Below, piece after piece: positions 1 through 50,714 of a stretch of DNA of 50,714 nucleotides. Positions within the stretch are counted from its first letter, which is position 1; each line of letters begins with the position of its first letter. This DNA comes from Bryobacterales bacterium (GTDB taxonomy: Bacteria > Acidobacteriota > Terriglobia > Bryobacterales > Bryobacteraceae), in the NCBI GenBank assembly GCA_003136575.1, contig PLEX01000171.1, positions 45,767 through 96,480 on the forward strand, given 5' to 3'. The notes under the pieces are model-generated. The model saw nothing but the letters and a program-made list of their open reading frames with translations, was not told where the DNA came from and made no database searches. The translations under genes were made by a program, and so were the position numbers.

Positions 1-414
1 GGCGTAACTTGCGCGTGTTCCTCCGAAGAGCACCTGAGGCGTGTCCGGCGAGTCTGCGCCGGTATGCCGGAATCGACGGAAAAGCTGTCGCATGGCGAGC
101 CGACGTTTTTCGTGAAGAAACGCGTCTTCGCCATGTTCTCGAACAGTCATCACAGCGACGGCCACATCGCCTTGCTGGTGCCAGCCGCGCCGGGTCATCA
201 GGAGATGTGGATCGCAACGTCGCCGGAAACCTACTACAGGCCGCCGTACGTGGGTGTCGCCGGATGGGTAGGGATCGATCTGGACCAGATCGACGACGAG
301 GAATTGGCTTGTCATGTCCGCGATGCGTGGGATCTCATAGCGACCAGGGCTAAGGGAAAGGCCAGGGGGTCCGCGGCGAAGAGGCCGGGCAGTGCCCGCG
401 GCGGCGCGGCGTGA
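1..414 (+). CDS. MmcQ/YjbR-family protein, 5' truncated by window edge
   Basis: The open frame runs from base 1 with no start codon ahead of the conserved part, so the true start lies upstream of the window. The visible 137 codons follow the MmcQ/YjbR (DUF419) pattern: an N-terminal helix ([18 protein letters not shown]), then a strand-rich core with [18 protein letters not shown], and a [12 protein letters not shown] segment before the final helix. The family is small (about 110-130 residues) and resembles a double-wing DNA-binding fold; its cellular role is not firmly established. The tail ([19 protein letters not shown]) is basic and low-complexity, as in some acidobacterial members. The internal ATG at base 64 would delete the first helix and is not the likely start. 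Confidence 0.8.
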
Positions 415-549
415 ACGTGGAGCGCGCCGAGAGCATCCCGGAGCGTCGGACCCGACTTGGAGCGCACATCAAGTGCGGAGAGTTGTAAACGGCGCATCTC
501 CGCCCGCAGATCAGTATTCGCAATACCACACGCCCATTTGTCGGTCTCC

Positions 550-770
550 GGACAGCTAATTTGGACAGGTGGTCCACAACAAACATCCTGGTGGGCCGGA
601 CGACTTTACTTTGAGACCTAACTGGCTTTCCAGGTTTCCAGGAGGTCGAAAAAAATCGCCTGATTTCCACTCTTGTTCATCGTCGGATCCAGCGGAACGC
701 GAAAGTCAATGTCATAGTAGCCTTCCAGCCCGGTTTCATCCACCATCGGGCGATTCCTCGTCTTCCTTTT
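550..770 (-). pseudogene. Remnant of a TIGR03435-family protein C-terminus
   Basis: On the minus strand around 749-620 a frame reads RPMVDETGLEGYYD and then FFDLLETW. A different frame at about 590-565 reads RMFVVDHLSK. In intact TIGR03435 proteins (compare the gene ending at 14868: RPVIDQTGLTGRYG, LFTAIQEQLGLKL, ILVIDHAERPSEN) these blocks occur in this order at the C-terminus. The fragment therefore looks like the last 60-70 residues of such a gene with at least one frameshift. It abuts the alpha-galactosidase remnant on its upstream side, so the two decayed pieces form a chimera. The family's function is unknown. The match is by eye and the second block is weaker. Confidence 0.5.
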
Positions 771-1244
771 TCTCGTTGCAGCGCGCTGCACCAATCGTAT
801 TTCAGATGGCCGATGCCCCACGCCGCACATTGCCTCGCGTCCTGCTCTTCGTGGCCGTAGCTGCTTCATAACCGGCGCAGGTGAACGGTTCCGGCGAAGG
901 GTAAATACCGATCTTCAGCCCTTTGGAGTGGGCGTAATCGCCAGCGCCTTCATGTCGGGAAACTTTAGGTTGGTTGCGATGTTGCCGTTCTGTTCGGCTC
1001 GGCGTTGGCGCGCGCCGTTCCGAAGGGTACCCTCGGTAATCGGATTTTCGCGCGAGCCACCGGGTTCGATTCGGCCCGTCACGTCTTCCCCGTCCTGCCA
1101 CAGTTCGAAGAACGTCTCCCGATAAGTCCCAACGTTGTTCGCAACTCGCGGCGCGCGAAAATCCCAATAACCGGTGACGCGGGTCTGGCCATCCGCCAGA
1201 ATCGCCGCCGCAAGCGCGAGCGCCGCCAAAATGCATCGCTCCAT
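771..1244 (-). pseudogene. Decayed GH27 alpha-galactosidase
   Basis: The frame from ATG 1244 begins with a signal peptide (MERCILAALALAAAILADGQ) and the accessory N-terminal segment GYWDFRAP...TFFELWQDG seen in secreted GH27 enzymes. It then jumps to NGNIATNLKFPDMKALA. A one-base loss near 940 moves the frame to DYAHSKGLKIGIYPSPEPFT, and another near 868 moves it to SYGHEEQDARQCAAWG followed by HLKYDWCSA, where the Asp of KYDWC matches the GH27 nucleophile. The gene thus has an internal deletion (the conserved MGWNSWN region is missing), two frameshifts and no C-terminus, so it cannot make active enzyme. Intact GH27 enzymes hydrolyse terminal alpha-galactosides. The identification is strong because motif order and spacing survive across frames. 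Confidence 0.8.
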
Positions 1245-1411
1245 TTGTTGTTTCGGTCATGTCAGGCTGGACTCAGATGCACGGGTAACACGCCCTGCCC
1301 GGACCCGATTCCAGTCTATCCCCGGCAATCCATGGGCAGCCCAGCCACATCGGACGCCGTTGTAACCGAAAATTCATTCATCGGACGCTGGTTTTCGCTA
1401 TCATTCAATAC

Positions 1412-1753
1412 GTGGAAGAAATGGTTTTTGAGCAGGAGCCGGGTCAGTCTCCTGATGTGACCGTGTTCAGATTGAAGGGACCGTTCGTGCTGGCGACCAT
1501 GTTCCCGTTCCAGTCCGCCCTCCGGGAACCCGCTGTAAAAAGCGTCGTCATCGACCTTTCCGGCGTCCCCTATATGGATTCGGCCGGCTTGGGAGTTTTG
1601 CTTGGCCATTGGTCGCACACACAACGCGGTGGGCACAAGTACGCTCTGGTGGGAATCACACCGCGAGTGCATACGATCTTTGAGATCACTCACACGGATA
1701 CGGTTCTTCCGATTTTCGCCACTCAGTCCGACGCGGAAGCAAGCTTCAAATAG
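1412..1753 (+). CDS. STAS-domain anti-sigma factor antagonist-like protein
   Basis: A 113-residue single-domain STAS protein of the SpoIIAA type. The diagnostic segment VVIDLSGVPYMDSAGLGVLL contains the D-S-A-G-L-G loop; its serine (residue 57) is the site phosphorylated by anti-sigma kinases in the family. Such proteins bind an RsbW/SpoIIAB-like kinase and release a sigma factor or control a partner-switching module. No kinase or phosphatase gene is adjacent, so the partner is elsewhere. The frame opens at GTG 1412; ATG 1421 is an alternative, with GGAAGAA just ahead of it. The 3' end overlaps the convergent nucleotidyltransferase pseudogene by 31 bases. Confidence 0.85.
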   Translation: MEEMVFEQEPGQSPDVTVFRLKGPFVLATMFPFQSALREPAVKSVVIDLSGVPYMDSAGLGVLLGHWSHTQRGGHKYALVGITPRVHTIFEITHTDTVLPIFATQSDAEASFK

Positions 1754-2273
1754 GCTTCGGCTCCGCGAGGATCCTTCTCAAGCAGATCGCCGATCTTCAA
1801 ATGCGCCGCCCATCGGCGCAGGTAGTCGATTTCGAGAGTCCCTGTTGCGGCCCTGACTACCCCGCGAAGATCGTTCCACTGGCGGTCCGACGTTTCGCCC
1901 GCGGCGCAATACCATTCCAGTTTGCGCAAAATCGTATCCTCGGCCGAAGCCACCGAATACTCGATGGGGGCGCCGCCATCCGGTCTGATCTCGCGAAATT
2001 TCCGCTGCGCGAATTCCGTCCGGCTGTATTCGTCCCTTCCCAAGGGAAATAAATCGAACTTCCACACGCCTTTCAAATGAATCACGTTCGCCGCGCCCCC
2101 GCCGCGAACGCCGTCTATCTGTTCCGGCTTCAGTTCCACCACGATGTCGATATCGAGAGTGGTCCGCGGAACACCGTGCGCCGAACTGGCGACCGACCCG
2201 CCGACCTCGTATGGAATCTCCATTCGATCCAGAGTCGTCAGCAGGCGGAAAAGGCTTCAGCGAGCGTACTCAT
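1723..2273 (-). pseudogene. Nucleotidyltransferase-fold protein, N-terminal frameshift
   Basis: From ATG 2273, which overlaps the end of the partner gene, the frame reads MSTLAEAFSAC and stops. With one base fewer near the run of four T at about 2251 it continues as RLLTTLDRMEIPYEVGGS, then SSAHGVPRTTLDIDIVVEL to the stop at 1723. The GGS and DID motifs are the catalytic signature of nucleotidyltransferase-fold proteins, here of the kind related to AbiEii/MNT-like proteins. The C-terminal part contains the helical ASAEDTILRKLEWY block. An internal start at ATG 2223 would give 166 residues beginning just before the GGS motif, so partial expression is possible. Paired genes of this type are common in accessory DNA; the biochemical role is unknown. 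Confidence 0.6.
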
Positions 2274-2634
2274 CTGCCTCAGGAGCGCACGGGCCGCGAC
2301 GCACGGTGCCAAACGATTGGGGAACACCGGCCAAGACGCGTGGCGCGGCCAGATCGTGCGCGTGCTCTTCAAACCGCGTCTCGGGATCCCATCCGTAGGC
2401 GCGAATCATCAGGTCGCGCGGTAATCGCAGCGCCGCGGCCCGCAGAAAAACCTCGCGTTCGGATGCTCCCGGATGCCTCGCGCGAGCGCCGGATTCGGCA
2501 ACTCGCACGGCGAAGTCGCTCAGTTCGAAGGCCATGGCGATTCGTTCGCCGGGTGTCTTCTTCCGCAGCATGGCAAGCCACACTTCCATAGTGCGCGGAT
2601 CGGTATCGCTGATCTGTTCGGGGTGCTCTGCCAT
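2257..2634 (-). CDS. Conserved hypothetical partner of the nucleotidyltransferase
   Basis: The start ATG 2634 is chosen because the conserved part begins there (MAEHPEQISDTDPRTMEVWL). The core continues with MLRKKTPGERIAMAFELSDFA, SEREVFLRAAALRL and PRDLMIRAYGWDPE. This core is a helical conserved hypothetical protein that I recall as typically encoded directly upstream of DUF6036-type nucleotidyltransferases; no function is assigned. The last 40 or so residues (FEEHAHDLAAPR onward) look unlike the family and coincide with the dispersed repeat at 2284-2372, so the natural C-terminus was probably replaced when the repeat arrived. The stop overlaps the start of the nucleotidyltransferase frame by 17 bases, as in translationally coupled pairs. 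Confidence 0.6.
   Translation of the reverse strand: MAEHPEQISDTDPRTMEVWLAMLRKKTPGERIAMAFELSDFAVRVAESGARARHPGASEREVFLRAAALRLPRDLMIRAYGWDPETRFEEHAHDLAAPRVLAGVPQSFGTVRRGPCAPEADEYAR
2284..2372. repeat. Dispersed repeat, copy A
   Basis: This segment is about 80% identical by eye over some 80 bases, without gaps, to 44627-44715 (copy B). Both share AGCGCACGGGCCGCGAC at one end, GCCAAAC and GGAACACC in the middle, and TGGCGCGGCCA followed by TCGTGC near the other end. The ends form an imperfect inverted repeat: GCACG-GGCCGCG on the left against CGCGGCC-agat-CGTGC on the right. Similarity stops outside these limits. It resembles a small non-autonomous or REP-like element; no transposase target signature was identified. 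Confidence 0.6.
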
Positions 2635-2851
2635 GTAGCCCGATTTTATCTCCCGCGGAAGCTTCGGTCCGTGGAGCGCCGCTCCGGTCGACGCACGCCT
2701 CCGCGGGCACCAGAAAGAAAACCTCCCGGAGTGATCGCGTATTTTCAAACGCGGCGGACCCAGCGCGAGACGCCCCACCAGCGAGGACATACTGCGGGCG
2801 CAGCCTTTGTCGTTTTCCCCAGTGACGTGTCATAACAGCAGGATCCATAGC

Positions 2852-3076
2852 GTGGAAGTGCACTTTCCCCCCGAAGTCGAAGCGAAACTGGCACTCTCAG
2901 CAGCCCGGCAAGGCCGCAACCCCGACCAGTTGGTGCGGGACGCTGTTTCGCGTTACTTCGAGGAAGAAACTCGTTTTGTCGCGACCGTGAAGCGCGGCGA
3001 AGAAGCGCTGCGGCGAGGCGAATATCTCACCCATGAGCAAGGCGGAGAGCGCCTTCAACGGTTTCTGCAGCGTTGA
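2852..3076 (+). CDS. ParD-like ribbon-helix-helix antitoxin
   Basis: A 74-residue protein starting at GTG 2852, chosen because AGGA lies 8-10 bases upstream and the RHH strand (VEVHFPPEVEAKLALSAARQ) begins at once. The N-terminal half is the ribbon-helix-helix DNA-binding dimerisation unit. The C-terminal half (FEEETRFVATVKRGEEALRRGEYLTHEQ) is the toxin-binding tail typical of the ParD group found with ParE/RelE toxins. The family represses its own operon and neutralises the toxin. Here the frame is intact, and its stop overlaps the start of the toxin frame, but that toxin is frameshifted. The antitoxin may persist as an orphan regulator. Confidence 0.8.
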   Translation: MEVHFPPEVEAKLALSAARQGRNPDQLVRDAVSRYFEEETRFVATVKRGEEALRRGEYLTHEQGGERLQRFLQR

Positions 3077-3348
3077 CGGTCCGATGGTCGTTGCTGGCGG
3101 CGGAAGATCCGGCCGATCTGCAAGCGCATAGAACGCGACAATCCGGACGCGGCGCGGCGAGTAGCGCGAACGATCTATGACGGGTGCGCCGAGCCGCAAA
3201 AATTTCCCCGCATGGGCCGACCCGGCACCTGAATGATCGGACGCGCGAACTGGTATTCCCTTCCCTGCCCTATATCGTCGTTTATCAGGTTACCGACAAC
3301 TCGGTTGAAATTTCGCGTATCTTCCTCGGTGCACATGATTGCCGTTAA
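3073..3348 (+). pseudogene. ParE/RelE-family toxin, frameshifted
   Basis: The toxin frame probably began at TTG 3073, overlapping the antitoxin stop (LTVRWSLLAAEDPADL). It shifts near 3122 to KRIERDNPDAARRVARTIYD and then CAEPQKFPRMGRPG, which runs into TGA. It shifts again near 3230 to HLNDRTRELVFPSLPYIVVY and QVTDNSVEISRIFLGAHD. Joined, this is a near-complete ParE: the ERDNP...ARR helix, the MGRPG turn, the LVFPSLPYIVVY strand and the EISRIFLGAHD C-terminus. Active ParE proteins inhibit gyrase. At least two frame changes make the gene non-functional. Sequencing error is possible, but neighbouring long genes show no such lesions. Confidence 0.8.
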
Positions 3349-3454
3349 GCCGATGCCTCGGGTTTCGGGCAATTTCGCTCGGCATTGCGACCTAATGAGA
3401 CTGGACGGCACGTGTCACACCCGGGTATCCCGAGGCGGCCCGACCCGTCCGGAT

Positions 3455-3805
3455 TCAAACAAGCTGATTCAGAAGATAGTTGACGATCGTGAGCAGGATA
3501 GATCCTATCGTCGCCGCCAACCAGCCTTTCACCCGGAACCCCGGAACGAGTGCCGACGCCAGCATCAGCATCAACCCGTTGATCAGGAAGTAAACGATGC
3601 CCAGTGTGAGGATAATGAAAGGCAAAAAGACGAGCTTCAAAAAGATGCCCACCGTGGCACCCACCAGCCCGATCACAACGGCGGCCACAAGCGCGGAACC
3701 GAATCCGTCCACCGAAATGCCCGGAACAAGGTTCGCCACTACCACCAGGGCGACCGCGTTGAGAAGCCAGTGAATTAACCAGTGCCGCACGTATAGATCA
3801 TACAT
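3455..3805 (-). CDS. YvlD/DUF360-type membrane protein (phage holin family IV-like)
   Basis: A 116-residue integral membrane protein with four predicted membrane segments: WLIHWLLNAVALVVVANLV, SALVAAVVIGLVGATVGIFL, LVFLPFIILTLGIVYFLING and GWLAATIGSILLTIVNYLLN. The central LPFIILTLG motif and the VPGISVDGF / VPGFRVKGW loops after the first and third segments are the hallmark of the YvlD family (often annotated phage holin family 4). These are not phage genes here; no lysis or phage genes are nearby. In Bacillus, yvlD lies in a cell-envelope-stress operon, but the function is not established. The gene stands alone between the dead parE and the convergently arranged esterase region. Confidence 0.85.
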   Translation of the reverse strand: MYDLYVRHWLIHWLLNAVALVVVANLVPGISVDGFGSALVAAVVIGLVGATVGIFLKLVFLPFIILTLGIVYFLINGLMLMLASALVPGFRVKGWLAATIGSILLTIVNYLLNQLV

Positions 3806-3848
3806 CCGCGCGTTGCCGCTCGGCAGTACACCAGTTCGCCGCTGCGCA

Positions 3849-5411
3849 TTATGGCTTCACACAAGCAAAGTTGGCCGCGTCGTCAATGCTCCCGCTGCCC
3901 CTGAACCGAGCCACGCGCGGATAATCGCACAGCGGCCTCGTCCGCACAACCTTGCCACCGACCACACGGCTCGCCTCGACCCGGTCCGGAGGCGTGCTTG
4001 ATTCCACCCATTTGACGAGCGGCGTCGCGGTGTCGAAAACACCGGTTCCCACGCCTCCGCTACAGTGAAACATACCCGGCACCATGAACAGGCGGAAGAA
4101 ATCACCGGTGGATGCGCCCATCTTGTCCATCACCTGCTCGTAGTATTCCACTCCCATCCTCGGATTCAGTTGCGGATCGGCCCATCCGAAATACATCATC
4201 ATCTTTCCGCCGCGTTTGCGAAACGCCGATAGATCCGTATCGGTGGCATCGAGAATCTGCCGCAGTTCCTCCATACGGGGAGGGTCCTTGTCGATATCGA
4301 ACCGGCTCAGTAGTTGCGAATCCGTATCGGCGGCGGCCTTTGTTCCTGGCGCGATAAAACGCAGGAAATTGAGTCCGTATGAGAACCAGGCGCCGGGACC
4401 GCCTGGCCCGTTGATTTCTTGTCCGATCCAGCCGCTCTGTCCGTTTGGTCCCGCGATTTCCGCACCCACCGGCCAACCCGGAAAATACCGCTTGCCCTGG
4501 CTCATCACATCGCCGTAAATCCGCTCCACCGCCGCAATTTGACTGGCTGTAAAACAATCTGCCCCATCCGTGCCCCCGGCACAATGCGGCAGGTCGCGCA
4601 CGGGCTTGAAATCGCAGCGCCGCGGATCGTCGATCAGCCCATCCTTCAATCCGTCCTTCGCATCGCACTGGTCGTAGACCCGATTTGCCAGCAGCGCCAG
4701 TTTTGCGGCCGGAAACGGATTTGCCGCCAATCCCTGCATCCAGTACGCGCGCGCCATCTGGGTTCCGACGTTATTCAGCATGGGAGATCCCGCGATGATG
4801 CCATCGAAGTCGTTCGGAAACCGCTGCGCGAGGATCAGCCCCTGCCGTCCTCCCTGCGAGCAGCCATCGTAATACGACTTCGACGGACCCGCCCCGTAGT
4901 ACGTTCGCGCCAGCAGTTTTGCAGCTTCAGCCGAAACGTGCAGGGACCGGAAACCGTAGTCGAGCAGCTTCTGCCGGCTGAGTGCGAAACTGGCTCCGGG
5001 TTCGGACGCAGCCGAATGCCCGGTGTCCGTAGCCGCCGTCACAAAGCCGGCCTTCAGCGCGTGGGCGCGATTGGCCGCGCGCCCGGCCGCTTCAAAGGAC
5101 TCTCCGGCCCATCCGCCGTTTCCAAACATGTAGAGTCTGCCGCCCCACTGCGAAGGCAGATTCACTTCGATGTTGATTTCCGGTGGGACCATCAGGCTGA
5201 CCCGGCAATGCTCCGGAGCGCTGGCGGAGGGGCCAATCACCACCGCGCTGATCACTGAAAGGTCGAAGGAAGTGAGGCTGCGTAGTTCGGCGCATGGGAG
5301 TACGGGCTTCACCGTGGGAACCGGTGGGGTCCAGTCGCGAAACTGCACACCCCCGCCTCCCTGGGCCCACAGCGTTACCGCGCAGAATGTCGTTGCTAAG
5401 CAAAGGCGCAT
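3849..5411 (-). CDS. Tannase/feruloyl esterase-family secreted hydrolase
   Basis: A 520-residue exported alpha/beta hydrolase of the tannase/feruloyl esterase family. A signal peptide (MRLCLATTFCAVTLWAQ) is followed by the domain. The nucleophile elbow is CSQGGRQGL, the acid residue lies in FGWADPQLNP and the histidine in GMFHCSGG. This gives the family CS-D-HC arrangement, in which the cysteines flanking the catalytic serine and histidine form a disulfide. A lid-like segment with GLIDDPRRCDF and DCFTASQIAAVERIYGD (Ca-binding region in homologues) is present. The enzyme probably cleaves ester bonds in plant phenolics in the periplasm or outside the cell. It is a single gene with no aromatic-degradation genes adjacent, so the natural substrate cannot be named. 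Confidence 0.9.
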   Translation of the reverse strand: MRLCLATTFCAVTLWAQGGGGVQFRDWTPPVPTVKPVLPCAELRSLTSFDLSVISAVVIGPSASAPEHCRVSLMVPPEINIEVNLPSQWGGRLYMFGNGGWAGESFEAAGRAANRAHALKAGFVTAATDTGHSAASEPGASFALSRQKLLDYGFRSLHVSAEAAKLLARTYYGAGPSKSYYDGCSQGGRQGLILAQRFPNDFDGIIAGSPMLNNVGTQMARAYWMQGLAANPFPAAKLALLANRVYDQCDAKDGLKDGLIDDPRRCDFKPVRDLPHCAGGTDGADCFTASQIAAVERIYGDVMSQGKRYFPGWPVGAEIAGPNGQSGWIGQEINGPGGPGAWFSYGLNFLRFIAPGTKAAADTDSQLLSRFDIDKDPPRMEELRQILDATDTDLSAFRKRGGKMMMYFGWADPQLNPRMGVEYYEQVMDKMGASTGDFFRLFMVPGMFHCSGGVGTGVFDTATPLVKWVESSTPPDRVEASRVVGGKVVRTRPLCDYPRVARFRGSGSIDDAANFACVKP

Positions 5412-5514
5412 TTTCGACCTCGACTGTTCAGTGCACGATTCTATCTCATCGGGCCATGCTGAGGTGCGCGAGCTGTCGGCGAGAGACCACTCAAGGCGCG
5501 CCGGCTTTTCGGGC

Positions 5515-6564
5515 CTATAGTTCGAGACAGGCCCGCGCGTAGTCGAGACACTTCGCGATTTCCGTCACGGCATCGGAACCAGCCGGGATCGCGTATTCGA
5601 ATTCGATATTGGCCGGGAATGTCAGCCGGTCTTTCCTCATCAGCTGCAACACGGCCTTGATAGGCGCGTCTCCGTCACCCCAGGGCGTGAGAGTGTTGGA
5701 GACGGTACCCGGCTCCGTCGGACGGGTACTGTCCTTGATGTGGATATTCGTAATGCGGTCGTGATGACGCTGGATGAAAGACAGCGCGTCGCCGCCGGTT
5801 TGGTTGTAGTGGCCGATATCGAGATTCGCCCCGATGTAATCGCCGAACGCCATGATCTTCTCGAAGGATTCTTCGTTGCCGAACTGTTCGGGGTCGGTGA
5901 TGTTGTTGTGGCCGTGGCCGCCCCACATTATCCTGTACTTTTCCGCGATTGGCGCGACGCGTTTGGCGACAGCGACGGTGGAACTGGACGAGATGCCCTG
6001 GACGCCCATCGCCTGCGCCATGCGGAATGCGTAGTCGATTTCGTCGTCGGCGATGGTGACGCCCATGTTATAGCAGAGGATTTGCAGGTTGACGCCGGCG
6101 TCGTTGAACTGCCTGCGGACAGCCTGAAAGGTTGCGGGCGTGGCCGCTTTGCGCCAGTCCGCGAGAGCCTGCCGGGCGGCTGCCTGGGCGGCCATTTGTT
6201 CGGGAGTCAGCGGGGCGCGACCGCCACCGCCTCCACGCGCGCCGCTTGCGCCAGCCGCGCCACTGGCACCGGCGGCGCCCCGGCCTCCTCCGCCACGTCC
6301 CGCAGGAATCGCCGGCGCGCCGGCCATGGCTTCCGCGTCACCGGACATGAGCTCGACCGAATTGATGCCGAGTTTCGATATAACGGCTGGAAGGTCCGCC
6401 TTCGCGATGCCCTGACGGAGGCTGTAGGTGATGATGCCGACCTGTACTCCGCTCACTTTCGAGTTGGGGGGAAGGGCCAGCGCAGTCCGGGCAAAGGATA
6501 AGGCGGCTGCCGGCGGTAGCGCCGACATGGCGCTCTTTCCGAAATCTCTTCGTGTGTGGTTCAT
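5515..6564 (-). CDS. Tat-exported sugar phosphate isomerase/epimerase-like TIM barrel
   Basis: A 349-residue protein of the xylose isomerase-like TIM-barrel superfamily. ATG 6564 is chosen because it starts a twin-arginine signal (MNHTRRDFGKSAMSALPPAA), typical for this group in acidobacteria. Barrel landmarks are QVGIITYSLRQG (strand 1), INSVELMSG (strand 2), ANLDIGHYNQTGGD (a metal-binding His region) and ITNIHIKDSTRP, with a C-terminal IEFEYA strand. Residues about 85-125 form a glycine/alanine-rich low-complexity insertion (AGRGGGGRGAAGASGAAG), common in acidobacterial secreted proteins. The family isomerises or epimerises sugars or related polyols; the substrate is unknown. It is a single gene, with the same orientation as the esterase downstream. 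Confidence 0.8.
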   Translation of the reverse strand: MNHTRRDFGKSAMSALPPAAALSFARTALALPPNSKVSGVQVGIITYSLRQGIAKADLPAVISKLGINSVELMSGDAEAMAGAPAIPAGRGGGGRGAAGASGAAGASGARGGGGGRAPLTPEQMAAQAAARQALADWRKAATPATFQAVRRQFNDAGVNLQILCYNMGVTIADDEIDYAFRMAQAMGVQGISSSSTVAVAKRVAPIAEKYRIMWGGHGHNNITDPEQFGNEESFEKIMAFGDYIGANLDIGHYNQTGGDALSFIQRHHDRITNIHIKDSTRPTEPGTVSNTLTPWGDGDAPIKAVLQLMRKDRLTFPANIEFEYAIPAGSDAVTEIAKCLDYARACLEL

Positions 6565-6690
6565 GCAACTCTCCGAGACGCCGGAACGGTCGGCGTACAA
6601 CCGGCAATTATACAGGCCGCTTGAGGAGCAGCTGTTTGCGAGGGCACGCGGGGACGTCTGGGAGTCAGACCAGTCGGTCTCGCCCGCCGT

Positions 6691-8379
6691 TCAGAGCGGC
6701 GTATAGGGGCGGGCATCCGTCCCCACGCGGAGCGGGCGAGCGACATACTCGTCGGGGCCCATATACATGATGTGTGGCCTGATCCCGATCAGAAGACTGC
6801 CCGACGATTTGTTGATCGAGGTGGACCGGAAGAGATTGCCGATCAACGGAAGGTTGCCAAGGCCCCGGATCCCCGACGAACTCTTCGAGTGCGAGTTGTC
6901 CATCATTCCCGCGATGACGGCCCATTCGTCGTTGCGCAGCCGGATGTTCGTAACGATCTTATCCGTCTCGATTTCGGGAATGCCGTCGTCAGACTGGCCG
7001 TTCAGCACTTCATACGTAGCCTCGACGGCCATGGTCACTTCGTCGTCGCCGTGGATGCGCGGCGTTGCCTTCAGATCGAGCCCCAGGTTCTCCCAGGTGA
7101 TGGCGGGCGGCGCGGCAAAGGCAGGACTCGTGGAACCCGATGTATTCGTCGACGATGCGCCGATGAAGCCGGAAGTGATGATGGGATACTTTTCCCCGAC
7201 GTGAAACGTCCCCGCCTGCCCGCTGCCCGCGCGCAGACGCGCGGAATAGAGGGATCGGCCGGTCGACGACGACTCGTTAAACATGGACTGCACTTCGGCC
7301 GCCCCGATCCCGATGAGCGTGCGCCCCGCGCCGAACGTAAGCAGATTGGCGACGCCGGAAGGTATGGAGGGAAGGCTATTCTGTATGCCGCCGAGATAGG
7401 CGAGAGGGAAGCTGCTGGTGACCGTGAGCCCGTAGTTGATCACGTCGTTGTCGGAGACCTGAAGCAGTTCCAGATCGATCATCACTTCAGGGTGGTAATC
7501 GAAGAGTTGCGCAAGGAGGGCCTGAGCCGGGGCGGCGCGAGAGATCCGGTCGCGAATCACAATCTGGTTATTGGCGTTGTCGAAGCCGATTTTTTCGACG
7601 TTCGTTGCCTGCCGCACCACCTGTACGATTTCGGCCAGTTCCTGCGGCGTGACGACCTGCGGCACGTTGAGCGTTAATGCGACGTACTGTTCCAGATCGT
7701 TCCGTTTGGCAGGGGTGTCGCGCGCGACCATAATGACGTGAGCCGACAGGGGGACGACGAACGAGCCGGTCGCGGCCTGCACCGCGTCGAGGGCTTCACG
7801 ATAGTTGACCTGAGTGAGCCGGAAGCGCACGGGCGTTCCCGCAGGCGGATAATCGCCGTCGAAGACCGTCCGGATGTTGAGGCGCGCAGCCACTTTTTCA
7901 AACAGGACGCGAGCCGTGTCGGTGAGGTCGAAGTCGAACAGGCCTGGGGAGGCGGCGAGGGCAGGCGGGCTGGCCAGCCTGCGTTCTCCCGCCAGTTCGC
8001 GGGCTGTGATGCTGTCGAATAGATCCGGCGTGCGGATGGTGACTGCACCGCTTGCATCATCCAGGCCGGCGTCGGACGGCGAAACGGAGGCAGAGGATCC
8101 GCCTGGGATGCCTTGCGCGCCGCCGCGCAGCTGCAACGCCTGCATTTTAGATCGATACGAGCGGTTGCGGGGCTGCAGTGCCGACGCCTGGGAATAGTAA
8201 GCGTAGGCCTGAGCGGTATTGCCGGCCTTTTCGGCCCGCTTGGCCTTCTTCGCCAGCGCCGCGGCCAGTTCAGACGGCGGGTCCTGATCGAATCCGGCTG
8301 CCCACACGGTCTCCGCACCGAAGAAGGCGAGGCACAGGACCGTCACGGAAGCGTAATATCGTAAGGCGGACCAGCGCAT
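6691..8379 (-). CDS. Secretin (GspD/PilQ-like outer-membrane channel)
   Basis: A 562-residue secretin. ATG 8379 is chosen because a signal peptide follows (MRWSALRYYASVTVLCLAFF). Next comes a short TPR-like helical stretch (LAKKAKRAEKAGNTAQAYAYYSQASALQPRN), then an STN-like module (LFEKVAARLNIRTVFDGDYP) and an N1-like domain (YVALTLNVPQVVTPQELAEIVQVVRQ). The C-terminal channel domain includes VMIDLELLQVSDNDVINYG and ends in NEWAV-type strands and GLGNLPLIGNLFRS, the classic secretin signature. It would form a multimeric outer-membrane pore for type II secretion or type IV pilus-like export. No other secretion genes are adjacent. Antisense open frames across it are shadows. Confidence 0.85.
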   Translation of the reverse strand: MRWSALRYYASVTVLCLAFFGAETVWAAGFDQDPPSELAAALAKKAKRAEKAGNTAQAYAYYSQASALQPRNRSYRSKMQALQLRGGAQGIPGGSSASVSPSDAGLDDASGAVTIRTPDLFDSITARELAGERRLASPPALAASPGLFDFDLTDTARVLFEKVAARLNIRTVFDGDYPPAGTPVRFRLTQVNYREALDAVQAATGSFVVPLSAHVIMVARDTPAKRNDLEQYVALTLNVPQVVTPQELAEIVQVVRQATNVEKIGFDNANNQIVIRDRISRAAPAQALLAQLFDYHPEVMIDLELLQVSDNDVINYGLTVTSSFPLAYLGGIQNSLPSIPSGVANLLTFGAGRTLIGIGAAEVQSMFNESSSTGRSLYSARLRAGSGQAGTFHVGEKYPIITSGFIGASSTNTSGSTSPAFAAPPAITWENLGLDLKATPRIHGDDEVTMAVEATYEVLNGQSDDGIPEIETDKIVTNIRLRNDEWAVIAGMMDNSHSKSSSGIRGLGNLPLIGNLFRSTSINKSSGSLLIGIRPHIMYMGPDEYVARPLRVGTDARPYTPL

Positions 8380-8480
8380 CAATTTGATTGACGCGCGGAC
8401 GCAGCCGGGCGTGCAGGAAGCGAGGAAATTCCCTCCGACGTTGAACCACGCCGGGGCGTCTTCGACAATAGAATTTCGAT

Positions 8481-9539
8481 ATGCATCAGATGATTGACAA
8501 CCCGTTCGTGGTGGCCATACCACTCGCGCTGCTGCTGGCCACGATTCTCGCCGGATTGCTGGTGCGCAATATCCTGTTCCGGGCTCTTCGCGGCTGGGCC
8601 AGGGCGACCGACAGCCAACTCGACGTTCCGATTATCGACACGCTGAGGCGTCCGATTTTTCTTTGGGCCGCGATTCTCGGCCTGCACATCGCGACGCAGA
8701 ATTCTACAATTCCGGCTCGGGTTCTGCAGTACATTCCCAAGACGCTGACGGCGCTTTGGGTGTTGTCGCTGACGATCGCGGCAAGCCACTTTGCCGGCAA
8801 CATGGTCCGGTTCTATGGCGGCTCGGTCAAAGGCGTAAAGTCCGTGACCAGCCTGAGCCAGAAGCTGGCGCAGTTCTCGATTCTGATGGTCGGCGTGCTA
8901 TGGCTGCTCAAGGTCGTTTTCGACATCAGCCTGACGCCGCTTCTGACGACGCTGGGTGTCGGCGGTCTGGCCGTAGCGTTGGCGCTGCAGGACACGCTTT
9001 CCAATCTCTTCGCGGGTTTCTACGTCTCGGTTTCCGGGGTGGTCCGGATCGGCGATTACATCAGGCTGAACACGGGCGAAGAAGGATACATCGCGGATAT
9101 CAACTGGCGCTGTACCACGATGCGTTCGCGCTTCAACAATCTGGTGGTGATTCCGAACAATAAACTGGGGCAGGCGATTTTCACCAACTACTTTCTGCCG
9201 GATGGGCGCATGGTAGTGGCGATCCTGTGCGGTGTGTCCGGCGATTGCGATGTCGATCGCGTCGAGAAGCTTCTGATGGAAGAGGCGGTAGCGGGCGCGA
9301 CGGAGATCGAAAGCGTTCTGGCCGACCCTCCGCCGTCTGTCCGATTTAATCCGGGACCCTGGAGCGGCGCGCTGATCTTTCAGGTCGTCTTCAGCGTGAG
9401 CCAGTTCTCGGACCAGCCGGTGGCCCGGAGCGAGTTGCGCAAACGAATCTTCAACAGACTACGAAAGGAAGGCATTGCCGCGGATTTTCCGGCACAGGCA
9501 ACACCGGTTGCAAGTGAATCGGCCGGGCAATGGACCTGA
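8481..9539 (+). CDS. Small-conductance mechanosensitive channel (MscS family)
   Basis: A 352-residue membrane protein with four to five N-terminal membrane segments, then the pore-lining helix region VGGLAVALALQDTLSNLFAGF (about residue 155-180) and the beta domain (SGVVRIGDYIRLNTGEEGYIADINWRCTTMRS, VVIPNNKL). These are the core MscS motifs. It opens under membrane tension and releases solutes during hypo-osmotic shock. The start ATG 8481 lies about 100 bases from the divergent secretin start. The stop overlaps the start of the downstream methyltransferase by 10 bases, so the two are likely co-translated. The C-terminal cytoplasmic part (ILCGVSGDCDVDRVEKLLMEEA) is normal. Confidence 0.9.
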   Translation: MHQMIDNPFVVAIPLALLLATILAGLLVRNILFRALRGWARATDSQLDVPIIDTLRRPIFLWAAILGLHIATQNSTIPARVLQYIPKTLTALWVLSLTIAASHFAGNMVRFYGGSVKGVKSVTSLSQKLAQFSILMVGVLWLLKVVFDISLTPLLTTLGVGGLAVALALQDTLSNLFAGFYVSVSGVVRIGDYIRLNTGEEGYIADINWRCTTMRSRFNNLVVIPNNKLGQAIFTNYFLPDGRMVVAILCGVSGDCDVDRVEKLLMEEAVAGATEIESVLADPPPSVRFNPGPWSGALIFQVVFSVSQFSDQPVARSELRKRIFNRLRKEGIAADFPAQATPVASESAGQWT

Positions 9540-9991
9540 CCGAAAACCTGCGCGGCTTATCTCCGGGGCGCGCGCTCGATGTCGCGTGCGGAGGCGGACG
9601 GCACGCCATTTGGCTGCGGGATGCCGGATGGGCTGTGACGGCGGTCGATCTGACGATGACGCCGGGGCAGATCGATGGAGTGGAATGCGTTCAGGCAGAC
9701 CTTGAGCGAGGCGGGTTCGTTATCGAGGCTGGTGCCTGGGATCTGATTATTTGCTGGCTTTACTGGCAGGAAGACCTTCTGACGCCGATTGCCTGCGGTG
9801 TGCGCCCCGGGGGCGTGGTGGCGCTGGCGGGGAAAACGAGCGGCCGGTTCGCGACCTCGCTGGAACGGTATCGCAGGGCTTTCGCTGGATGGGAAGAACT
9901 GCGGGCTGGTGAGGACGACTATAAGGCTTTCCTGGTCGCGCGCAAGCTGGATTCCACGGGCGACGTTCGCGGCCCGGCTTCGCGCGGGTAG
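9530..9991 (+). CDS. Short class I SAM-dependent methyltransferase
   Basis: A 153-residue protein with the SAM-binding motif I ALDVACGGGRHAIWL, motif II VTAVDLT, an acidic ADLERG loop and the post-I strand WDLIICWLYW, so it has the N-terminal half of a Rossmann-fold methyltransferase. It is shorter than most class I enzymes (180-250 residues), and after VALAGKTSGRF the C-terminal strands look compressed. It starts inside the last codons of the MscS gene. Homologues of this compact type are annotated as tellurite-resistance/TehB-like or generic methyltransferases; the substrate is not known. A strong hairpin follows 25 bases after the stop. Confidence 0.75.
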   Translation: MDLTENLRGLSPGRALDVACGGGRHAIWLRDAGWAVTAVDLTMTPGQIDGVECVQADLERGGFVIEAGAWDLIICWLYWQEDLLTPIACGVRPGGVVALAGKTSGRFATSLERYRRAFAGWEELRAGEDDYKAFLVARKLDSTGDVRGPASRG

Positions 9992-10339
9992 GCCAGGCCT
10001 CATGGGCCGCCGTTGCCGGAGGGACCGAGATCCCTCCGGAAGGGTCGGATCGGCATGATTGGCGGGTTCTGCGAGACAAACTTTCCGTCTACTTCCTGTG
10101 CGTGCTTTTGCAGGGACTCGGCTGCGCAGACAACCTGGTCCAGTTCTTCCGCGGCCAGGCCTCGCGCCCCTTGCTGATTGCTTCGTCCGAATGGGTTCTC
10201 TCTTCGCTCGTGTGGTTCTCGCTCCGGTTGCGATTATTGCGGGAGGCGCTTGCGCTACAACTAACGCGCCCAAACCGCTGCCGAATCGATCACGGAAGCG
10301 TGTTTTTTTTGGCGGTACCGTCGCATTACCGAAAGCCAA
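9992..10339. other. Gene-free stretch between methyltransferase and truncated haemoglobin
   Basis: No supported gene lies in these 348 bases. The plus-strand frame is open from about 10102 and carries hydrophobic stretches, but it has no recognisable motif, and the minus-strand frame is arginine/proline-rich as in shadow frames. The only clear structure is the hairpin at 10016-10039. A GTTTTTTTTGG homopolymer tract at about 10300-10312 lies shortly before the haemoglobin stop. Confidence 0.5.
10016..10039. terminator. Perfect 9-bp hairpin, terminator-like
   Basis: CCGGAGGGA, a six-base loop, then TCCCTCCGG: a perfect 9-bp GC-rich stem 25 bases after the methyltransferase stop. No T-tract follows on the plus strand, so intrinsic termination would be weak. 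It could instead stabilise the 3' end of the mscS-methyltransferase transcript or be a palindromic repeat. Confidence 0.4.
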
Positions 10340-10783
10340 TCAAAGGTTCAACACATCGTTTCGGGTGCTCTCGGCTACGGCGGCAACTTTCGCGATCAGC
10401 GCCGGGGCGATGCCCAGTTCCGCAAGCGTTGCGGCAAGCAGTTCGACTACCGCGTCGAAGTGTGAATCGTTCAGTCCGCGCGCCACCAGATGCCGGTGGC
10501 CGTGCCGCAGGCCAACTCCCAGGTAGTGGTTCGGACCACCGAATGCCATAGTCAGCATGGCCTTTTGCTTACCGATGTGGCGATCCATATCGACTCCGTC
10601 GAAGAAGAAGTTGATCCGGCCATCGGCGAGGACCTTTCGGTAAAACACGACGACTGCGGCTTCGATGGCGCGCTTGCCGCCCAATTGCTCGTACAGAGAT
10701 AGTTCGGCTGCGGATCGAACGGCCGTGTCTTCCATGGCGGGCGATTCCAATAGTGCGGTTTGTTGCTCGTTTGAGTGCGTCAT
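10340..10783 (-). CDS. Group I truncated haemoglobin
   Basis: A 147-residue protein. ATG 10783 is chosen because AGGAGA precedes it closely, although the frame is open further upstream. The globin domain begins at ELSLYEQLGGKRAIEAAVVVFYRKVLAD, continues with FFFDGVDMDRHIGKQKAMLTMAFGGPNHYLG and then LRHGHRHLVARGLNDSHFDAVVELL. The two-on-two globin features are all visible: the YEQLGG N-terminus, the distal B-helix FYRKV, and the proximal-histidine segment HRHLVARGLNDSHFD. The first 30 residues are an extra polar extension. Such proteins bind oxygen or NO and are linked to NO detoxification or electron transfer. It is a single gene on the minus strand, downstream of dusB by about 140 bases. Confidence 0.9.
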   Translation of the reverse strand: MTHSNEQQTALLESPAMEDTAVRSAAELSLYEQLGGKRAIEAAVVVFYRKVLADGRINFFFDGVDMDRHIGKQKAMLTMAFGGPNHYLGVGLRHGHRHLVARGLNDSHFDAVVELLAATLAELGIAPALIAKVAAVAESTRNDVLNL

Positions 10784-10925
10784 TTTCTCTCCTGCCTGGG
10801 ACTGTTTCGTGAGTCGCCGGGCCTTCCACTCATACGGGCGCAAAAAAGCGGCGGATTCGATCATGCGGAGGCAATTATTTTCCCCGATCGGAAGGTCAGG
10901 AGCCGGCTGGGGAATCAAAAATGCG

Positions 10926-11951
10926 TTAGCTCGCGCAGGCCAGTTCGGGCTCGAAGAATTCGTCCACCAGACGTAAAATCTCGGTCGCCTGATGCACCTT
11001 GTAGATCGACGCGCGCAGGTGCGCGCCGCCGCGTATGCCGTGCGTGAAGTAGGTGGCGAACTGTTTCATCTTGCCCGCTGAGTCGTCTTCGCTGCGGTCG
11101 AGGAGCATCTGGTAGTAAGTCCGCATCATCTCGTAGCGGTCGAGCTGGGTCGGGTGGTCGTAGCGGCCTGTGGCCAGAAACTGCTGAATCTGGCGGAAAA
11201 TCCACGGATTGGACGATGCCGTGCGGCCGATCATGACCGCATCGCAGCCGGTTTCGTAGACCATCCGGACCGCGTCCTCGGGAGTGACGACGTCGCCATT
11301 ACCGATGACGGGTATCTTCACGGCCGCTTTCACCGCGGCAATGCGGGACCAATCGGCGCGGCCGCTATAACCCTGCTCTCGCGTGCGTGGGTGCAAAGCC
11401 ACGGCCTGAAGGCCGCAGTCTTCGGCAAGCCGGGCCATATCGGTCATGACCAGTTCATTGTCGTTCCAGCCAGCGCGGAACTTGCAGGTCAGAGGAATCG
11501 TAATGGCGCGGCGCACCGCGCGCAGGATGTTTTCGACGAGCGGCAGATCGCGCAACAGCCCCGAGCCGCCGTTGCATTTCACCACCTTTTTCACGGGGCA
11601 ACCGAAGTTGACGTCGAGAAAATCGAAGCCAAGGTCCTGGCAGACGCGAGCCGCATCGGCCATGACTTCGGGGTCTGAACCGAACAGCTGTGCGGAGATG
11701 GGGTGCTCTTCCGGCTCGAAGGCGAGGTAGCGCGCGAGCGTCCGGTTCGTCTTTTTGAGACCGCCGGATTCGGCAACGAGCGCAGCGCTCACCCCGTGCG
11801 AACTGGTGAATTCCGTCATGATGAGACCGCAGCCTCCGAGGTTTCGGATGAAACGGCGGAATACGGTATCGGTTACGCCGGCCATCGGCGCGAGAACCGT
11901 TGCGGGCGCGATGGCGACGTTTCCGATCCGGAATGACGAGGGGAAGCCCAC
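10926..11951 (-). CDS. dusB: tRNA-dihydrouridine synthase B
   Basis: A flavoenzyme that reduces uridine to dihydrouridine in the tRNA D-loop. FRIGNVAIAPATVLAPMAGVTDTVFRRF opens the TIM barrel. FLDVNFGCPVKKVVKCNGGSG is the substrate-binding signature, and FRAGWND, LHPRTREQGYSG and IPVIGNGDVVTPED (FMN phosphate loop) follow in order. GTG 11951 is chosen as it lies 6 residues before the conserved FRIGN; the frame stays open to 12041. The length of about 341 residues is normal for DusB. The 5' end lies within 50 bases of the divergent hrpB gene, so the two probably share one control region. Confidence 0.9.
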   Translation of the reverse strand: MGFPSSFRIGNVAIAPATVLAPMAGVTDTVFRRFIRNLGGCGLIMTEFTSSHGVSAALVAESGGLKKTNRTLARYLAFEPEEHPISAQLFGSDPEVMADAARVCQDLGFDFLDVNFGCPVKKVVKCNGGSGLLRDLPLVENILRAVRRAITIPLTCKFRAGWNDNELVMTDMARLAEDCGLQAVALHPRTREQGYSGRADWSRIAAVKAAVKIPVIGNGDVVTPEDAVRMVYETGCDAVMIGRTASSNPWIFRQIQQFLATGRYDHPTQLDRYEMMRTYYQMLLDRSEDDSAGKMKQFATYFTHGIRGGAHLRASIYKVHQATEILRLVDEFFEPELACAS

Positions 11952-11999
11952 AAATCCAGTGTATCGTCGAGGTGAACGAATCAAGACGCCGCTGGCGAC

Positions 12000-14381
12000 G
12001 TGGTTACCTGGACAATAGGAATCGTGGCGAATTCCGCACAACTTGTTGTGAACCTGCCGATCGACGCGCTGCTGCCGGAGATTACGGCCAGCCTGCGGCG
12101 CGAACCCAATCTGGTGATTGAGGCGGCGCCGGGAGCGGGCAAGACGACACGCGTTCCGCCCGCCCTGTTGGCGCCGGGCGGTGAGGTTCTCGTGCTGGAG
12201 CCGCGGCGGATCGCAGCTCGGATGGCGGCGCGGCGCGTGGCGGGCGAGATGGGCGAGGCTGTCGGCGAAACCGTCGGCTATCAGGTTCGATTCGAAGATA
12301 CGTCGGGTCCCCGCACGCGACTGCGCTTTCTAACGGAAGGCGTGCTTACCCGCCGCCTGATCGCCGACCCTGAACTTCGCGGCGTCGGCACGGTTGTTCT
12401 CGATGAATTTCACGAACGCCATCTCGAAACGGATCTCGCGCTGGCGTTGTTGCGGCGGCTGCAGAAGACGAAGCGCCCCGAACTGCGGATTGTAGTGATG
12501 TCGGCGACCCTCGACGCCGGGCCTGTGCGGGAATTTCTCGGCGGTTGCCCGGCCGTGCGATCCGAGGGGCGGCTTTTCGAACTGAGCATCGAGTGGACGC
12601 CTTACTCCGCCGCTCCTCCCGAAGAACAAGTGGGGACGGCGCTGGCGTCGGTAATTTCCCGTGGAGTGCCGGGCCACGTTCTGGTGTTTTTGCCCGGAGC
12701 GGCGTCGATTCATCGGGCTACCCGCGTCTGCGAGCCGATCGGGCGGCGGCACGGCCTTCTGCTCGCTCAGCTTTTTGGCGATCTGCCGCCCGCCGAGCAG
12801 GACCGCGCGCTGGAGCCTTCCGAGCAGCGCAAGGTTATCCTTTCGACCAACATCGCCGAAAGTTCGATTACTATCGACGGCGTCCGCGTCGTAATCGATT
12901 CGGGGCTGGCACGCGTGGCGAAGGATTCGCCGTGGACGGGGCTGCCGTCGCTTGAGATCGCCCGGGTCAGCCAGGCGTCGGCAACGCAGCGGGCGGGCCG
13001 CGCCGGACGCACTGCGGCGGGGCATGTGATCCGGCTCTATACCGCCGAAGATTTTCACCGGCGCACGGATCACGACGAGCCGGAGATCGCGCGGCGGGAG
13101 TTGTCGCAGATGTGCCTGCAACTTGAGTCGATGGGGATCCACGATCCGCTCGAAATCGCGTGGCTGACGCGGCCGCCGGCGGTTGCGCTGGAAGCATCGG
13201 AAGCGCTGCTGGATCGTTTGGGCGCGCGCGGTGGTGCGGCGGCGAAGATGGCGCGGATGCCATTGCATCCCCGGCTAAGCCGCCTCATGCTCGATGCGGA
13301 ACAAGCGGGCGTGGGCGATGCGGGTTGCCGAACCGCCGCGTTGCTCAGCAGCGGGCAGCGAGTGCGGTCGTCGGTTTTGTTTGCCGCGCTTGAAGAAGAG
13401 CCGGATCAGCGCACGCGAGCGGTCTATGGGCAACTACGACGATACGTGCGGCGAGATGGCAAGGCGCACGACGATGCGGCGCTGGCGAAGGCGGCGATGG
13501 CGGCGTTTCCGGATCGCGTGGGACGTCGGCGCGCGGGAGGAACCGTGTTGTTATCGAATGGCGGGTCGGCGAGCACGGCGGCGGACTCACACGTGGGGGA
13601 GTTCCTTGTCGCGATCGATATCGAAGAAAGTCGTGATCGCCCTGCGCCGCTGCTGCGCCTCGCTTGTCCGATCGAGCCGGAGTGGCTGATCGATGTGTTT
13701 CCGGATCGGGTGGCGGATCGGCAGCGCGTGGAGTGGAATCGCCAGGCGGAGCGGGTGGAGGCGGTGAGTTCGTTGGTTTACGACGAACTGGTGATTGAGG
13801 AATCGCGGGGCGGTTCGGTGGATGACGAGGCAGCGGCAAGGTTGCTGGCAGCGCGTGCGGCGGAGACGGGGCTGGGCCGGTTTATGGATGCGAACGAGGT
13901 GGAAGCGTTTCTGGCGCGTGTAGAATTCGCGGCTGAACATTCATCGATCCGCCGGATTGACGAGGGCGACGTGCGGGAGGCCCTGGAGAGCGTATGTTAT
14001 GGCTTGCGGAGTTTCGGAGATATCGAGCGGGCATCCGGCGGATTGCTGGCGGCGCTGGAGCGGAAGATCGATGCGCAGTTGCTGGAGCAGGTCGCTCCGG
14101 CGAAGTTGCGGCTGGCCGGGGGACGAAACACGAAGGTGCATTACGAGCGCGGAAAACCGCCGTGGGTGGCTTCTCGGCTACAGGATTTTTTCGGGATGAC
14201 GGAGAGTCTGCGGATTGCGCGCGGGAAGGTGCCGCTGGTGATTCATATACTGGCGCCAAATCAAAGGCCGGTGCAGACGACGACGGATCTGGCGGGGTTC
14301 TGGGAGCGGCTCTATCCGCAGTTGCGCAGGGAGTTGGGGCGGAGATATCCCAGGCATGCGTGGCCGGAACGGCCGGTGTGA
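12000..14381 (+). CDS. hrpB: ATP-dependent helicase HrpB
   Basis: A 793-residue DEAH-type helicase. Motif I is APGAGKTTRVPPALL, Ia VLEPRRIAARMAAR, II LDEFHERHLETDLAL and III VMSATLD. Motif V region is KVILSTNIAESSITIDGV and motif VI ASATQRAGRAGRTAAG. The C-terminal HrpB-specific region ends at RRYPRHAWPERP, as in full-length family members. The DEFHER form of motif II separates HrpB from HrpA (DEAHER). HrpB has been linked to RNA metabolism, but no single substrate is known. In-frame GTG codons at 12000, 12024 and 12048 are possible starts; the conserved protein begins at LPIDALLPEI just after the last. Confidence 0.9.
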   Translation: MVTWTIGIVANSAQLVVNLPIDALLPEITASLRREPNLVIEAAPGAGKTTRVPPALLAPGGEVLVLEPRRIAARMAARRVAGEMGEAVGETVGYQVRFEDTSGPRTRLRFLTEGVLTRRLIADPELRGVGTVVLDEFHERHLETDLALALLRRLQKTKRPELRIVVMSATLDAGPVREFLGGCPAVRSEGRLFELSIEWTPYSAAPPEEQVGTALASVISRGVPGHVLVFLPGAASIHRATRVCEPIGRRHGLLLAQLFGDLPPAEQDRALEPSEQRKVILSTNIAESSITIDGVRVVIDSGLARVAKDSPWTGLPSLEIARVSQASATQRAGRAGRTAAGHVIRLYTAEDFHRRTDHDEPEIARRELSQMCLQLESMGIHDPLEIAWLTRPPAVALEASEALLDRLGARGGAAAKMARMPLHPRLSRLMLDAEQAGVGDAGCRTAALLSSGQRVRSSVLFAALEEEPDQRTRAVYGQLRRYVRRDGKAHDDAALAKAAMAAFPDRVGRRRAGGTVLLSNGGSASTAADSHVGEFLVAIDIEESRDRPAPLLRLACPIEPEWLIDVFPDRVADRQRVEWNRQAERVEAVSSLVYDELVIEESRGGSVDDEAAARLLAARAAETGLGRFMDANEVEAFLARVEFAAEHSSIRRIDEGDVREALESVCYGLRSFGDIERASGGLLAALERKIDAQLLEQVAPAKLRLAGGRNTKVHYERGKPPWVASRLQDFFGMTESLRIARGKVPLVIHILAPNQRPVQTTTDLAGFWERLYPQLRRELGRRYPRHAWPERPV

Positions 14382-14429
14382 TCTATTGGATGCGTCCCGC
14401 GAGAAGTGACTGTAGCCCGGAGATTTGCC

Positions 14430-14795
14430 TTAGAGCGGCGCAAGCCGCCAGCGGCCGTAACCGACGAACGCGGCAAGGATGCCAGTTACGAGCGGAAAAA
14501 TGGCCATGGCGGCGCCTTTGGGTATTGAAACCCAGGTCGCCCCGATCATGATAATCACCAGTCCCAAAGCTGCCAATGGCGTCAGGCCCGGTTTGATCTT
14601 CAGGAGTCCGGGAAGCACCAGCCCGAGTCCGCCCAGCACTTCGCAGACGCCGATGAAATGAATGAACCCGGCACTGGCGATTGCCGGCGGCATCCCTTGG
14701 GTCATCTGGTCCACCGGCATAAAGAACTTCGCTCCGCCTGCGAACAGGAACAGCAGCGAGAGCAGGATCTGAAGCGTCCAGAGAGTCTTTTTCAT
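14430..14795 (-). CDS. DoxX-family membrane protein
   Basis: A 121-residue four-helix membrane protein: LWTLQILLSLLFLFAGGAKF, IHFIGVCEVLGGLGLVLPGL, LTPLAALGLVIIMIGATWV and AIFPLVTGILAAFVGYGRW. The GGAKF motif at the end of helix 1 and the E in helix 2 (CEVLGG) are the DoxX/DoxD-like signature. These proteins are often linked to redox or oxidative-stress functions; in mycobacteria one works with a superoxide dismutase and a thiol oxidase. No such partner is nearby. The start ATG 14795 begins directly with the first helix. Confidence 0.85.
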   Translation of the reverse strand: MKKTLWTLQILLSLLFLFAGGAKFFMPVDQMTQGMPPAIASAGFIHFIGVCEVLGGLGLVLPGLLKIKPGLTPLAALGLVIIMIGATWVSIPKGAAMAIFPLVTGILAAFVGYGRWRLAPL

Positions 14796-14867
14796 AAAGA
14801 GTTTTCAATTATAGCGGATGGAGCGGACAATTCTCCGGGCGAGAAGGATTGTGCGGGAAAGAATGCA

Positions 14868-15680
14868 TCAGTTCTCCGAGGGCCTCTCGGCATGGTCTAT
14901 TACCAGAATCGGCACCGGCCCCTTTGTCGCTACCAGTTTCAGCCCAAGCTGCTCCTGGATTGCGGTGAAAAGGGACGGACCGTTGGAGCCGCCGGAGACT
15001 GGCGACGGCGCATCCTCATCGGTCCAATTGAGTGTTATCCCATATCGCCCCGTAAGCCCCGTTTGATCGATGACAGGGCGGCCCAACCGCCAGGACAGTT
15101 CGAACGCCAGAATGGCGAGGGCGTCATCGGCTCCTGTGATGCTGATCCGGCCTCGTCCGCTCGATAGACCCGCCCCGATTGCGTCCGTCTTCACGAGCCT
15201 TGATCCACCTTTCGCTATGACCAGTGCGAAGATCGGCATATCTCGTTTCTCGGCGTGCGCCTCGAGCTTGAACCTCTCGTTCAGGAGTGACCGCAGCATC
15301 TGCCGCTTCACCTCCTTTCCTTGTTCCACGGAAAGTGTGGCCAACTCGTCCTTGAATCTGGCGTCGGACTTGGCCTCGAGGTCGAATTTGTCAGCCGAGG
15401 CCCACGCGGGACCGCCCGCCATCTGGGTCTCGGGAATCTCCCAGGCCACTTCGAGGAGATCCCTGAGAGTGACGTTGACGGCCTTGAATTCGGAGTTGCG
15501 GGGCGGGTTGTGGATGTGGGTGGGTGCGTCGTCACTGTAGGTCATCGACCGTACCGAGGCGACGTCGAAGGTCGGCGGCGAAATCTGCTTCTGGATCGCC
15601 GGGGATTGGGCGAATGCAGTTGTGCCCGGAATAGCGATCACGCAAATGAGGAGGGCTGGGGCGCGTTTTTCCGGGTTCAT
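14868..15680 (-). CDS. TIGR03435-family secreted protein
   Basis: A 270-residue exported protein of the TIGR03435 family, expanded in acidobacteria and of unknown function. ATG 15680 is chosen because a signal peptide follows (MNPEKRAPALLICVIAI, ending at TAFAQ). All family blocks are visible in order: FDVASVR near the N-terminus, FKAVNVTLRDLLEVAW with GGPAWASADKFDLEAK, MLRSLLNERFKLEAHAEKRD, ALVIAKGGSRL, GRPVIDQTGLTGRYG, LFTAIQEQLGLKL and ILVIDHAERPSEN. The family is often encoded near BlaR1-like peptidases or ECF sigma systems, but neither is present here. The complete copy gives a template for the remnant at 550-770. Confidence 0.85.
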   Translation of the reverse strand: MNPEKRAPALLICVIAIPGTTAFAQSPAIQKQISPPTFDVASVRSMTYSDDAPTHIHNPPRNSEFKAVNVTLRDLLEVAWEIPETQMAGGPAWASADKFDLEAKSDARFKDELATLSVEQGKEVKRQMLRSLLNERFKLEAHAEKRDMPIFALVIAKGGSRLVKTDAIGAGLSSGRGRISITGADDALAILAFELSWRLGRPVIDQTGLTGRYGITLNWTDEDAPSPVSGGSNGPSLFTAIQEQLGLKLVATKGPVPILVIDHAERPSEN

Positions 15681-15784
15681 TGGACAACATTTTCCCGGCC
15701 AAAGGAGACGACCGTAGGTCCAGCGTAGCAGCTTCAGAGACAATCGCCAGTTTTCGGTGAGTACCGCGATCATCGAGCATGACC

Positions 15785-15992
15785 TTACAGCAGTTCATGG
15801 AACTGGCCGACCGTCAGATTGGCATCGCGGATGATCGCCCGCAACAGAGGGCCTTTTATGGTCTGGCCGGAATGAACCGGGATGACCGTTCTTGATTTCG
15901 TCACGGGATGAATGAGAATCAAGTGACTGCCACGCTGCGCGCTTGAGCGCGCGAACCACCTGGCGCGCAGTCAGCGAGGGAAATGTGGACAT
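15785..15992 (-). pseudogene. HicA-family toxin, internal deletion and frameshift
   Basis: From ATG 15992 the frame reads MSTFPSLTARQVVRALKRAAWQ as in HicA, then goes out of frame. In the next frame the rest of HicA is intact to TAA 15785: SHLILIHPVTKSRTVIPVHS, GQTIKGPLLRAIIRD, ANLTVGQFHELL. The five to seven residues normally between the tryptophan/phenylalanine and the GSH motif are missing, although the catalytic histidine of SHLIL survives. The junction TGGCAGTCAC fits a deletion between two GGCAG copies (inference). Functional HicA is a dsRBD-fold mRNA interferase. Its antitoxin gene lies 2 bases upstream and is also broken. Confidence 0.85.
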
Positions 15993-15994
15993 GT

Positions 15995-16237
15995 TCAGGC
16001 AGCGACGGTAACCCTGCCCTGAAATGATCGCCCCTCTTCGGGGGCGGCCTCCCCGTGAGCCGACAGGCTCTCCAGATATAGTGTGATCGCCTCGGCAACG
16101 TTCAATTCGGCCTCTTCCAACGTCCCTCCCTGCGTATGGCAGCCGGGTAACGCCGGAACCTAGGCGACGTACCCGCCCTCGGGCGCCTCTTCATAGAAGA
16201 CCGAATAAGAAAGATTCCGGGGAGTCATAGCGTTCAT
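15995..16237 (-). pseudogene. HicB-family antitoxin, in-frame amber codon
   Basis: The frame reads MNAMTPRNLSYSVFYEEAP then EGGYVA, meets TAG at about 16160, and continues in the same frame as VPALPGCHTQGGTLEEAELN, VAEAITLYLESLSAHGEAAP and a final RVTVAA. In HicB the interrupted residue is normally tyrosine (GGYVAYVPALPGC), so a single TAC or TAT to TAG change explains the stop. The rest of the partial RNase H-like fold is undamaged. ATG 16246 and 16228 are alternative starts. The hicB-hicA order with a 2-base gap is a standard operon variant. Confidence 0.85.
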
Positions 16238-16338
16238 CTCAACCATTATTGCGGGACGAAATCCGAGATGCCCGCGCATGTCACGCCACCCCAGGCAGGC
16301 GAGTCCATAATCGTCCGGCCGGATAAATGGCTGACGCT

Positions 16339-16926
16339 TCACCGCTCCACTTCGTACTTATCGAGGATTTCCCGCCACTGGCCGCGCGCTTCCAGAATCA
16401 TCTCGATGACCTCCCTCACCGCGCCCTGGCCGCCACGCGCCTCCGTCACATAATGCGCCTCGCCCTTAACTTCCGGGCGCGCGTTCGCCACGGCGATCCC
16501 GAGGCCGACGCGATGCATCACCACGATGTCCGTGAGATCGTCGCCAATGTAAGCGATATCCTGGTACGTCGCCTTCGCGTCCGCCATAATCTGTTCAAGG
16601 ATCGGGATCTTCTCGATATGCCCCTGATAGACGTAGTCCATCTTGCATTGCCGCGCGCGCTCCACAACCGACGGGGAATCGCGGCCGCTGATCACGCCCG
16701 TACGCAGGCCCTTCCACTGGCACCATTGCAGGGCAATGCCATCCTGCGCGTCGAAGCCTTTGAACTCGATCACCTTACCCGACGCATCCGGCATGAAGTA
16801 CATCTTGTCGCAGAGGACTCCGTCGACGTCCATCAGCAGAATTTTGACTCTCGCCGCGCGGGCCTGTAATTCGGGGGATATGGGTGTCAACTGACCTTTG
16901 TAGCATGGGGCCGCGGCTCCGCGCAT
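16339..16926 (-). CDS. kdsC: KDO-8-phosphate phosphatase (HAD, KdsC)
   Basis: A 195-residue HAD-superfamily C0-type phosphatase. Motif I is LLMDVDGVLCD, motif II VISGRDS, the lysine lies in the HIEKIPIL region, and motif III is IAYIGDDLTDI. The short cap-less form is that of KdsC, which dephosphorylates 3-deoxy-D-manno-octulosonate 8-phosphate for LPS inner-core synthesis. An N-acylneuraminate cytidylyltransferase-associated phosphatase is less likely. ATG 16926 is chosen because it overlaps the mutL stop as ATGA and leaves about 25 residues before motif I. The mutL-kdsC overlap suggests coupled translation. Confidence 0.8.
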   Translation of the reverse strand: MRGAAAPCYKGQLTPISPELQARAARVKILLMDVDGVLCDKMYFMPDASGKVIEFKGFDAQDGIALQWCQWKGLRTGVISGRDSPSVVERARQCKMDYVYQGHIEKIPILEQIMADAKATYQDIAYIGDDLTDIVVMHRVGLGIAVANARPEVKGEAHYVTEARGGQGAVREVIEMILEARGQWREILDKYEVER

Positions 16927-18959
16927 CAGATACGATGGAACGCACGCAGGATCTCCCGCATTCCGTATTGCAGCGCTACCGGACGCCCGTGCGGACATGC
17001 CATCGGATACTCGGTCGCGGCGAGCGTCCGCAGCATCCAATCCATCTTCTTGTGGTCGAGCGGCGTGTTGATCTTGATCGCCGCGCGGCACGCCAGCGAC
17101 GCCGCGATGCCGCGCCGCAGGTCCGAAACGGATACCCCGCGCAGTTCTTCTTCGGCGATCTCCAGGACTTCGAAGATCACTCGCTCGATATCGCCATGCC
17201 CCAGCGCGGCAGGCACGGCTTTCACCGCGATCGTCCGGTTGCCGAACGGTTCGGTGTCAAAGCCCGACGCGCGCAATTCGTCTTCGATCCGTGCATATTC
17301 GATCTGCTGCTCGGGCGTCAGCTGCAGAATCGCGGGCATCAGCAATTGCTGCATTTCCACCCTTCCCGACGCCTGCTGGGCAAGGATCTGCTCGAACAGG
17401 ATACGCTCGTGCGCGACGTGCTGGTCGACGATCCACAACCCGTCGCGCCCCGCCGCAATGATGAAGCTGTTGTGCAGCTGGCCCAGCGGCCGCAGATCGC
17501 CGATGTTGGCCATAGAGCCCGCGCCCGCCATTCGGTTTTCCCCCGGAATGGCGTCCATGGGAAATCCGCCATGGGTATCCGGCACACGCAGCTTCAGAGG
17601 ATCTGCCGTAGTTCGCGCCGCCGCGGGTCCCGGCGCTGCCGCTTCCGGTTCCATCGGTATTCCGCCGCCAGTGAAATCGAAACGCGCGGCGGGCGGATGG
17701 GGAGGATGCAGAACAAACTCCGGTGCGGCCGAATCGTTTTGCAGCATCTGCGAAAACTCGGAGTAAGGCAGCGTCGCCGCCGGCTGCGGGTTCGGGCTGA
17801 AGTCCGGCGCGGATTGCGGAATCGAGCTCAAATCGGGCTCCGACTGATGATTCGGGCCAAAACCAGCGGCGGACAGCGGGTTCGCGCCGAAGTTCGGCGC
17901 GGGACGCGGATTCGGGCTGAAGCTGGGCGCGGGCCGAGACTGCATCAGTTGATCCCGCACGGCGTCGCGGACAAAATCGTGCACCAGCGACTGATGCCGG
18001 AAGCGCACCTCCGTCTTCGACGGGTGCACGTTTACGTCGACCTCTTCGCAATCGCAATCGAGAAAGAGCAATGCGAAGGGGAAGCAGGCCGGCGGCATCA
18101 GGTTGTGATAAGCCGCCGAGAGCGCGTGCAGAATGAGCCGGTCGCGAATGAGACGCCCGTTCACGAAAATGAAGATCGAGTTGCGGTTGTTCTTCTGCAC
18201 CTGCGGGCGCGAGACAAAGCCGCGCACGGCGTAACGCTTCGGCTGTTCGCCCGGTTCCTCTGCGGGGACTAGCTTTTCGCGCTCCGCGAGTTCGATCAGA
18301 TCTTCGAGGAGTTGGCTGCCGAACACCTGAAAAACGCGTTCCCGCAACGTGGCGACCGGCGTCGCATGGAGCAGATTCGCTCCTCCGCTCCGGAGTTCGA
18401 AGGTCTTATCGGGATGCGCCAGGCTGTAGTGCGTGACGAGCGACGCGATGTGCGCCGTCTCGGTCTGTTCGGAGCGCAGGAACTTCTTTCGGGCCGGAAC
18501 GTTGAAGAACAGGTCGCGGACTGCAATGGCGGTTCCCGTGCCACGCGCGATTTCTTCGCAGGACACGATCTTCCCGCCCGCGATTTCGACGCGCATGCCG
18601 GTCTGCTCGTCCGTCGAGCGGGTTTCGAGAAGCAACCGCGATACGGATGCAATCGAAGGCAGAGCTTCGCCCCGGAACCCGAGGGTTGCGATCGAGAGCA
18701 GATCCTTCACGTCGTGCAGTTTGCTGGTGGCGTGGCGTTCGAAGGCGAGAAGGGCGTCGTCGCGAATCATTCCACAGCCATCGTCGGCGATGCGGATGAG
18801 CCGCCTGCCGCCGGTTTCGATCTCGATGCGGATGTTCGTCGCGCCGGCGTCGAGAGAGTTTTCGAGGAGTTCCTTGACTACGGATGCCGGGCGTTCGACG
18901 ACCTCGCCGGCGGCGATTTGGTTGGCGACCTTGTCGGAAAGAACCTGGATGCGGCCCAC
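16926..18959 (-). CDS. mutL: DNA mismatch repair protein MutL
   Basis: A 677-residue GHKL ATPase. N-terminal motifs are VVKELLENSLDAGA, IADDGCGM and FRGEALPSIASVS, followed by the transducer domain with NVHPSKTEVRF. A long flexible linker (about residues 335-480) holds a 30-bp tandem repeat. The C-terminal domain has VDQHVAHERILFE, close to the DQHA(x)2E(x)4E endonuclease motif with V for A, plus SLACRAAIK and CPHGRP, the ACR and CPHGRP motifs of endonuclease-type MutL. It therefore probably nicks DNA itself, as expected in an organism lacking MutH (inference). The stop overlaps the kdsC start. Confidence 0.95.
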   Translation of the reverse strand: MGRIQVLSDKVANQIAAGEVVERPASVVKELLENSLDAGATNIRIEIETGGRRLIRIADDGCGMIRDDALLAFERHATSKLHDVKDLLSIATLGFRGEALPSIASVSRLLLETRSTDEQTGMRVEIAGGKIVSCEEIARGTGTAIAVRDLFFNVPARKKFLRSEQTETAHIASLVTHYSLAHPDKTFELRSGGANLLHATPVATLRERVFQVFGSQLLEDLIELAEREKLVPAEEPGEQPKRYAVRGFVSRPQVQKNNRNSIFIFVNGRLIRDRLILHALSAAYHNLMPPACFPFALLFLDCDCEEVDVNVHPSKTEVRFRHQSLVHDFVRDAVRDQLMQSRPAPSFSPNPRPAPNFGANPLSAAGFGPNHQSEPDLSSIPQSAPDFSPNPQPAATLPYSEFSQMLQNDSAAPEFVLHPPHPPAARFDFTGGGIPMEPEAAAPGPAAARTTADPLKLRVPDTHGGFPMDAIPGENRMAGAGSMANIGDLRPLGQLHNSFIIAAGRDGLWIVDQHVAHERILFEQILAQQASGRVEMQQLLMPAILQLTPEQQIEYARIEDELRASGFDTEPFGNRTIAVKAVPAALGHGDIERVIFEVLEIAEEELRGVSVSDLRRGIAASLACRAAIKINTPLDHKKMDWMLRTLAATEYPMACPHGRPVALQYGMREILRAFHRI
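17791..17940 (-). repeat. 30-bp tandem repeat in the MutL linker
   Basis: Five consecutive 30-bp units with boundaries at 17791, 17821, 17851, 17881 and 17911. Each encodes ten residues of the type RPAPSFSPNP, RPAPNFGANP, LSAAGFGPNH, QSEPDLSSIP, QSAPDFSPNP. Units are degenerate but in register, and the 30-bp period preserves the frame, so copy number could vary without inactivating MutL. Confidence 0.85.
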
Positions 18960-20136
18960 GTCATTACTCTAAGCCAAGGGCCGAGGCGGGTGGGACGGTG
19001 TCCGCGGGAAGTCGGCGGCTACGCCGACATCGCCCGCTCCAACCCCTCGCATGCGGCGGCGACTCCATCTTCCCTCGCCATTTCCCGCGCAACTGCGGAC
19101 GCGGCGTCGCGGCAACGGTGGTCCGCCAGCAACCCGGACAACTCCCTGGCAACCCTGGCGGCCCGGTATCGACTCCGCGGCACCACTCTCGCCACCCCCA
19201 GCCCCTTGCATCGCCGCGCGTAATCCGGCTGATCGTGACTGAACGGTACGACGCACATCGGCACGCCGGCGCGCAAAGCCTGCCCTGTGGTTCCAGCGCC
19301 TCCCTGATGAACCACCGCTGCGGCTCGCGGGAACAACTCCGAAAACGGCTCGTATTCCGACGTAATTATGCCATCGGGCAACGACGCCGACGGCTGGTTT
19401 CGCGGGTCGCGGCCAATCAGAAGCACAGCGCGGCACCCCGCCGCATTCGCAGCCTTCACGCTTTCTTCGTAAAACTCTCCGGCGTCAAACACGGCGGAAG
19501 ACCCCAGCGTGAATACCACTGGCGGCGGTCCCGCGTCGAGAAAGCTCGCCACTTTCGCGCTGAGTCCCTTTCCTGGTGTGAGTTTGTCGTAGAACGGAAA
19601 GCCGGTGATCGAGGTCTTGGTCGGCCAATCGGCCTGCGGAGCTGCCAGGACCTTCGAGAACCATGCCTGGGTCCCCCACGGCGAGAACATGTCGTCGAGC
19701 AGCGGATTTCGCACCTCCGGGATTTCCGCCTTACGGCGGAACAAGTTGATCGGATCGCCCCACGGGCGCGCGGCTCGCCGCGCTTGCCCCCGGAACCAAT
19801 TCCAGAATCCAGGTCCCCAACCCCGAAACCACTCGAGAAAAGGATACCCGGATACCGTTGGCGGATCGAAGGCGGAAAGCATCGCCGAAGGCTGCAACAC
19901 AACCGAGATCCATCGCTTCCCCAGAATCTCCGCGACAATCGGCGCGGCAAACGAAATCGGGTGGCCCACGATCAGATCCGCCTCGCGCGAAATCCCGGAA
20001 AGATCCGCATACGATTGCTCCAGATATGGCAGCATCATGCTGCGGATGACGTATTCGCTGCCCGTGCGCGGATGGAAGGCGCGAGAGACGACGGCGGGAT
20101 CGCGAATGAGCAGACCCAGATCCGGTCGGACGGGGT

Positions 20137-20144
20137 GAAAATTC
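20137..20144. repeat. 8-bp target site duplication, left copy
   Basis: GAAAATTC directly abuts the left inverted repeat. The identical octamer abuts the right end at 23133-23140. Eight base pairs is the usual duplication length for the IS1595 family. Confidence 0.9.
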
Positions 20145-20169
20145 GGTAAATATATATTTGACTCAGAAA
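20145..20169 (+). repeat. Left terminal inverted repeat
   Basis: It begins GGTAAATATATA, then T, then TTGACTCAGAAA. It matches the inverted right end at 24 of 25 positions, the mismatch being position 13 (T here, G on the right). Confidence 0.95.
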
Positions 20170-20187
20170 CGGTGCCCGCGATATGAT
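20158..20187 (+). promoter_or_regulatory. Sigma-70-like promoter of the passenger gene, -35 inside the left repeat
   Basis: TTGACT (20158-20163), an 18-bp spacer and TATGAT (20182-20187). Transcription would start near 20194. The ATG at 20183 is part of this -10 box, which rules it out as start codon for this transcript and points to ATG 20216. Confidence 0.65.
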
Positions 20188-20215
20188 TGTCTGGCGCGGG
20201 GAGCGCAACAGTCTT

Positions 20216-21910
20216 ATGCCAGTCGTGGAGTTCGAAAAGGAAACAATCGGCGGCGCGCTGATGAACAAAAAACACCTCTGCGTGCCGATCAATCAGCGGT
20301 CTTACGCGTGGAAAAAAGAACATGTTGAAGACCTGTATTCTGACCTCAATGGAGCTATCGACAACGGCCATGACGAGTATTTTCTCGGCGCGGTTATCGT
20401 GGTGGTCCACGGCGGCAAAGAAGGCATTGAGGTATATGACGGGCAGCAGCGCCTGGCAACTTGCATGATGTTAATATCCGCGATCAGGGACTACTTCCAT
20501 AAAGCGAACGACAAGGACACCGCCAAGACCATCGCGAGTGAATTTCTGAGTTCTCCTGAGCGCAAGACCAATACACAACGGTCGCATTTCACGTTGAGCG
20601 CCGAAGACAATCAGTTTTTCATTGACCGGATAATTCTTGGGCCTGACGATCCAAAGCGCAAATCAGCGAAGGCAGACCCTCAGAAGGTATCTCATGCCCG
20701 CATTGAGGCCGGAGCAAAAATTGCAGCCGATCACATAACAGCTATCACCAAAAAGAAGCACGCAACCGACAAGGCAAAACTACTGCATCGCTGGCTCGAT
20801 TTTCTGGAGAATGGAGCGCGTGTCATCTGGGTGGAGGTAGAAGATCGGCCCACCGCATACCGAATCTTCGAGACTATGAATGACCGTGGCCTGAAATTGT
20901 CAGCCGCCGATCTCATTAAAACCTATCTATACTCTCTTGCTGGTAAGCGCGAAACCGAAGTGGTCCAGAAGTGGCAATCAATGACTGGAACCCTGGAATC
21001 CCTCGGTAAAGAAGACGGCGACCTGGTTGATTACATCAGGTATTTTTGGGTGACAACTCACGGGAAAACCAGAAACAACGAACTGTTTGACGCCCTCAAG
21101 AATGAGGTTAACAGTGAGGCTACCGTTGCGAGATGGGTAAATAAACTAGAATCGCGGGCCAATGATTATGCGGCCATACTAACGGCTTCGCATCAGGCAT
21201 GGATTGGCTATCACAAAGAAGTCCGAGCGGCCATTGAAACCATTCGTTACCTTGGCGTCAGTCAGATCAGACCGCTACTACTAGCTGCTCTTGGTACTTT
21301 TACCAAGGGAGAAATGGAAAAGCTCCTGAAACTCTCAGTTAACTGGTCTGTTCGATGTCTCCTGTCGGACATTTCAAGTAACTACCTTGAAGACAACTAC
21401 AGTAAAGCCGCAAAAGGAATAGCGGACGGCGCGCTAAAAAACGTTAGGGATTTAAGCAAGGAACTCGTCAACCTCATTCCGTCCGACGAGCGCTTTGAGG
21501 CGGCTGTCAGTGTAACGACCGTGCAGACCGCTTCGTTGGCGCGGTATTACCTGCGAAGAATTCAGATGGAGGCTGATGGAAAGGTCGAACCACAATACGT
21601 GCCAAACGACGGTATAGCGGTCACGTTGGAGCACGTCTTGCCACAGAACCCCGGCAAGGGCTGGTCGATGTCAGCGATTGACGTTAAGACATACTACAAT
21701 CGGCTTGGTAATCAAGCACTGCTGGCCGGTTCCGTTAACTCAAGACTTAATAATGACGATTTCAAGGTCAAGAGACCAGCACTAGCGAAGTCTGAGTTTA
21801 GCCTAACTAGTTCAATCGGAGCACTTCACCAATGGGGAGCAACAGAAATCTCTGATAGACAAAAACTTCTCGCATCCCACGCAGTGAAGGCGTGGCCGCT
21901 TGCGATATGA
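20216..21910 (+). CDS. DUF262-DUF1524 (GmrSD-like) putative anti-phage nuclease
   Basis: A 564-residue protein. ATG 20216 is chosen because GGGGAG lies about 12 bases upstream and the earlier ATG sits in the -10 box. The N-terminal DUF262 (ParB/Srx-like NTPase) module shows VPINQRSYAWKKEHVEDLYS, FLGAVIVV and the hallmark VYDGQQRLAT (Asp at residue 75), then FETMNDRGLKLSAADLIKTY. The C-terminal DUF1524 HNH-type nuclease shows LEHVLPQ (His at residue 473), YNRLGNQALL and NSRLNNDDF. Relatives with this layout (GmrSD, BrxU, SspE) use nucleotide hydrolysis to control cleavage of modified or phosphorothioated DNA in phage defence. The target here is unknown and no partner gene of a known system is adjacent. 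It is the cargo of the surrounding transposon. Confidence 0.85.
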   Translation: MPVVEFEKETIGGALMNKKHLCVPINQRSYAWKKEHVEDLYSDLNGAIDNGHDEYFLGAVIVVVHGGKEGIEVYDGQQRLATCMMLISAIRDYFHKANDKDTAKTIASEFLSSPERKTNTQRSHFTLSAEDNQFFIDRIILGPDDPKRKSAKADPQKVSHARIEAGAKIAADHITAITKKKHATDKAKLLHRWLDFLENGARVIWVEVEDRPTAYRIFETMNDRGLKLSAADLIKTYLYSLAGKRETEVVQKWQSMTGTLESLGKEDGDLVDYIRYFWVTTHGKTRNNELFDALKNEVNSEATVARWVNKLESRANDYAAILTASHQAWIGYHKEVRAAIETIRYLGVSQIRPLLLAALGTFTKGEMEKLLKLSVNWSVRCLLSDISSNYLEDNYSKAAKGIADGALKNVRDLSKELVNLIPSDERFEAAVSVTTVQTASLARYYLRRIQMEADGKVEPQYVPNDGIAVTLEHVLPQNPGKGWSMSAIDVKTYYNRLGNQALLAGSVNSRLNNDDFKVKRPALAKSEFSLTSSIGALHQWGATEISDRQKLLASHAVKAWPLAI

Positions 21911-21933
21911 AGATGGCATAATGGCAACAGAAT

Positions 21934-22119
21934 ATGAAACATTCCCGACACGAAACAGCCTTCCTAAATCTGGTGGACAGTGTTCTCGGTATGTCGAAAG
22001 AAGAACTAAATCGACGCGAAGCGGAGTACAGACAAAGCGTAGATGCCAACCCGCGAAGGCGCGGGCCGAAACGAAAAGCGGTCAAGCCGCCTTCCGCTTC
22101 CCACGCCCCTGCCTCTTAG
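21934..22119 (+). CDS. Small basic protein in the transposon
   Basis: A 61-residue frame 23 bases after the passenger stop, ending 4 bases into the convergent transposase 3' end. An N-terminal helix (HETAFLNLVDSVLGMSKEELNRREAEY) is followed by a basic, proline-rich tail (ANPRRRGPKRKAV). The layout, a short helix with KEELNRREAEY then RRGPKRK, resembles small conserved hypothetical proteins found beside accessory genes in many bacteria, but I cannot name a family. No clear ribosome-binding site is visible, so translation may be coupled to the passenger gene or may not occur. Confidence 0.45.
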   Translation: MKHSRHETAFLNLVDSVLGMSKEELNRREAEYRQSVDANPRRRGPKRKAVKPPSASHAPAS

Positions 22120-23084
22120 AAGTCGTCTGCGACTGCTTCACGCCTTTTAGCCTCCTTCGCGATCAACTCGTCATATGTCAAGCGCTTTCCGGTAATCTTC
22201 GTGCAAAGCAATTCGAATCGCTCCGCGTCCGTCATGTCCTTTCGATTGTTGTAGCGAAAAACCTGTTCATCGACGTACCGAAACAGGTGAAACGGTTCGA
22301 CCGAAACATACGTTCCCTTCAGCCCACGCTTGAGCAGCGCCCAAAAGTTCTCCATCCCGTTGGTGTGAATCTGACCGTTGACGTAAGTCTCAGCATGGTT
22401 GATGACCTGATGAGTGTACTCGTCAAGCCCTTCGTAGGACTTCAACTCATCGCTATAGACGGTCGATCCAGCTTCAACGTGTTCGCGCACGTGAGCCTGA
22501 ATAGCGGGCTTGCGCCGGTTCGGTACGACCGTGGCGCGTACTTCGCCGTGGCGCTCCAAAACAGCGGAGACGATAGCCTTGCCGAAGTTGTCCAGTTGGC
22601 GATTCTTGTCACGCTTGCCTTGGTGCATATTTCGCGCCTTGCCACCGATGTAAGTTTCGTCCGCTTCAATCTCACAACCGGGTCCACCAATCTTGCCGCC
22701 TGTGGTTTCATCCTGCATGGCGTACCGAATGCGATGGAGCATGAACCACGCCGTCTTTTGAGTTACGCCAAGATCGCGGGCTACTTCGCAACTGGAGATT
22801 CCGTTCTTGCAACCGGAAAGCAACCAGATGATCGGCAGCCACTTGTCGAGACCGAGGGGCGAGTCCTCAAGGATCGTGCCAGTCTTAACACTGAACTGAG
22901 ACTTGGGGTGCTTCGTCTTGCACTGCCACATGCGGCGGGTCGCCATAAACGCCACGTCTTTACGCCCGCATGTAGGACACGTAACGCCGTCCTTCCAGCG
23001 CCGTTCTGCCAGGAATTTCAGGCAGTTGTCAACGTTGCTAAAGTACTGAACGGATTGGATAAAGGTCTGAGGAAAGCTTCCCAT
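22116..23084 (-). CDS. IS1595-family transposase (ISXO2-like DDE)
   Basis: A 322-residue transposase. The N-terminal zinc ribbon has CPTCG and a second partly matching element in WQCKTKHP. Next is the helix-turn-helix-like SSCEVARDLGVTQKTAWFML, then the ISXO2 catalytic domain: EIEADETYIGG (first Asp), VYSDELKSYEG (second Asp) and HTNGMENFWALLKRGLKGTY (the N-x-x-E block). All catalytic residues appear present and the frame is intact. ATG 23084 lies 6-7 bases after the -10 box, so the mRNA may be leaderless. It acts on the 25-bp terminal repeats of this element and makes 8-bp duplications. Confidence 0.9.
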   Translation of the reverse strand: MGSFPQTFIQSVQYFSNVDNCLKFLAERRWKDGVTCPTCGRKDVAFMATRRMWQCKTKHPKSQFSVKTGTILEDSPLGLDKWLPIIWLLSGCKNGISSCEVARDLGVTQKTAWFMLHRIRYAMQDETTGGKIGGPGCEIEADETYIGGKARNMHQGKRDKNRQLDNFGKAIVSAVLERHGEVRATVVPNRRKPAIQAHVREHVEAGSTVYSDELKSYEGLDEYTHQVINHAETYVNGQIHTNGMENFWALLKRGLKGTYVSVEPFHLFRYVDEQVFRYNNRKDMTDAERFELLCTKITGKRLTYDELIAKEAKRREAVADDF

Positions 23085-23090
23085 GAACTA

Positions 23091-23119
23091 ATTATATAGG
23101 AGGTTGCTTTCTGAGTCAA
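23091..23119 (-). promoter_or_regulatory. Sigma-70-like promoter of the transposase, -35 inside the right repeat
   Basis: Minus strand: TTGACT (23119-23114), a 17-bp spacer, TATAAT (23096-23091). Consensus -10 and optimal spacing make this the strongest promoter match seen in the window. The ATG follows 6 bases after the -10, which predicts a leaderless transcript. Confidence 0.75.
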
Positions 23120-23132
23120 CTATATATTTACC
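23108..23132 (-). repeat. Right terminal inverted repeat
   Basis: Read inward on the minus strand it begins GGTAAATATATA, then G, then TTGACTCAGAAA, matching the left end at 24 of 25 positions. Confidence 0.95.
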
Positions 23133-23140
23133 GAAAATTC
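23133..23140. repeat. 8-bp target site duplication, right copy
   Basis: GAAAATTC, identical to 20137-20144, directly outside the right inverted repeat. Confidence 0.9.
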
Positions 23141-23286
23141 AGCCCCTCGCCCTCCACTTTGACGCGGTAGACCTCCGAAGTCCCGATGGTAACCCGGTGA
23201 CCGCGAGAGCGGAGTCCCAGGCCAACCGCGATGTAGGGATGCAGATCGCCCAGCGATCCGAACGTCGTCAGCAGTAAATGGGCCAT

Positions 23287-23601
23287 TGGTGTAAACATCA
23301 TCTTACGTCGGCGAATGGGCGACCGGCGGGGTCTCCACCGATCTCGCTCGCGCAGGACACGCGGGACGGCGTAATTTGCGCGACGGTTGGGGACATCTCG
23401 GGCGACATGGCGTTTGAGGGGCGCCATCAGGAGCGATCCGGCCGAGCCGGCTCTCCGGAAGCCGCACGGACCGGCCGCGCCGCCCGGCTGAAACAGATGC
23501 TTCCGGGCTCCTTGCCGCCGTTCACCGAATCCCGATGCCTTGCGTTTCCAACGGCCGGAATCGGCCCTTCCCGATTCCCGGCCTGTTACCATAGCACTTG
23601 A
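23287..23601. other. Divergent intergenic region, glycosyltransferase / gmd
   Basis: 315 bases separate the disrupted glycosyltransferase start from gmd. Frames continue open here on both strands but are arginine-rich and carry no recognisable motif. The region presumably holds promoters for both directions; none was clear by eye. Confidence 0.5.
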
Positions 23602-24645
23602 ATGAAAACTGCACTCATTTCCGGTATTACCGGCCAGGATGGCTCATATCTGGCGGAATTCCTCCTGGCGAACGGGTACGCTGTTCACGGTATCGTTCGC
23701 CGGACTTCCTCGTTTAATACGGATCGAATCGATCACCTTTACGCAGACCCCCACGTTCCCAGCCGGCTTCATCTTCATTACGGGGACCTGGCCAGCGCGG
23801 CGCGTCTTCGCCACCTGATGGAGGTGATCCAGCCCGATGAAATTTACAATCTCGGCGCCCAGTCTCACGTTCGCGTCAGTTTCGACGAGGCCGAGTACAC
23901 AGCCGACGTAGTGGCAACCGGCACGCTTCGATTGCTGGAGGCGTTCCGGGACTACTCGAAGCAATCGGGCAGCCAGCCCCGCTTTTATCAGGCCAGTTCA
24001 TCGGAAATGTTCGGCGCGTCGCCCCCTCCTCAGACCGAGAACACGCCATTCTATCCCCGCAGTCCCTACGCCTGCAGCAAGGTCGCGGCGCACTGGTACT
24101 CGGTAAACTTCCGGGAAGCGTACAACCTTTTCGTTTCCAGCGGCATTCTGTTCAACCACGAATCGCCCCGTCGCGGCGAAACCTTTGTTACGCGCAAGAT
24201 TACGCGGGCGCTGGGGCGAATCCGCATGGGCCTCCAGGATAAGCTCTACCTGGGGAATCTCGATTCGCGGCGCGACTGGGGCCACGCAGCGGATTTTGTC
24301 CGCGCCATGTGGATGATGCTTCAGCATTCCGTACCGGAGACATTCGTCGTGGCAACCGGAGAAAGCTATTCGGTTCGCGAGTTTCTGGATGTTGCTTCCG
24401 AATACGCTGAAGTCGACTGGCGAAAGCATGTCGAATTCGATGCCCGGTACCTTCGGCCGACGGAAGTCGATTCGCTTTGCGGCGATTCGTCGAAGGCGCG
24501 CCAGTTGCTGGGCTGGAAACCGGAAATCGGCTTCAGGGATTTGGTAAAGTCCATGGTCGATGGCGATATCGAACTGGCCCGGCAGGAACTGACTCTCGCC
24601 GGAGCCGGACATACGGTGTCCCGCCGCGGCGGCGTGTATGGCTGA
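23602..24645 (+). CDS. gmd: GDP-mannose 4,6-dehydratase
   Basis: A 347-residue extended short-chain dehydrogenase converting GDP-D-mannose to GDP-4-keto-6-deoxy-D-mannose, the first step to GDP-L-fucose and related deoxysugars. The NADP-binding [19 protein letters not shown], the [15 protein letters not shown] loop, [13 protein letters not shown], the catalytic [15 protein letters not shown] (Tyr and Lys) and [20 protein letters not shown] are all typical of Gmd. The length matches the family. The next gene starts 8 bases before the stop, so the two enzymes are likely produced together. The cytoplasmic product feeds surface-polysaccharide synthesis with the flanking glycosyltransferases. Confidence 0.95.
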
Positions 24646-25648
24646 AACGGAAGTCGATAGGACGAAGTCCATCGCCGAGCCGGAAGGCCGGCGCGAGATG
24701 CCGCTCGCCGCGCGGGTATACGTGGCGGGCCATCGAGGTCTGGTTGGATCCGCCATTGTCCGTCGGTTGCGCAGGAGTGGTTACAATAACCTTCTGCTGC
24801 CCTCCAGCGGCGAACTGGATTTACGCGAGCAGCGGGCGGTAAAGGATTTTTTTGCCCGGCAACGCCCCGATTACGTATTTTTAGCGGCCGCCAGAGTCGG
24901 CGGGATTCTGGCTAACTCAACCCAGCCGGCCGAGTTTCTCTACGACAACCTGGCGATCCAGACGAACGTGATTGACGCGGCATGGCGCAACGGCGTCGTC
25001 AAGCTGCTCTTTCTCGGCTCCTCCTGTATTTACCCCAAATTCGCTCCGCAGCCGATCCGCGAGGAGAGCCTTTTGACCGGCTCCCTCGAGCCGACGAACG
25101 AAGCCTACGCGATCGCCAAGATAGCAGGCATGAAGCTGGCGCAAGCCTATCGGACGCAGTATGGGTTTCCGACGATCAGTCTGATGCCTACGAATCTGTA
25201 CGGACCGGGCGACAACTTTCATCCCGAAAAATCTCACGTTCTGCCTGCCTTGGTCCGCCGTTTTCACGAGGCAGTCGTCTCCGGAGCACGGGAAGTGGTC
25301 CTTTGGGGCACCGGCACGCCACGCCGGGAATTTCTCCATGTGGACGACCTCGCCGACGCTGCATGTTTCGCAATGGAACGGTACGATGCCGGGGAACCGG
25401 TTAACGTCGGCACCGGTGAGGATCTTACTATTGCGGAACTGGCGGAAATGGTGGCCCGCACCGTGGGCTACAGGAACGAGATTCGCTTCGACGCAACGAA
25501 ACCTGATGGCACGCTGCGGAAGCTGCTGGATGTCTCCAGGCTCGCGGCGATGGGTTGGCGCGCGCGAATCGGTTTAGCCGACGGTCTGGAGTCTACCTAC
25601 GCATGGTATCGGGAACAAATGGCAAGTACCGCGACTGAAAAAGCATAA
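24638..25648 (+). CDS. fcl: GDP-L-fucose synthase
   Basis: A bifunctional 3,5-epimerase/4-reductase that turns the Gmd product into GDP-L-fucose. Visible motifs are the dinucleotide-binding [44 protein letters not shown] and catalytic [19 protein letters not shown] (Tyr-x3-Lys), followed by [23 protein letters not shown] 24638 overlaps the gmd end; the conserved protein begins near ATG 24698, so the first 20 residues could be an extension or the later ATG the true start. Length is 336 or 316 residues, the latter being closer to typical Fcl. Confidence 0.95.
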
Positions 25649-25730
25649 AGAAGCCCGAAGAATCCCCGCCGGCATTGCCTGCGTGACGGACGGTCTCGCC
25701 GGACTCCGAAATAATGCGTCAGTGCGCCGC

Positions 25731-26975
25731 CTAGCCGTTTTGGGGGATTCTGGCACGCTTGCCGCGATTGGCACTGGTCAGCAGCGATGCGGTTTCCCAC
25801 ACAGCGCCCTCGCGCAGCGCGGCGGCAACACGGGCAGCCCCGACCGAACGCTGGTAATGATCCACGAACGCCTTGTAGGCCCGTTCGCCGGCCGCGTAGA
25901 CCAGTTCCTTATTCGCATTGAGGCGGCGCAGAAGGCTTACGAGGCCATCCACGTCGCCGCAATCGACCTGCCACCCGCATCCGTAACGCTCAATCATCAG
26001 CGCCGTCGTGGACTGCCGCGGGCCAATGAAAAGCACCGGCCGCCCCGCGGCCATAATGCCGTAAGACTTGCTTGGAACCACCGCTCCGATCGAGGCGGCG
26101 TGTTGCGTCACAAGACCGATATCCCCGGACGCCAACCTCGCTCTTAACTCGTCGCGTTCGCAGTACGGGAGAAATTGCGCGTTGCCCAAAGCATGCTCTT
26201 CGCAGAAGCTCCTGATCCACGACTGCTGCGAACCTCCGCCGCCAAAAATAAACTGAAAGCCACTGCCGGTTCCGTTCAGCGCTGCCATTGCGCCGGCGAC
26301 GGTCTCAACATCGTGCGCGCGGCCGAAATTGCCTGAGTAGACGATTGAAAGGCCTGCTGAACGGATCGCCGGCGGAGGCTCAACGGGCGAGAGACGGGCG
26401 TCGCAATCCGCCCAATTTTCCGATACAAATATCCTTTTCCCGTCCAGTCCGTGAGACAACAGCCGGGTTCTCATGCATTCTCCCAGCACGATCACTCGGT
26501 CGGCGTGGCGCCGCGGCAAATCCGCCAGCCAGGCTAATATTCTCGTGGTCAGGCCGGGCTTCAGCATTCCCAGATCCAGCGCAATGTCGGGATAAACATC
26601 CATTTCCCAGATCACGTGTTTAGCTCCGCGTATTTTCTGGATTGCCATGCCAACCAGGGAAATAAAAGGTGGAGTCGTCAGCGTTACCACCACATCGGGC
26701 GCCGGACGCCGCAATCCCTGCCAAAGCGAGCCGCCGAGAAAAGTCACATAGGAGCGAATTCGCCCGTGGATGCTTGCGGAAAACTTCGCCGTCTGGAGCC
26801 GGGTGATATCGACGGCCGGGGCAGGCGCCGTGTTGGCTCCGCCATAATTCGCCGAACCGCAAATCACCTCAACGGATTCGCCTGAGCCGACGAGATATTC
26901 CGCCACGTCCGACAGCAACTGGCCCGTAGCTGCCGTGTCCGGCCAAAAAAACTGATTCAGAAACAATATGCGCAT
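25731..26975 (-). CDS. GT4-family glycosyltransferase (WbuB-like)
   Basis: A 414-residue GT-B glycosyltransferase. The N-domain starts MRILFLNQFFWPDTAATGQL and continues with EVICGSANYGG and HVIWEMDVYPDIALDLGM, the DVYP motif of fucosyl/N-acetylaminosugar transferases of the WbuB type. The C-domain has SIVYSGNFGRAHDVE, FIFGGGGSQQSWI, LPYCERDELRARLASGDIGL and PSKSYGIMAAGRPVLF with the donor-binding acidic region. ATG 26975 is preferred over GTG 26978 because GAGAG lies 8 bases upstream. With gmd-fcl convergent next to it, GDP-fucose or another deoxysugar is a plausible donor (inference). Confidence 0.85.
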   Translation of the reverse strand: MRILFLNQFFWPDTAATGQLLSDVAEYLVGSGESVEVICGSANYGGANTAPAPAVDITRLQTAKFSASIHGRIRSYVTFLGGSLWQGLRRPAPDVVVTLTTPPFISLVGMAIQKIRGAKHVIWEMDVYPDIALDLGMLKPGLTTRILAWLADLPRRHADRVIVLGECMRTRLLSHGLDGKRIFVSENWADCDARLSPVEPPPAIRSAGLSIVYSGNFGRAHDVETVAGAMAALNGTGSGFQFIFGGGGSQQSWIRSFCEEHALGNAQFLPYCERDELRARLASGDIGLVTQHAASIGAVVPSKSYGIMAAGRPVLFIGPRQSTTALMIERYGCGWQVDCGDVDGLVSLLRRLNANKELVYAAGERAYKAFVDHYQRSVGAARVAAALREGAVWETASLLTSANRGKRARIPQNG

Positions 26976-27441
26976 CACCGGCTCTCATGTCTCCCACAAG
27001 TAATTCGATACCCGGAACTCGGAGCTTCCGGAACCAGCGGGCAACTGCAAGCCTCGTGCGCGTTATGCAGGCAACCTGGCGCGCCTGACGAAAAGTCAGT
27101 CTCCTTCATGCCTCCTCCGTATACGCAGTTTCTAAACTTCATGGTGTTGGCCAACTTCAACACTCCGAAACTTGTCGCAAAATAGAAGTTTAGTACGGAA
27201 TAGCGGCTAAAGCAATAGTACTATGAGTACTTAAACCTTCTCCGGTACCGGGACGTCTGTATCGTTTATTACGGCTAGCAGGGTTGCCTGGAGGGCACTG
27301 TTCCGCTAACTTAGTATTGGGTGGAGGCGGGGACCAACCACTCGATGATCGTCAACTCGATTGGCCTTGTACCAACGCATCTCCGGTTTTTATAGAAGCG
27401 ACGCTCCTGCGTCGATATGCTCCTTTGGAGGACGGACGGTA
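26976..27441. other. Divergent regulatory region, GT4 / TPR lipoprotein
   Basis: 466 bases between divergent starts, AT-rich in the middle (27170-27240). It holds two copies of the palindrome AGTACT at 27217 and 27226 separated by ATG, with a further AGTAC at about 27192. A 62-codon minus-strand frame (27163-26975) ends in a TGATG overlap with the GT4 start but has no recognisable motif. No other gene is supported. Confidence 0.5.
27217..27231. promoter_or_regulatory. Paired AGTACT palindromes
   Basis: AGTACT-atg-AGTACT: two self-complementary hexamers with centres 9 bp apart in an AT-rich divergent intergenic region, suggestive of an operator. No known regulator consensus is matched with confidence. 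Confidence 0.3.
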
Positions 27442-29760
27442 GTGGCAACCTCAATCTCTCGGACAGGCGGTCTCGCGTGCGCGCTTGTCGCCGCATTGGC
27501 GGCTGTCTCTTGTGGCGGCTCGGCGGCCTATTATGTCCAGAGCGGCGACCGGAACTTCAAGGCCGGACGGTATGCCGATGCGGCCCTGAACTATCGGAAA
27601 GCCATCCAGATCGATGCCAAACAGGGAGAAGCGTATTACGGACTGGGGCGCGCGGATATCGAGAAGAGAGACTACCAGGAGGCTTTTACCGTTCTCACCC
27701 AGGCGTCCGACCTTCTTCCACGGCGTCTTGACATTAAGGCAAAGCTGGCCGACCTCGTACTGGGCGTCTATGAGAGCGATCCCGGAAACGCCAATCTGTA
27801 CAGCACTCTGGCGAAAATCACCGATGAAATGCTTGCGCTCGACCCATCCTCATTCGATGGCTTGCGCATGAAGGGGAATCTGGCCCTGCTCGACCGGAAG
27901 CCGGAGCAGGCCGTCGCGGCGTTCCAGCGGGCGAACGAAATTCAGCCCATGCAGGACCGCCTGATCATGGGCTACACGCAGGCGCTCATTCAGCTTGGGC
28001 GGGGTCCGGAGGCCGAAAAGCTCGCCCGTCAGCTGATCGAGAAGAAGAAGGACTTCGCTCCGATCTACGATGTCTTGTTCCAGTATTATGTCTCGAAGGG
28101 CAATCCGGCCGCCGGCGAAAAGGTGCTCCGGGACAAAATCGCCAATAATCCCTCCGATTCGGGCCCGTATATCCAATTGGCCGCCTATTACAGGCAATCG
28201 CAGAAGCAGGCCGAGATGCAGTCGACGCTGGAGGAACTGCTGCAGAGTTGGGCGACGCGGAAGGACGCGTACCTGCTGACTGGCGACTTTTACGCCCGCT
28301 ACAGGGAGTGGGACAAGGCAGTGGCCATCTACCAGAAAGGAGCACAGGTTCAGCCTGGGCAGTCCGGAACTTTCGGGAAGCGTACGGCTGGCGTGCGGAT
28401 CGCGCAGGGCCGTCCCGCTGAGGCTATGGAGATTCTCGATCAGGTTCTTTCGAAGAATCCGACCGACCAGGACGCGGAAATAGCGAAGGCCGATCTCCTG
28501 ATGCAGCGGAACGGGCCGGGAGACCTGGACAAAGCGATCACCGAGTTCCAGACGGTACTCGAGGCTCATCCGGGTTATGAAGCGGCGCTCGTGTCCCTCG
28601 GGAAAGCCTTTATCGCCAAACACGACTACACATCGGCGCGCTCGGCGCTCAAGCGCGCGTCTCAATTCGCACCGCAGGCCGAGGAACCACGAACTCTGTT
28701 GGCCACGATTGACATTAGCGACAACAAACCGGCAGAAGCTTCGGTCATTCTGGACGACCTTCTTCGGGATTCCCCGGCAAGTGTCCGCGGCCGGTATCTC
28801 AAGGTAACCGCGCTGGTCATGGAGGGCAAGTACGACGAAGCGCGCCCCGAACTCGACAAGCTATCCCGCGAGTTCCCCCAGTCGAACGATTTGAATCTGC
28901 TTCGCGGCCTGCTGTCGATTTTTGCAAAACGATTTCAGGATGCCGAGGCTATTTTTTCCAGAGTGGGTCTCGGCGGCTCCGACCCTCGTTTCACCGGGGG
29001 ACTCGCGGAGGTTTACGCCAGCCAACAGGAGTTCGATAAAGCCCTCCAGTTACTCGAGGCCGAGGCGCGGAAAACACCCGACCAGCCCCTGCTCAGAAGA
29101 ATGATCGCCAAAACCGCCATTCGTGCCGGCCAGTATGACCGCGCGATCGTCGAGTTGCAGGGCCTCCTGAAGAAGCAGCCCGATTCGGTAGTGACGATGA
29201 CAGATCTGGGGCAGGCCTATCAGGCGAAGGGCGATCTCACGAATGCGGAGAAGCAGTTCCAGCAGGCGATTCACGCCAATACCAAAGACCCGGTCCCCTA
29301 TTTCTATCTGGCCTACACCTTAAATGCGTCCGGAAAACACTCCGAGGCGATGCAAAGCTACCGGCAGGCCCTGGCGCTGCGGCCCAACGACTCTCTCGCC
29401 ATGAACAATCTGGCCTACACTCTGGCGAACAACGGCAGCCCCAGGGATCTGGACGACGCGCTGCAGTTGGTACAGCGCGCTCTGGTAATAAGTCCCCATG
29501 AGTCGGATTTCCAGGATACCCTGGCATGGGTCTGGCTGAAAAAAGGCCAGTCGGACCAGGCTGTGCAGATTTTCACCGAACTTTGCAAGGAAAAACCTTC
29601 CAATCCCAGCTACAGGCATCACCTTGGCTTGGCGCTGCTCGCTCACGGAGACAACGCCGCGGCCCAGAAGACGTTTGAGTTGGCGTTGGCCAGCGGCCCA
29701 TCGCAGGGCGAGTCCATCGAAATCAAGGCGGAGTTAGCCCGCGCCGCGCAACGGCGTTGA
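27442..29760 (+). CDS. TPR-repeat lipoprotein (PrsT-like)
   Basis: A 772-residue protein. GTG 27442 is chosen because GGAGGACGG precedes it and a lipoprotein signal follows at once (LACALVAALAAVSC, Cys as lipid anchor). The rest is a chain of about 18-20 tetratricopeptide repeats, seen as recurring units such as YADAALNYRKAIQIDAKQGE, EAYYGLGRADIEKRDYQEAF, YDRAIVELQGLLKKQPDSV and LTNAEKQFQQAIHANTKDPV. Large TPR lipoproteins of this type (PrsT in PEP-CTERM/XrtA loci) are associated with exopolysaccharide assembly at the outer membrane. Its place beside gmd-fcl and glycosyltransferases fits that, but no exosortase is present, so the exact role is inferred. Confidence 0.85.
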   Translation: MATSISRTGGLACALVAALAAVSCGGSAAYYVQSGDRNFKAGRYADAALNYRKAIQIDAKQGEAYYGLGRADIEKRDYQEAFTVLTQASDLLPRRLDIKAKLADLVLGVYESDPGNANLYSTLAKITDEMLALDPSSFDGLRMKGNLALLDRKPEQAVAAFQRANEIQPMQDRLIMGYTQALIQLGRGPEAEKLARQLIEKKKDFAPIYDVLFQYYVSKGNPAAGEKVLRDKIANNPSDSGPYIQLAAYYRQSQKQAEMQSTLEELLQSWATRKDAYLLTGDFYARYREWDKAVAIYQKGAQVQPGQSGTFGKRTAGVRIAQGRPAEAMEILDQVLSKNPTDQDAEIAKADLLMQRNGPGDLDKAITEFQTVLEAHPGYEAALVSLGKAFIAKHDYTSARSALKRASQFAPQAEEPRTLLATIDISDNKPAEASVILDDLLRDSPASVRGRYLKVTALVMEGKYDEARPELDKLSREFPQSNDLNLLRGLLSIFAKRFQDAEAIFSRVGLGGSDPRFTGGLAEVYASQQEFDKALQLLEAEARKTPDQPLLRRMIAKTAIRAGQYDRAIVELQGLLKKQPDSVVTMTDLGQAYQAKGDLTNAEKQFQQAIHANTKDPVPYFYLAYTLNASGKHSEAMQSYRQALALRPNDSLAMNNLAYTLANNGSPRDLDDALQLVQRALVISPHESDFQDTLAWVWLKKGQSDQAVQIFTELCKEKPSNPSYRHHLGLALLAHGDNAAAQKTFELALASGPSQGESIEIKAELARAAQRR

Positions 29761-29848
29761 CCTGCGCTCCTCCGGCTCGCCAGGCCGCTTCCACGAACGC
29801 GAAAAAAGGCCGCGACACGCCGCTGGTTCGGTCGATGTCTCAGACCCG

Positions 29849-31534
29849 TTACTGATCGCTCAACGTAAACGCGTACAACGTGTCGCCGCCGGCGATGAGG
29901 ATGAACTGTTTTCCATCCACCATCCACGTTTCCGGTCCGTTCGTGGCATTCGATAGCAGCGCGGTGTGCCAAAGGATCTTGCCGTTGGCCGGGTCGAACG
30001 CGATGAAGTTCCCCGCGCCGTCGTTCCCAAACAACAAGTGCCCGGCCGTCGTTAACAAACCCTGCGCGCCGATCTGCGTATCGTGCATCCACTTCATCCG
30101 GCCCGTCTTGTAGTCGATGGCCCGTATCCCGCTGTGCCCGCCGCCACCACCGCCGCCACCCGTGAAGCCGTAGCCCTCCGGGCGTTCATCGGTATCGGTG
30201 AGATAGCTCATTGCATAACTCTCCGACGTGCCTACGTAGAACAATCCCGTTTGCGGGGAGAAACTGGGCGGGGGCCAATTCGTGGCCGAACCCGGTCCCA
30301 CGAGTACGCCATCGACCGACGGCTCTTTCTTCGCATTCGGGATCGGCTGCCCTTTCGCGTCGACGCCTAACGACCAGTTCACGTACTCCACGAGCGGCTT
30401 CGTCACCAGATTCTTGCCTGTGACCCGATCCAGCACGAAGAAATAGCCGCTGCGAGTCGCCTGAATCACGAGCTTCCGTTGCTGTCCGCCGAACTCACCG
30501 TCCACCAGAACCGGGACCTGCGTGCTGTCCCAATCGTGGCTATCGTGCGGCGATGTCTGGAAATACCAGGCCATCTTGCCCGTATCGGGATTCAGCGCTA
30601 CCAGCGAACAGGTGAACAGATTATCGCCTTTTCTGCTTTGGGTCGCGCCGACCGGGTTGGGATTTCCCGTCGCCACGTAGATAAGATTCAGTTCGGGATC
30701 GTAGGTCGGCGGCTGCCACGTCATCCCGCCGCCGTGTTTGCGCGCGTAATCGTCGGGCCAGCTGTCGTAGCCCGGATCGCCCGGATTCTGCGGCGTCGTA
30801 TACCACTTCCACTGCACGTCGCCCGTCTCCGGGTCGCGCGATTCCAGCCAGCCCTGAACGTCGAGCGAATCGCCACCCATGCCGATCAGCACGTGATTGC
30901 CGACGATGATCGGTTCCGGCGTGCAGAAGTACTGCTGCTTTACGTCGGCGATTTGCCGGTGCCATCGTTCTTTGCCCGTCGTCGCGTCGAGCGAAACTAC
31001 ATAGCAATCCGGCGTTTCCATGAACAGCCAGTTGCCATACATGCCCAGCCCGCGGTTGCCGATATGAATGCCGCCGGTCGTCTTCCACGTGTAGTGCCAA
31101 AGCTCGCGGCCGGAGCGCGCGTCGACCGCCCACGCGTTATCGACCGAACTCAGATACAACACACCGTTCACCATCAGGGGCGTGCCTTTAATGGTTGCGG
31201 TGGCCGACGGTCCGCCCCAGAAATACGGGTCGCCGTCTTTGTACTCGCCCCCCGTTCGCGCGGGGTCCGGCGTCATGTTGGCCTTGTAAAGCCACTGAAG
31301 CGTCAGTTTGTTGACGTTCGACTGATTAATCTGATCGAGCACGCTGTAGCGCTTGCCCGAGTAATCTCCGTGGTACGTTGGCCAGGCGTCGGTCGCAGGT
31401 TTCTTGAGCAGCGCCGGATCGAGGCCCTGCGCCAGGAGAGCCGTCGCGGTGGTCAGGAACAGGGCGCAGGCAACTGGCAAAGAGGCGCCCTGTGTGTGCG
31501 GCCCCGTAAAAAGCAGCAAGTGACGAATTTTCAT
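29849..31534 (-). CDS. PQQ-dependent dehydrogenase-like quinoprotein
   Basis: A 561-residue secreted beta-propeller quinoprotein. The signal region (VACALFLTTATALLAQ) is followed by WPTYHGDYSGKRYSVLDQIN and QWLYKANM. Propeller blades carry repeated PQQ motifs: YLSSVDNAWAVDARSGRELW, YVVSLDATTGKERW, VALNPDTGKMAWYFQTSPHD, IAFDPANGKILW. The SHDWDSTQVPVLV stretch is typical of alcohol/sorbosone-type acidobacterial quinoproteins. It oxidises an alcohol or sugar in the periplasm with PQQ and passes electrons to cytochrome c; the natural partner is encoded 19 bases upstream. There is a glycine run (GFTGGGGGGGGH) in one loop. The substrate is unknown. Confidence 0.9.
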   Translation of the reverse strand: MKIRHLLLFTGPHTQGASLPVACALFLTTATALLAQGLDPALLKKPATDAWPTYHGDYSGKRYSVLDQINQSNVNKLTLQWLYKANMTPDPARTGGEYKDGDPYFWGGPSATATIKGTPLMVNGVLYLSSVDNAWAVDARSGRELWHYTWKTTGGIHIGNRGLGMYGNWLFMETPDCYVVSLDATTGKERWHRQIADVKQQYFCTPEPIIVGNHVLIGMGGDSLDVQGWLESRDPETGDVQWKWYTTPQNPGDPGYDSWPDDYARKHGGGMTWQPPTYDPELNLIYVATGNPNPVGATQSRKGDNLFTCSLVALNPDTGKMAWYFQTSPHDSHDWDSTQVPVLVDGEFGGQQRKLVIQATRSGYFFVLDRVTGKNLVTKPLVEYVNWSLGVDAKGQPIPNAKKEPSVDGVLVGPGSATNWPPPSFSPQTGLFYVGTSESYAMSYLTDTDERPEGYGFTGGGGGGGGHSGIRAIDYKTGRMKWMHDTQIGAQGLLTTAGHLLFGNDGAGNFIAFDPANGKILWHTALLSNATNGPETWMVDGKQFILIAGGDTLYAFTLSDQ

Positions 31535-31553
31535 TATGCCGATCCTCGTGTTC

Positions 31554-32492
31554 CTACTTCAGACTCACCAGATACGCCGCCAGGTTGTGAATATCCGCGT
31601 CCGTGTATTTGCCGAGAAGGTCCACATGCGCCTGCAAAGGGTTATGCTGAACGACCTTTGGCCACTCGCCCTGACGAATAAACGATTTGATCGGCCCGGT
31701 CGGCGGCTGAATCACAATCACGAAATCGGTAATCTGCACCGGCAGTCCGGTAAAGGTCTCGCCCGACTTTGTGGTCACCGTCGCGGTGATGGCGGTCTTC
31801 GAGGGCGTCGGAGGCGCTTCCGCCCCGTCCCCGACTGCGCCGCCGCGTCCTCTGCCGCCCCTGCCACCTCTGCCGCCAGCGGCGCCGCCTCCTACGATCA
31901 GGCCCTGGATTGTAGAGGCGTCGTTATTGTTCTTCGCCGCCAGACCCTTCATGTCGCCCGTGGCCGAATGGCACGTGTTGCATTTCCCCACCGATCCGTT
32001 GAAGAACGCTTCGCCCGCCTTTGCCTCGCCGCTCAGCACATTCAGCCGCTGGTAAGTGCCGCGTTCCGAGGCCGCCACGATCTGCCTGTGAAGAAAAGCG
32101 GCGATATCGGCGTTCTCCTGCGGCGTTAAATCGAACTTCGGCATATTCTTCTCGGGCCGGCCGTACTTCAGGAATTCGCCGATCTCGCGGCCGCTCAGAT
32201 CGTCCAGAACCATGGGCGAACGCAGCAGATCCACTTCCGCGATACCTTTTCCCGTGCCTCCACGCGCGTTGGCGCGATGGCAGGACGCGCATTTTTCGCC
32301 GAACGTTTTCTCTCCGCGCGACACCTGCGCGGGGTCGAACGAAGTGCCCGAGGTGGGGCTTGGCGCCGAGTTGCCCGCGCCGACGACTCCGCGGCCCGCG
32401 CGGCCGCCACCACCGCCCTGTGCCGCAAGCGGCGACGAGGCCCACGGCAGACACGCGACTGCAACCAGTGCAATTTTAAGTTGATTTTTCAT
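31554..32492 (-). CDS. Di-haem c-type cytochrome
   Basis: A 312-residue periplasmic protein with two CxxCH haem sites, CASCH (in SRGEKTFGEKCASCHRANAR) and CNTCH (in FFNGSVGKCNTCHSATGD). ATG 32492 is chosen since a signal peptide follows (MKNQLKIALVAVACLPWASS). The axial methionine of the first haem is likely in RPEKNMPKFDLT. Between the second haem domain and a C-terminal beta-rich domain (TATVTTKSGETFTGLPVQIT) lies a Gly/Arg-rich spacer. The last helix LGKYTDADIHNLAAYLVSLK resembles a cytochrome C-terminal helix. It probably accepts electrons from the quinoprotein encoded 19 bases downstream. Confidence 0.9.
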   Translation of the reverse strand: MKNQLKIALVAVACLPWASSPLAAQGGGGGRAGRGVVGAGNSAPSPTSGTSFDPAQVSRGEKTFGEKCASCHRANARGGTGKGIAEVDLLRSPMVLDDLSGREIGEFLKYGRPEKNMPKFDLTPQENADIAAFLHRQIVAASERGTYQRLNVLSGEAKAGEAFFNGSVGKCNTCHSATGDMKGLAAKNNNDASTIQGLIVGGGAAGGRGGRGGRGRGGAVGDGAEAPPTPSKTAITATVTTKSGETFTGLPVQITDFVIVIQPPTGPIKSFIRQGEWPKVVQHNPLQAHVDLLGKYTDADIHNLAAYLVSLK

Positions 32493-32688
32493 CTGGCTTC
32501 CGACAGATCGATATTGTCCCTGAACGATCGCCGATCGAAGCAAGCGCGGAACAGCGTTCCCAGACCGACGATGGACTTAAGGCTATCGGAAGCACCCGCT
32601 CAAGTCAAGCATATTGCGCACCCATAAAGCACACCGAAAGGCGAGGCGTGAGATTCCACCTTGTACTATTGCAAGGTATATTCGAGAT

Positions 32689-32922
32689 ATGGCTGCGACC
32701 CCGATTGAAGAAGCTATCGCCGCGAGGGTGCGCGAACTGCCGCCGGAGCGGCAGCAGGAAGTTCTCGATTTCGCGAATTTTCTGGGCTCGAAGGCGAAAC
32801 GCCCCCGCAAGAGCATGTATGGCCTCTGGAAAGACCTCGGCATTTCGTTCTCGGAAGAAGACATCGCCGAGGCGCGCAAGGAAGTGTGGGGGAACTTTCC
32901 GCGCGAGCGGTTCTTCGAGTGA
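32689..32922 (+). CDS. DUF2281/VapB-like antitoxin
   Basis: A 77-residue protein starting at ATG 32689 (MAATPIEEAIAARVRELPPE), where the conserved part begins. RQQEVLDFANFLGSKAKRP is the DUF2281 core helix; the C-terminal part (MYGLWKDLGISFSEEDIAEARKEVWGNFPR) is the toxin-wrapping tail typical of antitoxins paired with PIN-domain toxins. The stop overlaps the toxin start as GTGA, so the pair is translationally coupled. The antitoxin frame is intact although the toxin is frameshifted. Confidence 0.8.
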   Translation: MAATPIEEAIAARVRELPPERQQEVLDFANFLGSKAKRPRKSMYGLWKDLGISFSEEDIAEARKEVWGNFPRERFFE

Positions 32923-33318
32923 GCGGCGTTGTTACCGATACTCATACGGTTCTTTGGTATCTGTCCGCCGATCCACGGCTGTCCCTTCGTGCGCGTGCGG
33001 CGATGGACGCCGCCACTGTTGCGGGCGAGCCGATCCTCGTTCCAACCGTCTGCATTGTTGAAGCGACGTACCTGATAGAAAAGAATCGCGTTGAAGCGCA
33101 GTCGTTGGCACAGTTGGATCTGGGTCAACGGACCGGGTTCGGCGTTTGAATCCGCCCCGCTGACTGCTGAGATCGCGTTCCGGTTGAGTAAAATTCCACG
33201 AAGCTCCGTCCCCGACTTGCCCGACCGCGTCATTGCCGCAACGGCACTCGCCTTGGGACTCCCGTTGGTGACGCGCGATGGCAGAATTCGCGCCTCGAAC
33301 GTCATAACGATTTGGTAG
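32919..33318 (+). pseudogene. PIN-domain (VapC-type) toxin, frameshifted
   Basis: GTG 32919 opens VSGVVTDTHTVLWYLSADPR and continues through VPTVCIVEATYLIEKNRV until the frame is lost between about 33115 and 33148. The next frame supplies FESAPLTAEIAFRLSKIPRS, then VPDLPDRVIAATALALGLPL and TRDGRIRASNVITIW. All four acidic PIN residues (TDTH Asp, IVEATY Glu, LPDRVIAA Asp, TRDGRI Asp) survive, but the single indel should prevent a full protein. Active members are Mg-dependent RNases. The indel count is one, so sequencing error should be checked. Confidence 0.8.
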
Positions 33319-33324
33319 GCCCTT

Positions 33325-34113
33325 TTATTCTTCATCCCGCGGCACCCGCGGCATTGCCTCCACCAGCCTTCGGGTGAACTCGTGCTTTGGCGATCGGAAT
33401 AACTCTCGGGGCGGTCCGGATTCCACGATCCTTCCCTCATGCAGAATCTCCACGCGATGGCTGATTTGCGCGATCGATAGCAGGTCGTGCGAGATAAAAA
33501 GTATCGCGGTTCCGTCGCGCTGGTTCAGTTGCTGAAACAGCTTCAGGACGCTCGCTTGCGTGATCGCGTCGAGCGCGCTGATTGGCTCGTCCGCAATCAG
33601 GAGCGCGGGCTTGTGCATGATCGCCAGGGCAATCAGAAGCCGCTGCCCCTGTCCAGTGCTCAGTTGCCCCGCGCGCTGGCTCAGGAAATCCCGGCCGGCC
33701 GGCAGGTGCACGCTTTCGAGCAGCCGCGCGAACGTGCCTGCGGGCGGAATCGCCGGCGAGTGCGCGCGCCACGTCTCCGCCAACAGAGTCTCTACGCGCA
33801 GCCGGTCGTTCAGCGCGGAGGCCGGACTCTGCGGAACGTAGCCGATCCGTCTTCCCAGCACGGCTCGCATTTCGCGGTCGCTCCTCCCCATCAGTTCGCC
33901 GCCTTCGAGCCGAATGCTGCCATTGACGTCCCCGCCGCGATAGCGCAGAAGCCGCAACAAAGAGAGAGCCATCGTGCTCTTACCAGATCCGCTCAGTCCG
34001 ACCAGCGCCACAATTTCCCTGGTGCCGATTCTTCCTTCCACGTTGCACAGCACTTCGCGTGCGCCGTAGCGGGCCGAGATTCGGAATTCGAGAACGGGAT
34101 TCGTGTCAGGCAA
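33325..34113 (-). CDS. ABC transporter ATP-binding protein, peptide/nickel type
   Basis: A 262-residue ABC ATPase: Walker A LVGLSGSGKSTMALSLL, Q-loop IGYVPQSP, signature LSTGQGQRLLIALAIM, Walker B ALLIADEPISALD and switch ILFISHDLLSIAQ. The C-terminus (ILHEGRIVESGPPRELFRSP) has the Dpp/Opp form. The only in-frame start is TTG 34113, with GGAG about 9 bases upstream. It would energise the two permeases and binding protein encoded just upstream. Opp/Dpp systems usually have two different ATPases; only this one is present, 78 bases after the binding-protein stop, so it may act as a homodimer or a second ATPase may be lost. Confidence 0.85.
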   Translation of the reverse strand: MPDTNPVLEFRISARYGAREVLCNVEGRIGTREIVALVGLSGSGKSTMALSLLRLLRYRGGDVNGSIRLEGGELMGRSDREMRAVLGRRIGYVPQSPASALNDRLRVETLLAETWRAHSPAIPPAGTFARLLESVHLPAGRDFLSQRAGQLSTGQGQRLLIALAIMHKPALLIADEPISALDAITQASVLKLFQQLNQRDGTAILFISHDLLSIAQISHRVEILHEGRIVESGPPRELFRSPKHEFTRRLVEAMPRVPRDEE

Positions 34114-34191
34114 GCGTCGGCGCTCCGGGTCGTATAGCTTGTTGGCGCGAAGAGCGCAATTGGCTGCAGAGACTGGCCGGTATTCGATCCG

Positions 34192-35820
34192 TCATTCCAG
34201 CTTTAACCATTCGACATTCCACCATATATGCGGCGGAGCAACCGATGGCTGCGCGCCTTTGACATTCGCCGACATCGCGTAAAGATAATCCGGATTCACC
34301 AGATAGACGATCGGCTCCTGTTCCACTACGATCCGCTGCAGCTCGTCGACCGCCTTCCTGCGGATCTCGCGCGAGCCCGTCGAAGCCTGCTCTTTTTCCA
34401 GTTCGTCGATTCTGGCTTCCCACGGCGTTGAGGGAGACTTCTGGTTCGGCCACCAGGCGTGTTGCGCGCCGGAGCTCAGCCATACGTTCAAGTCGTCCAG
34501 CGGGTCGATCTCCACATTGTTGAAGCCCTGAAGCGCGGCTTCGTAATCCAGCGTGCGGGCGATACGGTCGATGAGCGAACTGAAATCGAGTGTGACGATA
34601 TTCACTTTGATACCGATTTTGCCCAGATCGGTCTGGATCAGCGGCGCCGTATTCTCACGCGCCGCATTACCCGCATTGGTGATCAGCGAGAATTCCACGG
34701 CATGTCCATCTTTGTCGTAGAGAGCGCCATTCCGCAGCACGAAGCCTTCGTCGGCAAGCGCCTTCGCTGCAGTTGTCGGATCATAACGCAGCGCGTCCAG
34801 CGACGCATTGAACCAGAAACGGTTCGCCGGCGAAACCGGACCCGCCGCCGGATGGGCGTGTCCGTAAAATGCTACGCGGGCGATGTCGTCGCGATTGATC
34901 GCCAGGCTGATCGCGTGACGAAAAGCGGCGGACATGAACCATTTCCGTTTCCATTCCGGCAGCGTGCGTGACGGCGCCTGATTGAACCACATGAACTCGG
35001 AATCGAGCGATGGACCCAGCGTTCGGGCGGCGCCAGGCTTGGCTTTTTCGACGCGATCCCATGCCGCGGGTTCGAGCTTCTCCACAACCTGGATCTCACC
35101 GCGCAGGAAGCGCTCCAGCTCGATATCGTGATTCTGCTGAATATCGATGCGGATGGAATCGAGATAAGGCAGCCGATGCCCGGAAGAATCGCGTTTCCAG
35201 TAGTTCGGGTTGCGCGCCACCCGGACATATTCGCCCGGACGGTATTCCGAGACGAAGAACGGTCCGGCGGACGCGGGCAGTTTCGCAGGCGTCGGTCCGG
35301 GCCGCGGCGTAATCGGGAGCGTCTCGAAGAGTCGGTCGAGACCGGGCTTTGGTACAGCGTAAACGATGCTGACGTCAAGCGGCGAAGTTACCGTCACCGA
35401 TGGCTTGCCCGCGCTGGATTGAAACGCGTCTCCCACCGGAGATGCTTCCTTCGGATCGAGCGCGCGGTTCAGCGTGCGGGCGACGTCGTTGGCATCGAGC
35501 GGCGAGTTGTTTGAAAACTTCAGTCCGGCGCGCAGATGAAAAGCAATCGAACGCCCGTCTTCCGAAAGCTTCCACGATTCGGCGAGTTCTGGTTCCAGCG
35601 CGTCGGTGACGCGGTTCACCCGGACCAACACCCCTGCCGTCAGATCGCGCACGGTCTCGGAATGGCTTTCCGAAATCTGCAGCGGATCGAACGTCTTTGG
35701 ATCGCCGGCAATGGAAAAGCGGAGCTCATTGCCTGTAGTCCCCGATTTCGGCGCGGTTCGGCAGCCCACCAACAGGATCGGGGCCAACGCAGCGGCGAGT
35801 GTGACGACAGCCTTACGCAT
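34192..35820 (-). CDS. Peptide ABC transporter substrate-binding lipoprotein (SBP family 5)
   Basis: A 542-residue extracellular solute-binding protein. The lipoprotein signal MRKAVVTLAAALAPILLVGC gives a lipid-anchored N-terminus. Family 5 landmarks: FDPLQISESHSETVRDLTAGVLVRVN, ELAESWKLSEDGRSIAFHLRAGLKFS, NDVARTLNRALDPKE, FVSEYRPGEYVRVARNPNYW, SAAFRHAISLAINRDDIARVAF and a C-terminal YLVNPDYLYAMSANVKG. It delivers oligopeptides or a similar ligand to the membrane complex. Its start shares one base with the preceding permease stop (TGATG), so the operon is tightly coupled. Confidence 0.9.
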   Translation of the reverse strand: MRKAVVTLAAALAPILLVGCRTAPKSGTTGNELRFSIAGDPKTFDPLQISESHSETVRDLTAGVLVRVNRVTDALEPELAESWKLSEDGRSIAFHLRAGLKFSNNSPLDANDVARTLNRALDPKEASPVGDAFQSSAGKPSVTVTSPLDVSIVYAVPKPGLDRLFETLPITPRPGPTPAKLPASAGPFFVSEYRPGEYVRVARNPNYWKRDSSGHRLPYLDSIRIDIQQNHDIELERFLRGEIQVVEKLEPAAWDRVEKAKPGAARTLGPSLDSEFMWFNQAPSRTLPEWKRKWFMSAAFRHAISLAINRDDIARVAFYGHAHPAAGPVSPANRFWFNASLDALRYDPTTAAKALADEGFVLRNGALYDKDGHAVEFSLITNAGNAARENTAPLIQTDLGKIGIKVNIVTLDFSSLIDRIARTLDYEAALQGFNNVEIDPLDDLNVWLSSGAQHAWWPNQKSPSTPWEARIDELEKEQASTGSREIRRKAVDELQRIVVEQEPIVYLVNPDYLYAMSANVKGAQPSVAPPHIWWNVEWLKLE

Positions 35821-36686
35821 CAGACGGGCTCTCCCATGGCTTTGGCTCGGGCAGCGCCCGTCTCAGGCCCCGATTGCCCGATTTGCAGCGCTTCGAGGCA
35901 TATCATCACGATCACCAGCAAAATTAATGGCGCGGCAATGGCGGGGTTGGCTCGCACCAGATCCGGGTGCTGCAGATCGCGCAACAGATTACCCCAGGAA
36001 GGAAGCGGCTCCGCCACGCCCAGGCCGAGCAGCCCAAGACTGGCTTCGGCCAGGATGTAGGCGGGGACCAGAATGCGAAACTGAGCGATCGCCACGGCAC
36101 GCAGCTGCGGCCAGCCGTGCACCAGCGCGATGCGCCACGGCCCCATGCCGGTCGCTCGCGCATGAAGCATCCATCCCGATCTTTCCATCTGGCCGATGGA
36201 CGCCGAGAACACGCGCGCCGGCCATGCCCAACCGGCAACTCCCATCAGGGCGAATGTGATCAGCACGGAAGCGGCGGGTCCGGTATCCAATGGCAGTTCC
36301 GCCCTTAGGATGATAAACAGGAAAATCCAGGGCAGCGCGAGACAGACTGTCGTTATCATCGAGATCGCGGCGCGGAAGGGACTGCCCATCCTACCGGCTT
36401 GCGATACGCGAGACAACGACAGTGGCGCGATCAGCAGCGCCAGAGCCACCGATATTGCGGCGGCGGCAGGCGCCAGAACGATCGACGTCCTGCTGGCGTA
36501 GAAAAGGCGGGACAGTCGGTCGCGGCCCAGGGCATCGGTCCCGAGCGGGAAGCGCCCGCCCGGCGGAGCGGACGTGGCATCGCGAAACTGCCTGTCGTAA
36601 GGAAACGGAGCCAGCGCCGGACCGAACAGTGCCATTGCAGCGACCGCTATCAGGATGACCACGGCCATACCACGGACTGTCTTCAT
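35820..36686 (-). CDS. Peptide ABC transporter permease, DppC-like
   Basis: A 288-residue inner-membrane permease. The N-terminal helix MAVVILIAVAAMALFGPALA is followed by the periplasmic FPLGTDALGRDRLSRLFYASR motif that defines the DppC/OppC branch, then membrane helices and an EAA-type loop (HARATGMGPWRIALVHGWPQLRAVAIAQF). The C-terminal segment ASLGLLGLGVAEPLPSWGNLL is also typical. It starts as an ATGA overlap with the upstream permease and ends as TGATG with the binding protein. Confidence 0.9.
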   Translation of the reverse strand: MKTVRGMAVVILIAVAAMALFGPALAPFPYDRQFRDATSAPPGGRFPLGTDALGRDRLSRLFYASRTSIVLAPAAAAISVALALLIAPLSLSRVSQAGRMGSPFRAAISMITTVCLALPWIFLFIILRAELPLDTGPAASVLITFALMGVAGWAWPARVFSASIGQMERSGWMLHARATGMGPWRIALVHGWPQLRAVAIAQFRILVPAYILAEASLGLLGLGVAEPLPSWGNLLRDLQHPDLVRANPAIAAPLILLVIVMICLEALQIGQSGPETGAARAKAMGEPV

Positions 36687-37654
36687 GCCGGCTCCGCCAT
36701 GCTCTCTGTGCCGTCAAACCCACCGCCCCCGGCTGGTCCGTCTTCGACGAGTTCTCCAATTGTGGCGGCGAGCGCAACAACGAACGTGATGATCAGCGCG
36801 AGGCCCGAAAGGAGTGGCAGATCGCGCGCGACGGCCGCTCTCCACGTTAATTGGCCAATGCCAGGTACGTCGCAGATCGCTTCAATCGGTATCAGGATCC
36901 CAAACGCCAGCACCAGCGAGACTCCCCCGAGCGCGACTAGTTGCGGCGCCGCAGGGCAAAGTACGTATCGCCATGCAAGCACCACCGGCGCTGTACCCCG
37001 AGCTCTCGCCGCCAGCAGAGAGCCCGAGTGGTAGAGATCGCTCCACAAAGCGCGCATCGTGCCGAACACCCGAGGCGCGATCGCCAGCGTCACGCCGATT
37101 CCGATCGGAGCATCGGCCAGAAAGAAGCCCAGCGCAAGCACAGCTGGTGGTAAAGCCAGGAGTAATCCGCTGATGGAGACGGCCGATATTTCGAACGACA
37201 TGCGGCGCGGCCACACCGCCAGCCAGGCCAGCCACCCGCCAAGCAACATTCCTCCGGCCAATCCCCAGACGAGCAACCCGGCAGTCACTCCCGCACGTTC
37301 CCGAAGCAGTTCCGTCACGGGCACGTGGAAAGCGTCGGATTCGCCCAGATTGCCCTGCATCGCCGCCATAAGATAGCGTGCGTAAAAGCTTGGCAGACGA
37401 TTTTCGTATTCCCGGCGCTCGTGGATCGCCGCACTCGTCTGCGCACTCAGTTTCGGGTTCCACGAATTCTCGTCCACTTCAAAGCCGGGGCTGTACCGGA
37501 CCAGCGCGGAGGCGATGAAGCCGCCGGCCAGCACGGCAACAATCAAGCCAAAAAGACCATGAGCGAATCGGCGCGCCAAAATCCTGCGGTTGCCGGCTCT
37601 GCCAGCCCTTGGGTTTGCGGCGTGGCGAGGCTCCAGGGACCCGGTTGGCGTCAT
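36683..37654 (-). CDS. Peptide ABC transporter permease, DppB-like
   Basis: A 323-residue inner-membrane permease of the DppB/OppB branch: an N-terminal helix (GLIVAVLAGGFIASALVRYS), a large periplasmic loop, four to five further helices and the EAA-type cytoplasmic loop (ARARGTAPVVLAWRYVLCPAAPQL) followed by CDVPGIGQLTWRAAVARDLPLL. The periplasmic sequence YARYLMAAMQGNLGESDAFHVPV matches the family's GDLG-like region. The C-terminal PAGGGGFDGTESMAEPA is a short unusual tail. It starts as an ATGA overlap with the end of the HD-GYP/GGDEF gene, so it belongs to the same transcription unit. Confidence 0.85.
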   Translation of the reverse strand: MTPTGSLEPRHAANPRAGRAGNRRILARRFAHGLFGLIVAVLAGGFIASALVRYSPGFEVDENSWNPKLSAQTSAAIHERREYENRLPSFYARYLMAAMQGNLGESDAFHVPVTELLRERAGVTAGLLVWGLAGGMLLGGWLAWLAVWPRRMSFEISAVSISGLLLALPPAVLALGFFLADAPIGIGVTLAIAPRVFGTMRALWSDLYHSGSLLAARARGTAPVVLAWRYVLCPAAPQLVALGGVSLVLAFGILIPIEAICDVPGIGQLTWRAAVARDLPLLSGLALIITFVVALAATIGELVEDGPAGGGGFDGTESMAEPA

Positions 37655-40197
37655 GACGCAGCTGCGGTGATCTCAGAGGCGGGCACAATCGACAACGGTG
37701 CGGCGCCGTTGGCGTGACCCGGCATGGCCGGCTCGGCATGGCCAACCCCTCGCGGTTCAGGAAGGTGCATTTCGACGACCGACGAACGTTCCTTCTTCCG
37801 CAGCCGTTTTCCTTTGTACATGCGGCGATCCGCCTCGGCCAGGAGCTGCTCGGCATCCGTTCCGTCCTCGGGGAAGTTGGCGATTCCGACGCTGATCGAA
37901 AGGGCGCTCGGTTCGGGTGCCGCCTCGCCGGCCCTGCGGGCAATCGCGCGCATCCATTCGATTTTCTCGTCAAGGCTTTCCTCCGTCGCATCCGGAATCA
38001 GCATCACGAATTCATCGCCGCCCAGGCGGGCCAGATAGTCGTTGGTTCCGCATCGCTCCCGAAGATCGTTGGCGACGATACGCAGGATGCGGTTTCCCGC
38101 CAGGTGGCCAAAACGATCGTTAATCTGTTTGAATCCATCGAGATCGGCGACCACGACCGCGAGCGAGGTTCCTGCACGCGCCGCTCGCGAGACCTCGTGA
38201 TCGAGCGACAGGAACAGCGACCGCGCGTTCGGAAGATTGGTAAGGTAGTCGGTCGTGATCGACGTCTCAAGCAGACGCTGGCTCAAAGCGTTTTCCACCG
38301 AGAGCGCGACTTTCGAACTGATGGCCTGCAGGATGCGCAGATTCTCTTTGCTGAAAGCATCGCGATCGGCCCTGTACAAAGCCAGCACGCCGAGTACCCC
38401 GTTGACGCCGTCAAGCGGGACTGCCAGAGCCGAACGCAACGTGCTGTACTTCGTCGGGTCGTTCAGGTAACCCGCCTCAACCGAAGGATTCCCGTTCAGG
38501 ATCGCCTTGTTATTCTCCGCTACCCAGCCTGAAAGACCCTGGCCGACCGGAATTTCCAGCGAATTGAACAACCGGAGATTTTCGCCGGAAACGTACTCCG
38601 GTGTAAGCTTATCGTCGCGCCGGATATAGACGGCAAGAGTTTCGTAAGGGATGAGGCGCTTCAGGCGGACGCCGACGAAAGCCAGGGCTTCCTGAAGAGT
38701 GAGAGCGTGACCAAGATCCTGAGTCAGCTCGTACAGCATTTGCGCTTCCTGGGTAGCTGCCGCGATCGTCGCCAGAGGATCGGCTGCCGGGACTCCCGCC
38801 ACGACAGGCAGCTCAACCTCCGTGGAGCCAGCAAAGCCGGTAGCGGGAGCCAGACCGCGTTCGATCTTGAGGTCCATAGACAGTTTGGCCGTTTTCTCGC
38901 CACCGGAATTAACCGCCATACGTTCGAGTTCCACATAGCGGCGCTTCAGAATATTCACGATCTTCGGGTCGAATGCCTTGCCCGCCTCGCCCACCACAAT
39001 CTTCATCGCCTCATCGAGAGGCAGAGCGCGGCGATACTGCCGGTCCGAGGCCAGCGCGTCCAGGCAATCTACCGCCGACAGAATGCGTGCCCCGACCGGA
39101 ATCTCCTCACCGGACAGTCCGAAAGGATAGCCGGTGCCGTCCCACTTCTCGTGGTGCGCGCGGACGATCGGAACCACCGGATAGGGGAACTTTACTTCCT
39201 CCAGGATTTCCGCCCCGACCACGGGGTGGATCTTCATCTTTTCGAATTCTTCGGGCGTCAGTTTCCCTGGCTTGGAAATGATGTGCTCGGGCACCGCCAG
39301 CTTACCGATATCGTGCAGCAGCGCCGCAGCCTGAAGCGCCTCCAGTTCGCTGGTGTTCATATTGATTTCGCGGCCGATTTCGGTAGCGTAGACGCGCACG
39401 CGCTGCAGGTGTTCGTGGGTGGTCGCGTCTTTGGCTTCGATCGCGAGCGCCAGCGCTTCGATGGTTCTCAGGTGCAGGCCGGCAAGCTCTTCCACGTGCA
39501 CCTTGTCGTTTTCGAGACGGGTGAGGTGCATCTTGTACTGCCGGTAAACAAAGGCCACCAGCAGCAGCAGCACGATCGGCGCCTGCCAGCCCGATTCCTC
39601 CCGCAGGGTGCCGAGAATGATGATCTGCCATGCCACTACGGCGGCGGCAAGGTGATACTGCATTGCCCAAAAGAAAGTGGAGTACCAGGTCCGATAGACG
39701 GACTTGCCTTCCGTGAGAGCCACGACCCCCGCAATCAGAACCGTATTCACCATGAAGTACGTCGCCGCGGTCAGCGCGAGCAGGATGAAATTGCTTTCGT
39801 CCAGCAGGCGCGTCAGCGGACCATGGAAGACCGCGTGGCCTGCGATGATTGCAAGACAGATCGAACAGGCGCTGAACGCCACCTGGACAACCCGGGGGCG
39901 ATTCTTAGCCTGCCACAGACACTGGACGACGGTACCCAGCGCGCCGATCGCCAGAGCCTCCGGGAGACTGAGCCGCGCGATGGCTACAAGGATAAAAAGG
40001 AAATTGACCGATAAAGTTACCGCCACCATCGGCAATCGGACTTTCAGGCCGGAAGTCAGGACAGTAATTGCGAAGAATAACCAGAAAAAAGAAGGATTGG
40101 CAGGCGCCAAATGCCTGAGTTGCAAGACAAGCCCCGACATCCCGGACCCGAGGACCAGGGCAATGAAGACCTTAGCCCGTGTCGGCATTGCTGGCAT
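37651..40197 (-). CDS. Membrane HD-GYP-GAF-GGDEF signalling protein
   Basis: An 848-residue protein. Six to seven N-terminal helices (to about residue 215) form a MASE-like sensor. The HD-GYP domain shows LLHDIGKL (His about 295), IHPVVGAEIL and HHEKWDGTGYP, a complete active site for c-di-GMP or related dinucleotide hydrolysis. A GAF-like domain follows (about 500-640), then a GGDEF domain with intact LGGDEF (about 726). Two features are odd. The guanine-contacting Asp of the usual GHxxGD motif is Asn (GHLAGN, residue 702). The RxxD inhibitory site lacks its Arg (GTND). Synthesis and hydrolysis domains in one protein suggest a bifunctional or regulatory role. It is first in an operon with the peptide ABC transporter. 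Confidence 0.9.
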   Translation of the reverse strand: MPAMPTRAKVFIALVLGSGMSGLVLQLRHLAPANPSFFWLFFAITVLTSGLKVRLPMVAVTLSVNFLFILVAIARLSLPEALAIGALGTVVQCLWQAKNRPRVVQVAFSACSICLAIIAGHAVFHGPLTRLLDESNFILLALTAATYFMVNTVLIAGVVALTEGKSVYRTWYSTFFWAMQYHLAAAVVAWQIIILGTLREESGWQAPIVLLLLVAFVYRQYKMHLTRLENDKVHVEELAGLHLRTIEALALAIEAKDATTHEHLQRVRVYATEIGREINMNTSELEALQAAALLHDIGKLAVPEHIISKPGKLTPEEFEKMKIHPVVGAEILEEVKFPYPVVPIVRAHHEKWDGTGYPFGLSGEEIPVGARILSAVDCLDALASDRQYRRALPLDEAMKIVVGEAGKAFDPKIVNILKRRYVELERMAVNSGGEKTAKLSMDLKIERGLAPATGFAGSTEVELPVVAGVPAADPLATIAAATQEAQMLYELTQDLGHALTLQEALAFVGVRLKRLIPYETLAVYIRRDDKLTPEYVSGENLRLFNSLEIPVGQGLSGWVAENNKAILNGNPSVEAGYLNDPTKYSTLRSALAVPLDGVNGVLGVLALYRADRDAFSKENLRILQAISSKVALSVENALSQRLLETSITTDYLTNLPNARSLFLSLDHEVSRAARAGTSLAVVVADLDGFKQINDRFGHLAGNRILRIVANDLRERCGTNDYLARLGGDEFVMLIPDATEESLDEKIEWMRAIARRAGEAAPEPSALSISVGIANFPEDGTDAEQLLAEADRRMYKGKRLRKKERSSVVEMHLPEPRGVGHAEPAMPGHANGAAPLSIVPASEITAAAS

Positions 40198-40664
40198 ACT
40201 TTCAGACGCCTCAGTTTAGCATGATCAATTGTCTACACGTAAGTATTACAAAATAAAAGAAGTACTAGTCCGCGTTCCCCCAAAGGTTGGATGCGACGGT
40301 GAAACGCCCCTCGGTTTTCCGGATGCGAGACGCACGGACTCTCAGGCGACAAATCGCGTTGGGAAAACAGGCGATCGATTGAGCGGCGCGAGGTACGCCG
40401 CCAGACTGAATGGTGGCAAAATACGTGTCGCGCCCGTCCTGGATTCGCTGGCTCCATACAACATTTATTTCCGATTGCAGAAGGCGTCGTTGATCGCATC
40501 TTCTAAAGTATGAAATTAGCGCGTCCCGGCCCTTGTTCGTACTCGCGCAAGTCCAAGGGCCTTGAAGATATCGGCACACGAGAGCGAGGCGGAACTCCCG
40601 TCGCGAGCCATTTCGGCGCTGGTACCGCGCGTAGCCAACCCCGGTGGCACGGCGCGAAGCGATG
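40198..40664. other. Intergenic region between HD-GYP gene and MFS transporter
   Basis: About 470 bases with no supported gene. The first 70 bases, upstream of the HD-GYP protein, are AT-rich and contain AGTACT at about 40261, the same hexamer as in the 27217 region. Small frames on both strands have no recognisable motif. The rest has no structure I can name. Confidence 0.4.
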
Positions 40665-40682
40665 CGATATGCTCAACAAGAT

Positions 40683-42023
40683 ATGAGTGCACCCGCAACC
40701 GTCGTGGCCCCGGACCGCCACGCCGAATACAACAAGTCCCGGATTTTTCTGGTGAGCGTCATCGCCCTGGTAACGGCGGGCATGGCTGCTTCCTTACGCT
40801 CCAACATAGCGGGCGATCTGCAAAGCCGTTTCCTCGATCCGATCGACAAGGCCCATTCCGGAGAGATGATCGGCAATATTCTCGGCGTTCCTTTTCTGGG
40901 CTTCGCGTTTACGATCGCGATCGGCAGTCCTCTGCTGGACATCATCGGCATGGGGCTGCTTTTGCCTTTGGCCGGCATCTGCTTCCTCGCCGGGACGCTG
41001 CTGCTCATTTTTGCCCCGGGTATTTCCTCCGGCGTGGGCATCTATCACCTTCTTTACGTGGGCGCCATTGTTTGCGGTATCGGCTGGGGGCTGGTCGAGA
41101 CGGTCATTAACCCGCTGATGGCTACGCTATACCCCGACGAAAAAACGGCCAAGCTCAACCATCTTCATGCCTGGTGGCCCGGGGGACTCATCATCGGTGG
41201 CTTGCTGGGCGTCGGCATGGTGCAACTCGGTATGGACTGGAAGCTGCAGCTCGCGTGTGTCCTGCTCCCCGCAGTCGCCGTGATCGTGCTTTGCATGGGC
41301 CTTAAGTTCCCGCCTACCGAACGCGTGGCGGCTGGTGTCTCAATGGGTCAGATGTTTAAGGAACTCGCGCAGCCTATGTTTCTGGTGCTGTTCCTCTCTA
41401 TGTTCCTCACCGCGGCTTCCGAACTCGCTCCCGGCCAATGGGTGAACATCGCACTTTCCCGCACCGTCCATATGCCCGGAATCCTCCTGCTGGTTTACGT
41501 CAGCGGCATTATGTTCGTGGCGCGCCATTTCGCCGGTCCGCTCGTTCACAAGCTGTCGCCGATAGGGCTTCTTTGGATCTCCTGCCTGCTCGCGGCTCTC
41601 GGTCTGTTGGCCCTGAGCGTGGCCAATTCGCCTGTTACCGGCGTGCTTGCCGCGACCGTTTGGGGTTGTGGCGTCTGCTTTATGTGGCCGACGATGCTCG
41701 CTACCGCATCGGAACGCTTCCCTCGCGGCGGCGCTCTGTTAATGGGGCTTATGGGAACCGCTGGCACGCTTTCCATCAATTTCGTCCTGCCGTTAATGGG
41801 AAAGATCTTCGACGATGAGGCTGCGAGGCTCGCGGGGGGTGTCGACAAGCTCAAAGCTCTCGCCGATGGTAGCGAGAAGCTGGAAGGGATCAAGGGCCTC
41901 GCGGCGCAGCTGTCGTTTAAGGAAGTGGCGATCCTGCCCGCAATCCTGCTGATTGTCTTCGGCGCTATCTGGCTTTACGATCGATCAAAGGGCGGGTTTA
42001 AGGCCAAGGGCATCCACCACTAA
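40683..42023 (+). CDS. MFS transporter (sugar-type)
   Basis: A 446-residue major facilitator with twelve predicted helices. ATG 40683 is taken as start, but ATG 40665 and GTG 40644 are in frame and no strong ribosome site decides. Helix 1 region RIFLVSVIALVTAGMAASL, helix 2-3 NILGVPFLGFAFTIAIGSPL, the conserved cytoplasmic INPLMATLYPDEKTAKLNHL and HAWWPGGLIIGGLLGVGM resemble FucP/glucose-galactose-type MFS members. A soluble loop near the C-terminus (EAARLAGGVDKLKALADGSEKLEG) splits the last helices. The substrate is not known; no catabolic genes are adjacent. Confidence 0.85.
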   Translation: MSAPATVVAPDRHAEYNKSRIFLVSVIALVTAGMAASLRSNIAGDLQSRFLDPIDKAHSGEMIGNILGVPFLGFAFTIAIGSPLLDIIGMGLLLPLAGICFLAGTLLLIFAPGISSGVGIYHLLYVGAIVCGIGWGLVETVINPLMATLYPDEKTAKLNHLHAWWPGGLIIGGLLGVGMVQLGMDWKLQLACVLLPAVAVIVLCMGLKFPPTERVAAGVSMGQMFKELAQPMFLVLFLSMFLTAASELAPGQWVNIALSRTVHMPGILLLVYVSGIMFVARHFAGPLVHKLSPIGLLWISCLLAALGLLALSVANSPVTGVLAATVWGCGVCFMWPTMLATASERFPRGGALLMGLMGTAGTLSINFVLPLMGKIFDDEAARLAGGVDKLKALADGSEKLEGIKGLAAQLSFKEVAILPAILLIVFGAIWLYDRSKGGFKAKGIHH

Positions 42024-42099
42024 AACTCCGAATCTGACCGGTCCGATTTTGCGGGGCTGGCGATTTGTCTGCCCGCTTTTCGTTGCGGCAGCCTTTTTT

Positions 42100-43167
42100 T
42101 TACGGATGCATGGCCGTCGAAACCGAGTACGCCGGCCGCAGGTGCTCGGCGAGCGGCTGCCAGGAATCGCCCGCAGTGCGCGTGTAGAACACCGATCCGC
42201 CAGTGGTGTCGAAGTAAACGCCCGCCGGGTCCTTCCCTTCGCGGTGAACCAGCGCGAAGGCGTTGGACTGCGGCAACCCCTTCGTCAGCAATTCCCACGA
42301 TTTTCCGGCGTCACGGCTCCGTGCGACCCTCAGCTTGCCTTCGGGTACGAATCGCTCGGCTGGAGACGCGATCGGAATCGTGAACACCGTCCGTTCTTCG
42401 CTGCCGGGACTGCCGCCGCGAAACCGAAACGCGCGGGCAGGCCCTTGGAAATATCCTGCCAGTTCGTGGCTGTGAATCTGGCCAGATAGACGCCGCAATG
42501 ATACTGCTGATAGAGCTCGCCCCGCTGGCGCGCGTGGGCGAGCAGCTTATGAACGCACTGGCCGACCTCGGTAAACCTGTCCGGCCGGAAATCGCACGGC
42601 ACTTTTCCGTTGAATAGTTCCCACGTCTTGGGGAATCGGATGAGCGGAACCCCCTGCGGATGAATGCCGACGATCAGACGGCCTTTTGCCCAGCGCCTGA
42701 ATCGAATGGACCATCAGGCCACCCGCGCCAGGTGTCCACTTTTCGCGCGTGGCGTGCTTCGTCAGGGCCTCCACCATCTCCCAAGTCGCACCGTTGTCCG
42801 CGCTGCGGAGCAGCGCGTCGGGGTCCGTGCCCAGGTAGACGACGCCCGGTTCGTCCGGAGCGCCCGACCGCAATGTGCCAGATTCGGGTGAGGGAGCATC
42901 CAGGCAATGCCTCCATGGACAGACCATTTTCCGAGACCGCCCAGTTCCTGCCGCCGTCCGTGCTGGCGTTCAGATGGTAGCCGAACCACGAGTTGCCGAC
43001 TGCTGCGTAGAGGCGTTTCGGACCTGGCGCATCCTGCGCGACGTGGTGCACCTCCTGGCCACCAAAATATGGGCCTTCCGTCTGTCATTTGCGGCGGTCG
43101 CGCGTGCTGAAGGAAAGGCGCTTTTGCGGGTGCCTATCGAGACTTGCATTCGACTGGTTCGTGCCAT
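42100..43167 (-). pseudogene. BNR/sialidase-like beta-propeller protein, multiply frameshifted
   Basis: Pieces of one protein follow each other on the minus strand in changing frames. They are MQVSIGTRKSAF (about 43150), STRDRRK then TGA then QTEGPYFGGQEVHHVAQDAP, NSWFGYHLNASTDGGRNW, RIWHIAVG, GVVYLGTDPDALLRSADNGA with PGAGGLMVHSIQALGK, FTEVGQCVHKLLAHARQRGE with QQYHCGVYLA, then KLRVARSRDAGKSWELLTKGL and GVYFDTTGGSVFYTRTAGDS. The order and motifs match WD40/YVTN/BNR-repeat exo-alpha-sialidase-like proteins. At least four frame changes and one stop show an old pseudogene. Intact relatives are of unknown function. Confidence 0.8.
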
Positions 43168-43252
43168 ACGAGCCAGTATGAGGCCAAATCGCTACGGCTG
43201 TGAGGGTCGCCGGCCGGGCCGACGGGGGCGCGCCCGGCTAAAATGAACAAAA

Positions 43253-44557
43253 CTAAAGTGGCGGTTCCATTGGCAGCGCCAGCGGCGGCTCGCGCAGGAA
43301 GTCGAGCCGGCTCATCTGCGCGACCGCATCCTGTATGTCCTGCTCGGCGGTCGACTCCACTGTGATGACGAAAGGCAGGTCGTGCTTGGTGTCGCTTGGC
43401 AACTGAAGAACGGCCTCAAGCCCAATCCGTTTCGATGCCAGAATGCCGGCCAGTTCCGCGATGATGCCGGGCCGGTCGTCTACGCGAAAACGCAGATAAT
43501 ACGGACGCCGCTGTTGCGCAATCGAAACCGGTTCGTACTCGCCCAGCCGCTCATGTGCAAATGGCGAAACGCGCTCCGGGCTGCCGCTGTTGATCTCGCG
43601 CGCCACCCGCATCATGTCGCTGACCACGGCGACGCCGGTGGGGTTCGCACCCGCCCCACGGCCGTAGTAAAAAGTGTCCGAACCGTACTGCCCTTTCACC
43701 CAGATCGCGTTGTAAGCGCCTTTCACGCCCGCGAGAATCGTGTTCTGGTGGATCAACGCGGGTCGCACCGAAAGCACCAGTCCGTGCTCGGTCAGCTGTC
43801 CTGAACACACAAGCCGGATCGTGTGGCTCAACTGATGGGCGTAGTCGAAATCCTGCGGGGTAATCCGGCGGATGCCTTCGACGAAAATGTCGCCGGGAGT
43901 AATTCGTTCCCCGAAGGCGAGCGCCGAGAGAATGGCCAGTTTCGAGCGCGCGTCGAAACCGTCCACGTCGGCGCTGGGATTCGCTTCGGCATATCCGAGG
44001 GCCTGCGCTTCGGCGAGGATTTTATCGTAGGACTCGCCCCTGCGCTCCATTTCCGTAAGGATGTAGTTGCTGGTCCCGTTGAGAATACCGGCTATCGCGA
44101 CGATTCGGTCGCCCGAAATGCCTTCGCGCAGAACGGTATGAATCGGAATACCTCCCGCCACGCTGGCCTCCATGGCGAGGTTGACGCCGGCGCGGATGGC
44201 CTGATCCCAGATCTCCGCCCCGGCCAGAGCCATCAGTTCCTTGTTGGCCGTGATGACGGACTTGCCGTTGGCGATCGCGGTTTCGATGATCTCCCGCGCC
44301 AGCGTCGTGCCGCCGATCAGTTCGGCGACGATCTGCACCTCGGGGTTGGAGACGACGTCGCGCCAGTTCGTGGTTCGCGTCACGCCTTCAAGGCCGGCAG
44401 GCAGCGCCTTTTCCATGGCGTCCAGACTACAGACCGTGGCCACGCGCAGATTAAATCCGAGTTTCTGGGCAATCTGAGCCGCATTACCCGCGAGAATGGA
44501 AACGGTGCCGGAGCCTACGTTGCCCAGCCCGATTACACCGATATTGACGTCGTTCAT
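43253..44557 (-). CDS. hom: Homoserine dehydrogenase
   Basis: A 434-residue monofunctional homoserine dehydrogenase, which reduces aspartate semialdehyde to homoserine for threonine and methionine synthesis. VNIGVIGLGNVGSGTVSIL binds NAD(P); VAELIGGTTLAREIIETAI, GKSVITANKELMALAG and EASVAGGIPIHTVLREGI are core motifs, with GILNGTSNYILTEM and YAEANPSADVDGFDARSKLAIL around the catalytic Lys/Asp region. The C-terminal ACT domain (YYLRFRVDDRPGIIAELAGI) allows allosteric control by threonine. ATG 44557 is chosen as it sits directly before the conserved start with GGAAA upstream; ATG 44566 is three codons earlier. It is a single gene, divergent from the next. Confidence 0.95.
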   Translation of the reverse strand: MNDVNIGVIGLGNVGSGTVSILAGNAAQIAQKLGFNLRVATVCSLDAMEKALPAGLEGVTRTTNWRDVVSNPEVQIVAELIGGTTLAREIIETAIANGKSVITANKELMALAGAEIWDQAIRAGVNLAMEASVAGGIPIHTVLREGISGDRIVAIAGILNGTSNYILTEMERRGESYDKILAEAQALGYAEANPSADVDGFDARSKLAILSALAFGERITPGDIFVEGIRRITPQDFDYAHQLSHTIRLVCSGQLTEHGLVLSVRPALIHQNTILAGVKGAYNAIWVKGQYGSDTFYYGRGAGANPTGVAVVSDMMRVAREINSGSPERVSPFAHERLGEYEPVSIAQQRRPYYLRFRVDDRPGIIAELAGILASKRIGLEAVLQLPSDTKHDLPFVITVESTAEQDIQDAVAQMSRLDFLREPPLALPMEPPL

Positions 44558-44613
44558 TTTTTCCATTGTCTCAGGCCCATGGTTTGACCCCGCAGAGAGG
44601 GATATCATGGGAT

Positions 44614-45045
44614 ATGGCTGTTTCGAAGCGCACGGGCCGCGACCCGCGGCGCCAAACAATAGAGGAACACCAGCAGAGCCGCATGGCGCGGCCAAGTCGT
44701 GCCTGTGCTACTCAGGCGCAACGGCGCGGATTTCTGCGATCCGGCCTGGGAGCGATAATTGCCGGCGTGGCGATCGCGGGCAATTCGCTCGAGACGGCCG
44801 CCCAGGTGCGCGACGACGATCCGGCCACGAAGCGATTGCCCGACGGTCGCCTGCAATCCGACGCGATACTCAAAGCCGATTACGAACAGAACGTGAAGGA
44901 CGCGCGCGAACTGACTACGCTTGCGAAATCGATAGAACTGGATTTCGATAAGAACGACCAGAATGTCCTGTCGCTCGCCCTGCTGAGAAAACTCGACGAC
45001 ATGGAAAAGATCACGCGGCGGATCCGGGGGCGAGTGCGGCGCTGA
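44614..45045 (+). CDS. Small Tat-like secreted protein, conserved in acidobacteria
   Basis: A 143-residue protein if it starts at ATG 44614; ATG 44683 would give 120 residues. An RR motif followed by a hydrophobic helix (RRGFLRSGLGAIIAGVAIAG) indicates Tat-type export. The mature part is charged and helical: LPDGRLQSDAILKADYEQNV, KDARELTTLAKSIELDFDKN and LLRKLDDMEKITRRIRGRVR. I recall similar small proteins as conserved in acidobacteria and without a function. Both candidate starts lie in or before the dispersed repeat copy B (44627-44715), so the repeat supplies part of the N-terminus and possibly the start codon. Confidence 0.65.
   Translation: MAVSKRTGRDPRRQTIEEHQQSRMARPSRACATQAQRRGFLRSGLGAIIAGVAIAGNSLETAAQVRDDDPATKRLPDGRLQSDAILKADYEQNVKDARELTTLAKSIELDFDKNDQNVLSLALLRKLDDMEKITRRIRGRVRR
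44627..44715. repeat. Dispersed repeat, copy B
   Basis: The partner of copy A (2284-2372), in the same orientation and about 80% identical over some 80 bases. It starts AGCGCACGGGCCGCGAC and carries GCCAAAC, GGAACACC and TGGCGCGGCCA further on. The GGCCGCG/CGCGGCC inner inverted repeat is perfectly kept in both copies. Confidence 0.6.
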
Positions 45046-45162
45046 GATTGCGTTCAATGCGCGCCCGCGGGTGTCGAGTGCCGCTTCAAACACGATGGTG
45101 AACACGGCACAACTCGGCACTTTGCATCCCTTTGCAGGCTATTCCGGGTTGTTTCTATCTTG

Positions 45163-47625
45163 ATGAGCATGATTACAACGCAGCCACGAATGAAACTGGC
45201 GCGCTTATTTGTCGCCGTATTTATTGCCGGAACAGGCTGTGGTCACAGCCCTGGTCGTGAAATCGATAAGAGCCGGGTATACAAGATGGGTTTCACCGCG
45301 AACGCCCGCCCGTTGCACTTTGCGAACGACGATGGCAATCCCGACGGCCTTGCTGTAGCGATGGTTCGGGAGGCCGCCCGGCGAAGGGGAATCCGATTGT
45401 CATGGGTGCAATCCGCCATTCCCGGTATTCCCGCGATGCATAAAGGGGAAGCCGATTTCTGGGTCCTGATGACCGACTTGCCCGAGCGGCGTCAACATGT
45501 TCACTTCACCGAGCCCTTCCTCGTGGCGGAATACTGCTTTCTTGTCATTGCGGACAGCCCGTATCGGTCGGTCTCCGATCTGTCCCGCGCGAGAATTAAT
45601 TCCAATGGTTTCGGGATAATCCGCAAACGGCTGGACAATCTGCTGCCCGACGCGGTGAAGAGCGTCGAACCGAGTCCCGAAAAGGCATTGGATGGACTGA
45701 TGACTGGTGCTGCGGATGCGGTCTTTCTGGAACAATACGCCGCGGGTGATATGGTTCTCACGGGTCGCCCCGCAAAGAAGCTGAGGATGATCACCCCTTC
45801 GCTACCCAGGGGATATATGGGTATCGCGGCGAATTTCGACGTCGGCCCGGTCGCAGACGAAATCCGCGATGAAATGCGTGTTATGGAAGCCGACGGGACT
45901 CTGGCACCCATGTTCCAGCGCTGGAGCTTTTTCCCCAGCCAGAACCTGGACGCGACCTACGCACTCTCGAACGCCCGGCAGCGCGAGCGCTACCTCGTAA
46001 CCGGTGTTGTCGTCCTTTTTCTCTCGTTGGTCAGCACCGTCGTCCTCCTCATAAGGTTGAGAGCGCAGAGAAACCGGTTGCGGGTGACCGAAAAAGCTTT
46101 GGGAGAACGCGAGAAAGATCAGCGAAGTCTGATCGAACTTCTTCCGGACACTATCTACGTCGTCCACAGTGCCGGAACGCCTGAACACGGCACACCGCCA
46201 TATCGCACGGTTCAGGGAAACGAACCGGCACTGGATTGGCTGGTCAATAGCCAGAGCCATCGGCAAAGGGTTGATGACGTGCTTGCGACCGGTCGAATGT
46301 CTATTGCGGAAGAGTCGATGCCGGATGGAAGGTGCCTGGAGTGCCGCCTGGTGCCATCCCGTGAATCCGGCGGGGCGGAGAACAGCGTGATGGGGATCTT
46401 GCGCGACCGGACCGACCAGCGGCGCGCGGAGCAGGAACGCGGCACACTGGAGGAGCAGTTGCGCCAGGCGCAGAAGATGGAAGGCGTAGGCAGGCTGGCG
46501 GGGGGAGTAGCGCACGATTTCAATAATCTGCTGACCGTCATCATCGGCTACAGCAAAATGTTGGTCAGGCAGTTTTCCCCCGAAACACCGGAAGGGAAGA
46601 AACTGGAGCAGATCGATTCCGCAGCCCGAAGCGCCGCTGTGCTGACCCGGCAATTGCTGGCTTTCAGCCGCAGGCAGGCCATCCAGCCGAAGCCCCAGAA
46701 TCTCAACCGGACCGTAGCCGACTCCACCGAGATGCTGGGCCGCCTGCTGGGACAGGACATCGAATTCAAGACTATTCTTTCTCCGGAGTTGCCCCCGGTA
46801 GTCGCTGATCGGAGCCAAATCGAACAGGTACTGATGAACCTGGCCGCCAATGCGCGGGACGCGATGCCGCGCGGCGGACATTTCTCCATCGTCACTCGCA
46901 GGGTCGAGCGGACGCCGAACGACGTTCTGACTCACATAGGCAATATTTCGGGACCCTGCGTCCTTCTTTCCGCGATCGACACCGGGCAAGGCATGGACGC
47001 TCCGACTCGGGCGAGAATCTTCGAGCCTTTTTTCACCACGAAACCAACCGGACAAGGTACCGGTCTGGGCCTCTCAACGGTCTACGGGATTGTGCGCCAG
47101 AGCGGAGGCTGGATTGACGTTGAAAGCCAATTGGGGCTGGGAACCGCGTTCCATGTGTATCTGCCCGCGTCCGCCGACGCAATTCCCGAAACCGGGCAGG
47201 CGGAAGCGATCCCGGTCCCCAAATCAGAGGCTCTGTCATTCGGCACTATCCTGATCGTGGAAGATCAGGAGGATATTCGGACTCTCGAGGTAGAGGTTCT
47301 GAGAGCCAGCGGTTACACGGTCATTTCCGCTAACGGACCCGCGGACGCATTGCGAGCGAGCACGGAATTCCCGGGTGAAATCCAGTTATTGCTGACCGAC
47401 GTCGTGCTGCCGGAGATGCGCGGTCCCGATCTCGCGGCGAGGATCAGGGAGCAACGCCCGGGAATCAGGCTCCTTTTCGCCAGCGGTTACGCGGGCGAGT
47501 TGCACCCGGATCGGGACAGCCTGATTCTCGAATCCGATTTGTTGACGAAACCCTTCGGCGCCGACGTGCTGGTTGAGGCGGTCGGCCGGTGCCTGGCGGG
47601 CAGCTTAGTGGCCGGGCCAGTCTGA
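45163..47625 (+). CDS. Hybrid sensor histidine kinase with SBP-like input domain
   Basis: An 820-residue membrane kinase. A lipoprotein-like or membrane N-terminus (LARLFVAVFIAGTGC) precedes a periplasmic bacterial solute-binding-3 domain (residues about 40-260: FTANARPLHFANDDGNPDGL, GEADFWVLMTDLPERR, LDGLMTGAADAVFLEQYAAG). One helix (VTGVVVLFLSLVSTVVLLI) leads to a PAS-like region, then HisKA with GVAHDFNNLLTVIIGYSKML (His about 451) and HATPase (LMNLAANARDAM, DTGQGM, GTGLGLSTVYGIV). A C-terminal receiver follows (ILIVEDQEDIR, phospho-Asp about 746 in LLTDVVLPEM, LTKPF). It may sense an amino-acid-like ligand. ATG 45163 is chosen; TTG 45160 is also open. The HD-GYP regulator follows 185 bases later. 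Confidence 0.9.
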   Translation: MSMITTQPRMKLARLFVAVFIAGTGCGHSPGREIDKSRVYKMGFTANARPLHFANDDGNPDGLAVAMVREAARRRGIRLSWVQSAIPGIPAMHKGEADFWVLMTDLPERRQHVHFTEPFLVAEYCFLVIADSPYRSVSDLSRARINSNGFGIIRKRLDNLLPDAVKSVEPSPEKALDGLMTGAADAVFLEQYAAGDMVLTGRPAKKLRMITPSLPRGYMGIAANFDVGPVADEIRDEMRVMEADGTLAPMFQRWSFFPSQNLDATYALSNARQRERYLVTGVVVLFLSLVSTVVLLIRLRAQRNRLRVTEKALGEREKDQRSLIELLPDTIYVVHSAGTPEHGTPPYRTVQGNEPALDWLVNSQSHRQRVDDVLATGRMSIAEESMPDGRCLECRLVPSRESGGAENSVMGILRDRTDQRRAEQERGTLEEQLRQAQKMEGVGRLAGGVAHDFNNLLTVIIGYSKMLVRQFSPETPEGKKLEQIDSAARSAAVLTRQLLAFSRRQAIQPKPQNLNRTVADSTEMLGRLLGQDIEFKTILSPELPPVVADRSQIEQVLMNLAANARDAMPRGGHFSIVTRRVERTPNDVLTHIGNISGPCVLLSAIDTGQGMDAPTRARIFEPFFTTKPTGQGTGLGLSTVYGIVRQSGGWIDVESQLGLGTAFHVYLPASADAIPETGQAEAIPVPKSEALSFGTILIVEDQEDIRTLEVEVLRASGYTVISANGPADALRASTEFPGEIQLLLTDVVLPEMRGPDLAARIREQRPGIRLLFASGYAGELHPDRDSLILESDLLTKPFGADVLVEAVGRCLAGSLVAGPV

Positions 47626-47810
47626 CGGCGATTCGCCGCGCATTTGCCGTCGTTTGCCGTCACGACGGATGTTTTCCGGCTGGAAACACCCGCCCCTGCG
47701 TCTGAGGCCTGGCCTTCCATAGAGGGTCAGCGACGATCCCGTTGGCAAGCGATAAATCCCGAGTGCTTCTGCGATAAAGGTTTCAAAGCGCATGCCGATT
47801 AGATCAGAGA

Positions 47811-48866
47811 ATGCCGCAGTCGCCCCCATGCATTGCAATAGTCGACGACGACAATCTTGTCAGGACTTTCTTCGAAGCCGTGCTGGTGGAAGACGGTTAT
47901 AGATGCCGAACCTTTTCCCGATGCTCGGATGCACTGGCGGATTTCGCCGGCTCGCTCGAACCACCGGATCTGATCCTTTCCGATATCCTTATGGATGGAA
48001 TGACCGGTCTGGAATTCCTCCGGGCACTGCACAATGCAGATTGCAGGATACCGGTGATTCTGATTTCCGGATACTACGATTTGCCGTGCGCAATGGAAGC
48101 GATCGGTTGCGGCGCGTCGGACTACTTGCTCAAGCCAGCCCTCCCGAACGACATTCTGGCCGCCGTGGACAAACACCTGAACCCTCCCGCAGCTGGTTCC
48201 CGTGTGCTGTTGCCGACGGAGGCGGACTTCTCGGCGGATCTCCGGAATCTGGCCGGCAGGACGGAAGGCAGGCGACTCACAGAGCTTGTGACTTCCATGC
48301 CCGAAAAGCGTATCGAGACCCTGGAGCACTCGCGGCGCGTAACGGAATATGCCCTTTTGACGGCCCGGAGGATAGCGGGGCGCACAGGAGACATGGATTG
48401 GCAGGACATGGAAATCGGCGCCATGCTACACGACTTGGGCAAGGTGGGAGTGCCGGAAAACGTGATCAACAAGGCCGGACCGCTGAACCCGGACGAGTGG
48501 CGAATCATGAAGCTCCACCCTGCCATAGGCCGCGATTTACTGAAAGCAATCCCCGATATGGACGGTGTCGCGGAGATAGTTTACAGCCATCACGAGAATT
48601 TCGATGGCACCGGCTATCCACGCGGACTCTCGGCAGGCGAAATCAATCGATGCGCGAGGATCTTCTCCGTCGTGGACGCCTTTGACGCGATTACCTCCGA
48701 CCGGCCCTATCGGCCGGCGCAGACCGTTTCCGCCGCCATGGAAGAGATTCGACGAATGGCCGGTTCGCAATTCGACCCCGCAATTGTCGAGGAGTTCCTG
48801 CGAATTCCGGAAAGGGAGTTTGAGATCATCCGGCGAGTTCATTCGGAACCGTATTCCCCGACTTAA
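47811..48866 (+). CDS. Response regulator with HD-GYP output domain
   Basis: A 351-residue two-domain regulator. The receiver has IAIVDDDNLVR, the phospho-acceptor in PDLILSDILMDGMTG and the ASDYLLKPA lysine. The HD-GYP domain has LEHSRRVTEYALL, AMLHDLGKVGVPE, LHPAIGRDLL and HHENFDGTGYPRGLS, with all metal ligands apparently present, so it probably degrades cyclic-di-GMP. It follows the hybrid kinase in the same direction, making that kinase a candidate partner (inference). Confidence 0.9.
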   Translation: MPQSPPCIAIVDDDNLVRTFFEAVLVEDGYRCRTFSRCSDALADFAGSLEPPDLILSDILMDGMTGLEFLRALHNADCRIPVILISGYYDLPCAMEAIGCGASDYLLKPALPNDILAAVDKHLNPPAAGSRVLLPTEADFSADLRNLAGRTEGRRLTELVTSMPEKRIETLEHSRRVTEYALLTARRIAGRTGDMDWQDMEIGAMLHDLGKVGVPENVINKAGPLNPDEWRIMKLHPAIGRDLLKAIPDMDGVAEIVYSHHENFDGTGYPRGLSAGEINRCARIFSVVDAFDAITSDRPYRPAQTVSAAMEEIRRMAGSQFDPAIVEEFLRIPEREFEIIRRVHSEPYSPT

Positions 48867-49110
48867 ATACCCACGGCGGCCTGTCGCGCCAATTACAGCG
48901 CAGCCGGCCCAATCTGCGGAATCCCGAAAACGGCAGTTAGCCGCCTTGAGAGGTAGGCCGGAGTCGTTCCGGACCGCTGACGCGCGGCTCAGTAAAATCA
49001 GCATGTTACCGATCCGCGACTGTGAAAGAGCGGTAATGAAAACCAACAGTTCCGCACTTCACCAGGTTGGTGACAGTTTCTTTTGATCGGTCGAAACCTT
49101 CCCTTGCAAA

Positions 49111-49128
49111 TAAGTAAGCACTTACTTA
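49111..49128. promoter_or_regulatory. Palindromic TetR-type operator
   Basis: TAAGTAAGC-ACTTACTTA, an 18-bp palindrome broken only at its central base pair, ends 10 bases before the tetR start. It is positioned to autoregulate the tetR-efflux operon. Confidence 0.7.
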
Positions 49129-49138
49129 CAATGGAAAC

Positions 49139-49756
49139 ATGGCCGCGACTCCCACACGCATGTCCGCCTCGGATCGCCGAAACCAGCTCCTCGACGTCGC
49201 CATCGACCTTTTCTCGCGCAAGGGCTTTGGCGGCACCACCACTAAGGAAATCGCCGCCGCCGCCGGTGTCACCGAGGCCATCATCTTTCGCCACTTTGCC
49301 ACCAAGCAGGATCTGTATAAGGCGATTCTCGACACGCGCTGCGCCGATCCGATCGCCTCCGCCTGGTTCGCCGAGGCAAGGCAATTCATGGAAAACAACG
49401 ACGATGCCGGTCTGTTCCGCGCCCTCGTCGCCACGATCGTCAAATGTAAACGCGAAGACCCCCGCTTTGAGCGACTCATGCTTCACGCCGCGCTCGAAGG
49501 CCACGAACTGGCCATCATGCACCACAACCAGTTCACCCTCCCCATAGGCAAGCAGTTGATCGATTACATCGCAAAGCGCCAGGCCGAAGGGGCCATCCGT
49601 AAATTCGACCCGGCTGCGGTCCTGTTCGCGGTAGCGGGCGTCGCGCAATTTTACGCGTCGCAAAAATATCTTTACCAGTGCGCCGACATCCCTTTATCGG
49701 ACGACGCCATTATCGACGCATTCCTCGCAATCCTGATGAAAGGCCTTCAAAAATGA
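49139..49756 (+). CDS. TetR-family transcriptional repressor
   Basis: A 205-residue repressor. The N-terminal HTH is RNQLLDVAIDLFSRKGFGGT then TTKEIAAAAGVTEAIIFRHF and ATKQDLYKAILD. The C-terminal ligand domain follows, with a CerR/YbiH-like feel (YHN-type DYIAKRQAEGAIRKFDPAAV). ATG 49139 is used; ATG 49131 is out of frame. The 18-bp palindrome at 49111-49128 is the likely operator. The last codons overlap the efflux adaptor start as ATGA, so repressor and pump are one operon, and the ligand is probably a pump substrate. Confidence 0.9.
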   Translation: MAATPTRMSASDRRNQLLDVAIDLFSRKGFGGTTTKEIAAAAGVTEAIIFRHFATKQDLYKAILDTRCADPIASAWFAEARQFMENNDDAGLFRALVATIVKCKREDPRFERLMLHAALEGHELAIMHHNQFTLPIGKQLIDYIAKRQAEGAIRKFDPAAVLFAVAGVAQFYASQKYLYQCADIPLSDDAIIDAFLAILMKGLQK

Positions 49757-50714
49757 AATCTGCGTTCACCCGTGTGCCTCTGTGGCCATTATTCTTATTC
49801 CTCGGAGCCTGCAACTCCAAACCGCCGGCCGAAATAAAGACGAATACAGCGCCCGTCTCCGTCACCACGGCTACGGCCATCGTCCGCCAGGTTCCGGCCG
49901 ATTTCGAAGAAACCGGCACCTTCATCGCGGAGGAAAGCTCGCAAATCGCGCCGGTCGCGCCTGGCCGCGTTCTTTCCACCCCGGTAGATGTCGGCGCATT
50001 CGTGCACAAGGGTGACATTGTCTGCGAACTCGATCCGCGCGACGCCCAACTGCGCCTCGATCAGGCCAAAGCCCAGCTCCAGGAAGCCACTGCCAACGTC
50101 CGGCAGATGCAATCGAGGATCGGTCTCACCTCAACGCAGAGCGCCGCGTTCGACCCCGATAAAGTACCCGAAGTAGCCGCCGCCCGCGCCAACTACGAAT
50201 CCGCGCAGGCCAACGCGCGCATGGCCAGCGCCGACGCGCAGCGGTATGCAAGCCTCGCCGTCACCGGAGACGTTTCGCAAAGCGCGCTGCAGCGCGCGCG
50301 CACGCAGCAGGAGACGGCTGAAGCGCAAGTCAATGCCGCGAAGCAGCAATATGAAGCAGCCGCCAATGCGGCGCGCCAAAGTTCGGAGGCGGTCTCAACG
50401 TCTATGGCGACTCTCGACAGCGTAAAGGCGCAGGTCGAACAAGCGGAAAAATCTCTCGCCGACACGAAAATCCGCGCGCCTTTCGATGGCTTCATCACTG
50501 CGCGCCCGGTGGCGGCTGGCGAATACGTCGCGCTCGCGGACAAAATCGCCACCATCGTTCGCATAGGAACCGTAAAGCTCGATTTGCAGACGCCGGAGCA
50601 GCGGGCATCTCTCGCGCATGTCGGCGACAAAGTCGTGGCCAAGATAGCCGCATTCCCGAGCCGTGAATTCCTCGGCCGCATCATCGCCGTCAACGCGTCG
50701 GTCGACCCCAACTC
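49753..50714 (+). CDS. RND efflux periplasmic adaptor (HlyD family), 3' truncated by window
   Basis: The frame begins at ATG 49753 in the tetR stop overlap and runs open to the window end (320 codons seen). It opens MKSAFTRVPLWPLFLFLGAC, a lipoprotein signal with Cys. A first biotinyl-lipoyl half follows (GRVLSTPVDVGAFVHKGDIV), then a long coiled-coil hairpin (LRLDQAKAQLQEATANVRQM ... AQVEQAEKSLADT). The second lipoyl half is IRAPFDGFITARPVAAGEYV, then the beta-barrel begins (VKLDLQTPEQRASL). It would bridge an inner-membrane RND pump, expected just downstream, to an outer-membrane channel. Confidence 0.9.
   Translation, partial: MKSAFTRVPLWPLFLFLGACNSKPPAEIKTNTAPVSVTTATAIVRQVPADFEETGTFIAEESSQIAPVAPGRVLSTPVDVGAFVHKGDIVCELDPRDAQLRLDQAKAQLQEATANVRQMQSRIGLTSTQSAAFDPDKVPEVAAARANYESAQANARMASADAQRYASLAVTGDVSQSALQRARTQQETAEAQVNAAKQQYEAAANAARQSSEAVSTSMATLDSVKAQVEQAEKSLADTKIRAPFDGFITARPVAAGEYVALADKIATIVRIGTVKLDLQTPEQRASLAHVGDKVVAKIAAFPSREFLGRIIAVNASVDPN

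Follow-up and report, generated by a model that had tools for sequence, protein, structure and literature searches.

A candidate defensive DUF262-DUF1524 nuclease carried by a compact IS1595-family cargo transposon

Results

Positions 20145 to 23132 of the window, the 50,714-nucleotide stretch of DNA that we analysed, are best explained, and we hold this with reasonable confidence, as a compact IS1595-family cargo transposon that probably inserted there recently and whose cargo would be a defensive nuclease (Table 1). The cargo slot is delimited to the base by the element's ends, the target duplication, and the constant core, and similar slots offer a way to seek new defence systems. The element also suggests how defence systems of one or two genes might travel on their own, independently of phages, plasmids, and islands.

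Table 1. Features of the element and its insertion site (positions in the window).
Feature	Position	Strand	Details and evidence
IS1595-family element	20145-23132		2,988 bp; inside glycosyltransferase gene
Left target-site duplication GAAAATTC	20137-20144		8/8 exact versus 23133-23140
Right target-site duplication GAAAATTC	23133-23140		8/8 exact versus 20137-20144
Cargo-end terminal inverted repeat	20145-20169	+	24/25 versus other end; same end type in sibling C141
Transposase-end terminal inverted repeat	23108-23132	-	24/25 versus other end
Passenger (P0001), DUF262-DUF1524, HEC-06 kind	20216-21910	+	564 aa; Pfam, PADLOC, DndI match, catalytic residues
Small ORF, constant part of the core	21934-22119	+	61 codons; tail-to-tail with transposase
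IS1595-family transposase	22116-23084	-	322 aa, intact frame; Pfam, NCBIfam, 95% identical copy in C141
Interrupted glycosyltransferase gene	19019-20144 (C-terminal part), 23141-23286 (N-terminal part)	-	Empty-site frame
Predicted cargo promoter	20158-20187	+	-35 TTGACT within repeat, 18 bp spacer, -10 TATGAT
Predicted transposase promoter	23091-23119	-	-35 TTGACT in repeat, 17 bp, -10 TATAAT

Borders and genomic context

The nearly perfect 25-bp ends and the 8-bp duplication on both sides were verified as originally predicted. They agree with the short inverted ends and the 8-bp target duplication that is the rule for the IS1595 family, the ISfinder subgroups of which include ISNwi1 and ISPna2. 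Joining the flanks at a single copy of the duplication reconstructs an empty site with a 423-codon glycosyltransferase frame, which is collinear with intact copies in all five genus relatives compared (64-73% identity), and the insertion is probably recent. Allowing up to three mismatches, the end pattern occurs four times in the 6.6-Mb genome, whereas the reversed control pattern has no occurrence there, and a chance origin of the ends is therefore very unlikely. The four occurrences are both ends of two elements; the genome-wide search that the original prediction had called for thus retrieved a second element, C141, with other cargo.

Judged by eye, the translations between positions 17000 and 27000 include sugar and mutL-like genes, with no cluster of defence genes among them, in keeping with the proposed location outside a defence island. 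Neither the window transposase (at 1e-70) nor the element DNA had a plasmid match. Relatives of the passenger itself occur in 11 plasmid records at 1e-30 (at most 38% identical) and two Listeria phage records at 1e-20 (24% identical); none were confirmed in viral contigs, in a scan limited to close relatives. Because the plasmid searches with transposase and element gave no match and the passenger's plasmid and phage relatives are distant, we dropped plasmid or phage carriage as an explanation.

Transposase, small ORF, and promoters

The transposase is an IS1595/ISXO2-like DDE enzyme with an N-terminal zinc ribbon, as matches to PF12762 (E 3.6e-37), PF12760 (9.3e-10), and the NCBIfam IS1595 model NF033547 (E 5.6e-52, 176.7 bits, cut-off 75) indicate, and its undamaged frame bears out the intact ISXO2-type transposase proposed earlier. 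To the two genes described before we add a third, the small ORF, which we found in 113 of 117 delimited elements of the wider group, with five matches in 756 kb of flanks. Both core genes have low dN/dS ratios between the window element and C141 (0.033 for the transposase, 0.038 for the small ORF). The small ORF has no family match among the Pfam and NCBIfam models scanned, its predicted protein structure has no PDB match, and it appears new. Its product is predicted to be a small, basic helix-hairpin protein, which would aid transposition. The mobility core comprises one terminal repeat, the transposase, and the small basic protein, about 1.2 kb in all, with the second 25-bp repeat beyond the cargo slot.

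Predicted -35 boxes lie within the ends, one for the transposase and in many cases one for the cargo as well. The transposase start codon lies 6 nt past the -10 box, which predicts a leaderless message, and the first ATG has this position in 53 of 102 elements. A -10 box matching in at least four of six positions is found at the transposase end of 89 of these 102 elements (14.4 in shuffles) and at the far, cargo end of 45 (8.3 in shuffles); whether or not an element has an inward ORF makes no significant difference to the far-end signal (p 0.11). Each end would have a promoter whose -35 box comes from the repeat, so that a gene in the slot could be transcribed.

The passenger

The longest passenger frame starts at 20183 (20183-21910, plus strand), but the true start is likely the ATG at 20216, which we prefer because the ATG at 20183 sits in the predicted -10 box. 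The predicted DUF262 and DUF1524 domains were recovered by HMM search (PF03235, E 5.3e-31; PF07510, E 5.2e-21), both above the Pfam curated cut-offs. The PADLOC HEC-06 model matches nearly over its full length (residues 15-572 on model positions 7-556 of 558, E 2.7e-160). The protein is full length and retains the DGQQR motif and the His, Asn, and Asn of the HNH motif. The label GmrSD-like holds at the level of domains, as DUF262 and DUF1524 are shared with the type IV enzymes GmrSD and BrxU, but the passenger is closer to the PADLOC HEC-06 and Orf5 models than to the PADLOC type IV model, and its nearest solved relative is DndI (PDB 9JFL).

DndI is a DUF262-DUF1524 protein and the tested phosphorothioate-sensing nickase of the IscS-DndBCDE-DndI system; in PMC11662687, phage protection fell with the R87A substitution and disappeared with N541A, and Y25A lost both sensing and protection. 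The passenger has the same domain order, the DGQQR motif, and the HNH-motif residues, yet the position of the sensing Tyr25 is occupied by Asn (VPINQR), and a search for DndC in the host genome, the assembly of which is 83% complete, gave no match. The proposed tie to phosphorothioate-linked defence is accordingly weak.

By analogy with DndI, BrxU, and GmrSD, the DUF262 NTPase and DUF1524 HNH nuclease would tell foreign from own DNA by its chemical modification, and the foreign DNA would then be cut or nicked. The transposon would in this way shield its host against phages or competing elements and so preserve itself; we infer the anti-phage activity from sequence and analogy. Relatives of the passenger are sparse, with matches at E<=1e-60 in two of 395 other sampled genomes of the phylum and at 1e-30 in four of 100 relatives, and at 27-41% identity they are too distant for target specificity to be transferred. 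In a tree, the HEC-06 genes borne by IS elements neither cluster together nor resolve as separate. A structure model of the passenger (three-row alignment, pLDDT 41) was unusable.

A sibling element and a group with changing cargo

The same-genome element C141 shares with the window element 1,200 bp of core at 85.75% identity and about 45 bp of the cargo end at 82.6%, but carries a different DUF262 system. Its cargo is a pair of adjacent DUF262 and HEPN genes with the predicted layout of PD-T4-2, a DUF262 protein A and a PF18735 HEPN protein B (PMC10952713), here inside an IS1595 transposon and unlike the window cargo. The pair matches PD-T4-2_A (2.5e-50) and PF18735 (1.4e-7), with a slightly better score for the NsnA model (2.9e-56), and the DUF262 gene has no DNA match in E. 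coli genomes. Nor are HEC-06-type genes confined to the window element: they occur in other IS1595 elements (L127, and a C-terminal part in L178), contrary to the outcome that would have refuted the original prediction. DUF262 genes in three layouts are present at eight loci (six delimited elements and two undelimited), and the DUF262 and HEPN pair occurs twice with both genes.

We delimited 117 distinct elements of this group, which occurs mainly in Acidobacteriota; they are 1,599-6,052 bp long, and each has room for cargo and an ORF of 80 aa or more adjoining the transposase. The window element is thus not built around the nuclease, because all delimited copies have cargo space and the cargo varies from copy to copy, and the original description as a simple IS is not supported. 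Of 32 pairs of copies whose transposases are 80% identical or more (not independent, as they form 13 linked groups), 26 have no common cargo ORF (E<1e-6) and one pair shares the entire element. A further 65 transposase matches comprise 24 with an end pair lacking the duplication, 27 near a sequence end, and 14 with no pair; just one of the 24 is a cargo-free candidate below 1.5 kb (L247, ends 15/20).

In 18 of the 117 elements codon scoring picked out no 80-aa cargo ORF, but the method was overly strict (it missed the ATPase gene of L069), and we therefore took the longest ORF per element, plus the codon-scored ORF where different; some of these picks may be spurious. At most 48 of the 140 selected ORFs match Pfam at 1e-4, so that most slot contents have no known domain. 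PADLOC (1e-10) gave no excess of defence models, 128 in 140 cargo ORFs versus 125 in 111 flanking ORFs, in a crude comparison that tallied models and not proteins, with longer controls (median 423 versus 283 aa) from which the four longest of 115 were omitted. The idea that the group as a whole is a defence vehicle is not supported by this comparison. Searching the window and 16 element-bearing loci for DUF3800 RNA motifs gave none by Rfam gathering scores.

Discussion

IS1595 elements with passengers are already known. With a gene unrelated to transposition between its ends, the window element resembles the transporter IS (tIS) MTnSag1/tISSag10 and tISCpe8, a lincomycin resistance element, which share its IS1595 transposase, 25-bp repeats, target duplication, and passenger genes and which are both mobilizable, as PMC5704250 describes them; no mobilization gene was recognised in the window element. 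What differs from tISCpe8 and tISSag10 is that cargo varies among near-identical cores and that a small ORF is conserved; this combination of fixed core and rapid cargo turnover appears new. Tn7-like transposons also carry defence cargo, and the present elements share with them defence-like genes as cargo, but have a single DDE transposase, one small ORF, and one to few cargo genes in 1.6-6 kb.

We tentatively suggest, as a possibility somewhat short of even, that the group is a class of miniature transposons that exchange cargo. An expression slot would lie between the two-gene core, with its near-universal helix-hairpin protein, and a far end of 25-30 bp that carries a promoter start, and its content would change far faster than the core. 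Such elements would be an Acidobacteriota transposon counterpart of integron cassettes, shuttling conflict systems of one or two genes (DUF262, HEPN, Fic, DUF3800, Panacea, methylases) as well as numerous unknown genes. How cargo changes while both ends and the core persist is the mechanistic question this raises.

If the group captures random DNA, the passenger might be neutral freight, and protection need not come into play. The abundance of cargo proteins without a known domain and the lack of a PADLOC excess over flanks are consistent with this, yet we consider it unlikely, as cargo families recur (single-linkage groups of 35 and 19 elements, although such linkage can chain), DUF262 genes return in several layouts and as a complete HEPN pair, and the passenger in the window is of full length and retains every catalytic motif. 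Less probable still is an addiction or incompatibility device that, as DndI does when its modification partner is absent, acts against DNA without the host mark and excludes sister or rival elements, not phages. DndI is toxic to phosphorothioate-deficient cells (PMC11662687), and toxin-antitoxin or cell-death kinds occur among the group's other cargos (Fic, HEPN, SocA/Panacea); against this, we recognised neither a modification gene nor an antidote gene in the window element, the incomplete host genome gave no DndC match, and C141 coexists with the window element in one genome.

Descent of the two siblings from one DUF262-bearing transposon, with cargos that diverged without exchange, is very improbable. 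Both do have DUF262 as the first domain of the cargo, and at the same end. However, the transposases are 95% identical, whereas BLASTP gave no match between the DUF262 proteins at E<1e-3, and their domain layouts are unlike. Likewise, L172 has no cargo in common with L176 and L190, although their transposases are 98-99% identical, and the C141 gene pair is 49-53% identical to that of L197, though the L197 transposase is only 57% identical.

A nuclease gene carried by an IS1595 element

The original prediction of an IS1595 element with a DUF262-DUF1524 nuclease as passenger was borne out. The 25-bp ends match at 24 of 25 positions, the exact duplication GAAAATTC flanks each side, and an IS1595 transposase and the passenger lie between them (see table). 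The HMM check of the passenger returned Pfam GmrSD_N (5.3e-31) and GmrSD_C (5.2e-21), and PADLOC matched it over its full length to HEC-06 (2.7e-160), which scored above Orf5, SspE, and the type IV model; we take HEC to be a candidate class originally seen within Hma loci.

The element has a G+C content of 51%, versus 60-62% elsewhere in the window, and splits a glycosyltransferase gene. Scripted removal of the element and one duplication copy restores a 423-codon frame that is collinear end-to-end (0-1 gaps, 64-73% identity) with intact copies in all five genus relatives compared; a match is present in 15 of 18 other genus genomes. Since both glycosyltransferase halves remain open, the insertion is probably recent. 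Reading the translations of positions 17000-27000 by eye showed no defence cluster; the genes seen are a mutL-like gene and others of sugar-nucleotide and glycosyltransferase type.

Features of the IS1595 elements and their cargo
Feature	Location	Strand	Description
Window element	20145-23132		2,988 bp
Passenger	20216-21910	+	DUF262-DUF1524 protein; likely start ATG 20216
Small ORF	21934-22119	+	61 codons, tail-to-tail with transposase
IS1595 transposase	22116-23084	-	322 codons, within window element
Sibling element	C141:830-3775		other cargo, same genome
Element	C138		cargo Fic protein, same genome
Element	C233		cargo HEPN-like protein, by reading; no Pfam match above cut-off
Element	C234		cargo membrane-bound protein, by reading
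Element, other subgroup	C139		cargo trypsin-like protein; Pfam match slightly below cut-off
Element	C217		cargo DUF3800-like protein, by reading; ends 20/20, without duplication
DUF262-DUF1524 layout	window, L127, L178		L178: C-terminal part
DUF262+HEPN layout	L014, L197
DUF262-HNH layout	L061, L126, L168		L126, L168: matches in two pieces
PAPS-reductase-like cargo	L265:5932-6822		IMG/VR element
PAPS-reductase-like cargo	L269:5126-6034		IMG/VR element
Acido-Lenti-1 RNA	L137:2394-2441		near an element

The same ends around other cargo

The genome (6.6 Mb in 242 contigs, 83% complete) contains 14 IS1595 transposase matches across 12 contigs. The genome-wide search for the element's ends that had been proposed with the original prediction found one further site, and it does surround other cargo (C141). 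On the transposase side this sibling matches the window element over 1,200 bp (85.75%), and at the cargo end it does so over about 45 bp (82.6%), with no further similarity in between; its flanking repeat is 6 bp as read, versus 8 bp at the window element. The sibling carries a DUF262 protein (NsnA 2.9e-56, PD-T4-2_A 2.5e-50) adjoining a PF18735 HEPN protein; DUF262 and PF18735 are given for PD-T4-2 in a review (PMC10952713).

Beyond this genome, transposase matches (1e-40) occur in 43 of 101 genomes of relatives, the window's own included, from which 60 regions were taken; GTDB genomes gave at least 572 confirmed matches, of which the best 80 were used, and IMG/VR contigs gave 103 in 79 loci. 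Elements were delimited by ends matching at 15/20 or better and a duplication of at least 7/8, with transposases aligned over at least 200 aa at 44% identity or more. This delimited 101 of 156 GTDB and IMG/VR matches and, after relatives and the window's own genome were added at the same identity cut-off, 117 distinct elements, including two set by hand (L014, with a 6-bp repeat, and L058, without duplication). They range from 1,599 to 6,052 bp, of which about 0.97 kb is the transposase gene. Next to the transposase, the longest-ORF rule identifies an ORF of 80 aa or more in every element, although under a codon score 18 elements have no accepted ORF. There was no clear cargo-free copy, either here or among the undelimited transposase matches, which yielded one weak 1,458-bp candidate (L247). 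Among the named hosts of the best 80 of at least 572 GTDB matches, 78 carry names that we take to be those of Acidobacteriota. The other two bear the titles Deltaproteobacteria (L196) and Acidimicrobiia (L140), and the L140 contig belongs to a genome placed within the window's family.

Cargo turnover between conserved ends

Transposases are at least 80% identical in 32 of 6,786 element pairs, which fall into 13 linked groups and are thus non-independent. DNA identity in these close pairs spans the transposase and its end, often up to about 1.0-1.2 kb, and covers the whole element in one pair (L176/L190). Sixteen of the 31 others, including all 10 pairs with transposases at least 90% identical, also match over 21-73 bp at the far (cargo) end, with no match in the intervening cargo. 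In protein comparison (stretches of at least 80 aa; sharing defined as E<1e-6 over at least 60 aa), 26 of the 32 pairs have no cargo ORF in common. The six sharing pairs are the whole-element pair, one 24% identical, and four with matches of 60-71 aa that may be the small ORF described below. Cargo is shared by 1.5% of pairs whose transposases are 45-50% identical, and this share rises to 18-19% where identity exceeds 80%. The closest pairs have far ends of their own end type, which makes it unlikely that new cargo was captured through a chance second end; our guess is that cargo changes by exchange between the ends during transposition or repair.

A Pfam scan (E 1e-4) of 140 ORFs selected across the 117 elements gave a match of any kind in at most 48: DUF3800 (12), GmrSD_N (5), DUF4145 (3), D12 methylase, GmrSD_C, DUF1828, and PAPS reductase (2 each), the rest being single. 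According to PMC10910872, DUF3800 is predicted to adopt an RNase H fold and has a link to one Cas12a2 branch. Cargo families recur: single linkage, which can chain, forms groups of 35 and 19 among the 117 elements, the former including DUF3800 carriers and the latter (e.g., L144, L160, and L174) without an assigned name.

The nuclease might have been absent from all other copies, yet HEC-06-type genes are found in L127 and, as a C-terminal part, in L178, which has the window's order of transposase, small ORF, and HEC-06-type gene (borders were not delimited for L126 and L178). Because DUF262 cargo recurs and this order is kept, the nuclease kind is not a one-off. HEC-06 relatives without a nearby IS1595 transposase (for L122 and L123, judged on 1.5 kb to either side) are 38-39% identical to the window gene over the C-terminal part, and L178 is 37% identical; since the former are equally near, several captures would, from these sequences, be as likely as common descent.

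Other cargo includes the PAPS-reductase-like genes of two IMG/VR elements, which are probably the two ORFs matched by both Pfam PF01507 and PADLOC SspD. Read by eye, L159 and L198 each pair a D12-like adenine methylase with a ParB-like gene; the two PADLOC PD-Lambda-5_A matches are probably these ParB-like genes. A second IS1595 subgroup from a different family of the same order (L085, L096, L099, L104, and L100; ends such as GGGGATTATATAC) has DNA methylase-HNH fusions, by reading, adjoining the transposase and a different recurrent small ORF (YQPSxAEL); L100 has two copies with a shortened gene.

Relation of the passenger to known systems

Passenger-bearing IS elements go by the name transporter IS, and IS1595 is a founding case (Siguier et al. 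2009, as cited in PMC3129680, PMC5704250, and PMC12888890). IS1595 defence cargo, cargo turnover, and the small ORF were undescribed among the matches listed, which represent titles and abstract openings and few subscription journals.

The nearest solved protein to the passenger is DndI (4.5e-16), an ATPase-nickase that spares phosphorothioated DNA (PMC11662687). An alignment of the passenger and its relatives keeps DGQQR and the His, Asn, and Asn of the HNH motif, which were placed in DndI numbering by manual count on a pairwise alignment. Where DndI has Tyr25, the passenger has Asn, and its relatives have Asn (three), Tyr (one), or Phe (two). The passenger would be expected to cut in a modification-dependent manner, like GmrSD or BrxU, or to sense another mark.

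A small basic ORF accompanies the transposase

A small ORF is found in 113 of the 117 elements, versus 5 matches in 756 kb of flanks, a control that answers only in part for a profile grown from nine seeds and iterated on the same elements later counted. It has a median length of 54 aa, is rich in K+R (27%; 40% in the last 20 residues), and shows the motif F..l...l..V(P/S)(K/H).E followed by a basic tail. By script, 76 copies start less than 250 bp past the transposase end, counting those that overlap or lie upstream, and 23 are no more than 500 bp from the far end. Between the window element and C141, dN/dS is 0.038 for the small ORF (59 codons, crude counting) and 0.033 for the transposase. 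None of the nine sequences scanned against Pfam fits a family (best E 0.018, under cut-off), nor does any of the 54 scanned against NCBIfam, where the best match, to an archaeal SRP19 model, has E 0.0099. The structure model is a predicted two-helix hairpin with a loose tail (mean pLDDT 80) and has no fold match in the PDB. The window's own genome has eight strong copies and one weak one; seven of the strong copies share a contig with an IS1595 transposase or fragment, and the contig of the eighth, 3.7 kb long, carries a DUF3800-like gene.

Predicted promoters and sites in the ends

Of the 117 elements, 99 have TTGAC at positions 12-20 of the transposase end, and 61 have it there in the far end. 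Among the 102 elements whose transposase adjoins its end, 89 transposase ends have a -10 matching at 4/6 or better located 16-18 bp inside (mean 14.4 and maximum 25 in 300 base shuffles), as do 45 far ends (mean 8.3, maximum 17). The first ATG lies 6 nt past the transposase-end -10 in 53 of the 102 elements, which would imply a leaderless transposase message at this predicted promoter. An inward ORF of at least 120 codons starts within 160 nt of the far end in 75, and the far-end -10 signal has no significant tie to it (p 0.11, 102 elements).

The word GTGACAGG is a subterminal site of an element subset on sequence grounds: it lies 36-53 bp inside 18 of 102 far ends (L016, L018, L070, L076, L079, L206, L224, and 11 others), has one occurrence in 149 kb of element middles, and is absent from all 102 transposase ends and from the window element. 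The Acido-Lenti-1 RNA at L137 is slightly over the Rfam gathering score.
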